Positions 1-48,808 of a stretch of DNA of 48,808 nt are shown here, piece by piece (the first letter of the stretch is position 1; every line of letters begins with the position of its first letter). The translations under genes were made by a program, and so were the position numbers. The stretch lies in IMG/VR virus record IMGVR_UViG_3300030389_003683, positions 1 through 48,808 of that record. One strand, given 5' to 3'. Source of the DNA: a virus. The notes under the pieces were generated by a model. That model saw only the letters and a program-made list of their open reading frames with translations. It was not told the DNA's origin and did no database searches.

Positions 1-236
1 AACACCAGCAAAATCAAGGCTTTCTTGCGGAAAAACGGGAAAAAACGCCAGATCCCATCCTTATTATAACCTGTAAAAAACACAGGAAAAGCGTCTATCA
101 CGGAAACGGGAACTCAAAAATGTGATGTTTTATGTGTTTTTCAGCTTCAATTTTTCGCCGGCGCCCGCGGGAAAAGTGCTGTTATATATAGGAAATACCC
201 GTTCCCCCTGCGTGTACAACGGGAACGGGAAATTGA
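1..236. other. Non-coding left edge with GC palindromes and AACGGGAA repeats
   Basis: No credible gene is seen. The stretch holds AACGGGAA at 34-41 and 105-112 and a tandem AACGGGAACGGGAA at 218-231. A perfect 9-bp inverted repeat pairs CCCGTTCCC (198-206) with GGGAACGGG (221-229) across a 14-base loop. Two adjacent perfect 8-bp GC palindromes, CGCCGGCG (156-163) and CCCGCGGG (164-171), stand out in an AT-rich genome. A small hairpin lies at 70-86. The inverted repeat at 198-229 falls just after the stop of the following minus-strand gene and could end its transcript, although no T-run follows. An origin or packaging role is inference only. Confidence 0.6.
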
Positions 237-902
237 TTAATGTGCTGTTTGATTAGTTCTTATCTCTTTGAATAGGTTAGAGAACCGACCACCACTATCG
301 CTAACATCTGCTCTAGTCTCTTCACTCTTACTCAAAGTATCTTTATCAATTGTTTTGGTTGTAAGGATTTGTTCTTTGTTACTACAACTGTTGATCATCA
401 ATGCCTCAACTCTTTTAGGGTGTTGACTAGGCATAATGTTAGGGTTTATCTGAATACCCTTTTCACTCTTAACCATAAAGACCTCACTACAAAAAGCGTA
501 ATACTTTGCATTAAAGTCGTCTAGCATACCACTAATTATATTACTTGCTAATTCTTTAGACAGAGTATCTGTAAATCTACAAGCAATAGTAATTACTTGG
601 TTTTCATGTTCTTTGCCCTGTTCCAAAAGAACCCCTGTTTTTCTTCCCATTTCAAAAAGCATACTCCCTCTTTCTTGCACTTGAGATTTTTTGTAAGGTA
701 TTAAAAACAAGCTAGGCATTTCTTGTTTTGATTTTCTATGTGCTTTAAAACAATCCTGCCCAGAAAAATTTGCAAATGAATGAAATTCATCTAATGAATT
801 AAATTCAAACTCTGTATCAGGTTTCCCTAGAACTCCAACGAATTCTATAGGAAAAGATTTAAAGAACTTGTCTTTTAGTTTTTTTATATCTTCTTCGTTC
901 AT
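237..902 (-). CDS. Conserved-looking phage protein of unknown function
   Basis: The 221-residue product is not recognised as any named family. Residues 1-60 are charged and aromatic. A central region (about 65-170) looks folded, with alternating hydrophobic segments, and the last 45 residues are Ser/Thr/Asp-rich and probably flexible. No signal peptide or membrane helix is seen. The start is well supported: AAAGGAG lies four bases before the ATG at 902, and a promoter-like pair sits just upstream (925-952). It is a single-gene transcript flanked by the repeat-rich non-coding DNA, and its promoter resembles that of the gene at 5438-5791, which suggests co-regulation of the two. Confidence 0.8.
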   Translation of the reverse strand: MNEEDIKKLKDKFFKSFPIEFVGVLGKPDTEFEFNSLDEFHSFANFSGQDCFKAHRKSKQEMPSLFLIPYKKSQVQERGSMLFEMGRKTGVLLEQGKEHENQVITIACRFTDTLSKELASNIISGMLDDFNAKYYAFCSEVFMVKSEKGIQINPNIMPSQHPKRVEALMINSCSNKEQILTTKTIDKDTLSKSEETRADVSDSGGRFSNLFKEIRTNQTAH

Positions 903-915
903 ATGACTCCTTTGT

Positions 916-952
916 TATCCCATGAATATAAGATGTGTTTTAAAAAAGTCAA
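916..952 (-). promoter_or_regulatory. Sigma70-like promoter with shared 15-bp box
   Basis: On the minus strand the order is TTGACT (947-952), a 16-base spacer, TATATT (925-930), then CATGGGATA. The 15-mer TATATTCATGGGATA (916-930) recurs exactly at 5811-5825, also just downstream of a TTGATT/16-base/TATATT promoter. It drives the gene ending at 237. The shared bases immediately after the -10 element could be an operator or a conserved initial transcribed region. Confidence 0.6.
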
Positions 953-960
953 GAACTAAA

Positions 961-1491
961 TTAATTAAAATTTGACCAAAGTAAAATTTGAAGGATCAGC
1001 AAAAACGCCAGGCGGCCAGGGCCGCTGCCCAGCATACATAAAAAACCTATAAATATCATTGCGCTCAACATAGGAACGGGAATCCTCCTTACGGCAGCCC
1101 ACCAAGAAACAGGAGCCACACAGTTGAAATGTATGAAATCTTAATGAGCTACCATCACGTATATAATCTATCCTGCCCGAAAAGTCAAGAGCTCCAGCTG
1201 ACACCAGGACCTGCCAGATCCGGTGTTTTTATTTAACCTCACCGAGAGGATAAGGTTTTCCTTGATAACGGGAATGGGATTACCAGCACAGCTTCCTGGG
1301 GACTGGATGGCCAGATCCTGATTTCATTAAACAAAAACTACAAGCAGATGTGTCTGACATCATCACGGGAAACCACATATTGGAAATGTTCACCAGATTC
1401 TCGCGCGGGGCCCGCGGACGTTGCTTCTGATGTATTTAAAAAACCACAACATGTGGTAGGACAACGGGAACGGGAACACGGGATTTAGTGA
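961..1491. other. Non-coding, locally GC-rich region with palindromes
   Basis: I find no convincing gene here. Contents are repeats of AACGGGAA and GCCAGATCC, a cruciform-like GCGGCC-AG-GGCCGC (1012-1025), a terminator-like hairpin (1201-1232), a GC block with GCCCGCGG (1410-1417, the same 8-mer as at 163-170), and a small CCACA/TGTGG hairpin near 1443-1455. The GC content is visibly higher than in the neighbouring genes. Its position between an isolated gene and the nuclease/small-terminase cluster would suit a replication origin, a packaging (pac) region or a non-coding RNA, but nothing in the sequence decides between these. Confidence 0.55.
1201..1232 (+). terminator. Terminator-like hairpin in non-coding DNA
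   Basis: CACC-A-GGA (1202-1209) pairs with TCCGGTG (1219-1225) with one bulged A and a 9-base loop. It is followed on the plus strand by TTTTTATTT, as in an intrinsic terminator. No plus-strand gene lies upstream, so it would end a non-coding RNA if it is active. The 3' arm GATCCGGTG (1217-1225) is repeated exactly at 3103-3111 in another hairpin. Confidence 0.4.
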
Positions 1492-1890
1492 TTACGCTAC
1501 ATCTTCGGATCCGGCGCTGGCAGCCAGCTCCAGTAACTTAGTAAAGTCATAGGGTTGATCGATTTCCATAACGGGATTACGGGATTTCGGATCGAGGTCC
1601 AACGTAGCAGAATCGAAAACCTTTATGACCGAACCCGTGAGGGGTCGGGCCAAGACAAAAACTTTGCCTCCATGTTTAGTTCTCTCGTTAATAAAAGCTT
1701 TTTGAAACTTAGACAGTCCAATGTAATTACCTTTACTTACCTTAAGTTCTAACCAAAACTCAAAGCCTTTATAACAACAATTTACATCAGGAATCCCAGG
1801 TAAATATCTATGTTCAATTCTTACTGCGTGTACGTTTTTTAATGCTTTTCTTACGTCTCGCCATAACTTTGCCTCTGGACCAAGTGACAT
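1492..1890 (-). CDS. VRR-NUC-type PD-(D/E)XK nuclease
   Basis: A 132-residue nuclease of the VRR-NUC type, a fold used by Holliday-junction and flap endonucleases. Seen directly: G-x-P-D at residues 32-35 (catalytic Asp35), E-x-K at 48-50 (Glu48, Lys50), and a conserved Gln at about 63 following the LSKFQ segment. The length is normal for a stand-alone phage VRR-NUC protein. The frame is open upstream, but the ATG at 1890 is preceded by GGAG at a 7-base distance and is the likely start. This makes the gene overlap the metalloprotease gene by 77 bases. It probably acts in recombination or replication-fork processing together with the helicases at 9651-15619. The C-terminal coding region contains ACGGGATT units of the left-end repeat family. 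Confidence 0.85.
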   Translation of the reverse strand: MSLGPEAKLWRDVRKALKNVHAVRIEHRYLPGIPDVNCCYKGFEFWLELKVSKGNYIGLSKFQKAFINERTKHGGKVFVLARPLTGSVIKVFDSATLDLDPKSRNPVMEIDQPYDFTKLLELAASAGSEDVA

Positions 1891-2221
1891 TTTTTTCTCC
1901 ATTAATGAGTTGTTCAAGATAAGGTAAGAACCACTTGTTGTCCTTGATAACTTGCACGAACGCATTTGTCAAAACATTTACTGTAAGCTCTTCTTTTTTC
2001 TCATTATCAAGTGGACCACCTTCACCAGACATACCTGAAAAGTCTAAGGCAGCATGCATGATTTCATGAAACAAAGTATTACCTTTCTCAACTGGCTGTA
2101 AATCTTTTTTAATTCTTATAGTCTTAGTAGCTGAATCATACTCACCCATCATAGATTTATCTTTAAAATCTATAAACTTAATATCAACACTGTCGTAACC
2201 AATCTTAATTTTCTTCCGCAT
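1814..2221 (-). CDS. Zinc metalloprotease-like protein (HExxH)
   Basis: A 135-residue protein with a zincin motif, HEIMH at residues 52-56, followed by an Ala/Leu-rich helix and a Gly-rich, Asp-containing segment. This resembles small ImmA/IrrE or SprT-like peptidases encoded by phages. The last 20 residues are Lys/Arg-rich and could bind nucleic acid. It lies between the small terminase subunit and the VRR-NUC nuclease. The SD-like AGGAGAGG before the ATG at 2221 supports the start. ImmA-type proteases cleave repressors, but the target here is unknown and the family call rests on the motif alone. Confidence 0.75.
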   Translation of the reverse strand: MRKKIKIGYDSVDIKFIDFKDKSMMGEYDSATKTIRIKKDLQPVEKGNTLFHEIMHAALDFSGMSGEGGPLDNEKKEELTVNVLTNAFVQVIKDNKWFLPYLEQLINGEKNVTWSRGKVMARRKKSIKKRTRSKN

Positions 2222-2330
2222 TAATTTTGACCTCTCCTACATGTGTACTTATATGACCTACGCTATCTATAAAATTTAAAACCGCTAAAAAATCTGTGAA
2301 ACGATTAGTTTTCTGATACTTCGTCTTCAA
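2205..2330 (-). CDS. Possible 41-residue small protein
   Basis: An open frame starting with TTG at 2330 spans the gap between the small terminase and metalloprotease genes. It overlaps both by under 30 bases, in the style of other neighbours in this genome. The predicted peptide has a balanced, protein-like composition (Phe, Leu, Val, charged C-terminus) and no recognised motif. No good ribosome binding site is visible, so it may be accidental. Confidence 0.25.
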   Translation of the reverse strand: MKTKYQKTNRFTDFLAVLNFIDSVGHISTHVGEVKINAEEN

Positions 2331-2835
2331 TGATTTCAGCTTCGTCTGCTGTAATCTCGACAGTTTTTTTCTCGCCAAGTTCATCTGCTAGCTCCTCAAT
2401 AGATTTAATTAGATCATCCTTACTCAATGCTGATAAATTCTGTGTTTTGATTTCTTTCCTGTCGATGTAGAAACCTGCTGCCTGGCCCAGCCTGAACTCG
2501 CTGTTTACTGCTGCTGAAAACTGCCCCTTCTCCTCTGCTTTACGGGACATTGAATCAAGTCTTTTTAAATGTCTCAAGAAGTCTTTAAAATGTGCAATAC
2601 CCTTTTCTCGCATCTCTTCAATGTAAGATACTACGTGAGGTGACTTCTCAGGATTAGTCAGAACAGATCCCCATTTCTCGCAGGTGGGCTCGGAATAACC
2701 TGCTTGTTTAGCTGCCTCTTTTTTTGTGATATTTGGATAATTAGCTACATATACCTCAGCAAATGTTCTTTGCTTTGGAGTTAAATGCAAGTGAGTTTTC
2801 TTGCTATTAGCTATGGTTAAACCTGTTCTATTCAC
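2305..2835 (-). CDS. Terminase small subunit
   Basis: A 176-residue protein matching the terminase small-subunit pattern: an N-terminal helix-turn-helix segment at about 18-60 with LTPKQRTFAEVYV and KKEAAKQAGYS, helical middle part, and an acidic C-terminal tail (about 150-176). The subunit recognises viral DNA at pac or cos and loads the large terminase. The start is probably GTG at 2835, with AGGA seven bases upstream. It is preceded by a 386-bp non-coding control region. The large subunit, usually adjacent, is not in this window; it may lie past the right edge, so the two terminase genes may be separated or the genome may be circularly permuted. Confidence 0.85.
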   Translation of the reverse strand: MNRTGLTIANSKKTHLHLTPKQRTFAEVYVANYPNITKKEAAKQAGYSEPTCEKWGSVLTNPEKSPHVVSYIEEMREKGIAHFKDFLRHLKRLDSMSRKAEEKGQFSAAVNSEFRLGQAAGFYIDRKEIKTQNLSALSKDDLIKSIEELADELGEKKTVEITADEAEIIEDEVSEN

Positions 2836-2916
2836 TTTTGATTCCTAATATAGATTATTATAACTAAATATATAACACAGCAACTAAAAGGTTGCCAGTC
2901 CTCTAGTAGTATGAAA

Positions 2917-3005
2917 TTCTGTGTTCTTTCTGGGTAGTATCATGACAATATTATCGTTGATATACAACAATAATAGTCTGTTTTCTGTGTTTCTGGGTAC
3001 TATTA
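2917..3005 (+). repeat. Pair of imperfect direct repeats
   Basis: Copy 1 (2917-2942) reads TTCTGTGT, an extra TCT, then TTCTGGGTAGTATCA. Copy 2 (2983-3005) reads TTCTGTGT then TTCTGGGTACTATTA. Apart from the 3-base insertion they differ at two positions. They lie in the control region between the small terminase start and the inverted repeats, and could be binding sites for the terminase or a regulator. Confidence 0.5.
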
Positions 3006-3030
3006 GGGTAAAAACAATTTTAAGCTGTGT

Positions 3031-3044
3031 ATACTTCAAAGTAT
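3031..3044. promoter_or_regulatory. Operator-like inverted repeat
   Basis: ATACTT-CA-AAGTAT is a perfect inverted repeat with a 2-base centre. It lies 18 bases from the parS-like palindrome. Such symmetry suits a dimeric DNA-binding protein, for example the ribbon-helix-helix candidate at 4549-4776, but no partner can be assigned from sequence. Confidence 0.4.
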
Positions 3045-3061
3045 CTATATAGGGAAGAAAA

Positions 3062-3077
3062 AGTTTCACGTGAAACA
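3062..3077. promoter_or_regulatory. parS-like ParB-binding site
   Basis: AGTTTCACGTGAAACA contains the perfect 14-bp palindrome GTTTCACGTGAAAC and matches the chromosomal parS consensus TGTTNCACGTGAAACA at 15 of 16 positions (first base A instead of T). Host ParB/Spo0J proteins, including those of alphaproteobacteria, bind this sequence. No ParA or ParB gene is seen in the window, so any ParB acting here would be the host's. A chance match to this 14-mer in 49 kb is unlikely. Confidence 0.6.
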
Positions 3078-3080
3078 TTA

Positions 3081-3115
3081 GGAACACCGGAGTGGTGTGG
3101 TGGATCCGGTGCTCC
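3081..3115. other. Hairpin related to the one at 1201-1232
   Basis: GGA-A-CACCGGA (3081-3091) pairs with TCCGGTG-C-TCC (3105-3115), giving ten base pairs with one A/C mismatch and a 13-base G/T-rich loop. The 3' arm GATCCGGTG is the same 9-mer as in the hairpin at 1201-1232. No T-run follows on either strand, so it is not a standard terminator. Confidence 0.45.
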
Positions 3116-3149
3116 AGACAATACTATAATGATTTTTAAATGATATGCA

Positions 3150-3179
3150 AGGGTGCCTCCACGCTAGCTTTGGCACCCT
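3150..3179. other. Hairpin downstream of the gene at 3222-3407
   Basis: AGGGTGCC (3150-3157) and GGCACCCT (3172-3179) form a perfect 8-bp stem with a 14-base loop. On the minus strand it lies about 40 bases after the stop at 3222 and could end that transcript. The following minus-strand sequence is only moderately T-rich. On the plus strand TTTTTT follows eleven bases later. Confidence 0.4.
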
Positions 3180-3221
3180 CAAGAAAGGAGTTTTTTCGAT
3201 TAAGAAAAAAAACTATTAATT

Positions 3222-3407
3222 CTATACTTTAACTTTTGACATAAGTCTACCAATTTCTAAATCTTTATGATGAATATCTTTTTGTAATTTTTCATTAAGA
3301 TTTTTTAATCTTTTGACTTCTGCGTACAATGCCTCTTTCTCAGGATCTTTTTTAGGATTAGCTGCAAATTCTTCAGCACTAATTTCCTTCCATTGTGTAT
3401 CAACCAT
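3222..3407 (-). CDS. Small coiled-coil protein
   Basis: A 61-residue protein. Residues 20-61 show a heptad pattern of Leu/Ile with many Lys/Glu, typical of a short coiled coil, and no other domain is visible. GGAG precedes the ATG at 3407 by seven bases, and the gene overlaps the methyltransferase gene by 8 bases, so the two are probably co-translated. It is the last gene of the early-type minus-strand run before the control region. The function is unknown. Confidence 0.7.
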   Translation of the reverse strand: MVDTQWKEISAEEFAANPKKDPEKEALYAEVKRLKNLNEKLQKDIHHKDLEIGRLMSKVKV

Positions 3408-4014
3408 CTGTTCTCTCCATTACCATTTTTCTTTGACCATTAGAAATAAACTCAAAACCAAACTCTCTCATGCAATCTCTAACTACCGATGATTTATAAG
3501 TCTTCCAATCGTCAAAAATAAATACTGACCCAGGTGCAGATCGTTTAGCAAAAAATACAGCTTCAACTAACACATCTGATGTTTTATGTGGACCATCAAA
3601 GTGTACGAGCGCATACTCGTTTATCAAATATTGTTTACCTTCATCAAAGAATTCTACACCCCAAAAATACTTATCCATAAAATGTTCATCTGTAGTATTA
3701 AACAACGTAAATCTTTTTTCTTCTGCAAAATCTTTTTTTAATTCACTTAACATTTTTTGGTTATAATCCATGGTTACTGCCTCACCTTTATCATAATGCT
3801 CGTATTTAAGATCACCATATGGATCAATACCTATGTGAAAATGTGCATTTTTGTAAGCACCTCTTACGTAATTCATTATTAATTTTGAACCAAGGCCTTT
3901 ACGTACACCTATTTCTGCTGTTAATATGGCTGGTTTTTTTGCAAATCTTTTTGCTATTTTGTCTGACCACGCTGATAATAAATCATAATCTCCTGAATCA
4001 CCTTCTATTGTCAT
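3400..4014 (-). CDS. Class I SAM-dependent methyltransferase-like protein
   Basis: A 204-residue Rossmann-type methyltransferase, closest in pattern to the Methyltransf_24 group often found beside glycan-modification genes. A SAM-binding motif I-like strand (AEIGVRKGLGS, about residues 33-43), an acidic end of the second strand (GIDPYG, about 64-69), LVHFDGPH (about 137-144), and PGSVFIFDDW in the later part are visible. The substrate is unknown; sugars, proteins and small molecules are all used by this group. No DNA-methyltransferase motif IV (DPPY or NPPF) was seen, so a restriction-evasion role is not supported. It overlaps genes on both sides. Confidence 0.7.
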   Translation of the reverse strand: MTIEGDSGDYDLLSAWSDKIAKRFAKKPAILTAEIGVRKGLGSKLIMNYVRGAYKNAHFHIGIDPYGDLKYEHYDKGEAVTMDYNQKMLSELKKDFAEEKRFTLFNTTDEHFMDKYFWGVEFFDEGKQYLINEYALVHFDGPHKTSDVLVEAVFFAKRSAPGSVFIFDDWKTYKSSVVRDCMREFGFEFISNGQRKMVMERTDG

Positions 4015-4312
4015 TTAAATATCGCTCCCTTTGTTTTAAATAAGTTATTTGTGGTTGTGTATATTCATACTCTTTCTTAACTTTTAATTTATAAAATTTA
4101 TCTTGAATGTACTCGGGCTCGTACGAAGCAAACATGCAAACAAGTTTGAAGTCCTCACTATTTTTTAAGAACCATGACTTAGCAGTCTTCTTTGCTACTA
4201 CCAGGGTATGTTCAATACCCCTATAGAAAATATCATCGAAAGCTCTGTAGATGACAGCTTTCCATAATCGTCCTTCAGCATTAGTCGGTTTTGACTCGTA
4301 TTCTGTATGCAT
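3998..4312 (-). CDS. Phage protein of unknown function
   Basis: A 104-residue basic, aromatic-rich protein. The N-terminal half (EGRLWKAVIYRAFDDIF, about residues 12-28) looks helical and is a pattern I associate with uncultured marine phages. No catalytic motif is seen. The start at 4312 is preceded by AGGAG, but this ribosome binding site is locked in a perfect 7-bp hairpin (4315-4333), so translation may be controlled. The 3' end overlaps the methyltransferase gene by 17 bases. Confidence 0.7.
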   Translation of the reverse strand: MHTEYESKPTNAEGRLWKAVIYRAFDDIFYRGIEHTLVVAKKTAKSWFLKNSEDFKLVCMFASYEPEYIQDKFYKLKVKKEYEYTQPQITYLKQRERYLNDNRR

Positions 4313-4314
4313 CG

Positions 4315-4333
4315 CTCCTGTTTCTGACAGGAG
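4315..4333 (-). promoter_or_regulatory. Hairpin sequestering a ribosome binding site
   Basis: On the minus strand CTCCTGT (4327-4333), loop CAGAA, ACAGGAG (4315-4321), then CG and the ATG at 4312. The 3' arm of this perfect 7-bp stem is the Shine-Dalgarno sequence itself, so folding would hide it. Confidence 0.55.
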
Positions 4334-4385
4334 ACAGTTCCTTGGAAGATCGATGATGGTAACTCATTGATGAAGCTGCCTCCTA

Positions 4386-4577
4386 TCATTTGAATTCCGC
4401 TGCTGGTCCGTTGTCCGTGGTCTCGTCTTTTTCTGTGACGCATATTGGACAATTGATATAGTTATTTTCATCGGAATACAAGTAAAGAGTTGGCTCACCC
4501 ACTGGTTTTACTTTAGCGACATAATGATTGCCACTACAAATACTACAATTACTTTCGTCTGCCATTTTTACCACCAT
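4386..4577 (-). CDS. Small zinc-ribbon protein
   Basis: A 63-residue protein with two Cys pairs, CSIC (about residues 10-13) and CPIC (about 43-46), spaced as in a zinc ribbon, which would bind one Zn ion and probably nucleic acid or protein. Two starts are possible: ATG at 4577 with GGAG four bases upstream, and ATG at 4565 with GGTGG. It overlaps the ribbon-helix-helix gene. Zinc ribbons of this size are common phage accessory proteins; the specific function is unknown. Confidence 0.7.
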   Translation of the reverse strand: MVVKMADESNCSICSGNHYVAKVKPVGEPTLYLYSDENNYINCPICVTEKDETTDNGPAAEFK

Positions 4578-4776
4578 TCTTCTCCATATCCTTCATTATT
4601 TTAGTCTGATAAGCATCAGGAGTCATACCTCTCTCTTTCGCTCTTCTTACAACTTCTTTATCGATCAGAAGTTCTATGTACTCTGCAGGCTTACGATATT
4701 CCTTTAAACATAACGCTTGCAATAAGGTGTGTGATTTTTTTCTCACGGCCACCGATTTCCATTTATTTATATCCAT
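4549..4776 (-). CDS. Ribbon-helix-helix-like DNA-binding protein (putative)
   Basis: A 75-residue basic protein. Residues 6-45 follow a beta strand then two-helix pattern (KSVAVRKKSHTLLQALC, then a KPAEYIELLIDKEVV helix) like the CopG/Arc ribbon-helix-helix fold of small repressors, and the last 20 residues are Lys/Arg/Asn-rich. If correct, it binds DNA as a dimer, and the inverted repeats at 3031-3077 are possible targets; that link is inference. It overlaps both neighbours in a compact operon. Confidence 0.55.
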   Translation of the reverse strand: MDINKWKSVAVRKKSHTLLQALCLKEYRKPAEYIELLIDKEVVRRAKERGMTPDAYQTKIMKDMEKNGGKNGRRK

Positions 4777-5038
4777 AAGTTATCCCTTCTTTGTTGGTTT
4801 TGAATTTAACAATGTCACCCAGTTCCAGACCAACTAGAATAGGTACATTATTTATTTTGCCCACACCTTTTTTACGATCACCTTTTGTAATTCTTACCCA
4901 CATCTTTTCGTTTTGCTCACCATCGGTGAACCAAACATAAACATAATTATCAGGAAACAATTTCTCTTGAGCTTTGATTGTGAAATACATTTCTTTACCA
5001 TGTTTAGGGCAACTCCAGGCTATATTATTATCTTCCAT
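4763..5038 (-). CDS. DUF2314-like small protein
   Basis: A 91-residue protein whose second half (about residues 45-88: MWVRITKGDRKKGVGKIN, then GLELGDIVKFK) resembles the DUF2314 pattern of a beta-barrel-like domain that ends in a Gly-Asp-x-Val-x-Phe segment. One CPKH near residue 10 could bind metal. The frame opens at 5062, but ATG 5038 has AAGGA at a good distance and begins right after the preceding small membrane gene, so I take it as the start. The family function is unknown. Confidence 0.65.
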   Translation of the reverse strand: MEDNNIAWSCPKHGKEMYFTIKAQEKLFPDNYVYVWFTDGEQNEKMWVRITKGDRKKGVGKINNVPILVGLELGDIVKFKTNKEGITYGYK

Positions 5039-5046
5039 TTTTTCCT

Positions 5047-5163
5047 TTACATAAAATACCATAACAAAGCCACTAGAATTAATAAGCTAAATCTAGGTAA
5101 AAAAATTCCTACACATAAACTTATAATTAAAATAGTTTTTAATAATCCAGCAGCTATAATCAT
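5047..5163 (-). CDS. 38-residue membrane protein
   Basis: A short gene whose product is almost wholly hydrophobic. Two membrane segments of about 14-17 residues flank a short Pro-Arg turn (residues 23-24). It begins at an ATGA overlap with the stop of the upstream gene (5160-5163), and its stop is immediately followed by the ribosome binding site of the next gene, so it fits the operon exactly. The function is unknown; a small membrane regulator or holin-like peptide is possible. Confidence 0.6.
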   Translation of the reverse strand: MIIAAGLLKTILIISLCVGIFLPRFSLLILVALLWYFM

Positions 5164-5438
5164 GGTGTCAGTTTACTATTACGTCTTCGTTCTAACTCTG
5201 CATTAACAGTTTGATTTGCAGAGTCATCATCAAAAAAACGATATGTTGCGTCTGTGCCAGTTGGTTCATAAACTAAATTTTTTAACCTACGAACAGCATG
5301 TTTCCAACGATAGTCATCTTTATCTAAAGAACTACCATCAGGTTTTATCAAAGGCACATCCTTCAACACACTACTCACTGCAAGAGAAAATACTTTCCAG
5401 TTGCAGTGATATTCTATTTCGCCTTCAAACCTACTCAT
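5160..5438 (-). CDS. Hypothetical protein
   Basis: A 92-residue soluble protein with no recognised motif. It is rich in charged residues, with Trp in the first quarter and an Arg-rich C-terminus (ELERRRNSK). The ATG at 5438 overlaps the stop of the upstream gene as TAATG, so I prefer it to the TTG at 5450. Upstream and downstream overlaps place it in the 5791-to-3222 operon. Confidence 0.65.
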   Translation of the reverse strand: MSRFEGEIEYHCNWKVFSLAVSSVLKDVPLIKPDGSSLDKDDYRWKHAVRRLKNLVYEPTGTDATYRFFDDDSANQTVNAELERRRNSKLTP

Positions 5439-5791
5439 TAGTTTTGCCAATCAGGTTTGGTTGCGTTCCAACTAGCAAGTTGATCTTTAACATGCATCAA
5501 GAGCTGCTCAAACTTTATTGCTGCTGCCTTTGATGTGTGTTTGTTTCTCAACTCACCATCCACCTTAAACTCCACGGTATCATTTTCTTCATTGATACTA
5601 ATCGTAAATGATTTTGCATTCCATGGTTTTATTGGTGGTAGTGTTGGGTGTGGGTCAGATCCCACACTTTCCGATTCAGACGGCTCGCCCGCAAAAATTT
5701 TTTTGGACTTGTCTAAGCCATCTAGTTGACCACTCGTGTATAACATCTTTAATAGTATTTCTATTTTTTCTGTTATTTGTGCTTTATCCAT
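5438..5791 (-). CDS. Hypothetical protein, first gene of a minus-strand operon
   Basis: A 117-residue protein. Residues 1-25 form a hydrophobic amphipathic helix, residues 30-55 are a Ser/Pro-rich linker, and residues 58-110 have a strand-strand-helix pattern with regular Phe/Ile/Val. The family is not recognised. AAGGA precedes the ATG at 5791. The promoter at 5820-5847 shares a 15-bp box with that of the gene ending at 237, and it probably drives the whole leftward series of small genes down to 3222. Confidence 0.7.
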   Translation of the reverse strand: MDKAQITEKIEILLKMLYTSGQLDGLDKSKKIFAGEPSESESVGSDPHPTLPPIKPWNAKSFTISINEENDTVEFKVDGELRNKHTSKAAAIKFEQLLMHVKDQLASWNATKPDWQN

Positions 5792-5810
5792 ATGTTACCA
5801 TCCTTGTTAA

Positions 5811-5847
5811 TATCCCATGAATATATTATATCTCCCACGCAAATCAA
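5811..5847 (-). promoter_or_regulatory. Sigma70-like promoter with shared 15-bp box
   Basis: Minus strand: TTGATT (5842-5847), a 16-base spacer, TATATT (5820-5825) and CATGGGATA. The box TATATTCATGGGATA (5811-5825) is identical to that at 916-930. The region also separates divergent transcripts, since a plus-strand gene starts at 5889. Confidence 0.6.
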
Positions 5848-5888
5848 GTATTATTTACATTAGATCTAAAAAAGTATAGGGTTAATTA

Positions 5889-6125
5889 ATGGAGTTTTTT
5901 TTAACAGTTGTAATGTGTAGTGGTGTTGCAAATATATGTTTGCCACCTCATACTTTTGACACAAAGTTTCCCTCAGCTTATGAATGTATGGTAACTGGGT
6001 ATGCTGAATCTAGCAGAAAAATCAAAGAAATAGGCCCTGATGAGGTAAATCAACACGAAATCTACATAAAATTTGACTGTATTAAGGTCATAATTCCGCC
6101 AAAAAAGCCTAAGGTTGTGACTTGA
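5889..6125 (+). CDS. Small secreted-type hypothetical protein
   Basis: A 78-residue plus-strand protein. The first 20 residues are hydrophobic (FFLTVVMCSGVANICL) and could be a signal peptide or membrane anchor. The rest is soluble and contains Cys residues near positions 10, 17, 33 and 64 that could form disulfides. AGGG lies 8 bases before the ATG. It heads a three-gene plus-strand operon facing the main transcription direction. No family is recognised. Confidence 0.6.
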   Translation: MEFFLTVVMCSGVANICLPPHTFDTKFPSAYECMVTGYAESSRKIKEIGPDEVNQHEIYIKFDCIKVIIPPKKPKVVT

Positions 6126-6421
6126 CAGGAAACGATAAAAATGCATATAATCCACCCATGAAAGCTTATCGGTTTAAATGCTGGGCTTTCAATGTTTACT
6201 TTGAACACATTGTAAATGCGGAAAATGATGAAGATGCTCAGCGTTTGATGGCTGAAGAGTTGGATAAAAAAAGGGTAAAACTTTCAATAGGTGGTGACTT
6301 CAGAGATCCCAAAAAGTCTTTCACAACTTTTGAGGAGATAAAAAATGAGTCTACAACAAATGATACAAAAAAAGTTGGAACTGGAGCACAAATGGGCAGC
6401 GCAGGCAATGACACAAAATAA
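6122..6421 (+). CDS. Small hypothetical protein
   Basis: A frame of 99 residues beginning with TTG at 6122 in a TTGA overlap with the previous stop; an ATG at 6158 gives 87 residues. The core (residues 13-75) is charged and aromatic, with an amphipathic helix (NDEDAQRLMAEELDKKR). The last 25 residues are Thr/Gly/Asn-rich and overlap the next gene by 77 bases in another frame. The function is unknown. Confidence 0.55.
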   Translation: MTGNDKNAYNPPMKAYRFKCWAFNVYFEHIVNAENDEDAQRLMAEELDKKRVKLSIGGDFRDPKKSFTTFEEIKNESTTNDTKKVGTGAQMGSAGNDTK

Positions 6422-6536
6422 AGTTACTCCAGATATGAAATGGATCGACATTGACATTAAAAAATTAAAAACAAAAATTAATGATCAATGTGTAAAAGAT
6501 GTTAAAGTAAAATTAGAATTAGATATTGAAGATTAA
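6345..6536 (+). CDS. Small hypothetical protein
   Basis: A 63-residue, Lys/Asp-rich, helical protein without a known motif. GAGGAG lies seven bases before the ATG, the best ribosome binding site of this operon, which supports the gene despite its overlap with the previous frame. It ends at 6536, overlapping the end of the convergent minus-strand gene at 6533; no terminator hairpin separates them. Confidence 0.6.
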   Translation: MSLQQMIQKKLELEHKWAAQAMTQNKVTPDMKWIDIDIKKLKTKINDQCVKDVKVKLELDIED

Positions 6537-6730
6537 TCACCGTTAATTATTAATCCAGGAATATCGACTTCTTTATAAAGGACTTTTCCGTTTATTTTTT
6601 GTTCAAATAATCCTTCACAAATTGAACATGAAAAGTAATTATCTTTTTGTGTATAGTTAAAATGTGTGTGTTCTTTACACTTTGTGCAAAAACCTAAATT
6701 AAGTGTTTCATTCACTTTTACCATCTGCAT
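6533..6730 (-). CDS. Small zinc-ribbon protein
   Basis: A 65-residue protein with two Cys pairs, CTKC (about residues 15-18) and CSIC (about 35-38), typical of a zinc ribbon. It overlaps the last codons of the DNA polymerase gene by 23 bases, so it is translated from the same transcript. The organisation resembles the CxxC protein at 4386-4577, although the sequences are not closely alike. The function is unknown. Confidence 0.7.
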   Translation of the reverse strand: MQMVKVNETLNLGFCTKCKEHTHFNYTQKDNYFSCSICEGLFEQKINGKVLYKEVDIPGLIINGD

Positions 6731-8591
6731 CGCCCCAGTTCATACCCGTAGCTATATCTACTTTTGATTTGACTTTCAACTCAGGGATACATAATTCCAT
6801 GACACCTTTTATCTCATTTACAGCTGGCTCTAATCTTTCATTTGGTATACTAAAACAAAGTTCGTCATGTATTTGTATTGCAGGGTAATAATTTTTCTTT
6901 GCGCAGTCTATCATTGCTTGTTTAACTTGATCAGCGGCAGATCCTTGTATCAATCTATTCAAAGCTTTATAAGTCATCGCACGTTTAATATTGTTTTTTC
7001 CATATTTATTAACTGCGTCTTCAAAATTTGTAGGTTTATGTAAACCAAAAGAACTTGGTTCCCATTGTTCAAATCTACATTTACGACCTTTAAGCGTCCA
7101 GATCGCACCATTCTTGTCTGCAGATTCAGCAGCTCTGTTTGCTAACTGTTTAACAAATGGAACTTTCGCATTATACTCTCGTAATATTGTTTCAGCTTGT
7201 GATTTATCAATTCCAAGTTCTCTAGATAATTTATTTTTACCCATACCATAAAATATACCAAGATTTATAGTTTTGGCCTGAGATCGTGGTATACCTGCCA
7301 TATCAGCTACAGTCTGGTGGAAGTCCGCATTTTCGTTTTGATAGGCCTCTATGAGCTCCTCAGAGCCATTAAAGCCTATACTTGAAGCATAGTGTACTAC
7401 TAATCTTGGCTCTTGTTGTGAGTAATCAAAAGATGCCCATTTACAACGCTTATCGGGTAAAAATAGTGATCGGATCCTAGGTCCAAGGTCCTTGTTTCTA
7501 GCTGGTATTTGCTGCAAATTTGGGTGTGCATAAGAGAGCCTTCCGGATACGGTTCCCCCTGCATCACCCCTAAGTTGGTTTATTTCTGCATGAATCCTCC
7601 CATTATGTTCAAATTTAAATATTGAATCGATGAAAGTAGAGTGAAATTTATTAACTTCTCTCGCTTCACGAATCAACTTAGCTATAGGAGCTTCACAATT
7701 TGTTAGCCAGTTTTGAGTAAAAGAAGGCTCTTTAGTCTTCTCAGTTAAAGGATATTTAATCTTTAACTTATCAAAAGCTTTAGCTATAGATCGTGCCGCC
7801 CATATATCTATATCTATACCCGCAGCTTTTTTAATTTTAAACAGCGCATCCTTTTCTTTTTCTAAAAATTCTTTTTTTAATAAGTCTGCACCTTCTAGAT
7901 CAACTCTCACACCATGTGATCTCATATGCAATAAAATAGGTAACAGTTCCATTTCAAGATCCCAAACATCATTTAGATCTTGCTTATGTATTTCTGATTT
8001 AAATCTTTGCCAAAGTTTGAATGTTAAAACTGCATCCTGTTCTGCGTAAGGTCCTACAAATTTAGCAGGTAATTTGAACATCTCACCTTTTGCATCGATA
8101 CCCCAGTCCTCTGCTGCTTCACGTAAACCTGCTTCTGATTTAAGTTCAGATAAATAATCAACTGATAAAGCATTTAAACTATATCTAAATCTATTTTCAT
8201 CAATTAAAGCTGCAGCTATCATAGTATCAGCAATAGATCCGTACACAGTTACACCATGTGCTTTTAGCCAACCAATATCATAAGATGCATTATGAAATAT
8301 TTTTGTGGCTTTAGATCTACAAATATCTTGCACCCAATTCATAACCATCATCATGTCCATGTTACCACCAGCTTCGTGTGCAACTGGGTAATAACCTTTA
8401 AATGATTCTGTAGCTACAGCAACACCAATAATGTTACCTTGATTTGTAGCCCATCCTGGTCCTTTCTCTTTAATAAATGGATCTTTAGTTTCTAAGTCTA
8501 TCGCAATTTCCTTTGCTTCTTTTAGGTTAGGAAAACTGGTTGGTGGAGTCCAATCAGATTCTTGAAAAGTAAAATTAATTTGATTGCTCAT
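6708..8591 (-). CDS. polA: Family A DNA polymerase with 3'-5' exonuclease
   Basis: A 627-residue replicative polymerase of the Pol I family, lacking the 5'-3' exonuclease domain. The proofreading domain has Asp32/Glu34 (IDLET), Asp105 (HNASYD) and the Tyr182-x3-Asp186 motif. Polymerase motif A is DYSQQEPR (389-396), motif B is R436-x3-K440-x3-L444-x3-Y448 (TINLGIFYG), and motif C is HDE (575-577). All catalytic carboxylates are present, so it should be active. The residue equivalent to E. coli Phe762 is Leu444, a variant common in marine viral PolA and linked in the literature to slower synthesis and to temperate lifestyles. It sits in an overlapping operon with the PAPS-reductase-like, helicase and primase genes. 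Confidence 0.97.
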   Translation of the reverse strand: MSNQINFTFQESDWTPPTSFPNLKEAKEIAIDLETKDPFIKEKGPGWATNQGNIIGVAVATESFKGYYPVAHEAGGNMDMMMVMNWVQDICRSKATKIFHNASYDIGWLKAHGVTVYGSIADTMIAAALIDENRFRYSLNALSVDYLSELKSEAGLREAAEDWGIDAKGEMFKLPAKFVGPYAEQDAVLTFKLWQRFKSEIHKQDLNDVWDLEMELLPILLHMRSHGVRVDLEGADLLKKEFLEKEKDALFKIKKAAGIDIDIWAARSIAKAFDKLKIKYPLTEKTKEPSFTQNWLTNCEAPIAKLIREAREVNKFHSTFIDSIFKFEHNGRIHAEINQLRGDAGGTVSGRLSYAHPNLQQIPARNKDLGPRIRSLFLPDKRCKWASFDYSQQEPRLVVHYASSIGFNGSEELIEAYQNENADFHQTVADMAGIPRSQAKTINLGIFYGMGKNKLSRELGIDKSQAETILREYNAKVPFVKQLANRAAESADKNGAIWTLKGRKCRFEQWEPSSFGLHKPTNFEDAVNKYGKNNIKRAMTYKALNRLIQGSAADQVKQAMIDCAKKNYYPAIQIHDELCFSIPNERLEPAVNEIKGVMELCIPELKVKSKVDIATGMNWGDADGKSE

Positions 8592-8820
8592 CTAACTCTA
8601 TTCCAAGTTTAGCGTAATGAATTATTTTATTATATCTTTGTTCTGCTGTCTCTCCAGGCTTACGTCTTGTTGCGTATTTAATTATGTTTGAGTCGATCGT
8701 ATTTAATTTGTTTTTCATACAATACACAACAGGTTGAATAGCATGTTGAACATAATGCTTTCCACCTTCTTGATAATCTAAAGCTTTCTTTTTAGACCCC
8801 ACACATCCCTTCGCATTCAT
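8575..8820 (-). CDS. DUF3310-like protein
   Basis: An 81-residue protein. Residues 17-75 match the DUF3310 (SaV-like) pattern of GGKHY-x-x-HAIQP near the start, then an NIIKYATRRK helix and a C-terminal helix. This family is common in phages beside replication or nucleotide-metabolism genes and its biochemical role is not settled. The gene overlaps the polymerase gene by 17 bases and the preceding gene by 29 bases, so it is embedded in the replication operon. Confidence 0.8.
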   Translation of the reverse strand: MNAKGCVGSKKKALDYQEGGKHYVQHAIQPVVYCMKNKLNTIDSNIIKYATRRKPGETAEQRYNKIIHYAKLGIELDEQSN

Positions 8821-9664
8821 TATTAAATAAATCTAGTTGATCATCTTTTTTCTTCTTTTGCAACAATTTATCAAAGTCTATGGATCTTAAAGGCTCTGCC
8901 CGTCTATGTAGGTATCTTTCGATATTTTTATTATTAGCTGAATGTCTCATCATGTCATCAATCTTACATGCTTCTTCGAATTCTTCTGGTGATTCTTTTT
9001 TAATTTCATTCCACAAAGTATTGTCATGATAAGGACATCCAATACATGAGCTCTTAGCTGGTGTTCTATAATTTTTACCATCATACCAGTCTAGGCAAGC
9101 CTGCCTGGACATGTTCTTATCTATTAATGGCCATATGTTTTTGATCCATTTTTCTCTAGATGGTTTCATTCTCATTGCTTCATCTGTAGATATACCAACC
9201 CATACTTCTACCCAAATACTTCTTGGAAATCTTTGTCTATCTCTTAATCCAATGAGATGTCTTATTTTTCTATTAATAGGTGTTATCTTATAATTTCTGG
9301 TGCATTGCCTTGGTCCAATACCTATCTTTCCAGTGTCTGTGTTTTTTGCAAAAAAAGGTATGTGTAAAAAACCTTTCTCTTTACTAATCTCATTTATAAT
9401 ATCTTCTTTTATGCTTCCTGATTTTAAATGATTTTTACAAATAATGACTGGGTAATTGAGTTGTGTTTTTAACCATTCTAAATGTTCGTAAACTTTTTTA
9501 GGTTCCCAACCTGTGTCAGCAAATATTGCATAGTCAGGTAGTGGGCCAAAGGCTCCCTCATTGGCCATGAGTGCCATTGTTGAAGATTGCACCCCAGCTC
9601 CCAAAGATAGAATCCTTAATTTAGGTTCTCCCGAATAATCCCAATCGCCTTTAGCTACTACCAT
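8792..9664 (-). CDS. PAPS-reductase-like PP-loop protein
   Basis: A 290-residue member of the phosphoadenosine-phosphosulfate reductase/PP-loop ATPase superfamily. The nucleotide-binding loop SLGAGVQSST is at residues 20-29, followed by FADTGWEP, a RQCTRNYKI motif in the middle, and SCIGCPYH near residue 208. The typical CysH C-terminal ECGLH signature is absent, and a CxxCP pair is present instead, which suggests a thiolation or Fe-S-dependent adenylating activity rather than sulfate reduction. Phage members lie in replication operons, as here, next to DUF3310 and helicase genes; the substrate is unknown. Confidence 0.8.
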   Translation of the reverse strand: MVVAKGDWDYSGEPKLRILSLGAGVQSSTMALMANEGAFGPLPDYAIFADTGWEPKKVYEHLEWLKTQLNYPVIICKNHLKSGSIKEDIINEISKEKGFLHIPFFAKNTDTGKIGIGPRQCTRNYKITPINRKIRHLIGLRDRQRFPRSIWVEVWVGISTDEAMRMKPSREKWIKNIWPLIDKNMSRQACLDWYDGKNYRTPAKSSCIGCPYHDNTLWNEIKKESPEEFEEACKIDDMMRHSANNKNIERYLHRRAEPLRSIDFDKLLQKKKKDDQLDLFNNECEGMCGV

Positions 9665-11222
9665 GATTATCCTTTATAAACTGATTATTCAATCTTGCCA
9701 ATGGGAAGTAATACTGATGGTCAGACCTAAGTATGTGTAGTGATTGTTTTGCTCTTGTAACACCAACATACCATACTCTTGCCTCAGAGCTTCTAGCAAT
9801 TCCCACTTTGTGTCCAAAATGTGCAGGCCAATTTGCTTTTTCAAATAAACAAACATGATCTGCCTCACCACCTTTTACAGAGTGTATCGTATCTATTGTT
9901 ATTCTTGATGCCATGTCCAAATCTAAATTGTTTTCTAATATCTTATCAAAATAAAATTTATCTTTTTCTGGAAAGTTTTTGTTGAATACTGTTTGCCATG
10001 GTCCCGGATCTGCCGTTAAACCTGCAAACGTCCTTAAAAAATCTAAAGAGAGTTGCCCGGAGTCTTGGATGTTCATCCATCTTTTGCTTTCAATGGATCT
10101 CCACCCGTATGCGATCTCATTAACATAAGTGTATATTATACCAGCTTCTTCCTTAGATACAACACCATTATTCATTAATTTATTCCAGTATTTTATAGCG
10201 TTCCACTTGTTTATATCAAATGACGTTTTGCCTTTTGTATTTTTAAAAAATAAACCATACCTCCTAGCCTCATCTTCAAGCTCTCTAACAATCTCTTGAG
10301 TCCTACCAAGTATAAGCCAGTCGCCTTTTGAATCTTCTATCGCTTGACCAACATCTTTAAATTTAGAGTAAGTTAAAATAGTCCCTTGTTTTCTTGACGG
10401 TAAGAATTCTTTTGTAACTCTTGGTTTAATCATATCTGAAATGTATGAACTGAAGTCATGTATTATTTTAGGTATTCTATGTGACTGAGTAAGAATATAT
10501 TCTTTACCAGGAAACTCTATGTAATCTCTAACATCAGCTCCATTCCATTCAAATATCGCTTGATCATCATCACCAGCTATGTAAATTTTCTCTGAACTTT
10601 TAGATAACTTATGCACCATCTTCCATTGTAAAGGAGTCAGGTCCTGCGCTTCATCAATAATTAATATCTTTAAATGTGGTGCTTTCTCGTGATCTATAAA
10701 ATGTGTAATCATATCTGTAAAATCAACTCTATGATCTTGTTTAAATAACTCATACTGTTCGTAAATTAATTTATATCTTGGTAGTGATGCACGTTTAAAT
10801 GTTTCAGATAAAAACTGTTGCTCAGGTGTGATTAATCTATTTCTAGATTTATCATAAACTCTTAATGACCAATCGTTAAATACTCTAACACCATCATAAG
10901 TTTCATACGCAGGTTTAGCCATGCCTAAGTTTTGTGCAAACTCTATCATGTCTACTTCAGGATCTATCACAGGGATAGATTGTCTAAACTTTCTACAAAA
11001 ACTATGTATCGTTCTAAAATTAGTTAAGTCATCATCATTACAATCAGGAAACTTTTTCTCTGCACGAGCCTTCGCCTCTTTAACCGCTTTATTTGTAAAA
11101 GAAAGATAAGCAACTTCTCTTGGCATGATACCTCGTGAAAACCATTTATCTAATCTATTTAAAAGAGTTGTGGTTTTACCAGTGCCTGGAGGACCAAATA
11201 TTTTAACTGTTCGGTTTTTCAA
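9651..11222 (-). CDS. UvrD/Rep-like superfamily 1 helicase
   Basis: A 523-residue DNA helicase. Walker A is GPPGTGKT (residues 10-17), Walker B is IIDEAQDLTPLQ, motif III is GDDDQAIFEWNGA, motif IV is QSHRIP, motif V is TIDTIHSVKGGEADHV, and motif VI is YVGVTRAKQSLHIL. The length is short for UvrD but normal for phage Dda- or UvrD-like helicases. It should unwind DNA 3'-5' or remodel forks, together with the PolA and the primase. It overlaps the PAPS-reductase-like gene by 14 bases and the primase gene by 20 bases. Confidence 0.93.
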   Translation of the reverse strand: MKNRTVKIFGPPGTGKTTTLLNRLDKWFSRGIMPREVAYLSFTNKAVKEAKARAEKKFPDCNDDDLTNFRTIHSFCRKFRQSIPVIDPEVDMIEFAQNLGMAKPAYETYDGVRVFNDWSLRVYDKSRNRLITPEQQFLSETFKRASLPRYKLIYEQYELFKQDHRVDFTDMITHFIDHEKAPHLKILIIDEAQDLTPLQWKMVHKLSKSSEKIYIAGDDDQAIFEWNGADVRDYIEFPGKEYILTQSHRIPKIIHDFSSYISDMIKPRVTKEFLPSRKQGTILTYSKFKDVGQAIEDSKGDWLILGRTQEIVRELEDEARRYGLFFKNTKGKTSFDINKWNAIKYWNKLMNNGVVSKEEAGIIYTYVNEIAYGWRSIESKRWMNIQDSGQLSLDFLRTFAGLTADPGPWQTVFNKNFPEKDKFYFDKILENNLDLDMASRITIDTIHSVKGGEADHVCLFEKANWPAHFGHKVGIARSSEARVWYVGVTRAKQSLHILRSDHQYYFPLARLNNQFIKDNHGSS

Positions 11223-12735
11223 AAGGTGCCTGTTGTCGTTTGAAAGCTATGTTAGATCTCTCGATTATTGGTTCATCAATCTTTCTACATAACCACACAT
11301 ATTTTAATTTAAGTTTATCATAGTAATCATATTTAGTGCAGCCATTCTTTTTAAGCATACTAATTATTTCAAATTTTTTAGCCGACTTATCATTTTTTTT
11401 AATAAATTTTTCAAAAGTTCTGTATTTAAAAACAATAACTTTCTCATGTAAGAACCACATCTCTGCTTCAACTTGTGATGCATTATCTGCTTGTTGTGTT
11501 TCTTGTGTAAACTGTATCATTGTATCTTTAAACTCTTCTTCTGCCTCATTACTTTCATCATAACCTTCAATTGGTTGTTGCATTGCTTTAAGTTTATTTA
11601 AAAAGACTCTGTATTCTTTATCTTTTACTTTTTGCCAAACTATGTCGGCTTGATCAAACAATTGTTCAGAGAGAAGCTGTTGTTGGTTAAGTTGTTTACC
11701 TGTTAGCTCAACGGTCTTTTTATCTATTGTTAAAAAATAAATAGGTGGTTTGGTTTTAAGAACTTGAAAAGAATCTATAGTTGGCATGTAATCTACACCA
11801 TCTATGCCGTATTTTAGAGTTTTGCATATTGCTGAGTTACAATGATTTTTTAAAGGTGCGTCTGTGCATTTGTACTGATAATCCTTTTTTTCATATTGTG
11901 TGATTAGCGCCTGGACTTCTCTTGCAGGTAATGGCTGAGTAAATCCTTCATTACGTTCCCAAACTTCTTTTTGCCAACCCTCAGGGTTTCTTTTCTTAGC
12001 TAATGTTGCAAAGCCAGTTAATGCATTGTTTCTAAAGCCATCGGCACAGCCGTTTCTAATCAAAGCTTGTAAACATGGTGGAAACTGATCAAACTCTTCT
12101 TCAACAGGAAACCCATCAGATGCAATAACTATTCCATGAAATTGTTTAAGATTTATTCTATATTTTTGTACCCAATCAAAAAACTCTGAGATAGGAACAC
12201 CCATACCATTATCATAAATGGCATGCCTTGTTGTTCTTGCAGCTTGTTGATAAGGAATGTTAAGCCAGTTACCAAGGTCATTTTTATGGACCATAATCTT
12301 TCTTTGTTTAGGAAATATCTCACAACCTGATAAACCAAGATCTGCTGCTAACTCATGCAGTTTATCAATCATATCTGATGCACTAACTAATTCACTTGTA
12401 TGTAAAAATAAATGTAAGCCACCAGATTTAGATCTGTAAGGCACTAATGGATAATTTTTTTTTCTAAATTCTTTAATTAAATTTTTAAAATCTATATCGT
12501 ATTTATCTACGTCTATGCACCCCCAAGTGCACATATTATCGGATCTAATAGGTATGATACCTAAATTTATTTCTCCGTTTAAATGTCTTTGGAATAATTC
12601 GTTAGTGACAGGGCCACGTTTAGTTGTGGCCCTACCCTTTTCTTTTCCGGTCTTATGATCTCGCTCTCCGTTGAGATAGTATTCTCCGTAAGCTACATCA
12701 AGTCCGCAAAACAGCTCCTTGAATTTGTCTAACAT
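11203..12735 (-). CDS. Archaeo-eukaryotic-type primase, TOTE-like
   Basis: A 510-residue protein with an N-terminal AEP-superfamily primase domain (about residues 40-190). The metal-binding pair Asp75/Asp77 lies in CIDVDKYD, the nucleotide-binding SGGLH motif ends at His108, and a GCEIFPKQ strand is near 138-144. This arrangement matches the primase module described in TOTE conflict systems and in some phages. A helical middle domain (about 220-320) includes a Cys-rich segment (CTDAPLKNHCNSAICKTLKYG) that may bind Zn or Fe-S. The C-terminal 150 residues are Lys/Gln/Glu-rich and helical. It would prime DNA synthesis for PolA. Its gene overlaps the helicase gene and abuts the candidate SSB gene. 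Confidence 0.85.
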   Translation of the reverse strand: MLDKFKELFCGLDVAYGEYYLNGERDHKTGKEKGRATTKRGPVTNELFQRHLNGEINLGIIPIRSDNMCTWGCIDVDKYDIDFKNLIKEFRKKNYPLVPYRSKSGGLHLFLHTSELVSASDMIDKLHELAADLGLSGCEIFPKQRKIMVHKNDLGNWLNIPYQQAARTTRHAIYDNGMGVPISEFFDWVQKYRINLKQFHGIVIASDGFPVEEEFDQFPPCLQALIRNGCADGFRNNALTGFATLAKKRNPEGWQKEVWERNEGFTQPLPAREVQALITQYEKKDYQYKCTDAPLKNHCNSAICKTLKYGIDGVDYMPTIDSFQVLKTKPPIYFLTIDKKTVELTGKQLNQQQLLSEQLFDQADIVWQKVKDKEYRVFLNKLKAMQQPIEGYDESNEAEEEFKDTMIQFTQETQQADNASQVEAEMWFLHEKVIVFKYRTFEKFIKKNDKSAKKFEIISMLKKNGCTKYDYYDKLKLKYVWLCRKIDEPIIERSNIAFKRQQAPFEKPNS

Positions 12736-13559
12736 TAGAAGGGTGTTCCAGTTGGTCTTCCTTCATTGTTAGTTGCATCGGCTACTGGTTTCGCGGTCGG
12801 TGTGTCGTTCTCATATTTCACATTAACATTACCCTTGTGACAGCTATCATAAAAAGCCATGGCAGCATCAAGTGTCATTTGATTCTCCACGTCACCTATG
12901 TGAGCTATCTTCCAACCATACCAAGAACCTTTTGCATTTTTTTCAAGAACAGTTGTAAGCAGATATCTCTGCGTGAACATACCAGGTGTATAAAAACCTC
13001 GACCGTCAGATCGCTTAATCTTTATACTTCTCATCATAGAGTTCCACATCTTAGACTTCTTTCTTTGAGTAGCTTTCATGCTCATCAAAGCAGTCTCTTG
13101 AGGTGTACCATTCTCAACTCTCAACACAAAATGTGAAGCAGTTTCTTGAACATAATTACCATTTGGTAATCTATCCAAGTTCTGATCATCTCTTGTAGTC
13201 TGTGATAGAATATCAGAGTCAGCAGGATATGTATTGACTGGGGCGTTTGCACCCTCTTGTCTATCAGGCCATTCTAAGTATTCTAACTTATAATAACAAG
13301 GCACAATCTCAATACCCTTCTGACCATCAAATAAATCTTTGGTCACACTATTGAAGATCATTCCAGGTCTAGCATCTGCAATGAACTCTGGATCACCTTG
13401 TGTTACTTGAGGAGACAATTGACCAAGCACTTTTAAAAATGGTAGAGCTAAGTCTTTTGCACCCATGTTCTCAAAACCTTTTTCACCAAGGTCTTCAGCC
13501 ACACTGGCTATACTAAACGATTGTTTAGGAGCCACTTGTTTTTGTTTTCCGTTCGCCAT
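12735..13559 (-). CDS. Putative single-stranded DNA-binding protein
   Basis: A 274-residue protein. Residues 30-245 have alternating strands with many aromatic residues (Tyr, Trp, Phe) and a basic segment around 165-190. The C-terminal 30 residues look disordered and end in Phe, as in some phage SSBs, but they are not strongly acidic. Position decides the call: it lies one base from the primase gene within the replication operon. The OB fold is not provable by eye, so treat SSB as a working hypothesis. A coat or RNA-binding function cannot be excluded. Confidence 0.45.
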   Translation of the reverse strand: MANGKQKQVAPKQSFSIASVAEDLGEKGFENMGAKDLALPFLKVLGQLSPQVTQGDPEFIADARPGMIFNSVTKDLFDGQKGIEIVPCYYKLEYLEWPDRQEGANAPVNTYPADSDILSQTTRDDQNLDRLPNGNYVQETASHFVLRVENGTPQETALMSMKATQRKKSKMWNSMMRSIKIKRSDGRGFYTPGMFTQRYLLTTVLEKNAKGSWYGWKIAHIGDVENQMTLDAAMAFYDSCHKGNVNVKYENDTPTAKPVADATNNEGRPTGTPF

Positions 13560-14128
13560 TATATTTTCTCTTTCGTCTTTAGTTTAGTTCTATTAGCTAC
13601 ATAGATGTTAAACAAATCCGCAGGCACTGTCACACCTTTTTCGATTTGTTCACGTGCCCACTGCTTAAGTTGCATCGCGTTCACTTCTTGTTTTTGAACG
13701 GGTCTATGTCCTGCCTCCTTCAAAAGCTCCAGAACCTGTTGAGCTTTTGCATCATCACCAGCAGTAAAAGATACACCTACATTGTTACGAATCAAATCTG
13801 CGTGATTATTATCACGTAGATATTTGAACGCTTCTTCTTGTCTATCTTTTGATATTCTAGCACCATAGAATGGTGTTATTTTTACTGATGTGCCGTTGGC
13901 CAAGTCTAACGATGTTACGCCAGCTTCCTGTAATAGATTAGGAATAGTTTCCTCAGATAAAAACAAAGCATCTTTTTTAGCTTTCTTTAGCTGCTCTTCG
14001 ATGTTCGCTATCTCTTTTTCTTTTTCCTGAAGTTCTACACACTTCGCTGAAATCGTTTTGACTTGTTCGTCTGACGCTTCCATTTTGAAAGCACCAGACA
14101 CTTCTTGTATGTCTAGTTTATTTGCCAT
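13559..14128 (-). CDS. Coiled-coil replication-operon protein, function unknown
   Basis: A 189-residue protein. Residues 15-65 form a strong coiled coil rich in Glu/Lys. A folded part of mixed strands and helices (about 70-150) follows, then a basic C-terminal end. The frame is open to 14149, but the ATG at 14128 has GGAGG six bases upstream and is the likely start. It is the first gene of the leftward replication operon, one base from the SSB candidate, and lies behind a promoter with a perfect TTGACA. A host-nuclease inhibitor such as a Gam-like protein is one possibility suggested by the coiled coil, but this is not established. Confidence 0.7.
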   Translation of the reverse strand: MANKLDIQEVSGAFKMEASDEQVKTISAKCVELQEKEKEIANIEEQLKKAKKDALFLSEETIPNLLQEAGVTSLDLANGTSVKITPFYGARISKDRQEEAFKYLRDNNHADLIRNNVGVSFTAGDDAKAQQVLELLKEAGHRPVQKQEVNAMQLKQWAREQIEKGVTVPADLFNIYVANRTKLKTKEKI

Positions 14129-14146
14129 AATCGACCTCCACGGATA

Positions 14147-14174
14147 CAAATAAACTATTGATTTTTATTGTCAA
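14147..14174 (-). promoter_or_regulatory. Promoter of the replication operon
   Basis: Minus strand: consensus TTGACA (14169-14174), a 16-base spacer and TATTTG (14147-14152), about 20 bases before the ribosome binding site of the gene starting at 14128. The -10 element is weak. The same 66-bp gap separates divergent genes, and the first codons of the plus-strand helicase may overlap the -35 element. Confidence 0.55.
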
Positions 14175-14194
14175 GTATTTTATTACCATGGGAG

Positions 14195-15619
14195 ATGGTA
14201 ACTAAATATAATTTTAAGACTGAGCCTTTTGCTCATCAAAAAGAAGCATTAACAGAATGTTGGGATAAGAAAAGTTACGCATTATTTATGGAGATGGGTA
14301 CTGGCAAAACAAAAGTTTTGTTAGATAACATTGGTGCTTTAAGATCACAGAACATGATAAACGGTGCATTAATAATAGCACCTAAGTCAGTATATACCGT
14401 GTGGTATAACACAGAAATACCTAAACATTTAAACGTAGAATACGACATGATGTTGTGGAAAAGCACCACTGTAAGACAAAAGCTTGTAGATTTTATGTTG
14501 AAGCCTGCAATAAAATTAAAGATTTTTGTTATTAATGTTGAAGCTTTATCAGGAGAAAAGGGTATCTTTTGGGCAGAAGAATTTTGTAAAAGAAATAATG
14601 TTTTAATCGCTGTAGACGAATCAACATGTGTAAAAAACTATCAAGCTAAAAGAACTAAAAATATTATTAAACTAAGGAAGTATTCATCATATAGAAGGAT
14701 ATTGTCAGGATTTCCTACACCTAAAAATCCGTTAGATCTTTACACGCAATGTAATTTTTTAGATCCAAAACATCTCGGATTTAATTCAATAGTTGCTTTT
14801 AGAAATAGATATTGTCATTTTGAAACTTTATATTTAGGTGGTAGACAAATCAATGTTCCTGTTGGTTTCACTAATCTTGCAGAGATAGAAGCTAAACTAA
14901 AAAACTTTGCATATAGAAAAACTAAAAAGGAATGTTTGGATCTGCCGGATAAACTTTATGTTAAAAGAGGCATACCTTTAACTGATGAACAAAAAATTTT
15001 ATATAGAGATATTAGAACACAAGCTAGAGCAAATTTAAAAGGTAAAGAACTTACTGTAACAAATGTAGTCACAGAAATACTTAGATTACATCAAATAACT
15101 TGTGGTTATTTTAAAAGCAGAGAAGGTGAGATTCAAGATGTTAAAAATAATAGATTAGATACACTTATAGAAATATGTGAAGAAACTGATCAAAAAATTA
15201 TTATCTGGGCAACTTATGTTTACAACATTGAACAAATCAAAAAAGCTTTAGAAAAAAAATTTGGTGTTGAATCTGTTGTAACATTTTATGGGCAGACAAC
15301 ATCTGATCAAAGAACAGAAGCAATAGAAAGATTTCAAAATGATCCTAAGTGTAGGTTTTTTATTGGTAATCCATCTACAGGTGGTATGGGTATAACACTA
15401 ACTGCTGCTGGTATAGTTGTATATTTTTCTAATAGTTATAATGCAGAACATAGAGTTCAATCAGAGGACAGAGCTCATAGGATAGGTCAAAATCAAAAAG
15501 TAACATATATTGATTTCGTTGCAGAAAAAACAATTGATGAAAAAATATTACAAGCTTTAGATACTAAATTTAGACTTTCTGCGAAGACTCTTGGCGAGGT
15601 TGTCCGTGATTGGTTTTAA
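14195..15619 (+). CDS. SNF2-family helicase (superfamily 2)
   Basis: A 474-residue ATP-dependent DNA translocase on the plus strand. An N-terminal Q-like motif (PFAHQKEAL), Walker A GTGKT (residues 35-39), motif II DEST (near 145), motif III SGFP, and the SNF2 signature QSEDRAHRIGQ in the C-terminal lobe are all visible. The length fits compact phage SNF2 proteins without an extra domain. The ATG at 14195 gives a natural N-terminus; a TTG at 14168 would add nine residues. It is oriented against the operon around it. Its end overlaps the 3' end of the nuclease gene by 50 bases in antisense. It may remodel DNA for recombination with the nucleases at 1492-1890 and 15570-16268. Confidence 0.92.
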   Translation: MVTKYNFKTEPFAHQKEALTECWDKKSYALFMEMGTGKTKVLLDNIGALRSQNMINGALIIAPKSVYTVWYNTEIPKHLNVEYDMMLWKSTTVRQKLVDFMLKPAIKLKIFVINVEALSGEKGIFWAEEFCKRNNVLIAVDESTCVKNYQAKRTKNIIKLRKYSSYRRILSGFPTPKNPLDLYTQCNFLDPKHLGFNSIVAFRNRYCHFETLYLGGRQINVPVGFTNLAEIEAKLKNFAYRKTKKECLDLPDKLYVKRGIPLTDEQKILYRDIRTQARANLKGKELTVTNVVTEILRLHQITCGYFKSREGEIQDVKNNRLDTLIEICEETDQKIIIWATYVYNIEQIKKALEKKFGVESVVTFYGQTTSDQRTEAIERFQNDPKCRFFIGNPSTGGMGITLTAAGIVVYFSNSYNAEHRVQSEDRAHRIGQNQKVTYIDFVAEKTIDEKILQALDTKFRLSAKTLGEVVRDWF

Positions 15620-16268
15620 AATCGTCTAGTCTTTTCCACCACTTATCTTTATACTCATCAAGTTTACTACCGCTAATATCAAACTCTTGAAACACTAAGC
15701 CAGTTGAAGCCATCAAAATAGTGCCACCGTTTATCTCACCATACTCTTTTTCGTGAGCGCATATATAAGCAGCTAATTGAAGATAGTAATCTTCTATCCA
15801 TTCTTCTCGTTTAGGTTTATTTGTCTGTTTGAAGTCTAAAATTGTAGGTTTTTGTTTATATAATCCAATACAGTCAATGGTTCCTGCATATTCTCCTGGA
15901 TATATTATATTCTGCTCAATACCCCAAACTTCATCTAAATATATAAAACCCTTAGATATTATTAAATTTGCCATTTTATGGGCTATAGGAGCATCGTGGG
16001 CAGGCGTATCGAACTTATTTGAGTGTACGTACCTTTCTAACATTTCATGCATCTCTGAGCCTCTAGCAGCAGCTTCTTTCATGATTCTCTGTGCTTCTGC
16101 CTCTCCAACTCGCTCTCTCCAAGCCTTAATTCCGTCAGATTCTACTTTGGTTTTTGATAATATAGTTGTTACCGATGGTAGTTTTTCCTTACCATCTAGA
16201 TAAACTCTTCGTCCCCGGTCCGTTGTCCGAGTGTATTGTTTGTAGTTATATTTGCTGACGACCTTCAC
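15570..16268 (-). CDS. PD-(D/E)XK exonuclease, RecB/Cas4-like
   Basis: A 232-residue nuclease. RGSEMHEMLERYV (about residues 89-101) holds the conserved His. AGTIDCIGLYKQKPTILDFKQT (about 132-153) provides the catalytic Asp, the Asp-x-Lys pair and the usual strand order. YYLQLAAY (about 160-168) is the Q-x-x-x-Y motif IV of the RecB family. No Cys cluster as in Cas4 Fe-S proteins is seen. It probably degrades or recombines double-stranded DNA ends, replacing lambda Exo or RecE. Convergent with the SNF2 helicase, with 50 bases of antisense overlap. Confidence 0.88.
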   Translation of the reverse strand: MKVVSKYNYKQYTRTTDRGRRVYLDGKEKLPSVTTILSKTKVESDGIKAWRERVGEAEAQRIMKEAAARGSEMHEMLERYVHSNKFDTPAHDAPIAHKMANLIISKGFIYLDEVWGIEQNIIYPGEYAGTIDCIGLYKQKPTILDFKQTNKPKREEWIEDYYLQLAAYICAHEKEYGEINGGTILMASTGLVFQEFDISGSKLDEYKDKWWKRLDDFKTNHGQPRQESSQKV

Positions 16269-16281
16269 AAATGAAGTCGTA

Positions 16282-16485
16282 TCATAATGGTGTGTTAAGT
16301 AAAGAAAAAACTAATGTGCATAGACCGATTATTACTCCACCTGCTATACCAATTAATATTCTTTCAATTCTAGTAACTTGTGATTGTAAATCAGATATTT
16401 TATCATGAGTTTGTTTCTGCATGATTCGACATAATTTTTCATGATTATCAATTCTATTATGTGCTAACTCAGCTGTCTTAGGCAT
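16282..16485 (-). CDS. Small membrane protein, XhlA-like
   Basis: A 67-residue protein. Residues 10-42 are a charged coiled-coil (HDKISDLQSQVTRIERIL), followed by a C-terminal membrane helix at about 44-63 (IGIAGGVIIGLCTLVFSLL). The order of coiled coil then membrane helix matches XhlA/hemolysin-type phage proteins that help lysis. It could equally be a membrane-anchored virion accessory protein. It overlaps the large internal-virion-type gene by 8 bases. Confidence 0.6.
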   Translation of the reverse strand: MPKTAELAHNRIDNHEKLCRIMQKQTHDKISDLQSQVTRIERILIGIAGGVIIGLCTLVFSLLNTPL

Positions 16486-19378
16486 TTCTTGGACCCTTTC
16501 TAGATGCTATTAAATTACCAACAGGATCAAAAGGAAATAAAGCAGAGTAATCAATAGGTGTAACTCCAGGTCCAGGTATCCTTAAACCTTGTTGTCTAGG
16601 TAAAGTTGTTGGTGTTATAGGAGCATCATCTGGTAATTGATTTAATGCAGCAGTCATCATTTGTTCTTCTTCTTGATTAGCTGGCATACCACCTATTCTT
16701 GCAAATAAATCATCAGGTGGTGGTAAATCATTCAAACTTGCTAGATATTCATCATTAGTCATAGGTGGAAAAAGATTGTCTGATTCTTCTTTTTCCATAT
16801 TTAAATCTTTTAACGATGTAACAGGTGTGTTTGAATTTCTAAAAAACTCATGCATGTCCATCATAGATATGTCACTTGCATCATATTCTTTACCTGTTTC
16901 TGGTCTTAAAAAATAATTTCCTAATTTAGCTAATGAAAATCTTGTTTGAGTTGAGAAAGCTCCGTATTTACCAGGTGCCTCTAAAAAGTTTTTAAACTCA
17001 CTATTGATTACATCCATGGCTTTTGGATTTGATAAAATCTTATTTGCATATCTACCCATAAGTAACATTATAAATGTAGGTAGAACTCCCATACCATAAA
17101 AAGATCCAGTGGCACCTCCTGTTAAAACTAATCTTCTCGCTAAAAATGTAGAGGGATCTGGCACTACATATGATTTAACTGAATCCATGTATGTTAAAAG
17201 TTCATCGTATTGTTTCAACATTTTATTTGCTTTTTGTGGTCCGAAAATAATTCTAAATTGTGTAGCTGCTGCTTCGTTTGGTAATACTAATTTTCTAAAT
17301 ATATCTGGTTCAAATCTTAAATTACCTTTTTCTATATTTCTTATGGGTAATCCATTTGGACCTTGAAGTTCGTCTAAATTTTTATAAATGCCAGAGGACT
17401 GAGCTTGCGCTGATTCTCTAGACAATAATTGTTTAATCCAAGTTTGAAAATTATCTTTTTCTATTTCTCTAAAAGATAATTGGTAGGCATCTCCAACATG
17501 TGCTCCCCATAAATCTTCTAATGTTTTATTACCTTCTTTACTGCCCCTTTTTATTAGTTCAGGTTTATAAATTGTTGCACCTGAAGGATCAGTTATGGCT
17601 TTCACTTTATAAACATCTGCATCTAATAATTTTTGTAAATCTGTTACAGCGTCAAAACTAAATCCACTTTTAAGTTGTAAAATATTTCTACTTAAAGTTT
17701 TTAATATTTGATCTTTTTCTAACGAGCCAGCGTCTACAAAACCTTGAATTTGTTTAAGTGATAAAGCATTTTCATCAAATTTAGATGCAATTCTTGCAGT
17801 TCTTGATTCAAATGTTTTGACATTGTTTGCATAAAAACTAAATGCATCTTCTATCGCCTCTTTTATTTGTTTCTTTTCATTATTACCTAATCCTGTTTGC
17901 CCCATTGTAGATTTAACTTCAGCCTGAACTGCGTCTCCAGTTTTTGTTATAACATCTAAATTTTGAATAGGAAATCTTAAAGATATTTCTCTTCCAACAT
18001 CAAGATTTGCTCTAGCAAAATCTTGTTCTAATGCTGTTTGAAGTTTGGTATAAATTGCAACTTGTGGATCATTCTTAAACATTTGAGAGGTAGATTGATT
18101 TAATAAAGTTCTTAATTCAATATATTCTGTGATTGATATTGGTCTATTAGCACCAACTAATTTTTTGTAAGAATCAATAAAATTTCCTAGTGGTGTTTTT
18201 AAAGCTTCAACTTGAGTAAATGCTAATTTAACTTCTGGTGGTGTAAGAGCGTCTCTTTCCATGGCTCTTAACAATTTACCAACTTCTGTTAAATCTATAA
18301 ATCTTGGGTCACCAAAACTTTTAGCAAGATCAATTGCTCTGTTATAATTAATATCATTCAATTGTCTAAATTTTTCATATCTTTTTAATATTTGATTAGC
18401 TGCTTTTTCTGAAGCTGATGCAGCGGTCGCTAAATGCATACCAGGTGCTATGTTAAACGCTTTTTGTGACATTTGATTAAATTTGTTTATGGCATCTAAT
18501 TGTGCTTTAGCAGCTGGTCCTCCAACAATTGGTAATTGCCCGAAAACTCTATTTATAGTTTTTAAAACTTTACCGCCCACAGTTTTAGGATCTGCTAACA
18601 TTATGTAAGTTGCATCTAAATTGTTAGTTTTTGCTATATTAGCTAATGCTCTTGAATACTCCGTCTCTAGTCCAAATCCTCTTCTAAGAAGGTAAGCAGA
18701 GCCTGACATCAAGGGTCCTAACAATTCTGCTCCTGCATTGAAAGTTAAACCATATCTTAAATCATCTAATGATCTTACTAATTGATTATTACCCATCATC
18801 TCTTTGTAAGTTTTATCACCTACCTTACCTTTCAGATCCATCAGATCCCTCACAATTTCATCAGCAGTATCATAAGCTAAAGCTCCACCAACATAGCCTG
18901 TTGTTCCTGCAGTAACAGATCTTAATGCTTGAGATGCAGCTAATCCACCTTTGCCTTTTGTCATTGCACCGATTTGTTTTAAGCCAGTTACAAACTTATT
19001 TAGAGTAGGGTTTTTAAAAGTTGATTTAATTTTTGCTAATTCCTGTGCACCTTTACTAGGGTTTAAAAATAATTGTGCTAATCTTTTTCTATCCATTAAC
19101 AACTGCGCCATCAATAAACCAATATCTGTGTATGTTGCAACTTTGTTTCTATTTAATTTATCAGCCGTCATGGCTTTGATTGGATCGGCGTATAAATTTT
19201 TTTCCTTGGCTACTTCTTCTCTAGCTTCTAGTTGTTCCTTTTCTAATGTATCTAAGGGTTTTGTTTCAATTATCCCTTTTTTCTGTAATTTATCTATAAA
19301 TAATCTTTGGACAGAATTTAACTGTCTTAAATCTAATCTATTACTATTAAGTATATTTTCTAATTCTTTTACGTTCAT
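16478..19378 (-). CDS. Large internal virion or DNA-ejection protein (putative)
   Basis: A 966-residue, mostly helical protein. The first third carries Leu/Lys-rich helices and Ala/Gly-rich segments (about 140-190). The middle is strongly helical and Asn/Gln-rich, and a hydrophobic segment lies near residues 750-775 (VLPTFIMLLMGRY). The last 90 residues are Pro/Asp-rich and probably disordered. No lysozyme or transglycosylase motif was seen. Size, helical content, a membrane segment and its position after the tail genes resemble ejection proteins of P22 or T7 type. The function is inferred from these features only. Confidence 0.55.
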   Translation of the reverse strand: MNVKELENILNSNRLDLRQLNSVQRLFIDKLQKKGIIETKPLDTLEKEQLEAREEVAKEKNLYADPIKAMTADKLNRNKVATYTDIGLLMAQLLMDRKRLAQLFLNPSKGAQELAKIKSTFKNPTLNKFVTGLKQIGAMTKGKGGLAASQALRSVTAGTTGYVGGALAYDTADEIVRDLMDLKGKVGDKTYKEMMGNNQLVRSLDDLRYGLTFNAGAELLGPLMSGSAYLLRRGFGLETEYSRALANIAKTNNLDATYIMLADPKTVGGKVLKTINRVFGQLPIVGGPAAKAQLDAINKFNQMSQKAFNIAPGMHLATAASASEKAANQILKRYEKFRQLNDINYNRAIDLAKSFGDPRFIDLTEVGKLLRAMERDALTPPEVKLAFTQVEALKTPLGNFIDSYKKLVGANRPISITEYIELRTLLNQSTSQMFKNDPQVAIYTKLQTALEQDFARANLDVGREISLRFPIQNLDVITKTGDAVQAEVKSTMGQTGLGNNEKKQIKEAIEDAFSFYANNVKTFESRTARIASKFDENALSLKQIQGFVDAGSLEKDQILKTLSRNILQLKSGFSFDAVTDLQKLLDADVYKVKAITDPSGATIYKPELIKRGSKEGNKTLEDLWGAHVGDAYQLSFREIEKDNFQTWIKQLLSRESAQAQSSGIYKNLDELQGPNGLPIRNIEKGNLRFEPDIFRKLVLPNEAAATQFRIIFGPQKANKMLKQYDELLTYMDSVKSYVVPDPSTFLARRLVLTGGATGSFYGMGVLPTFIMLLMGRYANKILSNPKAMDVINSEFKNFLEAPGKYGAFSTQTRFSLAKLGNYFLRPETGKEYDASDISMMDMHEFFRNSNTPVTSLKDLNMEKEESDNLFPPMTNDEYLASLNDLPPPDDLFARIGGMPANQEEEQMMTAALNQLPDDAPITPTTLPRQQGLRIPGPGVTPIDYSALFPFDPVGNLIASRKGPRNA

Positions 19379-21417
19379 TATCCCGCCTGTTGACCCATCT
19401 CTTCTGCTTGTTGTTGAATAATTTGTAACTCATCAAAATTTAATTTATCTAATAAATCATCTAAACTTGTGTAACCATCTAATGCTTGTGCTATAAATTG
19501 ATCTAGTGATTCATCTAATCTTTTTCTTTTAGCAGCGTCACCTTCAACTTGAAATCTTAACTGATTAATCTGAGCGTCTGATACACCAATACTATCTGCA
19601 AATTCAATTTTATCTCTTAAAGCTTCTTGCAATTGATCTTGTAATTCTTTGTATGCAAAAATAATATCAGTGGGTGAACCTAATAACTTAAAGTTTTCAG
19701 TTATCTCTTCAGCTCTTCTAATATCCTGCACAGCCAGTCTGTCTTTGTTTTTTAAAATATTTGCTAATGCGTATGAAGTAAATAATTGAATTGATCTTAT
19801 TTTAGCTTGTTGTTCTAAAGTTGATTCTGATCCTTGAACTCCTCTTAGTTCTTTTAATTGTTTTTCAAAAAATTCGTTACCTGCCTCAAGCACTTTGTTA
19901 AATTCATCTTCACTTGAATATAAACTTCTGTTAGCAGCCATTGTGTTTCCAAAATGTTGTTGAGCTAAATTTAAATCAGCCCTTAGCTCAGAAAAATCTA
20001 GTTTACCCGCATAAGCTTTTGCAATATCTCCGATTCTCAATATTGCTCTTTTTACAGTACCAGGAGAACCTGTTATACTTGGATCTCTAGTTATAATATC
20101 TAATACCTCTCTTGCACCGTTTACGGCTCTAGAGTACATTCTAATTTCACTAATAATTTCCTGTTTTTGTTTTGCATCAGGAAATTTCATAGTTGTAATA
20201 ATTCTGCCATTGACTATCTTCTCTCTTGGATTCTGACCATTTGGGTCTGTTACAGTAACTATTGCGTTACCATCACTGTCGTATCTGAGAGGCCCTTTTC
20301 TTCTTTCTCCATTTTCATCAAGAAAAACTGCTAATCCTTCTATCTTACCTCTTTTATAATCGCTTCTTTGTTTTTTTGCTCTAGCGTTAATTAAAGCTTT
20401 TTTAAGTTCTCTTTCATCTTCACGTCTTTGCTCTTCAAGAGCAATTGCCATGGGTATTGTAGCTTTTCCAGCTTGACCTAAGACATCAATAAAACCTTTA
20501 AAACCTGGTTGATCAGTTCTACCGGTTACTAAGTTAGCTGCTAATTGTAATAATAATAAATTTTTTGATTTTTTACTTTCAGGTCCCATGATGTCTCTTA
20601 CTTGAGCATCTAGTGCTAATGCCTCAGCGGATCTACCGCTTTTTAAAATTTCTGCAAAATAATTATCATAATAAGTTTGATCAGCTGTTGAATTTTGATT
20701 TTGTCTATTCGTGTACTCAGTATCTATTTCTTCATCAGTTGCATCTATAACTGGTCCGTCAGGCGGGTTTGATGAGTCTTCTGTAATTTGCTCATTATTA
20801 GTAACGCCTTTCTCAGGTCCTGGCGTAGATAAAAAACCATCATTTGCATCTGCGTCTCTTACAATATCACCACCATCTTTAGGTAAAGTGATACCGGTGT
20901 TATCTTGAATTCTATTTATAACACTGTCAGCTAATACATTAGTTCCGGGTTCAATGGGCACAGATCCGTCAGCTACTTCAGTTATATCTGTAGCTAATTT
21001 TTTTTGTGCATCTACTAAAGGACTGATTCCTAATTCTTGTAAAGTTACTGATTTACCATCAGCTAAATTATTTTGATTTCTACTATTTATTCTATCTATT
21101 ATTGTTTGTGCATCTGGATTTAACATTCTATTCAAACCATCAAAACCACCAGCAGCAGTTAATGCGGATGTTCCATATATTCCTGCTCTTATATAAGGAT
21201 TTTTTGGTAATATTGTACTTCCAATAAATGAGGCTGGTTTTCTAACGAAGCCAGGTAAAGCAGCAAATCTTTGTTGTAATCCTAATTTAGAAAACAAAGG
21301 CGCTTGATTAAATACTTGAGGTACATTTGGTGAGCTAGGCGGTAAGGGTAAAGATTTAATACCACCTCCGTTACTTAATTTTTTGCTTGTTACTTTTCTT
21401 CTTAATTTATTTATCAC
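19378..21417 (-). CDS. Large virion-associated protein (putative ejection protein)
   Basis: A 679-residue protein with a basic N-terminus, a Pro-rich linker (about 24-40), a hydrophobic stretch at about 60-95, and an acidic, Asn/Asp-rich region (about 110-260). A long helical C-terminal part (about 270-660) follows, including Arg/Lys-Glu coiled-coil segments. No enzymatic motif is recognised. It shares a base with the start of the 966-residue gene and lies 6 bases from the next gene, so the three are probably co-expressed as an ejection set. Confidence 0.5.
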   Translation of the reverse strand: MINKLRRKVTSKKLSNGGGIKSLPLPPSSPNVPQVFNQAPLFSKLGLQQRFAALPGFVRKPASFIGSTILPKNPYIRAGIYGTSALTAAGGFDGLNRMLNPDAQTIIDRINSRNQNNLADGKSVTLQELGISPLVDAQKKLATDITEVADGSVPIEPGTNVLADSVINRIQDNTGITLPKDGGDIVRDADANDGFLSTPGPEKGVTNNEQITEDSSNPPDGPVIDATDEEIDTEYTNRQNQNSTADQTYYDNYFAEILKSGRSAEALALDAQVRDIMGPESKKSKNLLLLQLAANLVTGRTDQPGFKGFIDVLGQAGKATIPMAIALEEQRREDERELKKALINARAKKQRSDYKRGKIEGLAVFLDENGERRKGPLRYDSDGNAIVTVTDPNGQNPREKIVNGRIITTMKFPDAKQKQEIISEIRMYSRAVNGAREVLDIITRDPSITGSPGTVKRAILRIGDIAKAYAGKLDFSELRADLNLAQQHFGNTMAANRSLYSSEDEFNKVLEAGNEFFEKQLKELRGVQGSESTLEQQAKIRSIQLFTSYALANILKNKDRLAVQDIRRAEEITENFKLLGSPTDIIFAYKELQDQLQEALRDKIEFADSIGVSDAQINQLRFQVEGDAAKRKRLDESLDQFIAQALDGYTSLDDLLDKLNFDELQIIQQQAEEMGQQAG

Positions 21418-21423
21418 GTCTAG

Positions 21424-22284
21424 TTACCCCCTAAACGCTGCATACGCTCCTAAACCAGTTCCGATAGCTTGACCTAAAGGACTTGGTTGTGGTGCAGTAG
21501 ATTGAGTTAATCTTGCTTGAGATGCACTTGGCACTCCAGATTGTATATCAGATACAAAAGCAACTCTTTGATAAGGTTCTTGAATTCTTTGAAGTTCTGT
21601 TTGTCTTGCTGCTTCTAGTTCTGCTTGAGCTATGCCTCTTTGCAATCCACCAGTGCCCGTCAGCCCTGCTAGTTGTTGTTCTCTTTGCTGTAGTTGTTGA
21701 CCAGCTAAAGCACCTAAGCCTTGTGCTCTATTTAAAGCAGTCTCAACACCTAAAGATCTTTGAGTTTGTAATTCTCCTAACGCTGATTGAAATCCAGTTC
21801 CATATATTGAGCCTAATTGATCAGCCTTACCCCTTTGTAATTCAGCTAAACCTACTCCTTCTCTACCACCTCCAAAGTTCCCTGAGGCAACAGCTTTTGC
21901 AGCAAGATCTCTCTCTTTTTGTAAATAATCTTCACTTACTCTGTTTACTACATTTTGAATAAATGGATTCATTGCTGCTTGTACGTTTTGAGCTGTAAAT
22001 TGTTGACCTGCAATTGTTTGAGCATCAGTTAACGCTGAAGCTGAGTCTGCAATCATTTGTGCACCCGCAGGACCTGATCTTGCTAATGTTAATGCCTCAG
22101 TTTCTGCAGTTGACATTGGTGCGATTCTAAAAGCAGGAGGTGTAGTTTTTTTTTGTGCTAGTTCTTTTGCAGCATCCATTAAACCTAATCTTCTTGCTTC
22201 TATTTCAGGGGCTTCTCTAATAGTTTGAACTTGTGTGGTGTTTGCAGGTACATTACCCCCACCACCTCCGCCTCCGCTACTCAT
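21424..22284 (-). CDS. Gly/Ala/Gln-rich virion protein (putative)
   Basis: A 286-residue protein starting with a run of seven glycines. The rest is a low-hydrophobicity helical protein rich in Ala, Gln and Leu (coiled-coil-like about 35-250) with very few aromatic residues. This composition is characteristic of ejected internal virion proteins in marine podoviruses. It overlaps the next gene by 4 bases. No specific family name can be given. Confidence 0.55.
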   Translation of the reverse strand: MSSGGGGGGGNVPANTTQVQTIREAPEIEARRLGLMDAAKELAQKKTTPPAFRIAPMSTAETEALTLARSGPAGAQMIADSASALTDAQTIAGQQFTAQNVQAAMNPFIQNVVNRVSEDYLQKERDLAAKAVASGNFGGGREGVGLAELQRGKADQLGSIYGTGFQSALGELQTQRSLGVETALNRAQGLGALAGQQLQQREQQLAGLTGTGGLQRGIAQAELEAARQTELQRIQEPYQRVAFVSDIQSGVPSASQARLTQSTAPQPSPLGQAIGTGLGAYAAFRG

Positions 22285-22709
22285 GCTCGACCTCCTATAT
22301 ATTTATCTAATTGCACGTGTGATTTTTTATAACCTTGTTTACTTAAAATTTTTTCCCAACCTGGTCTAGTATAAAACTCCATTTTTTTTATTCCCTCACC
22401 CTTAGCCCAAGATTCTATTGGTTGTATTAAATGTGTCCACTTTTCCATGTTCTCTCCTGTTAATATCCTAAAGTTTAAAGTTTTGTACTTTGGATATTGT
22501 GTAATTTCTGTGACTCCAACTGCGTAGACTTTTCTATCTTCTTCTTCCCACGCAATCCAAAGCTGCATAAGATTTTGTTTAATCCTGTCTTTAATGTCTT
22601 GATGATCAGCATAACCGCCAGATCGATCAAGAGACTTTTGTATATAGTCTTCAACAAAAACCCAAACTTTATCAATTTCTTCATCCTTCCATACTCTAAA
22701 TAAATCCAT
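22281..22709 (-). CDS. GNAT-like acyltransferase fold protein
   Basis: A 142-residue protein with the strand/helix succession of the GNAT fold: helix, strand LWIAWEEEDRKVYAVGVTEI, strand LNFRILTGE, then a helix PIESWAKGEGIKKMEFYTRP and GYKKSHVQLDKYI as the last strands. The acetyl-CoA loop is not clearly conserved, so it may be non-catalytic. Related small GNAT-like proteins occur next to internal virion genes in T7-like phages (gp13-like). Its position between two virion genes supports a structural or assembly role. Confidence 0.55.
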   Translation of the reverse strand: MDLFRVWKDEEIDKVWVFVEDYIQKSLDRSGGYADHQDIKDRIKQNLMQLWIAWEEEDRKVYAVGVTEITQYPKYKTLNFRILTGENMEKWTHLIQPIESWAKGEGIKKMEFYTRPGWEKILSKQGYKKSHVQLDKYIGGRA

Positions 22710-23944
22710 TAAGAAGACATTCTTTTAGCTAACTTATCAAAGTCTGCCATCTGTTTATAAAAAAATCTTGCTCCTAATTTTCTTTGTTCTTGTTTGTCTT
22801 TTGGATTAGCACCCATAGCTATACCTGCTCCTCTAACAGCTTTCGATTTTGTAACAAATTCTCCATCTGCTAATTGAGCTAACATTGTATCTTTTTCTTC
22901 ATTACCTTTACCAGCTGCATCTACAACTAATTTACCTGATGTTCTTTTATAATTCGCTGTATTGTTTTCATCTGTATTCGTTTTGCTTGGTAATTTATCA
23001 ACTAAAGCTCCATCTTTTGCCATCATCATTGGTTGAAACATTTCTCTTGGTGTAATACTTGGTCTGCCCATTGGTGGAGGTATCATTTCCATCTCTTCAG
23101 CAGTTGATGCCTCTACTGATTCTATTGGCATATTACTGGCTCTGCCACCCATTTGTAATGACATTATTCCGCCAGCTTTTTTACTTTCTCTATCAGCAAG
23201 ATATTTATCCAAAGCATCTTTTTCCTCTTGTGTTGGTCTATAACCTTCCATCATTATTTTTTTAAATATTTCTGCTGGATCTAAATCAATATTTTTTACA
23301 GGACCACCCTCATCAAAAGATGCAATACCACCTTTTTTCATATTACTATAAGGTGATCCTTCTGGATATTTACTGTAATCTATTGGATCAATATCCGGAT
23401 CGTCATAAGGCATAAACATGCCTGGATTTGCTGCATAAAATTTATTGTATCCTGGATATTTTGGATCGTCTGGTTTTTTTGGATCAAATGCACCAAGACC
23501 ATATAAAGCACCAGCTCCACCTAGCGTTGCTAATCCTATTTTAACAGGATCGGCTTCTGTTCTTGTCATTGTACTTCCATCTGGAGCTCTATAAGTAACA
23601 TCTCTTTTAAAGAAATCTGCTGTTTTTTCGAAACCTTCACCAGCTCTTTGAAATATATTTTTTCCACCAACTGTATTCTGTTGACCCCCAGCTGCTTCAA
23701 ATAACATTGCATCTTGAGCGTCCATACCACTTAAAGATGGTTGAGACCGTGAAGCAAAATTCATTCCTGCAGGTGTTTTACCTCCTGGCATGAAATTTCC
23801 TGTGCCAAGCGCTTGCATGGTCAGAGCCTGCATAGCTGTGTCGCCAAAAGCGCCTTTAAATAAATTAGAACCTCGTTTACCTTGTAATGCCCCTATGCCA
23901 GTATTAATGGCATACATCATGGCTAGTTGTGTGATTGGATCCAT
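22709..23944 (-). CDS. Virion-associated protein with KKGG motifs
   Basis: A 411-residue protein. The N-terminal 120 residues are Ala/Gly/Met-rich and partly hydrophobic, and a Pro/Asp-rich middle (about 160-205) is followed by KKGGIASFDEGGPV (about 208-221). A later segment (about 345-375) reads MLAQLADGEFVTKSKAVRGAG. Such Gly-rich KKGG and DGEFV modules recur in structural proteins of marine phages, and related KKGG motifs occur in four other proteins of this window. No enzyme motif is seen. AGGAG precedes the ATG. Confidence 0.6.
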   Translation of the reverse strand: MDPITQLAMMYAINTGIGALQGKRGSNLFKGAFGDTAMQALTMQALGTGNFMPGGKTPAGMNFASRSQPSLSGMDAQDAMLFEAAGGQQNTVGGKNIFQRAGEGFEKTADFFKRDVTYRAPDGSTMTRTEADPVKIGLATLGGAGALYGLGAFDPKKPDDPKYPGYNKFYAANPGMFMPYDDPDIDPIDYSKYPEGSPYSNMKKGGIASFDEGGPVKNIDLDPAEIFKKIMMEGYRPTQEEKDALDKYLADRESKKAGGIMSLQMGGRASNMPIESVEASTAEEMEMIPPPMGRPSITPREMFQPMMMAKDGALVDKLPSKTNTDENNTANYKRTSGKLVVDAAGKGNEEKDTMLAQLADGEFVTKSKAVRGAGIAMGANPKDKQEQRKLGARFFYKQMADFDKLAKRMSS

Positions 23945-23974
23945 ATTTCTCCTGTAATACGTATTTAGGACAAT

Positions 23975-24814
23975 TTACTTAATTTTTTCGCCTTCGTCAA
24001 TAAACCTTCCACGATAACTATAGTCTCCGTGGTGGGTTATATAAGCGTCTACATTGGCATAGATCTTACCTCCAATGTCTGTCCATCTTTTACAGAATGC
24101 AAAGTCTTCACCCATAAAGGTGCCTTTTTCTTTATCGAATTCAGTGTCCCAAAAGTTCCAAAAATGCTCTGTTTCTCGCATTTGTTGATTTAACATGGTT
24201 TGTTGTTTAATTTTCATATCAGGGTAAGCCTTTGCCATCCTTTCAAAGACTTCTCTTTTGATTAACATAAACCCAGCAGGACCTCTTTTAATCTCAGTTA
24301 TACCGTCTTTACAATCAATGTTTTCTTGATCAATAAAAGCCATAGGAAAATAAAACCCACACTTACTAATATGCCTGCCTGACTTTTGACTAATATTAGT
24401 TGCTTTATCCCAATCAATTACTTTCATAGGATACGGTGTTAAAATTATATCTTTGTCAGCTTTAAGCATAGTTAATAATGATGTTTCATCAAACTCTATA
24501 TCTGTATCTACAAACAACATATGTGTACAATTAGATTTCATAAAGGCTGCCGTGCAAAGATTTCTACCTTGTGTAACAATAGAAGATTGTATTAAATGGA
24601 ACGTGACAGGTATCTTGTGTCTTTGTAAAAGTGCTTGTAGTTCAAGTGTCGCTCGTACATAATGAATATCAACACCACCATGACAAGGAGAAGTAAAAAA
24701 TAATCTAATCTGATTGTCTTTTTTACTCCAGTCTAATACTTCGTTACCTTTGTCAGTATTTTGTCCAAATATTGTTTTTTCATTTATTAAACTTTTATCG
24801 TCTATTCTATGCAT
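23975..24814 (-). CDS. GT-A-type glycosyltransferase
   Basis: A 279-residue glycosyltransferase. The nucleotide-sugar/metal site FVDTDIEF (Asp103-x-Asp105) and a later acidic GEDFAFCKRW (acceptor-side base) match GT-A enzymes of GT2-like type. There is no membrane segment or signal peptide. It overlaps the GT-B gene by 8 bases, so the two probably act in one sugar pathway, modifying virion proteins, or phage or host glycans. The sugar and acceptor cannot be told from sequence. Confidence 0.8.
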   Translation of the reverse strand: MHRIDDKSLINEKTIFGQNTDKGNEVLDWSKKDNQIRLFFTSPCHGGVDIHYVRATLELQALLQRHKIPVTFHLIQSSIVTQGRNLCTAAFMKSNCTHMLFVDTDIEFDETSLLTMLKADKDIILTPYPMKVIDWDKATNISQKSGRHISKCGFYFPMAFIDQENIDCKDGITEIKRGPAGFMLIKREVFERMAKAYPDMKIKQQTMLNQQMRETEHFWNFWDTEFDKEKGTFMGEDFAFCKRWTDIGGKIYANVDAYITHHGDYSYRGRFIDEGEKIK

Positions 24815-25748
24815 AACCTTTTTGTTTTAGTAATTGATCTAATAAACTTTCCCATTCTTTTACCCGCACATCCCAATTATAGAATGTTCTATAATATTTC
24901 ATTTGATCAACAAGCTTCTCATGAAGTATTGGCTCGTGATAATTATCAGCTACAAACTCTATAACCGCTTTAAACTTTTTAGCTAATGTGTACATGTTTG
25001 TTTCGTAATTTACATAGTGTGCGTACTCAGCACAGGTTTCGTAGAGTGCACCAAAATTAGTTACGATTGCCATGTTACCGGCTGCCATTGCTTCTATTGC
25101 AGATATACAAAATGTTTCCTCCCATATTGAAGGATATGCATAAATGTGTGTATCTTGCATAGCGTCTATGACTTGTAAATTTGGTGTGTATCCCATGTTA
25201 TTCACATTTTTTAAGCTATCTATTTTGTCAAACATTGGTTTAAATTGTTTTTTATTTTGTAAATCAAAAGCATCACCATAAATTTTAGTTGAGCTATATA
25301 CGTCTAAAGTAATATCATCTCTTTCAATAAGCTCCATAGCGCCTAATAAAACATTAAGACCCCTCCACGGTGTAGATGTGTGTATTAATTTTATAGGATC
25401 TCCTTTATTAAATTTCTTCTTAGGTCTCCAATCGATATCAGGTAATGCATTTTTTATTACACAACACTTATGTGTAGGTAATCCAAATGCATATCTAAAT
25501 TTTTCATAAGTCCAATGTGAATTAAAAACATACCAATCATACTTTCTATGATTTTCTTTTTCAGAAAACCACGGAGCAATGTTTGGTTGATCGTAAGAAT
25601 TTTTTTGCCACAAGATACTTATTTTATCTGGATCTATTGGCTCCTTCTCAGGAACTGATGTTGTTATTTGAAATTTTTTAAAATACGAAGGATCTAATCT
25701 TTTTTCTAATTCTGCGTATTGTAGCTCTGTTCCACCCTTAGCTTCCAT
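24807..25748 (-). CDS. GT-B-type glycosyltransferase, GT4-like
   Basis: A 313-residue GT-B enzyme. The N-terminus starts with a Gly-rich donor-side loop (KGGTELQ), and the conserved C-terminal lobe has EETFCISAIEAMAAG (about residues 216-230), typical of GT4 retaining transferases. It is shorter than bacterial GT4 enzymes by about 60 residues. It overlaps the other glycosyltransferase, and its start is one base from the next basic gene. A role in decorating the phage receptor-binding parts or host envelope is inference. Confidence 0.8.
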   Translation of the reverse strand: MEAKGGTELQYAELEKRLDPSYFKKFQITTSVPEKEPIDPDKISILWQKNSYDQPNIAPWFSEKENHRKYDWYVFNSHWTYEKFRYAFGLPTHKCCVIKNALPDIDWRPKKKFNKGDPIKLIHTSTPWRGLNVLLGAMELIERDDITLDVYSSTKIYGDAFDLQNKKQFKPMFDKIDSLKNVNNMGYTPNLQVIDAMQDTHIYAYPSIWEETFCISAIEAMAAGNMAIVTNFGALYETCAEYAHYVNYETNMYTLAKKFKAVIEFVADNYHEPILHEKLVDQMKYYRTFYNWDVRVKEWESLLDQLLKQKGYA

Positions 25749-26029
25749 TAAACCTTCTTATGTGTTCTTCTTATTGCGTTTTTACCTTGTCTAAATATTG
25801 ATGCCACTTGAGTTTTACCCATTACTTTAGCTCTTTGCTCACCAACAGTTAATATTTGTATCTTTCTTGCAAAAGGTTTATTTACTTTTTTAACTTTTGC
25901 AACAGTTTTTCTTGCATCTGCAGGTGTTTTAAATTTAATTCCGACTGTATCACTCGGGTTTTCGTCAGTATATAACCTTCTACCACTACCTTTAGGTTTT
26001 TTACCAGTTCCTTTTTTTGGATCTGCCAT
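25748..26029 (-). CDS. Small very basic phage protein
   Basis: A 93-residue Lys/Arg-rich protein with an alpha/beta core (about residues 25-75). It contains TPADARKTVAKVKK and ARKIQILTVGEQRAKVMGK, a pattern I recall from other marine phages. It is strongly basic and probably binds nucleic acid or negatively charged virion surfaces. The function is not known. It overlaps its neighbours by one base on each side. Confidence 0.65.
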   Translation of the reverse strand: MADPKKGTGKKPKGSGRRLYTDENPSDTVGIKFKTPADARKTVAKVKKVNKPFARKIQILTVGEQRAKVMGKTQVASIFRQGKNAIRRTHKKV

Positions 26030-26238
26030 TACTTTAATGGTTTCTTTCCAAAAACATCAAACCCTTTTGGCACAATTATTTTTACATCAACTCTTATGTC
26101 TTTTTTATCATCAGCTTCGGCGTAAGCTTCTTCTTGTGTTTTATAAACTTTACCTGTTTTCATATTTGTAATTGTTTCTTCAGACTCACACTTAATTCTA
26201 GGTATTTTTTCACCATTAACAATAGCAAAGTCACTCAT
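26029..26238 (-). CDS. Small hypothetical protein
   Basis: A 69-residue protein with a Lys/Glu-rich centre (KTGKVYKTQEEAYAEADDKKD) and beta-prone ends. No motif is recognised. It overlaps the previous gene by one base and the next by four. The position between tail and glycosylation genes suggests a minor virion role. Confidence 0.6.
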   Translation of the reverse strand: MSDFAIVNGEKIPRIKCESEETITNMKTGKVYKTQEEAYAEADDKKDIRVDVKIIVPKGFDVFGKKPLK

Positions 26239-26564
26239 GTTCTATCCTGTTCTAGTATTGCAACAACACCAGTAATCATATTAGAGTGTGCAGCTGTAAT
26301 GTTTAATGAATCATTTTCTTCAAACACTTTAACACCAGTCAGTAAATCTGATGTCTTACCAGTTGCCATGTTTCGTCTTGAAAAATTAAATGTAGCTGAT
26401 GCTGAATTATCTGTGATGCTAGCAGTAACAATAACACTACCAGAACTAACATTTAAAACTTGAACACTTTTTATCATAGCCACGTTTTCAGCGGGACATG
26501 TGTATACAGATACTGCGTTTGTTGTGTTTAGATTAAATTGTCTGTTTACGAATTTATTAGCCAT
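26235..26564 (-). CDS. Small beta-rich structural protein
   Basis: A 109-residue Ser/Thr/Val/Asn-rich protein with alternating hydrophobic residues, as in small beta-sandwich tail or head-decoration proteins. It resembles in composition the protein at 35347-35742. No signal or membrane segment is present. A structural role is inferred from composition and from neighbours (tail accessory gene at 26858). Confidence 0.6.
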   Translation of the reverse strand: MANKFVNRQFNLNTTNAVSVYTCPAENVAMIKSVQVLNVSSGSVIVTASITDNSASATFNFSRRNMATGKTSDLLTGVKVFEENDSLNITAAHSNMITGVVAILEQDRT

Positions 26565-26691
26565 GACGACCTTGTCTATTGTATTTCTTATAATCTCTTT
26601 TTTCTGATTTTGAAAGTCTTTTTTTGTGTCTTCGTGGGCGTTTTCTAGGCTTTGGCCTTGGTACGAAGTTTACAAATTTTCTTTTAGCCAT
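26557..26691 (-). CDS. 44-residue highly basic protein
   Basis: A gene too short for the usual length cut. The product is over 40 percent Lys/Arg, with FVPRPKPRKRPRRHKKR at residues 9-25 and a KKYNRQGRHG end, like basic peptides frequently encoded between virion genes of marine phages. It begins in a TAATG overlap with the gene upstream and ends 8 bases inside the next gene. It may bind packaged DNA or an acidic virion protein. Confidence 0.6.
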   Translation of the reverse strand: MAKRKFVNFVPRPKPRKRPRRHKKRLSKSEKRDYKKYNRQGRHG

Positions 26692-26858
26692 TAATCATTA
26701 ATGAAAAATGACACTGCTTCAGCATCATCTTTAATATCCTGTGGGTAAGTTGTGTTAAGTTTTTGAACAACATTATTAATATCTCTACCAAATTGATTTA
26801 AGTTCTCTGGATTATATTGTGGTGTTGCTTGTGCAACAATTTGATTTACCTTAGCCAT
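26691..26858 (-). CDS. 55-residue hypothetical protein
   Basis: A short gene in the same overlapping string. The peptide is Asn/Gln/Val-rich with an acidic C-terminus (DIKDDAEAVSFFIND), probably helical. It starts with ATG at 26858 in a TAATG overlap with the end of the gp10-like gene and ends in the TAATG start of the basic 44-residue gene. The function is unknown; the neat coupling supports it as real. Confidence 0.6.
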   Translation of the reverse strand: MAKVNQIVAQATPQYNPENLNQFGRDINNVVQKLNTTYPQDIKDDAEAVSFFIND

Positions 26859-29053
26859 TATCTTCTACCTCCTATATGTATGTCAGCTCTAAAAGTTCCG
26901 TATCTCCATGTTTGACCTGAGCCTGTATTTGCTATTTTAAAAGACGCAGCCCTTCCTCTTGTCCTTGTGAACACTTGCGTTGTTGATGAGTTTACCGTAA
27001 ATGGTCCAGTTATTAAAGGTCCACTAGAAGATGATGACCTTGAATTAGATGGGAAGTCTCGTAATTGAATTGTTACCTCTGCATCTCCAGTTTGATTTTT
27101 AAAATCAGGTATAAATCTACTTATTCTTAACATAAATTCTCCATCACCAGCAATACCTCTTTGATCTAAATCAAAATCACCAGATATAATGTTTGCAGGA
27201 ATCGCTGTAGTGCCTGATGTTGTAACTTGATCTGTGCCAACTTCGTGTGCATAGTATGTTGTGGCTCCTGCCGATACACCACTTATAGATCCTTGTGTTG
27301 GTGTAGCTGACTGATTAAAAGCTGTAGCGTAAGGTTTACCATATACACCTTGGTCAACCCAAGTAGTTCTTGGAAATAATGAGTTGTCATTCGTTGTCCA
27401 GACACCACCAGGTATACCCTGACCGTCTCTTGTATTATAAGTAACAGATCTGTTTATAAAGTTTGAATTTGAGGCTGGAAAAAACCAAGTAATTTCATTA
27501 AATTTATCATTTACTCCAGCATGAACAATGAGCTCAGAATCATTGTTTAAATTACCAAATACATCATCTTCTACCAAACACGGTAATTTTTTTACAGCTG
27601 CACCATCAAAGTAAAAGAAACTATCTTCTGACATCCAATATATAATACCATCAACTTCTATAGCTGCGTGTTGTGCAATCAATCCACAGTTTGTACCAAC
27701 TTGTTCAAAACCAAATGTAAAAGGTGGTCCTATAAATCTCATTGTAAATAGAGCTGTATCAGACCAAATATAATTACCATTTCTACCTCGTAGAGCACCA
27801 ATGATTTTAGATCCATCAGCTAATCTTTGAGTACCAGCTGTGTTAGTCGCTGTTGGAGTATATGTATTTATATCCTCTTGATTAGAAAATCGAATAAACA
27901 TATCATCTTGTGTATTAGTCGTTCCAATAGTAGTTTCAGTTCCAAAGAAAACTAAGTGTCTATCTGGTGTAGATACTAATAAATCTCTTGATGCAGTAGG
28001 AGCTCCTGAAACTAAAGTAGCCCTTAAAGGTGTACTTATTGCACCAGCAGCGGACGGATCCCACTCAACCACTACACTACCAAATATTAAAGCAATCAAT
28101 TTTTGACCAAAGTTAGTTAGTCTCCATTGTCCAGGTTCAATATCTACTCCTAACCCACTAGCTTGACCCCATGGCACAAAATTAGTTGCATTTGTTACTA
28201 AAGACCCATCAGCATGTGTAGCATCAGTGGTGCCTTGTGCACCTCTTCCTAAAGTTTGCAAAACATTACCAGCTTTGTTTGCGTATGTAATTAATTCTGT
28301 TCCTATTAATACAGTCCCTGAATTAGGAAAACTCGTAGCATTTGATAAAGTTACAGATGTGGTATGACCCGCAGCAAGAACACCACCGTTATTCATTGTG
28401 GTCGTTGCTGGACTTAATGTTGTTCCACTCCAATATCCTGTGCCCCAACCAAAACCAGGCACTTGAGTTTTATTACCCACAACGTAGTAAAAGTCCAAGG
28501 TCGCAGATCCGGTGGTCGAGAATGCTGTTGAGGCACCTTCATTTTTTGGCATTTGTATTGTAAAAGTTGTCGAAGTAGGTGTTGTTTTTACCTCAAACGT
28601 GGCAGTAAAATCAGCTGCTGTAAAAGCTGAAGTCCCAGGAATACTACTTACTCCTGAAAATACTATTAAATCTCCAACATTTAAATTTGTTGTGGATGGG
28701 CATGTTACGGTAACAATATCTGAATTATTAGTGGTAGTAAAAGCGCTTGTTAATGATTGTTGTCTAGATGCTTCAAGTGGATGAATATCATAAAAAGCAC
28801 CTTCGTAATAAATATATAAAATTTTATTAGTTCCTATTGCAGCATATTTAGAACCTGCTAAATCAAACCATGTATGTTGATCTCTTGCAACACCAACTAA
28901 TGTGTTAGTCCCAAGTTGCTCCCAACCACCAATTTTTTCAGGTAATCCGTATCTAAACCTAACATTTTCACCGTCTACCCATCTTCCTTCAGCACCGGTT
29001 TCTGTTAGTTGTTTATCAAATCCAGGTATTAATTGTACTTTCGCTAGAGCCAT
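26858..29053 (-). CDS. Tail hub / packaged-DNA stabilisation protein, P22 gp10-like
   Basis: A 731-residue protein. The N-terminal part (MALAKVQLIPGFDKQLTET and WVDGENVRFRYGLPEKIGGWEQL, about residues 1-50) matches the phage stabilisation (P22 gp10) family, whose members form the tail hub and retain packaged DNA. The rest is beta-rich with Thr/Asn/Gly and two WFFPASN-type aromatic strands. Together with the gp4-like and adaptor genes at 37707-39414 it defines a P22-like short tail. The length is larger than P22 gp10 (472 residues), the additional part being an unknown beta-rich insertion. Confidence 0.8.
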   Translation of the reverse strand: MALAKVQLIPGFDKQLTETGAEGRWVDGENVRFRYGLPEKIGGWEQLGTNTLVGVARDQHTWFDLAGSKYAAIGTNKILYIYYEGAFYDIHPLEASRQQSLTSAFTTTNNSDIVTVTCPSTTNLNVGDLIVFSGVSSIPGTSAFTAADFTATFEVKTTPTSTTFTIQMPKNEGASTAFSTTGSATLDFYYVVGNKTQVPGFGWGTGYWSGTTLSPATTTMNNGGVLAAGHTTSVTLSNATSFPNSGTVLIGTELITYANKAGNVLQTLGRGAQGTTDATHADGSLVTNATNFVPWGQASGLGVDIEPGQWRLTNFGQKLIALIFGSVVVEWDPSAAGAISTPLRATLVSGAPTASRDLLVSTPDRHLVFFGTETTIGTTNTQDDMFIRFSNQEDINTYTPTATNTAGTQRLADGSKIIGALRGRNGNYIWSDTALFTMRFIGPPFTFGFEQVGTNCGLIAQHAAIEVDGIIYWMSEDSFFYFDGAAVKKLPCLVEDDVFGNLNNDSELIVHAGVNDKFNEITWFFPASNSNFINRSVTYNTRDGQGIPGGVWTTNDNSLFPRTTWVDQGVYGKPYATAFNQSATPTQGSISGVSAGATTYYAHEVGTDQVTTSGTTAIPANIISGDFDLDQRGIAGDGEFMLRISRFIPDFKNQTGDAEVTIQLRDFPSNSRSSSSSGPLITGPFTVNSSTTQVFTRTRGRAASFKIANTGSGQTWRYGTFRADIHIGGRR

Positions 29054-29098
29054 ACAACTAATATACAGAAAAAATTATAATTTGTAACCCTTGAAGAA

Positions 29099-29692
29099 TT
29101 AGGAAAGTTTAGGCCACTCACCCAAAGGTCTAGTCATAACAGGGCTCTCTACAGTGCCTGTGTTAGTGTATGTGTACAAAGCTTCCATAGCCGCTGCATC
29201 AGCTGCACCATCGATTGCTGTTTCCATTTCATTAGATCTAGTTCTGACAGCTGCTCTGTAAGTAGCTATGTTAGATGGTATTGTAGATCCAGCATCTTCT
29301 GCTTTTCTAATTATATACCAATCACTTGGTGATAATAAACCTTTAGCTTGAGCTTTTATTTCGTTCTTGAATGTAGTTTTTAAACCTGCAATAATTACTT
29401 GGTTACCATCATCGTCTAAAATATTGTTACCCTCGATATCAACTGCATCTTTATCATCTAAGTCTTTATCCGTAGCTGGTGCATAACTTGCGGTAACAGC
29501 GTTATTTGCAAACACCATAGACTCTGCACCGTTCCAATAGTATCTTGGATTTTTTAAATTAGTATTGTCATATATGACCTCGTAGACACCTTGTGCCTCT
29601 CTTTGAGCAACAGTTGTCTCAGGAGACAAACCAAATACCCCTAGATTAGAGTTTGCTCTTACGATCTGATTATTTTCTACTTTTGCGTACAT
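29099..29692 (-). CDS. Tail-fibre assembly-like protein
   Basis: A 197-residue protein. The C-terminal third (LSPSDWYIIRKAEDAGSTIPSNIATYRAAVRTR) has the pattern of tail-fibre assembly chaperones and XkdW/DUF4376-type proteins: DWY, then YR and VR in a helix pair. The N-terminal part is beta-rich and includes YEVIYDNTNLKNPRYYWNG. It lies between the fibre genes and the tail hub gene. A fibre chaperone is the best guess, with medium certainty. Confidence 0.6.
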   Translation of the reverse strand: MYAKVENNQIVRANSNLGVFGLSPETTVAQREAQGVYEVIYDNTNLKNPRYYWNGAESMVFANNAVTASYAPATDKDLDDKDAVDIEGNNILDDDGNQVIIAGLKTTFKNEIKAQAKGLLSPSDWYIIRKAEDAGSTIPSNIATYRAAVRTRSNEMETAIDGAADAAAMEALYTYTNTGTVESPVMTRPLGEWPKLS

Positions 29693-29737
29693 ATTGATCT
29701 CCTTTTATTATATTTTATATTTGTTGTCCATAGCTAT

Positions 29738-31222
29738 TTACCTAGCCGTTACTGGCACCGCGGTTCCAGAATCATTGCCTACAAACGGATTTTCTGCAAA
29801 AGCCATGTAGATGTATGTTTTAGCGCTTGCATTAACTCTGTCATTAGTTCCTCTCCATTTAAAACCATTAGAGACTATATCTAAAGCTTGAAATGATGCA
29901 GTTACTTCAGCAGCATTTGAATCTGGTAATAATGCATTTTGTATAACATTACTTCCTGGTCTTTTATTATCGTTTATATTCCAATTTTCTCCTGCATGAG
30001 ATGTGCATTTAGTCAAAACAAAAGCTGGAGCAAAGCCCGTATTAACAAATGTTCCATCTGTACTTCCATTCCCTGTATAGCTGCCAATTTTTGAGTAGCC
30101 TTTTTTTTCTGCGAAGCAGTAATATAATATAGATGGAGAGTTCCAAGTATTATCTGAACCTATAGTAAATACAGAACTTGTTGGAGAAGTTGAGTCCCAA
30201 AAAGTTGATGCAGAGATCTCTGCATTAGTTGCGTTTAAGTAAATACCTTTATCATTACCTATTGATTCATGATAACAAGTCCAATTATCTGCAGTATCTA
30301 AATCTTTACCTATAATAAATTTTGGTGTAGCACTTAAACCATGACCTATAGTTGCAACATTTGTATTTGATTTTGCTATTTTAACAATACTAAATCCAGC
30401 AGTAGTGTTAGCAGAAACTGTTGATTGAATACTGCCAGAAAAATTTGATGAGCCGTATGTAGAATTTGTATTAGCTTGACCACCCATACCACTGTGATAG
30501 TGACAGTAATAATAAAGCGTTGGTGCGGATGCAGCCACAGTAATTATTAATTTTCTGCTAGATGCAGCAGAATATCCTGATACATAAGCTGATTCGCTGA
30601 CAGTTGACCCATCTAGTTGATAAGTAACGCCTGTATTATATGAGGATCCTCCGCTATGTGTTCCTCCAGAAGTTGTAGATAACTTTATTGGATGAGATGA
30701 CATTGAGGAATCAGATCCGTCAAACGTATAAGTGCCACCCTCTTGTAAATCTAAAGTAACAGCACTTGTACCAAAATCATCAAATCTATATTTGTTTCCA
30801 CTATCAGAAACAACTTTTACTGAGTATGTTATGGCTGGTGCAGATCCACCAGATAACCAATTCCAAAAAACCCATGTTTCTCCGTTTTTACCAGCATTAT
30901 TTGATTTTGATGAACTATCATTTCCATTTTGAACAGTAATACCATCACTATCAATACTTGATATTGCTCCATTTGTGTTTGTTGTTATCTCTACGCCTGT
31001 ACTATTTGATGCTAACCAATTATAACTAGAAACTCCTCTAACTCTGTCAACTATCATATGTGTTCTTGCACCTGATCTACCTTTGTGCCAGACCCAATCT
31101 GGTGGAAAACCAACACCTGTAATCGATTGAGTATGTCCTGTTCCATCACTATCCTGTAAATCTCCTGTGTAAAGAACAGTGTTAAAATAATCTTCTGGTT
31201 TTGTAATCGAACTATAAGCCAT
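29738..31222 (-). CDS. DUF7483-like tail fibre with cupredoxin-like insertion
   Basis: A 494-residue beta-rich fibre-type protein. The N-terminal module (ITGVGFPPDWVWHKGRSGA, about residues 34-52) and the C-terminal TYIYMAFAENPF are shared with the protein at 32751-33812, its paralogue. Residues about 129-262 are absent from the paralogue and look like a cupredoxin: His177 after a Gly/Ser-rich strand, and Cys240-His-Tyr-His243-x-x-Met246 in YYYCHYHSGMGG. This ligand set is that of type I copper proteins. The insertion splits the sequence shared with the paralogue between WNWLSGG and TVSANTTAGFSIV. Host recognition is the likely role. Confidence 0.75.
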   Translation of the reverse strand: MAYSSITKPEDYFNTVLYTGDLQDSDGTGHTQSITGVGFPPDWVWHKGRSGARTHMIVDRVRGVSSYNWLASNSTGVEITTNTNGAISSIDSDGITVQNGNDSSSKSNNAGKNGETWVFWNWLSGGSAPAITYSVKVVSDSGNKYRFDDFGTSAVTLDLQEGGTYTFDGSDSSMSSHPIKLSTTSGGTHSGGSSYNTGVTYQLDGSTVSESAYVSGYSAASSRKLIITVAASAPTLYYYCHYHSGMGGQANTNSTYGSSNFSGSIQSTVSANTTAGFSIVKIAKSNTNVATIGHGLSATPKFIIGKDLDTADNWTCYHESIGNDKGIYLNATNAEISASTFWDSTSPTSSVFTIGSDNTWNSPSILYYCFAEKKGYSKIGSYTGNGSTDGTFVNTGFAPAFVLTKCTSHAGENWNINDNKRPGSNVIQNALLPDSNAAEVTASFQALDIVSNGFKWRGTNDRVNASAKTYIYMAFAENPFVGNDSGTAVPVTAR

Positions 31223-31227
31223 AATTT

Positions 31228-32751
31228 TTATCCATAAGTATTTAAGTTAGATGTATTTAACGCATAATAACCTGAAGGTACAGGGTACTCAAAGTTTCCA
31301 AATCCATTAGCGTCACTGTTTCCTGATGAAATTGTAAAAGCAGATTGTCCACCAAAATTCCAACCAGCAGTATAGGCTCTGCCACTTGAACCATCTGTTT
31401 GTAAAAAGAAATAAGTTTTTCCGCTTTCTATTGTAACATAACTAGACGGAGAACTACCACTCCAAGCATTTGAACCTGTCATCCAAGCACCGTTAAACGC
31501 CCAACTAATTCTGTTATTATCTAAGTCTAAAGCTATGCCAACAACACCATTATCTGAAATATTTGAATCTCCAGCTTTATCACCTAAATCAGTTGAACCA
31601 TTATAAACTGTTCCTGTTCCTATCATAAAATAGTGACCAGAATTTGAAATTGCTGGTGGAACAAGGTTTACATCTTCAACATAAGTAACACCAAAACCTA
31701 TTCTAAATCCATCATCATCTCCAGAGCCACCATCATAACTTATTCTTTTTGCTTCTGCGTACCATTTACCTTGTGATACTCCCATAGTTGAAATTATAGG
31801 ATTTGCATTAGAGGTATCTGTTGATATTTTAAGATTACCCTCAGCAAAAGTTGGTGCATTAGATGGAGGAACTGCTAATGAGTTCATAGTTGCATAATTC
31901 ACCACACATGTATCAGTTCCTTGATCCACGCTAGTTAGGTTAGTAGCGGTAAAATCGTTATTTTTTCCTGATGCATCATTACCTAAACTTGAACTGTCTT
32001 TAAAATCAAGGTAGAATGTGTTATTCCCCACATCTCCAACTCTACCTATTTTTTTAGGCTTCCATATTCCCGTTGTAGAGTCAGTCTCACCAAAATCAGT
32101 ATGTGCTAGCGCTAGGCCATCAACAAAAACTGCCTCCGCTATATAACCACTAAGTTTTTCTGAATTATTTGTGTATACTCCTAAATAGTGATTTACTGCT
32201 GTATTAAATTTTCCCGAATCATTTTGAGAATACTCAGTATTAGCTGCAAAAGATGTTACTTGAACACCATTTATATAAATTAAGGTTGATGGTGAACTTA
32301 TTGATCTATCAGATGAAACAAAGATATGATACCAAGCAGAGGTATCTCTAAATAACATGTTTGTTTTCTTTTGTAATTTATCTACACCACCAATGTGGTC
32401 ATAAATTTGTATTTGATCATCTGATGTAAATTTTAAAGTAGCGTTATTTGATCCATCATCTCCCACTCCAAAAAGTGTTTGATTACTTCCTAAAAGAGAT
32501 CTTTTTACCCACATTGAAATAGTATACTTATATTGATTTGTAGGTGTAACAAAAGTTTTTACTAAATAATCATTATTGCCATCTTCAAATCGACATGAGT
32601 TATCTATATTTTGAGGACCTGATGGCCATTGATTGTTGCTAACAAAAGTTAGAACATCATTCATTCTCCACACACCACCCGCTACTCCTGTCATTAATCC
32701 ACCTACAGGTGTATTTGTTGGTCCGATTATTCCTCCGTTTCTTCTTGACAT
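31228..32751 (-). CDS. Tail fibre with LamG and SPRY-like domains (copy 1)
   Basis: A 507-residue protein. The N-terminal anchor NGGIIGPTNTPVGG is followed by a LamG/concanavalin-like sandwich (about residues 45-235) with WYHIFVSSDRS and IYINGVQV. A SPRY-like domain follows (about 300-480) with WYAEAK and IALDLDNNRISWAFNG, and the end reads NFEYPVPSGYYALNT. The whole architecture repeats in the protein at 33812-35314, including the anchor and C-terminal signature. Carbohydrate or receptor binding is likely. It ends 1 base before the start region of its DUF7483 partner. Confidence 0.75.
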   Translation of the reverse strand: MSRRNGGIIGPTNTPVGGLMTGVAGGVWRMNDVLTFVSNNQWPSGPQNIDNSCRFEDGNNDYLVKTFVTPTNQYKYTISMWVKRSLLGSNQTLFGVGDDGSNNATLKFTSDDQIQIYDHIGGVDKLQKKTNMLFRDTSAWYHIFVSSDRSISSPSTLIYINGVQVTSFAANTEYSQNDSGKFNTAVNHYLGVYTNNSEKLSGYIAEAVFVDGLALAHTDFGETDSTTGIWKPKKIGRVGDVGNNTFYLDFKDSSSLGNDASGKNNDFTATNLTSVDQGTDTCVVNYATMNSLAVPPSNAPTFAEGNLKISTDTSNANPIISTMGVSQGKWYAEAKRISYDGGSGDDDGFRIGFGVTYVEDVNLVPPAISNSGHYFMIGTGTVYNGSTDLGDKAGDSNISDNGVVGIALDLDNNRISWAFNGAWMTGSNAWSGSSPSSYVTIESGKTYFFLQTDGSSGRAYTAGWNFGGQSAFTISSGNSDANGFGNFEYPVPSGYYALNTSNLNTYG

Positions 32752-33812
32752 TATTTTGCTGTCCCCGCTGCTTTAGTTCCTACTGTTGCAAATGGATGCT
32801 CTGCAAAAGCTATGTAGATGTATGTTAATCCACTTGTATTTATAGATGCACCTGTACCTCTAAGTTTGAAGCCATTTGATAAAAAATCAATTTTAGATGT
32901 TGATGTTGTTGCTTCAGCTCCCGCGTCGTTTGTTTGTAAAACTTGTTCTGCTGGATTATCAATATCTCTTTTATTATCTAAAATATGCCAATTATCTCCA
33001 CCTGTATCCGCTCTTTTTGTTATAACAAATGCTGGTCTAAATCCCGTGTAAACAAATGTTCCATCTGCGTTTCCATTTCCTTCGTATGTTGAAAATTTAG
33101 AATAACCTTGTTTTTCTGCAAAACAGTAGGATATATGAGTTTGAGAACTTTTATTTGTATCTCCTGAATTTCCAACTGTAAATACCGAACTTGTTGGGGC
33201 AGTGTCATTAAAATAACTAGATGAAGTAGTTGCTGCGTCAGTGCCATCTAAAAAAACTGCTTTTGTTGCACCTATACCTGCATGATAAGTTGCCCAGTTT
33301 TGAGTAGCACTTCTACATTTGTTTATAATCAAACTTGGTGCAACTCCCAAACCATGACCAACTGTAGCATTTGAGCCTGTGCCTGTATAAGACACAATAC
33401 TAAACCCTGCTATTGTATTAACTGAAACTGTTGATGTGATATCTCCATCTGAGTTTGATGATGTAGATCCACCCGCTAACCAGTTCCATGCAACATAAGT
33501 ATGACTCCCATCATTTACTCTGGCATCACTAGAAGAACCAGCACCTACTGTGAAACCATCACTTGTAAAAGCATCTAAATGACCATCAGATTTATCGGTT
33601 ACTTCTGCACCAGTACCATCTGATGAAAGAGTTTTATTTGCACCTCTTACTGCGTCAGCTAAAGTATGACCATTACTATCTGTTCTATTTTTTTGCCAAA
33701 CCCAATCTGGTTGAAAGCCAACTCCTGTTAATGTTCTTGGATTACTACCATTGCCAGAATAAGTAATAGTGTTAAAGAACAGTCCTGGGTTATCTATTGT
33801 TGTATAAGCCAT
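32751..33812 (-). CDS. DUF7483-like tail fibre, short copy without insertion
   Basis: A 353-residue protein built wholly of the DUF7483-like module (LTGVGFQPDWVWQKNRTDS near residues 28-46, VAWNWLAGGS near 107-116, AGFSIVSYTG, GHGLGVAPSLIINKCRS) and ending TYIYIAFAEHPF. It is the paralogue of the 494-residue fibre at 29738-31222 but lacks the cupredoxin-like insertion. It overlaps the adjoining LamG-SPRY gene by one base on each side. Confidence 0.75.
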   Translation of the reverse strand: MAYTTIDNPGLFFNTITYSGNGSNPRTLTGVGFQPDWVWQKNRTDSNGHTLADAVRGANKTLSSDGTGAEVTDKSDGHLDAFTSDGFTVGAGSSSDARVNDGSHTYVAWNWLAGGSTSSNSDGDITSTVSVNTIAGFSIVSYTGTGSNATVGHGLGVAPSLIINKCRSATQNWATYHAGIGATKAVFLDGTDAATTSSSYFNDTAPTSSVFTVGNSGDTNKSSQTHISYCFAEKQGYSKFSTYEGNGNADGTFVYTGFRPAFVITKRADTGGDNWHILDNKRDIDNPAEQVLQTNDAGAEATTSTSKIDFLSNGFKLRGTGASINTSGLTYIYIAFAEHPFATVGTKAAGTAK

Positions 33813-35314
33813 TATCCAAACTCCGCTAAGTTTTTAGTGCAAAGGGCAAAATACCCTGATGGCACTGCATATTCAAAATTACCATGTCCGTTAGCATCCG
33901 CATTACCTGATGAGATTGAATATGGTGGTGAGCCAAAATTTACTTGCATTTGATTCATGTAAGTTCCGTTTGTTGAGCCAAATGAAAAGTGAAAAAAACC
34001 AGATGCGTTCGTAACTCCTGACATGGAGTATCCACCTGTATTCGAAGACGGGTCGTCACTATCCGCCCAAGTTCCATTTTTACCTATGTAAAATTTATTA
34101 TTATCAATATCTACTGCTAACATACAAATGTCTCCACTTGCTGTCCAAGTTGATCCATAACCCACAGAAACGTTTGTATTATTAATTACAATATTTCCAC
34201 TATAATTTTCTGTTGCAATGTCTGTGCTTCTAAATCCAGCAGCATTATTATTACGTGCATTTTCAGAAGGATCTGTTGAAACTCCAGCTGATAAACTAGG
34301 ATTAGAAGTAGTTAAATTTTTTACTTCACAATACCATTTTCCCGTACTAAAACCTATTGAGCTACAACCATACCATCTAACGCCACCATCTGTAGCTCCC
34401 GCAATTGCTAAATTTCCAAGTTCATAAATTGGTTTTGTGCCTGATTGAAGATCTAGATTATTTAAAGTTGCAAAATTATTGCTTGGTGTATCAGTAGATT
34501 GATCGATACTTGTTAAATTATTAACAGTAAAATCATTTCCATTTCCTGAAGTATCATCACCTAAATTAGATGAATCAGAAAAATTTAATTTAAATCCATT
34601 ACCACCATATGTGCCTGCATACGGTATAGGCTCCCAAATATTTGTAGCAGGATTAAATGCACCAAAAGATGTTTGATCTAATGCTTGTCCATCAATAAAT
34701 ATCATTTCACAAATATACCCATCAAAATAATCACCCGTACCTTTTTGACCGATATAATTTGGATAATCATTATTAAATGAATTAGTGTCATTTTGTGAAT
34801 ATTCATTTGTAGTTGAAAAAGATGTTTCTTTTACGCCATTTACATATATCTCTGTTTCAGGTGAAGCAACTGAATTATCATTTGAAACAACTATGTGGTA
34901 CCAAGCTGAAGTATCTCTAAATACTCTATTGGTTACTTTTTGTAAAAGAAAAGAATTTCTATAATCATTAACTTCTAATCGATCGCTAGCATCAAATTTA
35001 ATCTGACTGGTAAAATTTCCACTAAATCTTGTACCTGCCATTATTTGTAGTGAACCTAAATTACATCTTTTTACCCAAAAAGAATATGTCCATTTATATA
35101 CTGCACCATTTGCGTTTGGTAATGTTAAATTTAAATAATCTGAACTACCATCATTAAACCTACACGTATTAGCAATGGTTGTTTGTGGAAAACCTAGAGG
35201 CCATATAGATGAAGATTGAGATTCAAATTGATCTTGTAAACTCCACACACCTGAAGCAACACTTGTAGTTGGTGTATTTATTTTTCCTATAATTCCACCG
35301 TTATCTTGGTTCAT
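33812..35314 (-). CDS. Tail fibre with LamG and SPRY-like domains (copy 2)
   Basis: A 500-residue paralogue of the protein at 31228-32751: N-terminal anchor NGGIIGKINTPT, LamG-like sandwich with WYHIVVSNDNS and IYVNGVKE (about 140-170), a SPRY-like domain with WYCEVK and LAVDIDNNKFYIGKNGTW, and the end NFEYAVPSGYFALCT. The two copies are diverged along their length but share all signatures in order, so the duplication is old. It is the first gene of the fibre set. Confidence 0.75.
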   Translation of the reverse strand: MNQDNGGIIGKINTPTTSVASGVWSLQDQFESQSSSIWPLGFPQTTIANTCRFNDGSSDYLNLTLPNANGAVYKWTYSFWVKRCNLGSLQIMAGTRFSGNFTSQIKFDASDRLEVNDYRNSFLLQKVTNRVFRDTSAWYHIVVSNDNSVASPETEIYVNGVKETSFSTTNEYSQNDTNSFNNDYPNYIGQKGTGDYFDGYICEMIFIDGQALDQTSFGAFNPATNIWEPIPYAGTYGGNGFKLNFSDSSNLGDDTSGNGNDFTVNNLTSIDQSTDTPSNNFATLNNLDLQSGTKPIYELGNLAIAGATDGGVRWYGCSSIGFSTGKWYCEVKNLTTSNPSLSAGVSTDPSENARNNNAAGFRSTDIATENYSGNIVINNTNVSVGYGSTWTASGDICMLAVDIDNNKFYIGKNGTWADSDDPSSNTGGYSMSGVTNASGFFHFSFGSTNGTYMNQMQVNFGSPPYSISSGNADANGHGNFEYAVPSGYFALCTKNLAEFG

Positions 35315-35346
35315 TAGCTACTCCCTTTCGCTCCATCGGTGGATTC

Positions 35347-35742
35347 CTACGCGTCGTCTAACACTTCATATGATATGAATAAATCTAAATCAGAAGCAGC
35401 GCTTGCACCGCCTTTTAATATATCACCTTCCATAAGATAGATAGGTGTGTCTGATATAACTAATGTTGCATCAGCTGGAACTGAAACTGTTTTTGCTAGA
35501 TAAACTGTTGCATCAGCCCCTGTTGGTGTGATTCCAGCAGCACCTGCTGTTGTCAAACCATCAACAAAAAGATCTACTGTAGCTGCGTTTACTCCATCAA
35601 CATTAGCTACGGTAATTCTATTTATTTTTAAAATTTTATCTGAATCTACTGTTAATAAAGTAGCAGTGGTAGTAGCACTTAAATTAAATCCGAGATTACC
35701 ACCGTTAATTGTTGCTACATTTACTAGATTTGGATTTGCCAT
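35347..35742 (-). CDS. Small beta-rich structural protein
   Basis: A 131-residue Val/Thr/Ala/Asp-rich protein with regular alternating hydrophobic residues and few aromatics, as in small phage decoration or tail beta proteins. It has no enzymatic motif, signal or membrane segment. A gap of 12 bases separates it from the gene before it (35755-36432), and the next gene downstream is the first fibre gene. A virion component is probable. Confidence 0.65.
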   Translation of the reverse strand: MANPNLVNVATINGGNLGFNLSATTTATLLTVDSDKILKINRITVANVDGVNAATVDLFVDGLTTAGAAGITPTGADATVYLAKTVSVPADATLVISDTPIYLMEGDILKGGASAASDLDLFISYEVLDDA

Positions 35743-35754
35743 AATTATCTCCTT

Positions 35755-36432
35755 TTATCCGAATATTAAAGCCATTGCAATAGCCTTACCTGTAGAAATC
35801 CCTCCTGTATCAGCGAAAGATAAATTACCTGAAGAATCTGACACTAATGCTTGACCAGAGGATGTCGCATCGGCTGTTGGTAAGTTTAAAGTAAAGCTAG
35901 ATCCAACAGTTGTTGCTGCTCTTAAGCCAACATATTGACCTCCAGTAGCGTCTTGAAATCTTAGCTCATTTCTATTTACTAAATTTATTTGTGAAAACTC
36001 TGAAAATACATCTACAATGTTTGGATTTGTACTATCATCAGCTTTAGCATAAACAAATTTTGTTCCTTTATCTGTAGCAGAAAAAGTTACACTAGTTCCT
36101 GATCCACTTGTGTATTGAAACTCTACAGTGAATGCACCGCTCGTGCTATTTTTAATTATGTAAAAATTTTCTACATCTAATGGAATAGAAACTGTAATGT
36201 TACCTGTTATGGTTCCTGTAAGTTCTATAATTCTGTTTGCAACTGTTGCACCTGTAGAACCATCAGAAACATTTAATGGTGTATCGCCAGTTCCATTTAC
36301 TGCTTGTGAATTATATCCACCTACAATTTGACTTAAAATATTTAAATTTGTATTTGTTTTATCACCCCACAAACCAGCTTGTTCACCGGTGACCATTAAT
36401 TCAACACCTAAAGGTGTAAAAGATGAAGGCAT
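35755..36432 (-). CDS. Tail fibre or tail-attached protein
   Basis: A 225-residue protein. The N-terminal GVELMVTGEQAGLWGDKTNTNLNILSQIVGGY (about residues 8-40) is a recurrent module of marine phage tail proteins. The rest is beta-rich Gly/Ser/Thr sequence with a C-terminal PTADATSSGQALVSDSSGNLSF pattern that resembles repeat ends of fibres. Probably a short fibre or a connector for the large fibres encoded just downstream. Confidence 0.65.
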   Translation of the reverse strand: MPSSFTPLGVELMVTGEQAGLWGDKTNTNLNILSQIVGGYNSQAVNGTGDTPLNVSDGSTGATVANRIIELTGTITGNITVSIPLDVENFYIIKNSTSGAFTVEFQYTSGSGTSVTFSATDKGTKFVYAKADDSTNPNIVDVFSEFSQINLVNRNELRFQDATGGQYVGLRAATTVGSSFTLNLPTADATSSGQALVSDSSGNLSFADTGGISTGKAIAMALIFG

Positions 36433-36446
36433 ATTTTATCTCCTGT

Positions 36447-37244
36447 TTAAGCTGCCAAGGTCCAATTTACTGTAGAACCTGTATTGAGGTCAGTATAAGT
36501 CACAGAGCTACCAGTGTCAACAGGTGTCCACGCAGTAACAAAAGCCTGACCTACGCCTGATGTTATTTCTAGTCCAGTTAGTTTAACAACTGTTGTTTGT
36601 TTAGTGGTAATTGTGCCTAAACTTGACGTTATTTGTTGTCCTGTCGGGAATGCTTTAATTGATGGAGTAGCTACAACTGTGCCTAAACCAGTTGTTATAG
36701 CAAATCCAGTTGGTCTAAAAGTAAAGCTAGTGAAGGAATTAATATTACCTAGACTTGTATTAATTTGCTGACCCACAGTATCAGCGTCACCTCCTGATAC
36801 TACTCCAGCTGGTCCTAAACTAGATGTAATAGCTATACCTGTTAATGATACAGTTTCATCGTCTGAAACTCTTGGTGAACCTACTGAAGTTGTAATTGCT
36901 GGTGCAGAAACATTAATATTAGCTGCATCAGTTTGTATATCAACAAGTCCTAAACTTACTGAAATTAAATTAGTTGATGGTGATGCTTTTGCTCCAGCTT
37001 TTGCTAATGCAGTGCCTAATGAAATAGTAGTTTGTAAACCAGCAGGTGCAGTTGTAAATGCAGCTCCCCAAGCTAGATTACCCCAAGTTTTTCTACCCCA
37101 TCCTACATTAAGTTGAGCAGTAACATTGACTGATCCTAATGATGATGTAACAGATAAACCAGATACTCCTACAGTTACTGAATTATTTTGGCCCCATCTG
37201 AGTTGACCCCATTTGCCATTACCCCAACTATCAGGTGCAGCCAT
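36447..37244 (-). CDS. Beta-repeat tail protein with nine ITSSLG-type repeats
   Basis: A 265-residue protein. After an N-terminal Trp/Gly-rich segment (WGNGKWGQLRWG) it contains about nine degenerate repeats of 20-28 residues with the consensus TG-x-x-ITSSLG-x-x-x-x, among them GLSVTSSLG, GIAITSSLG, GQQITSSLG and GLEITSGVG. A second WGRKTWGNLAWG segment lies after the first repeat. Such regular Ser/Leu/Gly repeats suggest a beta-helix or beta-solenoid. No family is recognised. It lies among tail genes and is probably a tail fibre shaft. Confidence 0.65.
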   Translation of the reverse strand: MAAPDSWGNGKWGQLRWGQNNSVTVGVSGLSVTSSLGSVNVTAQLNVGWGRKTWGNLAWGAAFTTAPAGLQTTISLGTALAKAGAKASPSTNLISVSLGLVDIQTDAANINVSAPAITTSVGSPRVSDDETVSLTGIAITSSLGPAGVVSGGDADTVGQQINTSLGNINSFTSFTFRPTGFAITTGLGTVVATPSIKAFPTGQQITSSLGTITTKQTTVVKLTGLEITSGVGQAFVTAWTPVDTGSSVTYTDLNTGSTVNWTLAA

Positions 37245-37254
37245 TTTTTACCAC

Positions 37255-37692
37255 CTACGCTAATCTAATAATAGCTAATGTGTTAGTAAAATTCGGAAAT
37301 TGAATTGTAAAAGTCCCTGATGTTGATACTTTGTTTGAAACAAAATCTAATACTGCAACTGATTTGTTTGCTTGTGATGTATTATAAATTAATGCACCCA
37401 TAGCTGTAATAGTTGCTGTTAAGTATGAAAGATCTGCAAAATCTACAATTGCAGTTGTTCCAACCAATTTATGTGTTTGTCCTGTTAAAACTTTACCACC
37501 TGAAGAATAGTCACCTGTTGAATCTGTAACTTGTCCTGCAGTTGTAAAAGATGCTAATGATGGTCCTATAACTGATGAGTCAGTATATAAAGCTAATTTA
37601 AATTTATTACCACCAGAAGCAGCAAAATTGTGAGTTCCACTTAATAATTCATTTTTAAAAGAACTTGTAATTGCGCTAGTTGTTATTGCCAT
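37255..37692 (-). CDS. Conserved structural protein
   Basis: A 145-residue, beta-rich protein with an N-terminal helix (ITSSFKNELLSGTHNF) and a central FKLALYTDSSV strand pattern, seen in numerous phage genomes near the neck genes. The function is not known, but it belongs to the virion. Gaps of 10 and 14 bases to its neighbours show a single transcription unit. Confidence 0.65.
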   Translation of the reverse strand: MAITTSAITSSFKNELLSGTHNFAASGGNKFKLALYTDSSVIGPSLASFTTAGQVTDSTGDYSSGGKVLTGQTHKLVGTTAIVDFADLSYLTATITAMGALIYNTSQANKSVAVLDFVSNKVSTSGTFTIQFPNFTNTLAIIRLA

Positions 37693-37706
37693 AATTTTCT
37701 CCTGTT

Positions 37707-38360
37707 TTATGGTGACGGTGAATCAATTTTAATTCGGATCGCACCATTGAAATAATCGTCTCTTCTTCTTCTACCAATCTGCTCTATAGCATACTTGGAT
37801 ATAGCATTTGTATACTGTTTTTCGTAATATTGCAACATGTCCATAGGACCCTTTAAATAGCCATAAGCTTCAATTAAACAAGCGTATAATAAACCAGCAG
37901 GAAAGTTTTTACTTAAATAAGTTTGTGTATTAGAAGATGATAGCCCTGCGGGTTTAGCTACATAACTAGCTTGAATGCTAAATGTTGTATTAGGAACTGG
38001 TGCGAACATCAAAGTATCGTTATCTAAGTTTGCATAATATTTTGGTACACCTGTAGCCTGAGTTGGATTAAACTCATCTATAAAAGTAGTATCTCTTTTT
38101 TCTAAATATATTTTATCAGAACCGCTAGTAATTTGTAACGCACGAATTACTAAAGCACCATCAGGAAAATTTAAAAATTTTTGACCACTTACCATACTTG
38201 CAGTGGCATATTTTCTATCTGCATCTGTATTTACATCTCTTAGTATTCTTTCTTCTGCGTCTAATATAAAACCGTTAATTATTGCAGACGTAAAAACTGT
38301 ATCATCTACTTCTGTATAATTTCTAATTTTTGTTACTAAGTCTGCGTATGTTGTTGCCAT
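37707..38360 (-). CDS. Head-tail adaptor protein, SU10-adaptor-like
   Basis: A 217-residue protein in the phage adaptor pattern: N-terminal helix TTYADLVTKIRNYTEV, then ILDAEERILRDVN (about 31-43), a beta middle with LNFPDGAL, and the C-terminal helical MLQYYEKQYTNAISKYA. Members bind the portal and start the short tail. It overlaps the downstream gene by one base and lies beside the gp4-like gene, giving a typical neck cluster. Confidence 0.75.
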   Translation of the reverse strand: MATTYADLVTKIRNYTEVDDTVFTSAIINGFILDAEERILRDVNTDADRKYATASMVSGQKFLNFPDGALVIRALQITSGSDKIYLEKRDTTFIDEFNPTQATGVPKYYANLDNDTLMFAPVPNTTFSIQASYVAKPAGLSSSNTQTYLSKNFPAGLLYACLIEAYGYLKGPMDMLQYYEKQYTNAISKYAIEQIGRRRRDDYFNGAIRIKIDSPSP

Positions 38361-38704
38361 TATGTTATAACCTTAACCTCTCCTATACTGGTTAGTATAT
38401 CTAATCTTTTGCCTGCTGGCAAAGGTAACATTCCATTAGAACTAAAAGTTGGTATACCAAGTGTGCCTTGAAACGAACCAACAGCAACAGTCATATTACC
38501 AATATTATGTTGCACTCTAACATTCTGTAATGCTTGTGGATCTGCCCCATAGATTTTTGGATCTAATTGTGGAGATTTTGGTTCATACTCAGATACATGC
38601 ACAAGAGCGCCATTCCATTCTTTAACCATTTCTAAATATGGAAAAGCTTGTCCTGATCTATCTGATATAGATTGAGCGTATTTACCTTTAGCAAATTTTG
38701 TCAT
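38360..38704 (-). CDS. Conserved neck-region protein of unknown function
   Basis: A 114-residue protein beginning FAKGKYAQSISDRSGQAFPYLEMVKEWNGALVHVSEYEPKSP-like sequence (about residues 4-40), a pattern recurrent in marine phages between adaptor genes. It probably is a small virion protein of the neck, though no function is established. It overlaps both neighbours by a single base. Confidence 0.7.
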   Translation of the reverse strand: MTKFAKGKYAQSISDRSGQAFPYLEMVKEWNGALVHVSEYEPKSPQLDPKIYGADPQALQNVRVQHNIGNMTVAVGSFQGTLGIPTFSSNGMLPLPAGKRLDILTSIGEVKVIT

Positions 38705-39414
38705 TATGTAACTGTCGGATAGTAATTAGCAGGAGTTATAAATGTGCTAGATCTAGATCCGTCCTCTTCAAGTGCTCTTTTTATTTCATCTTCATAATAA
38801 AGTTTTAGAGCTTGTGTTCTTTCAGGTGTATATTTTTGAGATAAGTAAAAAGCTAGACCAGATACCATACAAGGTATCCATCTAAAAGGCACATCTGCTG
38901 TATTAGTGTAATCTCCTGCGTCCTGTATTCTTTGTAAAGAGTAGTATTTTAAATGTGTAAAATTTTGTTTATTAGGTGTTATGTACAATGTTATTGTTGG
39001 AGAAGCAGTTCCTGTTGTAACTCTTTGAACAAAGTATTGTGATGGTGTTCCTGTAGATCCTTTATTTGGTAGCGATGCATAAGTAGATCTATCTATTTTT
39101 GTTAATGACACATCTAAATTATCAGATCCTGGATTAGCTGTTGTAGAACTATTTGATAAAAAAGCTTCAAGAACATCACTAGCACCCGCAACTGTGGAAT
39201 ATTGCGAGGTACCAGCTGTTAGTTCGAGAGCATTTAATTGAACTTTCCAAAGGTGGACACCACGGTTGCCCCACTCTGAAAATAAAACATTAAGAGATCT
39301 TCTTGCTTTTTTAAGATCATAACCAGAACTAGTTTGAATACCGCATCTTTCGTATGCCTCTTCAACTATTTCATCAATCGATAAATCGAATGCTGCTGTT
39401 CCACTGGTAGCCAT
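38704..39414 (-). CDS. Tail accessory factor, P22 gp4-like
   Basis: A 236-residue protein. The N-terminal segment IDEIVEEAYERCG then YDLKKARRSLNVLFSEWGNRG (about residues 13-50) is typical of the gp4-like/head-completion family, which binds the portal underside. A central beta part and a C-terminal helical part (FYLSQKYTPERTQALKLYYEDEI) complete the pattern. It overlaps the next gene by one base. The three genes at 37707-39414 support a P22-like short tail. Confidence 0.8.
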   Translation of the reverse strand: MATSGTAAFDLSIDEIVEEAYERCGIQTSSGYDLKKARRSLNVLFSEWGNRGVHLWKVQLNALELTAGTSQYSTVAGASDVLEAFLSNSSTTANPGSDNLDVSLTKIDRSTYASLPNKGSTGTPSQYFVQRVTTGTASPTITLYITPNKQNFTHLKYYSLQRIQDAGDYTNTADVPFRWIPCMVSGLAFYLSQKYTPERTQALKLYYEDEIKRALEEDGSRSSTFITPANYYPTVT

Positions 39415-39424
39415 TAGTCATGTC

Positions 39425-39976
39425 CTATTTTTTTGCTTTACCGCCTCTTTTCATGTAACCCATTTTATTTCTTACACGAGTTGGCAATTTAGCTAGACCT
39501 GGATTTTTTTCTTTGTCTACAGCTTTTAATCCACCTTTTTTCATTTCAGAAGCTCTTACTCTTCTTGCTGCTTCTGCAACACCGCCACCCATCTTAGCCA
39601 TAGGTTTAGGTTTACCTTTACCAACAAGATCTTTTAATTTTTTTCTCATTCTTCTTAATCTATCTGCACCAACAGTAACTCTGCTTTTCATTTCTCCCAC
39701 TCTTCCAGAATCAGCACCACCACCTTTACTATATCTTTTCATCATTCCACCACCCATTTTACCCATAGCTAACTCTTTTTTCTTTTTCATAGCTAAGCCA
39801 GCAAGCATTTTACCCATGCCACCTTTTATTTTATCAGTGCTTCCAGATTTTTTACCCATCATTTTTTTTGCAGCCATAGCGCCTAACGCGCCTAAGGCCA
39901 ATGCACCCATAGCCATTTTTTTAGGTTTCATACCCATGGCCATTCTTTTTTTCATACTTATTTTTGATTTGTCCAT
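39425..39976 (-). CDS. Lys/Met/Gly-rich basic virion protein (putative)
   Basis: A 183-residue protein, strongly basic and rich in Lys, Met and Gly. Residues 20-45 are hydrophobic (MGALALGALGAMAAKKMM). KKGG occurs near residue 144 and GGGVAEAARRVRASE near 128. It ends in a Lys/Arg/Gly tail. This low-complexity basic composition suggests DNA or membrane contact in the virion. It overlaps the 332-residue basic gene by one base. No catalytic domain is recognised. Confidence 0.6.
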   Translation of the reverse strand: MDKSKISMKKRMAMGMKPKKMAMGALALGALGAMAAKKMMGKKSGSTDKIKGGMGKMLAGLAMKKKKELAMGKMGGGMMKRYSKGGGADSGRVGEMKSRVTVGADRLRRMRKKLKDLVGKGKPKPMAKMGGGVAEAARRVRASEMKKGGLKAVDKEKNPGLAKLPTRVRNKMGYMKRGGKAKK

Positions 39977-40974
39977 TAAAATACTCCTTTAAAGTTATGT
40001 CCTTTGACTGCTATGCCAGTTCCTCTCGCACCGCCATTTACAGATCCGCCTCCAGCTCTATTGTAGACTCTTTTTTTGTACTCTTTCATAAAGGAGCTAC
40101 CTTTACCTTTTAAACGAATTCCTTTTTTAAGTGGTCTTCTTTTACTTAACTCTCCAAATGTAGTTTTACCTGTTATTCCACCTGCTGCTTTTTTAACAAT
40201 TGTTGATAACATTTTTGCTTGACCAGCGTGAAGTTTAGAAGCTTTTTTTAAACCACCTATAACTTTTTTAATTTTTGCCTCTCCTCCTTTTTTCTTTTTT
40301 TCCATTATAATCATAATGCCATCAGCTTTTTTCATACCACCCTTTTTCATCCCTGATTGTCTTTCTTTCATATTTTTTAAATATGGTGGTAATTTTGGCT
40401 TAGGTCTTGTTGGATCTGTTTTAGGATCTGGATATATTGTTTTTCTAGGTTTTTTTCTTCGTCTACCTGGTAAGCTTCTTATACCACCCATCGCCATACC
40501 TAATTCTTTTTTAAGCTCTTCTAATCTTTTTTGTTTTTTTGTAACATTTTCTTTTAATCTATCTTTATCTTTTTGTTTTTCAGTAGGTTCTCCAGCTTCA
40601 ACATTTTTTCTTTTACCAAAAAGACCTGCCATACCACCACCCATCAATTTTTTAACTTTAGCTTCATCTCTAGCTCTGGCTGCTTTTACTTTTTTTCCAG
40701 TCATATATTTTCTCATTTGTGTTACTGGAGATAAACCCTTTAATAAACTAAAAGTTTTAGGTGTCTCCTTTTTCATTTTATCTTTTACTTCTTGTTTAAC
40801 AGAATATTTAGGTTCCATAGCTCCACCTTTTTTAAACCCCATATGCTTTTGACCTGTTTTTCTCATTTCACTCCTTTTTTTATTAGTGAATCTTCTTTTA
40901 GTTAATGCTTTAACAATTCTTTCCCTTCCAAACCTATCTATCATGTCAGAAATTGTAATTTTTTTCTTAGCCAT
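39976..40974 (-). CDS. Large basic low-complexity virion protein (putative)
   Basis: A 332-residue Lys/Arg/Gly-rich protein with several KKGG elements (FKKGGAMEP near residue 49, MKKGGMKKADG near 213). The C-terminal end GGARGTGIAVKGHNFKGVF resembles a short module repeated in marine-phage basic proteins. Residues 85-160 form a charged helical part. No enzyme motif is seen. Its very high charge suggests binding of packaged DNA. AGGAGAG lies before the ATG at 40974. Confidence 0.6.
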   Translation of the reverse strand: MAKKKITISDMIDRFGRERIVKALTKRRFTNKKRSEMRKTGQKHMGFKKGGAMEPKYSVKQEVKDKMKKETPKTFSLLKGLSPVTQMRKYMTGKKVKAARARDEAKVKKLMGGGMAGLFGKRKNVEAGEPTEKQKDKDRLKENVTKKQKRLEELKKELGMAMGGIRSLPGRRRKKPRKTIYPDPKTDPTRPKPKLPPYLKNMKERQSGMKKGGMKKADGIMIIMEKKKKGGEAKIKKVIGGLKKASKLHAGQAKMLSTIVKKAAGGITGKTTFGELSKRRPLKKGIRLKGKGSSFMKEYKKRVYNRAGGGSVNGGARGTGIAVKGHNFKGVF

Positions 40975-40984
40975 AATCTCTCCT

Positions 40985-41013
40985 GTTATAAAGGGCCCTT
41001 TTGACGTTATAAC
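40985..41013 (-). other. Inverted repeat with internal palindrome between genes
   Basis: GTTATAA (40985-40991) and TTATAAC (41007-41013) form a 7-bp inverted repeat that encloses the perfect palindrome AAGGGCCCTT (40991-41000). It lies between the basic 45-residue gene and the next gene. It may be an RNA processing or transcription-pausing element; no T-run follows on the minus strand. Confidence 0.35.
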
Positions 41014-41018
41014 TTATG

Positions 41019-41156
41019 TTATCTCGTTCTACTAATATACTTTCTTTTACGTTTGTTGTCTACCAACCGTTTTTTCTTTCTCATGGCTTTGGATGGTCTA
41101 CCACCTCTTAGTTGACCAGATATTTGTTGTGGTATTTGTGCTCTACTGATTGGCAT
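41019..41156 (-). CDS. 45-residue basic protein
   Basis: A short gene beginning at a TAATG overlap with the end of the peptidase gene (41156). The product starts MPISRAQIPQQISGQLRGGR and continues as a Lys/Arg-rich tail. Similar MP-SRAQIP-type basic peptides occur in other marine phage contigs. It ends 44 bases before the start region of the 332-residue basic gene. The function is unknown. Confidence 0.65.
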   Translation of the reverse strand: MPISRAQIPQQISGQLRGGRPSKAMRKKKRLVDNKRKRKYISRTR

Positions 41157-41632
41157 TAAAATAAGTCCATTGCTTTACCAACTATTGGTTTATATGCAGT
41201 TTTACCGTTTTTTTTATATGCATGTAAGTATTGTGCTCGTCTACCCTCTGGTATCCAAGAACAATGAACCCACCCTGAGTTGGGTTCGCCAGGCGTAAAA
41301 AATTCGAGAATGAGCTGATCTGGTTCTAGGTTTTTAAAAATCCAATCAGATAATTCAGCATTACTTGTGCCAAGCACTTCGAAATCGGCCGCCTCTGCCC
41401 GTGCATGTTGTGACTCGATCGAGCTACCTATGGCTAGGCACAATTTTGGTGATCGGAAACAGCTAGTCACCTTAACCCTGCCAAAGTGATCACGAACCGG
41501 TTGTAATATATTTTCGCATAATAATCTAAGTTTTGTTATTTGATCAGAATTAGGATTATTATCAATCCCAAGCCTAATAGCTGTGTCTGATTTAATTAAT
41601 TCTTGAAGGGTAAAATTACGTGTTAAATTCAT
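41156..41632 (-). CDS. Peptidase M15-type endolysin
   Basis: A 158-residue zinc peptidase of the M15 (VanY/DacA-like, M15_3-type) family that cleaves peptidoglycan stem peptides. The zinc ligands are visible: His76 and Asp83 in SQHARAEAADFEV, and His123 in GWVHCSW. The N-terminus (MNLTRNFTLQELIKSD) matches the family and there is no signal peptide, so export must be through a holin-type protein of the same cassette. It overlaps the upstream gene by 4 bases. Lysis at the end of infection is the likely role. Confidence 0.88.
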   Translation of the reverse strand: MNLTRNFTLQELIKSDTAIRLGIDNNPNSDQITKLRLLCENILQPVRDHFGRVKVTSCFRSPKLCLAIGSSIESQHARAEAADFEVLGTSNAELSDWIFKNLEPDQLILEFFTPGEPNSGWVHCSWIPEGRRAQYLHAYKKNGKTAYKPIVGKAMDLF

Positions 41633-42291
41633 ATTTTATTTGAGTCATCTGGTGGGTTTTGTATTTCATAAAACATTTTATCTGTATCCTCTGTTATCCA
41701 GTCTTTGTTTTCAACCGACCAATAAGTTGTCTGAACTTTGTAATCGGGCCACTCTCTAGAAACAGTATAATTAGACACGTTCCATAAAATCCTATTATTA
41801 GGCTGAGCTGCAAAATTGCCGTTATCAAGAGCCAAAATATGATGACACTTGTGCTCATCAGGTATTTCAGAGTGTTCAGTATCAATTTCATTAACCTCTG
41901 GAGTAGCCCAGTCAATAGTGAAAAGATATTCTCCATGATAAAATTTTTTGTCTAATCCTAAATATTTACCTTTTTGACCACCTAAAAAATCAAACTCAGT
42001 GCAACTAGGGTAATAGCTAAAACTATTCCACAGCTCAAGCTCTTCCACTCGCATATCGGGCACAGAGGGTCTCTCAAATGATTTTTGAAAAAACGCTGAA
42101 ATAGGCAATCTCCAATAACAAGCCCCGTTCGGTAGCATGCAATGGAATAAGAGGGCACGACCTGTAATACCTGCCATAGCGAAGATAACACAGTCCATGT
42201 CTTGTCCTTTATATTTTTCATCCATGTCATAAAGATACTCCTTTCGTACTTTTGCATAAATTGTTGGTATATTAATATTTAAGTATGCCAT
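41629..42291 (-). CDS. Conserved phage protein in lysis cassette, unknown function
   Basis: A 220-residue protein, beginning AYLNINIPTIYAKVRKEYLYD, with GRALLFHCMLPNGACYWRLPI (about residues 44-64) and TEFDFLGGQKGKYL. Many Tyr/Trp/Phe and a beta-rich pattern are seen. I recall this family from marine phages beside the lysis genes, where it has no established function. There is no membrane segment. It overlaps the peptidase gene and the preceding small gene. Confidence 0.65.
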   Translation of the reverse strand: MAYLNINIPTIYAKVRKEYLYDMDEKYKGQDMDCVIFAMAGITGRALLFHCMLPNGACYWRLPISAFFQKSFERPSVPDMRVEELELWNSFSYYPSCTEFDFLGGQKGKYLGLDKKFYHGEYLFTIDWATPEVNEIDTEHSEIPDEHKCHHILALDNGNFAAQPNNRILWNVSNYTVSREWPDYKVQTTYWSVENKDWITEDTDKMFYEIQNPPDDSNKI

Positions 42292-42500
42292 CAGTCAAGT
42301 ATAAGCTTTTTAATAGATTTTTCACCCATATAAATTTCTGTTTCAGCTTTACTTTTAATACATTTATAAGTTACATTTGGCGTAAATTGTCTTTCAGCAT
42401 GACGCTTTCCACGAAGACATGAAGCCATGTTATCTTGGATACGATGCTCCTTGATCTCTGCTCCTACAAACATAATTAGGGCGACCACAGTCTCAATCAT
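42291..42500 (-). CDS. Small protein with N-terminal membrane segment
   Basis: A 69-residue protein. Residues 1-14 (MIETVVALIMFVGA) are hydrophobic and followed by a charged Lys/Arg/His-rich part (ASCLRGKRHAERQF), so it may be membrane-attached. GAGG precedes the ATG at 42500, which overlaps the end of the 26-residue membrane gene. In the lysis cassette it could be a holin or regulator, without direct evidence. Confidence 0.6.
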   Translation of the reverse strand: MIETVVALIMFVGAEIKEHRIQDNMASCLRGKRHAERQFTPNVTYKCIKSKAETEIYMGEKSIKKLILD

Positions 42501-42573
42501 ATTTCCTCACATAAATTAAAATAAATAATATTATTATTGAAAATGCAATACCTATAAAAAATAAATTAATCAT
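42493..42573 (-). CDS. 26-residue single-pass membrane peptide
   Basis: A very short gene. Its product is a membrane helix (residues 4-21, rich in Ile, Leu, Phe) ending in VRKYD. The ATG overlaps the stop of the preceding coiled-coil gene as ATGA (42570-42573), and its 3' end overlaps the start of the next gene by 8 bases. This placement, between overlapping neighbours in a lysis cassette, makes it a holin-like candidate. It is too small to call by homology. Confidence 0.55.
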   Translation of the reverse strand: MINLFFIGIAFSIIILFILIYVRKYD

Positions 42574-42992
42574 TGACCACTTCCATTTTTATAAACAATC
42601 TCCCTATTTTTATCTTTAAGCTCTTCGATATCTATTAGAGCTTTATCAAGTTGTTTTCTTATAAATTCTATATTAACTTTATTATGCATTCCATCTTCAA
42701 TAGCTTTGTTTAAACGATCTACGGACTTATACAAATCCTCCACTAACATGTAGAGCTCTTGTTCTCCAGATGATTGACCTAATTGTCCCCTAGGATATTT
42801 GATTCTAAACTCAGAGTTAGCTTCTAAATCTTTAGTCATCAACTCTAATTGAGTTGACATTTTGTTTTGCTTTTCAATAATACCGAAATAAGCCCAGGTG
42901 CCAATCGAGACCATGATGATCAGACTAGCAACCGTCTTCATAGGCATCTGCACGGCTGCCTCCTCCGATAACTTGAGTGGCTTATTGGACAT
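42570..42992 (-). CDS. Membrane-anchored coiled-coil protein (holin or inner-membrane spanin candidate)
   Basis: A 140-residue protein. A single membrane helix lies at about residues 20-39 (TVASLIIMVSIGTWAYFGII) and a coiled coil follows (about 40-140) with a PRGQLG turn. The N-terminus starts MSNKPLKLSEEAAVQMPMK. The ATG at 42992 has GGAGG five bases upstream, so the longer GTG start at 43004 is unlikely. I recall this arrangement from marine phages next to M15 endolysins. One membrane helix with a long periplasmic coiled coil fits an inner-membrane spanin; a class III holin cannot be excluded. Confidence 0.7.
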   Translation of the reverse strand: MSNKPLKLSEEAAVQMPMKTVASLIIMVSIGTWAYFGIIEKQNKMSTQLELMTKDLEANSEFRIKYPRGQLGQSSGEQELYMLVEDLYKSVDRLNKAIEDGMHNKVNIEFIRKQLDKALIDIEELKDKNREIVYKNGSGQ

Positions 42993-43074
42993 GTGGTCCT
43001 CCACAGAGAGCCAAGACAGTTAACATTACAATCAGTATACCTGTAAAATAATAATTCATCTTGGCAGTCTCCAT
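42982..43074 (-). CDS. 30-residue hydrophobic peptide, lipoprotein-like
   Basis: A small gene with AAGGA before the ATG at 43074. The product has a hydrophobic stretch (YYFTGILIVMLTVLALC, residues 8-24) ending in LALC, a loose lipobox-like Cys, then GGPHV. It overlaps the start of the 140-residue coiled-coil gene by 11 bases. An outer-membrane spanin needs a longer tail, so a very small holin or leader peptide is more likely. Confidence 0.5.
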   Translation of the reverse strand: METAKMNYYFTGILIVMLTVLALCGGPHVQ

Positions 43075-43079
43075 AAAAA

Positions 43080-43157
43080 TTATCCTTTAAGCCAATTATG
43101 TATTTTTATAAATGGCCATTTTATCCAACGCCAAATATCTTTAAGTATTTTTTTCAT
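43080..43157 (-). CDS. 25-residue Trp/Lys-rich amphipathic peptide
   Basis: A very short gene with a clear ribosome binding site (GAGGT five bases before the ATG at 43157). The peptide has four Trp and many Lys/Ile (MKKILKDIWRWIKWPFIKI at residues 1-19), an amphipathic, cationic pattern like membrane-active peptides. It overlaps the end of the Cys-rich gene by 17 bases. Membrane disruption during lysis is suggested by composition and by the cassette, not demonstrated. Confidence 0.6.
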   Translation of the reverse strand: MKKILKDIWRWIKWPFIKIHNWLKG

Positions 43158-43272
43158 CTTTTACCTCTTTGCATAAACATTCAGAACAAGTGCATAAATC
43201 ACCATCATAATGATGTGCGTGAAGCTCTTCATCGCAATGACAATCACAGTGGCAATTTTCACACTTAGACAT
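43141..43272 (-). CDS. 43-residue Cys/His-rich metal-binding peptide
   Basis: A small gene beginning right after the stop of the gene at 43274-43579 (TAA, one base, ATG). The peptide has nine Cys and five His in 43 residues, in CENCHCDCHC (4-13) and CTCSECLC (27-34), with an acidic linker between and a basic end. The spacing suggests two metal clusters, as in metallothioneins, or a small redox protein; no exact family match is claimed. The ribosome binding site is weak, but coupling to the gene upstream is possible. Confidence 0.6.
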   Translation of the reverse strand: MSKCENCHCDCHCDEELHAHHYDGDLCTCSECLCKEVKDEKNT

Positions 43273-43273
43273 T

Positions 43274-43579
43274 TTACTTACTATGAAATACAGTAGCAGA
43301 TTTTACGTGTTCTGTAGTAAAACTAGCATGTACATCAGTTTCAAAAAGAATAGGTCCTGGGAAATTAATAGTTAAACCACCTACAGCTGCAGGTGTTTTT
43401 ACTTTAAATTTTAAAGTTCCACCAGACCCTCCATCTCTTAGATGAAAATCACCAGATGTTGTACCGCTATCTAAATAAACTCCAAAGACTCTTGTTCTAC
43501 CAGACCTGATAGTGGTTGCCTCGGCGTTTGTATTTGTAGACGATATATCTTCGGCAGATCCAAAAATATTTGCTGACAT
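43274..43579 (-). CDS. Minor structural protein (putative)
   Basis: A 101-residue Gly/Ser/Thr/Phe-rich beta protein (LKFKVKTPAAVGGLTINFPGP near residues 56-76) with no motif of an enzyme. A composition like head decoration or fibre-tip proteins is seen. Its ribosome binding site (AGGAG, five bases before the ATG) lies downstream of a very stable hairpin, described separately. It is immediately followed by the Cys-rich peptide gene. Confidence 0.65.
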   Translation of the reverse strand: MSANIFGSAEDISSTNTNAEATTIRSGRTRVFGVYLDSGTTSGDFHLRDGGSGGTLKFKVKTPAAVGGLTINFPGPILFETDVHASFTTEHVKSATVFHSK

Positions 43580-43584
43580 AGTTT

Positions 43585-43615
43585 CTCCTTTTTATAGGAG
43601 CCCCGAAGGGCCCCT
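43585..43615 (-). promoter_or_regulatory. UUCG hairpin with alternative anti-Shine-Dalgarno pairing
   Basis: On the minus strand AGGGGCCC (43608-43615), a TTCG tetraloop and GGGCTCCT (43596-43603) form an 8-bp stem with one G-U pair. The end of the 3' arm, CTCCT (43596-43600), is also complementary to AGGAG (43585-43589), the ribosome binding site of the gene at 43274-43579. Pairing of CTCCT upstream or downstream would free or hide that site. Confidence 0.5.
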
Positions 43616-43622
43616 TTAGTTA

Positions 43623-44087
43623 TTAATCAGTATGATTTCTTGCTTGTGAGTAAACAACACATACTCTAGCTTTTCCAGCACTTGATGCTGATCCAGATGG
43701 AATATATTTTGCCGCTATACGAACGTCAGTATCACCAACATTTTTCCATGCAAGACATTGAGCAGTAGCTCCAAGAGCAACCGTTCCTAATGTTCCTACT
43801 TCAGCATTATCAATAAATTTGTCTGAATCACCTACAATACCAACATCTAATTTATTAGATGTACCAGCATTGAAAGCCACTTCAACATTAACAAAAATAT
43901 TTTTAATGTGTGATTTAGCAGGGATTACTACTGTCTCACTTGTATCAGTTGTATCAGTGTTTGAAATGTGAAATGATTGCACCATTAATACATGTCCCTG
44001 ATTAGCAACATCTGATCCAACAGTAGTTCCCGTTGTGTCTTTTATCGTTCCCGCTTTTATCGGTCCCGAAAATGTAGTTGTAGCCAT
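43623..44087 (-). CDS. Structural protein downstream of the capsid gene
   Basis: A 154-residue beta-rich protein with Ser/Thr/Asn/Asp strings (SNTDTTDTSETVVIP, GTSNKLDVGIVGDSDKF). Typical of capsid-stabilising or decoration proteins. AGGAGG precedes the ATG at 44087. It lies between the capsid gene terminator and the gene at 43274, and a structured hairpin (44109-44147) lies in its leader. The family is not recognised. Confidence 0.7.
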   Translation of the reverse strand: MATTTFSGPIKAGTIKDTTGTTVGSDVANQGHVLMVQSFHISNTDTTDTSETVVIPAKSHIKNIFVNVEVAFNAGTSNKLDVGIVGDSDKFIDNAEVGTLGTVALGATAQCLAWKNVGDTDVRIAAKYIPSGSASSAGKARVCVVYSQARNHTD

Positions 44088-44108
44088 AATTATCCTCCTA
44101 GTATAAAA

Positions 44109-44147
44109 AGCATAGTCTCTAGGCCGTCCACTATACGGGTCTATGCT
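44109..44147 (-). promoter_or_regulatory. Nested hairpin in mRNA leader
   Basis: AGCATAG (44109-44115) and CTATGCT (44141-44147) form an outer 7-bp stem enclosing a CCGT/ACGG hairpin (near 44124-44138). On the minus strand the sequence continues with TTTTTATAC, so it might also act as a weak terminator. CTAGG in the stem-loop (44119-44123) could alternatively pair with CCTAG (44097-44101) next to the ribosome binding site of the gene at 43623-44087. Confidence 0.4.
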
Positions 44148-44179
44148 CTAATTAATTGTATAGTGTTTTAAATATACAT

Positions 44180-44212
44180 AAAAAAAGGGGCGAAGTAAAT
44201 ACTCCGCCCCTC
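44180..44212 (-). terminator. Intrinsic terminator after the capsid gene
   Basis: On the minus strand a GC-rich hairpin, AGGGGCG-G-AGT, loop, ACT-T-CGCCCCT (44186-44211), is followed directly by seven T bases. This lies about 30 bases after the capsid gene stop. It is the clearest intrinsic terminator of the window and probably reduces transcription of downstream genes below that of the capsid gene. Confidence 0.85.
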
Positions 44213-44240
44213 TTTATCTTTTTAAGCTTGATTAATCGGC

Positions 44241-45152
44241 TTAACTTGATCCTGATGAACCAAATACACATCTAGGGTCTGAGAATCCAAAAGAATATCT
44301 CTCTCTAGCTTTGTATCTGACATTACCAGTATCAAAGTCACCTTCCATCGCAGTTCTTAGTGGTGATCTGACAAAATGTTTAAAGCCATTAGGTGCATCA
44401 GTGATGATAAAGAAAGCATTCACGTCATTTAAGAAGTGATTTACTCTGTAGCCTTCTGGAATCATATTCATGTTATTAATAGCGTTTATGTCATTGTCAG
44501 CAGTTCCAACTCTTAGCGGCGATTTTAGGATTCTTTCAGCAGTAAACTGTAATTCTTTTGGAATTATTAGTTTTCTACCTTGCATCGCTATTCTTAAGCC
44601 TCTTTCATCGATAAATGCAGCAATTTTAATTAATGCATCCTCTAATGAAGTTTCACTTAAGTCCGCTTGTGTTGAAAACGTGTTCACCAAGCTATTACCA
44701 GAAATAGTTGGGTGATCGGTAGCACATAAAGGCTTACCGTCTCCACCTAACTGTGAAGTGCTGAATGCATTATTAAGAATTTCTGCACCCTTCACTTGTT
44801 TGGTATTTGCCATGGATCTCGCCAACGCTCTTGCGTAACGATTACCGAGTCTGTCATACAAGTTATCTTCAATTGCTTCTTCAGTAATTGCAAATGCTAG
44901 TGCAACAGTTTGGTGTGTATATCTTGATGTGAATACTTCTTTCGCATCATCGAATACAACCGATGCACCCTCAGCTTTGGTGCTTGCGCTACCAAATCCT
45001 GAAAGCATTACTTCTTCTTCAAAAGCTCTGTCTGATGTTTCTTGTGTGAAGATTTCAGCAGTCTCGTTCTCGTATCTGTCATACTCTAGTCCGAATAGTG
45101 CATTCAGACCAGGCTCTAGTTCTTTAACTAGCTGTGCTCTTGATATTGCCAT
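44241..45152 (-). CDS. Major capsid protein, Mu gpT-like
   Basis: A 303-residue HK97-fold-type capsid protein resembling the Mu gpT group. A conserved N-terminal arm (MAISRAQLVKELEPGLNALFG), the segments RYARALARSMANTKQVKGAEILNNAF (about 105-130) and DGKPLCATDHPT (about 137-149), and the C-terminal RYSFGFSDPRCVFGS agree with that family. The scaffold (46296) and decoration-type genes lie upstream, and a strong terminator follows. It is shorter than most Mu gpT proteins. Capsid role is well supported by context. Confidence 0.85.
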   Translation of the reverse strand: MAISRAQLVKELEPGLNALFGLEYDRYENETAEIFTQETSDRAFEEEVMLSGFGSASTKAEGASVVFDDAKEVFTSRYTHQTVALAFAITEEAIEDNLYDRLGNRYARALARSMANTKQVKGAEILNNAFSTSQLGGDGKPLCATDHPTISGNSLVNTFSTQADLSETSLEDALIKIAAFIDERGLRIAMQGRKLIIPKELQFTAERILKSPLRVGTADNDINAINNMNMIPEGYRVNHFLNDVNAFFIITDAPNGFKHFVRSPLRTAMEGDFDTGNVRYKARERYSFGFSDPRCVFGSSGSS

Positions 45153-45168
45153 AATCTATATACTCCTA

Positions 45169-45750
45169 TTACGATTGACCTACAGTACCAGACTTGTACG
45201 AGTGGTTGTTGATTACTACTAGAACGTCTACGCCTGAAGCGGCCGCAATGTCTGAGTTTGAAGGATCCTGTGAAATATCAACAGCTTTCAATTGAAAAGT
45301 TGAAGATGAATCAGCAGTAGCCACATCGAGACTCACTCTTGATTGACCAGATAAAGTATCACCAGCTGTTGCATTCGTTTTATAGTTTGCAAACAAGTGA
45401 GATACTGTAAATGTTGCGTCTGCATTAATTTCAAACACAACGTCTGGACCGTCAATAACTTGAGCCACAATGTCATTCGCAGAAATCGAGCCTGGATAGA
45501 AGTTCTTAAATGTCGGTTTTTGAGTTGTCGGATCAGTGTAGAACACTCCGTTGAAAACACCAACTAATGGGTTATCAGTTGCTCCAGCTCTTTCGATTGT
45601 ACCGTCAGCCTTCGTTTTAACTAAATCACCCTGAAATATCGCAGTCGCATAATTCTTAAGAATACGATATCTGTTTTGTGCTCCATTGTACGGAGTTCCA
45701 TCTAACTGTCTAGCAGGTCTCAAACCGAAATTGCCAGTGTCGTTTGCCAT
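45169..45750 (-). CDS. Head structural protein (putative decoration protein)
   Basis: A 193-residue beta-rich protein, rich in Asp, Asn, Thr and Val. The N-terminal DTGNFGLRPARQLDGTPYNGAQNRY pattern is common in proteins encoded immediately upstream of phage capsid genes. There is no signal or membrane segment. It lies 17 bases from the capsid gene, so it is produced with it, and a capsid-stabilising role is the best inference. Confidence 0.7.
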   Translation of the reverse strand: MANDTGNFGLRPARQLDGTPYNGAQNRYRILKNYATAIFQGDLVKTKADGTIERAGATDNPLVGVFNGVFYTDPTTQKPTFKNFYPGSISANDIVAQVIDGPDVVFEINADATFTVSHLFANYKTNATAGDTLSGQSRVSLDVATADSSSTFQLKAVDISQDPSNSDIAAASGVDVLVVINNHSYKSGTVGQS

Positions 45751-45810
45751 CGTTTTTAGTCCTCTACTTAGTTAGTTGTTAGTTTTATCTTTGTAGTGAT
45801 AACAAAAAAA

Positions 45811-46287
45811 TTATTTTTTTGAACCACCACCAAAGGTTACCCTTGATTGCCTTTCAATATTGATAGGCATCTCAGGACGCTGCTCCTTCATAAGATCATT
45901 ATCAACCGCTTGTATTTGTTCGCGAGTTTTAGTCTCGAAATATTCTTTCCGCGATTGCATGACCTCTTCCGGTATCCTTGCAAGCAAATGGCCACCAACC
46001 CCGATGATCCCTTGGTGTTTACCTTCCTGAATCGTTGGATAATCGTGAGGACCTATCTCTTTGAGAACGGTCTCTGCTCTCACAAATTCCCAACCTTCCC
46101 TCAATGCTTTAGAGACGTTTGCAGAATCCATGAAACCCATGGTCTCTGCTCTAATCCATCTCTGAACCATTCCCTGAGGAGCAGGTGGAGCATCTAAACT
46201 TGATGGAGGAGCCCAATCTGTTTTTCTTTTTGTTTTAGATCGCATTTCAGACTCGCGCGATGACGTTTTATTTTTATCTTTTTCCAT
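45811..46287 (-). CDS. Conserved virion-region protein
   Basis: A 158-residue basic/acidic helical protein with a Lys/Arg/Ser-rich start, MVQRWIRAETMGFMDSANVSKALREGWEFVR in the middle (about 40-70), and a GGGSKK end. This pattern recurs between scaffold and capsid genes of marine phages; the function is not established. The 60-bp gap before the next gene holds only its leader. Confidence 0.65.
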   Translation of the reverse strand: MEKDKNKTSSRESEMRSKTKRKTDWAPPSSLDAPPAPQGMVQRWIRAETMGFMDSANVSKALREGWEFVRAETVLKEIGPHDYPTIQEGKHQGIIGVGGHLLARIPEEVMQSRKEYFETKTREQIQAVDNDLMKEQRPEMPINIERQSRVTFGGGSKK

Positions 46288-46295
46288 ATTTTCTC

Positions 46296-47246
46296 CTATT
46301 TAACGTATTTCGCGTATTCCTCTAGTGGCACCCCTAATTTTTTAGCTATCGCTACCTGTGATTTGGTGAGTCTCACAGTCTTGCGTCCACTTTGGTTACG
46401 CACTGCAGGTGCAACGGTTTGGACGGGTCTCCTTTGCGCCTGATTTTGACCAAACTTTTGAGGAAAATATCCTCTTATTTGTTTGTCCAATTCATTATAA
46501 TACTCATCTGAGTCTCCTTCAACCCCACTTCTTATCAAATTTTCATGAATAGCCATTGCAGCATTGTGCATAACTGGGTCTTCATTAAACCAAGAGTTTT
46601 CGTCCACCCATTTTTGTGCTTTATAACTTGGTATTGCTTGATTCTGAGGTGTTTGAGTCTCAGGTGGAATCATTGAGTCATCCGGTTTTTTTGACTCTTG
46701 TTCCTTTACAAACTTTGTTTGAGCTAATCTTTCTTTCTCAATAGCAACTTGTGTTAGCTTTTGATTTGCTTCAACAATTGATTTTGCGTCTTGATTTTCA
46801 ATTGCTCTCTGTAACAAAGTATTTGCAGTAGTTTCATCATTAACTAATCTTTTTTCAAACTCATTTAAGTAGTTCTCCTCCATTTTAGGATATTGACTCT
46901 TAAATTTTGTTACCTCTGATTTTAAACCTTGTGCATATTGTAGTGCTGCCTCAGCTCTTCTATCAGCTTCTCTTCTAGCCTTAGTTAATTGATTAATTCT
47001 TTTTTGAACACTATCTGATGCTTTTGTTAAATCAAAACCATCATCTTGTCTTTGTTTGTCTTCAACAATATCAATTGGTGTTTTATCTCTAATGATTTCA
47101 GAACCCTCTTGTTCAATCTGTTCTTTTTGAAGATTGACATCTTTAGACTCTGTTTCCATTTTTGCAGGCTCTACATCAATGGTTTCTGGTTTTACATCAT
47201 CTGTATCTAAATCAACTTCAACATCATTTTTACTTATTTCTGCCAT
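46296..47246 (-). CDS. Scaffolding protein (putative)
   Basis: A 316-residue protein, strongly charged and helical. Residues 1-80 are Asp/Glu-rich, residues 80-185 form long coiled coils (ARREADRRAEAALQYAQ), a flexible Pro/Gln-rich middle follows, and the basic C-terminus reads VRLTKSQVAIAKKLGVPLEEYAKYVK. Scaffold proteins of tailed phages have this makeup, with a basic capsid-binding C-terminus, and lie just upstream of the capsid gene. The call rests on composition and position. Confidence 0.75.
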   Translation of the reverse strand: MAEISKNDVEVDLDTDDVKPETIDVEPAKMETESKDVNLQKEQIEQEGSEIIRDKTPIDIVEDKQRQDDGFDLTKASDSVQKRINQLTKARREADRRAEAALQYAQGLKSEVTKFKSQYPKMEENYLNEFEKRLVNDETTANTLLQRAIENQDAKSIVEANQKLTQVAIEKERLAQTKFVKEQESKKPDDSMIPPETQTPQNQAIPSYKAQKWVDENSWFNEDPVMHNAAMAIHENLIRSGVEGDSDEYYNELDKQIRGYFPQKFGQNQAQRRPVQTVAPAVRNQSGRKTVRLTKSQVAIAKKLGVPLEEYAKYVK

Positions 47247-47254
47247 TTGTCCTC

Positions 47255-47707
47255 CTAATATAAATGCAGTATATCCTCAGGATTACTGATTGTTGCGATG
47301 ATCTCATCATCGTTTAATATTCGGACTTCAGCTCCTTCTATTTTAAAACGAGAACCAGCGTATCTGCCGAAGATAATCCAATCACCCTTCTTGCACCACG
47401 CACCAGTTGGAAACTTATCCTTATCCTGGTATGCTAATGGACCAAGTTTTAAAACATATGCACACACTGTTGTCATCTGTATTGTTTCTGCTGTTTGATC
47501 AGAAAGAATAACACCACCTTTAGTTTTTTTAGGACCACTGTATGGTAAAACTAATAATCTATATCCAGTCGGCTCTGGCAATCTCTCTAGGGAGGATTTA
47601 TCAATAGACGTTGGATCTAGAAATAGTTTTTTTACTTCTTCTTGTGATTTATATGCGTTTAATAAAGCAGGTTCATGCTTATTAACTTCAGCTGTCTTCG
47701 TCTTCAT
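47255..47707 (-). CDS. GroES-like co-chaperonin
   Basis: A 150-residue protein with the Cpn10 pattern: GYRLLVLPYSGPKKTKGGVILSD (about residues 47-69, the GroES start and mobile loop), YVLKLGPLAYQDKDKFPTG (about 86-104), GDWIIFGRYAGSRFKIEG, and VRILNDDEIIATI at the C-terminus. It has about 40 extra N-terminal residues compared with bacterial GroES. It should cap host GroEL to fold capsid or scaffold proteins. It is located directly upstream of the scaffold gene. GGAG precedes the ATG. Confidence 0.9.
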   Translation of the reverse strand: MKTKTAEVNKHEPALLNAYKSQEEVKKLFLDPTSIDKSSLERLPEPTGYRLLVLPYSGPKKTKGGVILSDQTAETIQMTTVCAYVLKLGPLAYQDKDKFPTGAWCKKGDWIIFGRYAGSRFKIEGAEVRILNDDEIIATISNPEDILHLY

Positions 47708-47888
47708 TTGGCTCCTGTTTCTTTAGCAGGTCTGTTAAGTCCCTGAGCAGATCCTCATTGGATCTGATTTGCCCTATTATATACTTATACTCCTCAAAGG
47801 TGTCAACACCTAATTTGATCTTCTCCGTTAGAGCATCGGTTTTATCTTTTAGAATTTTTTGAATATATTTTACGGTACCGTAGTCCAC
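47688..47888 (-). CDS. Small helical protein
   Basis: A 66-residue charged helical protein with coiled-coil-like regions (KYIQKILKDKTDALTEKIKLG, then YKYIIGQIRSNEDLLRDLTDLLKKQ). The GTG start at 47888 has GGAG about four bases upstream. It overlaps the co-chaperonin gene by 20 bases and adjoins the 41-residue gene. The function is not known; similar small helical proteins lie in head operons of marine phages. Confidence 0.65.
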   Translation of the reverse strand: MDYGTVKYIQKILKDKTDALTEKIKLGVDTFEEYKYIIGQIRSNEDLLRDLTDLLKKQEPNEDEDS

Positions 47889-47889
47889 A

Positions 47890-48015
47890 CTATCTCCGAT
47901 ATTTCCCTCTCCAATAATTAGCTCTCTCTAATCGTCTTACCCTATATTCGAGGTTGGTATATCTGTAAAATATCTTAAGTTTAAGAAATTTAAAAAAATT
48001 AATTAACACTTCCAT
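47890..48015 (-). CDS. 41-residue basic/aromatic peptide
   Basis: A short gene filling the gap between two head-region genes. The product (FFKFLKLKIFYRYTNLEYRV, then RRLERANYWRGKYRR) is basic, rich in Tyr/Phe/Leu and probably helical. It starts with ATG at 48015, overlapping the end of the upstream gene by 13 bases. The ribosome binding site is poor, so translation would depend on coupling. The function is unknown. Confidence 0.5.
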   Translation of the reverse strand: MEVLINFFKFLKLKIFYRYTNLEYRVRRLERANYWRGKYRR

Positions 48016-48509
48016 CGTCTACGAGCTTGTCTAATTCTTGAATTTGGATCATTTCTTGTTTTTGCACTAGCTCTTTTTAACTGACCAAGCGATCGAGCGC
48101 AATAACTTTTTCTTCTTTTAGCAGCTTTTGATCCTGGCTTAACTTTACCAGTTACAGCTGTTTGTAATTTAGATCCTGGATTCATACGCCTATACGCAGC
48201 CACACCAGCTTTAGTCATACCAGCTCCAGATTTGGTTGGTCTAAAATTTTTTTTATTTCTAGCTGGCATTCCACCTTTTTTAAATTTTTTTTTAAAACCA
48301 ATACCTTTATAATCTTTTGATATATCTATGAATATTTCTGATTTAGGAACCTCATTTGGTAAATATTCTTCATCTAATTTTGCTGCACCAATTCTTATTG
48401 ATGGTCCTTTTCCAGATTTACCAATATTTTTTAAATCTTTACCAGTAAAATACTCTTTACTTTTTGGAGGAGTAAAACCGAAGGCATAACTAATTATGTC
48501 TTTACTCAT
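48003..48509 (-). CDS. DUF6321-like basic head-region protein
   Basis: A 168-residue protein. The last 90 residues (GMTKAGVAAYRRMNPGSKL, then SKAAKRRKSYCARSLGQLK and DPNSRIRQARRRWKC) match a DUF6321-like domain found widely in marine phages. FKKGGMPARNKKNF near residue 77 is one of this genome's KKGG elements. It is highly basic. In related phages the gene lies near terminase and portal genes, though the function is not known. It overlaps the next gene by 4 bases. Confidence 0.75.
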   Translation of the reverse strand: MSKDIISYAFGFTPPKSKEYFTGKDLKNIGKSGKGPSIRIGAAKLDEEYLPNEVPKSEIFIDISKDYKGIGFKKKFKKGGMPARNKKNFRPTKSGAGMTKAGVAAYRRMNPGSKLQTAVTGKVKPGSKAAKRRKSYCARSLGQLKRASAKTRNDPNSRIRQARRRWKC

Positions 48510-48799
48510 AGATACCTCATTCTAGTTTGATCTATAATACCACCACTCATCTTCGAAAATGTTTTTACATTAGTTGGTTTAGGTCCCACATTGGCAGCTG
48601 CCCGTTTCCTCGCAACGGCAGATCTTCTCTGTCCTTCCGTCATTCTTCGAGCTTTCGCTAGTGGCACGCATTTTGGATACTTCCTTTTCGCATCCTTCTT
48701 CTGTTTTGAACGGCCACATTTTGCGAACGAGCCATCTTTTCGCTTGCTCCCAATATCTACCCATTTCTGATCGAACCATTTTTTTAAACCATTAGACAT
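48506..48799 (-). CDS. DUF5872-like basic protein
   Basis: A 97-residue Lys/Arg/Cys-containing protein. The N-terminus (GLKKWFDQKWVDIGSKRKDGSFAKCGRSK) and KYPKCVPLAKARRM match the DUF5872-like pattern known from marine viruses. The two Cys-containing segments could bind Zn. The gene is complete: ATG at 48799, nine bases from the window edge, where only AT-rich DNA without a ribosome binding site is seen. The portal or large terminase genes are expected beyond it. Confidence 0.75.
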   Translation of the reverse strand: MSNGLKKWFDQKWVDIGSKRKDGSFAKCGRSKQKKDAKRKYPKCVPLAKARRMTEGQRRSAVARKRAAANVGPKPTNVKTFSKMSGGIIDQTRMRYL

Positions 48800-48808
48800 A
48801 TTTAAATT

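Follow-up and report, generated by a model that had tools for sequence, protein, structure and literature searches.

A conserved block of micro-genes around the M15 endolysin of a pelagiphage-like virus, and a holin candidate encoded outside it

The endolysin gene of an uncultured pelagiphage-like virus lies within a run of very small, closely packed genes. This raises the question of whether these genes are real and, if so, whether they supply the remaining parts of a lysis system. The window (the whole stretch of DNA analysed, 48,808 nt) is a complete IMG/VR virus record, and its relatives with known hosts are Pelagibacter phages. An earlier note, made from the letters alone, had described nine tightly packed genes running from 43272 to 41019, five of them with products of 25-45 residues. 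All nine ORFs were found at 41019-43272 on the minus strand, with neighbours overlapping by 1-17 nt or lying 5 nt apart, and the five small ones (43, 25, 30, 26, and 45 aa) were located among them. The features discussed here are the following.

43141..43272, minus strand: cys43, 43-aa Cys-rich protein with CxxC/CHC motifs; pN/pS 0.23, relatives in 63 fetched loci
43080..43157, minus strand: trp25, 25-aa cationic amphipathic Trp-rich peptide; net charge +6, helical moment 0.63
42982..43074, minus strand: hyd30, 30-aa hydrophobic leader-like peptide; leader sequence common to exported proteins
42570..42992, minus strand: cc140, 140-aa protein with an N-terminal transmembrane segment; phrog_20984
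42493..42573, minus strand: mem26, 26-aa single-transmembrane peptide; pN/pS 0.24
42291..42500, minus strand: m69, 69-aa partner of cc140; phrog_24646, predicted soluble fold
41629..42291, minus strand: p220, 220-aa beta-rich protein; phrog_3704
41156..41632, minus strand: Peptidase M15_3 endolysin (M15), 158 aa; PF08291
41019..41156, minus strand: bas45, 45-aa basic protein of the [AP]I[ST]RxQ..Q(I/V)xGxxRG family; family relatives
16282..16485, minus strand: 67-aa XhlA-like protein with a C-terminal transmembrane segment; best holin candidate

Shine-Dalgarno-like sequences precede trp25 (GAGG), hyd30 (AAAGGA), cc140 (GGAGG), and m69 (GAGG). The block sits between head and tail genes and is therefore probably expressed late. 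A strong terminator-like hairpin (44182-44215; 15 pairs, T tail) separates the major capsid gene, which it directly follows, from the block. Right after the block, positions 39425-40974 encode two proteins of 332 and 183 aa that are very rich in Lys, Met, and Gly and are of a type that recurs in related loci. The genes at 29738-35314 encode large proteins that form two related pairs (500/507 aa and 353/494 aa) in alternation; they are probably tail or adhesin genes that have been duplicated. A search of Rfam gave no match, and promoter-like sites occurred at chance frequency.

Families of the tiny ORFs were collected by iterated profile searches, and pN/pS was calculated from same-length alignments; 326 loci had been fetched at the first family analysis, 244 once near-duplicates were removed. 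Among close relatives, substitutions in the tiny-ORF families are mostly synonymous, with pN/pS of 0.11-0.30, figures that are descriptive, as the sequence pairs are not independent. The exact trp25 family has a ratio of 0.11 (8 distinct sequences, purged of off-frame p220 ORFs, with which the ratio is 0.89), and two other Trp-peptide subfamilies have ratios of 0.30 and 0.24. The values are 0.23 for cys43, 0.29 for hyd30 (counted outside its overlap with cc140), 0.24 for mem26, and 0.27 for bas45. The four larger genes (cc140, m69, p220, and M15) lie at 0.22-0.25, with cc140 at 0.23 and M15 at 0.22. Ratios this low make chance ORFs very unlikely. As judged from variation among relatives, the five tiny genes are genuine and under purifying selection, and the proposal that they are real holds.

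The 158-aa gene of the block was correctly read as an M15 endolysin. It carries a PF08291 domain (53.6 bits against a cut-off of 23.2, E 2.7e-14) and matches the endolysin family phrog_894 (E 2.1e-37). The protein starts MNLTRNFTLQ, with no signal peptide or anchor apparent. An endolysin without a signal needs a holin, and the same would therefore apply to M15. The gene that precedes it in the window, p220, belongs to a family labelled 'ferredoxin' in PHROGs, and its relative in HTVC027P is labelled 'PurM'; the beta-rich model of p220 supports neither, and its matches in the PDB are weak and Tudor-like only.

cc140 (phrog_20984, E 1.6e-32) and m69 (phrog_24646, E 8.8e-33) travel together. Each has matches in 45 records of the phage collection, every one of which is labelled as a Pelagibacter phage, an uncultured phage, or simply 'phage'; m69 is present in 40 of 40 cc140 records among the matches listed, and the two genes are direct neighbours 133 times in the environmental loci. 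In the isolates, the pair lies just ahead of the terminase genes (HTVC019P), directly precedes DNA maturase A and B (HTVC041P), or is near the M15 endolysin (HTVC010P and HTVC034P). cc140 consists of a short N-terminal part, one transmembrane segment near the N-terminus, and a long C-terminal part that is probably helical or coiled-coil, in agreement with the membrane-anchored coiled-coil protein first proposed. The other small protein to which a membrane segment had been ascribed, m69, is instead predicted to be a soluble fold: its AlphaFold2 model (mean pLDDT 87.7) is a beta-beta-alpha-beta-beta domain in which the hydrophobic N-terminus forms a strand. m69 has two invariant Cys, and comparison of the model with solved folds in the PDB gave no match. 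We dropped m69 as a secreted antiholin of the T4 RI kind because the modelled N-terminus is a beta strand and neither a signal nor a transmembrane segment is predicted. cc140 as a holin like T4 T was downgraded after XhlA-like and multi-pass proteins were found nearby in isolates. Uncultured-phage relatives of cc140 carry the annotation 'fibrinogen-like coiled coil, host recognition', a label of Mizuno et al. 2014 (PMC3909814). At L070:4744-4995 and in about 20 other loci, the gene of a transmembrane protein of 83 aa that probably has a coiled coil (tm83) overlaps the start of cc140 by 1 nt; tm83 is absent from the window.

The search for a holin leads out of the block. A hydropathy scan of the window gave few transmembrane proteins, namely hyd30, cc140, mem26, and the XhlA-like 67-aa protein (phrog_38642); the remaining hits lie opposite other ORFs or within soluble proteins. 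The XhlA-like protein scores 14.2 bits against Pfam PF10779, below the gathering score of 34.7, which counts against a holin. The best member of its family reaches E 0.0048 with XhlA, and XhlA is the best named Pfam family for 8 of 26 members, through weak matches. The named PHROG matches, hemolysin (5) and holin (2), are weak but consistent. In relatives, a protein of ~970 aa, probably a virion protein, is followed by the XhlA-like gene and then M15, and the last two overlap or almost touch. Of 103 distinct XhlA-like genes, 37 have an M15 start between -30 and +20 nt from their stop, and a further 4 have M15 within 400 nt. Such adjacency is probably how the lysis genes of these phages are more usually arranged. 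At L394:3001-3660, L395:3001-3660, and similar loci, M15 follows the XhlA-like gene at once, sharing a few bases with it, where the gene of a ~980-aa protein ends. In L194, L192, L189, and L245, a 54-aa transmembrane gene (MTANFGIGMFFYGMTCIFIGAIIAYFIINK...) lies directly before M15, at least in L194 and L245 between it and the XhlA-like gene; it is a possible second holin component. In the window, the XhlA-like gene is 25 kb from M15. As an exonuclease-like gene comes next after it in the window's lineage and M15 lies inside the micro-gene block, the phage keeps its holin candidate apart from its endolysin. Some isolates have a multi-pass membrane protein (phrog_2524) near cc140, which could be the holin there and would speak against the XhlA-like protein; the window has no phrog_2524 protein. 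Overall, the sequence comparisons make the XhlA-like protein at 16282-16485, outside the block, the best holin candidate for M15.

The peptide trp25 belongs to a variable class of cationic amphipathic peptides with a fixed position. Members of the class were defined as peptides of 20-40 aa that have a net charge of +3 or more, contain one or more Trp, reach a helical moment of 0.45, and have a Shine-Dalgarno-like site. These criteria were chosen post hoc, with the family already known, and the weight therefore rests on the positional and strand controls. Up to 500 bp upstream of cc140, 63 such peptides occur in 90 kb, as compared to 0-0.13 per kb more than 1.5 kb away; the same 500-bp scan of the opposite strand gave none. 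Altogether, 79 loci have the class upstream of cc140 (82 hits, a few probably by chance), preceded by strong ribosome-binding sites such as GAGGAG. The helical moments resemble those of melittin and magainin. Neighbouring Cys-rich ORFs were counted with in-frame fusions included. In 14 loci, the Trp peptide forms the C-terminal end of a Cys-rich ORF, in frame and with a strong ribosome-binding site inside that ORF. A separate Cys-rich gene precedes it in 5 loci, which is the arrangement of the window, and 13 loci have an ORF scored as Cys-rich after it. Mutual exclusion between Trp peptides and exported or transmembrane coiled-coil proteins was looked for and not seen, and tblastn of trp25 and cys43 against the phage collection gave nothing useful. 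Within the window, no spanin candidate with a lipobox and a ribosome-binding site was found, so the phage may be spanin-less, yet cc140 could be a non-canonical spanin. It is plausible that trp25 is a lysis helper of the disruptin kind.

Our preferred reading, held tentatively and at a little short of an even chance, is that the block is a genuine, translationally coupled micro-gene cluster of a SAR11-type phage, made of cc140-m69, M15, and exchangeable tiny membrane-active peptides, with the XhlA-like holin, M15, and a disruptin-like trp25 as the lysis route. The XhlA-like protein would open the inner membrane and M15 would next cut the peptidoglycan. trp25, perhaps together with its Cys-rich partner and cc140, would then help to disrupt the envelope in the manner of a disruptin, and peptides of its class would be late envelope-disrupting helpers. 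The genes are real, conserved, and co-located, a holin-like gene adjoins M15 in relatives, and the trp25 class is positionally fixed; the functional steps beyond these points are what we infer. Besides the low Pfam score of the XhlA-like protein and the phrog_2524 protein of some isolates, two results count against this reading: the surroundings of cc140 in the isolate loci scanned contain no Trp-class peptide, one spurious hit aside, and the helices that end Cys-rich ORFs in 14 loci could equally be membrane anchors rather than free lytic peptides. We regard as somewhat unlikely the broader proposal that SAR11-type phages fill a fixed slot directly upstream of cc140-m69 with fast-changing cationic peptides of 20-40 aa that bear Trp and resemble antimicrobial helices, each encoded by a tiny gene of its own or translated from a start within the frame of a Cys-rich protein, and that these would be a new, widespread family of lysis effectors replacing spanins.

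The micro-genes may instead serve late or host-interaction functions unrelated to lysis (membrane-targeted Cys-rich factors, superinfection exclusion, or host take-over), with M15 in a variable insertion slot. The gene before M15 indeed differs between relatives (p220, m69, XhlA-like, oxygenase-like, and others), and in HTVC027P the cc140 region adjoins the DNA polymerase. Cys-rich and Trp peptides are also fused in the 14 loci mentioned. Set against this, pelagiphages of unrelated types keep cc140-m69 close to an endolysin gene, an XhlA-like gene, or packaging genes, and we consider this alternative to be fairly unlikely.

A self-contained lysis cassette, in which the 26-, 30-, and 140-aa membrane proteins of the block would include holin and antiholin beside the endolysin, we take to be unlikely. 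The hydropathy scan predicts a single transmembrane segment in each of hyd30, mem26, and cc140, and all three are under selection and coupled to M15 via p220. The holin gene 17.5 of T7 occupies the position just before the packaging genes, where Autographiviridae pelagiphages place cc140-m69. However, a separate XhlA-like gene adjoins M15 in relatives, m69 has no predicted membrane segment, and mem26 was recognised in only 8 loci. hyd30 (MNYYFTGILI...) is elsewhere the leader of exported proteins of about 175-230 aa encoded upstream of cc140, including gp14 of HTVC027P; the window keeps the leader alone, without the exported domain. The last codons of hyd30 (GGAGGACCACATG) contain the ribosome-binding site and start of cc140, and hyd30 is still under selection ahead of this overlap. 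The bas45 family, which comes after M15 in many relatives, has no membrane feature that we could see. What had been suggested for two or more of the tiny genes, that they are holin, antiholin, or spanin parts, thus stands in part: the genes are real and coupled to a true M15, and cc140-m69 lies in a lysis or packaging neighbourhood in isolates, but no tiny peptide can be assigned to any of these roles, given the XhlA-like gene directly preceding M15 in relatives and lying outside the block, hyd30 being a leader of exported proteins, and the window having no lipobox candidate.

That cc140, alone or with the exported protein bearing the hyd30 leader (~180 aa), acts as a non-canonical bridge of the spanin type to remove the outer membrane would fit its layout of short N-terminus, single transmembrane segment, and long, probably helical C-terminus, as well as the exported family or its leader directly upstream of cc140 in many loci, but is quite improbable for the window, which has the 30-aa leader without an exported domain and no lipobox partner that we could find.

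Pelagiphages are among the most abundant viruses. The papers that we searched name neither a holin nor a spanin for these phages and describe their lysis by a peptidase M15 or a lysozyme only (PMC10504331 and PMC6811365). The preferred route proposes candidates for each envelope layer: the XhlA-like protein as holin, M15 as endolysin, and, at the outer membrane, cc140 or the peptides resembling antimicrobial ones. A class of 20-40-aa genes likely to be missed by standard annotation emerges as well. Should these peptides act on membranes, dozens of natural variants would allow a direct test of what phages without spanins use.

Three known systems offer a comparison. The layout of cc140 resembles the inner-membrane spanin of the Rz-Rz1 pairs of lambda and T7; unlike these, cc140 has no lipoprotein partner among the genes found in the window. 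With the PBSX system XhlA-XhlB-XlyA (PMC5589764), the XhlA-like protein shares an amphipathic N-terminus, a C-terminal transmembrane segment, and, in relatives, a gene directly before the endolysin, and some relatives insert the 54-aa transmembrane gene between the two. It differs in falling below the Pfam XhlA cut-off and, in the window, in its distance of 25 kb from the endolysin. The disruptin, an amphipathic antimicrobial peptide, is encoded by phages that lack spanins (PMC12819732), and phiKT is named as its archetype in a passage of that paper citing Holt et al. 2022. In its peptide properties, trp25 is likened to it as a short cationic amphipathic predicted helix (25 aa, net charge +6, moment 0.63), and its phage likewise has a Gram-negative host and encodes an endolysin. 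No spanin gene with a lipobox was found in the window, though cc140 could be a non-canonical spanin. Unlike the disruptin, the trp25 class is 20-40 aa long, bears Trp, and is sometimes fused to a Cys-rich domain.
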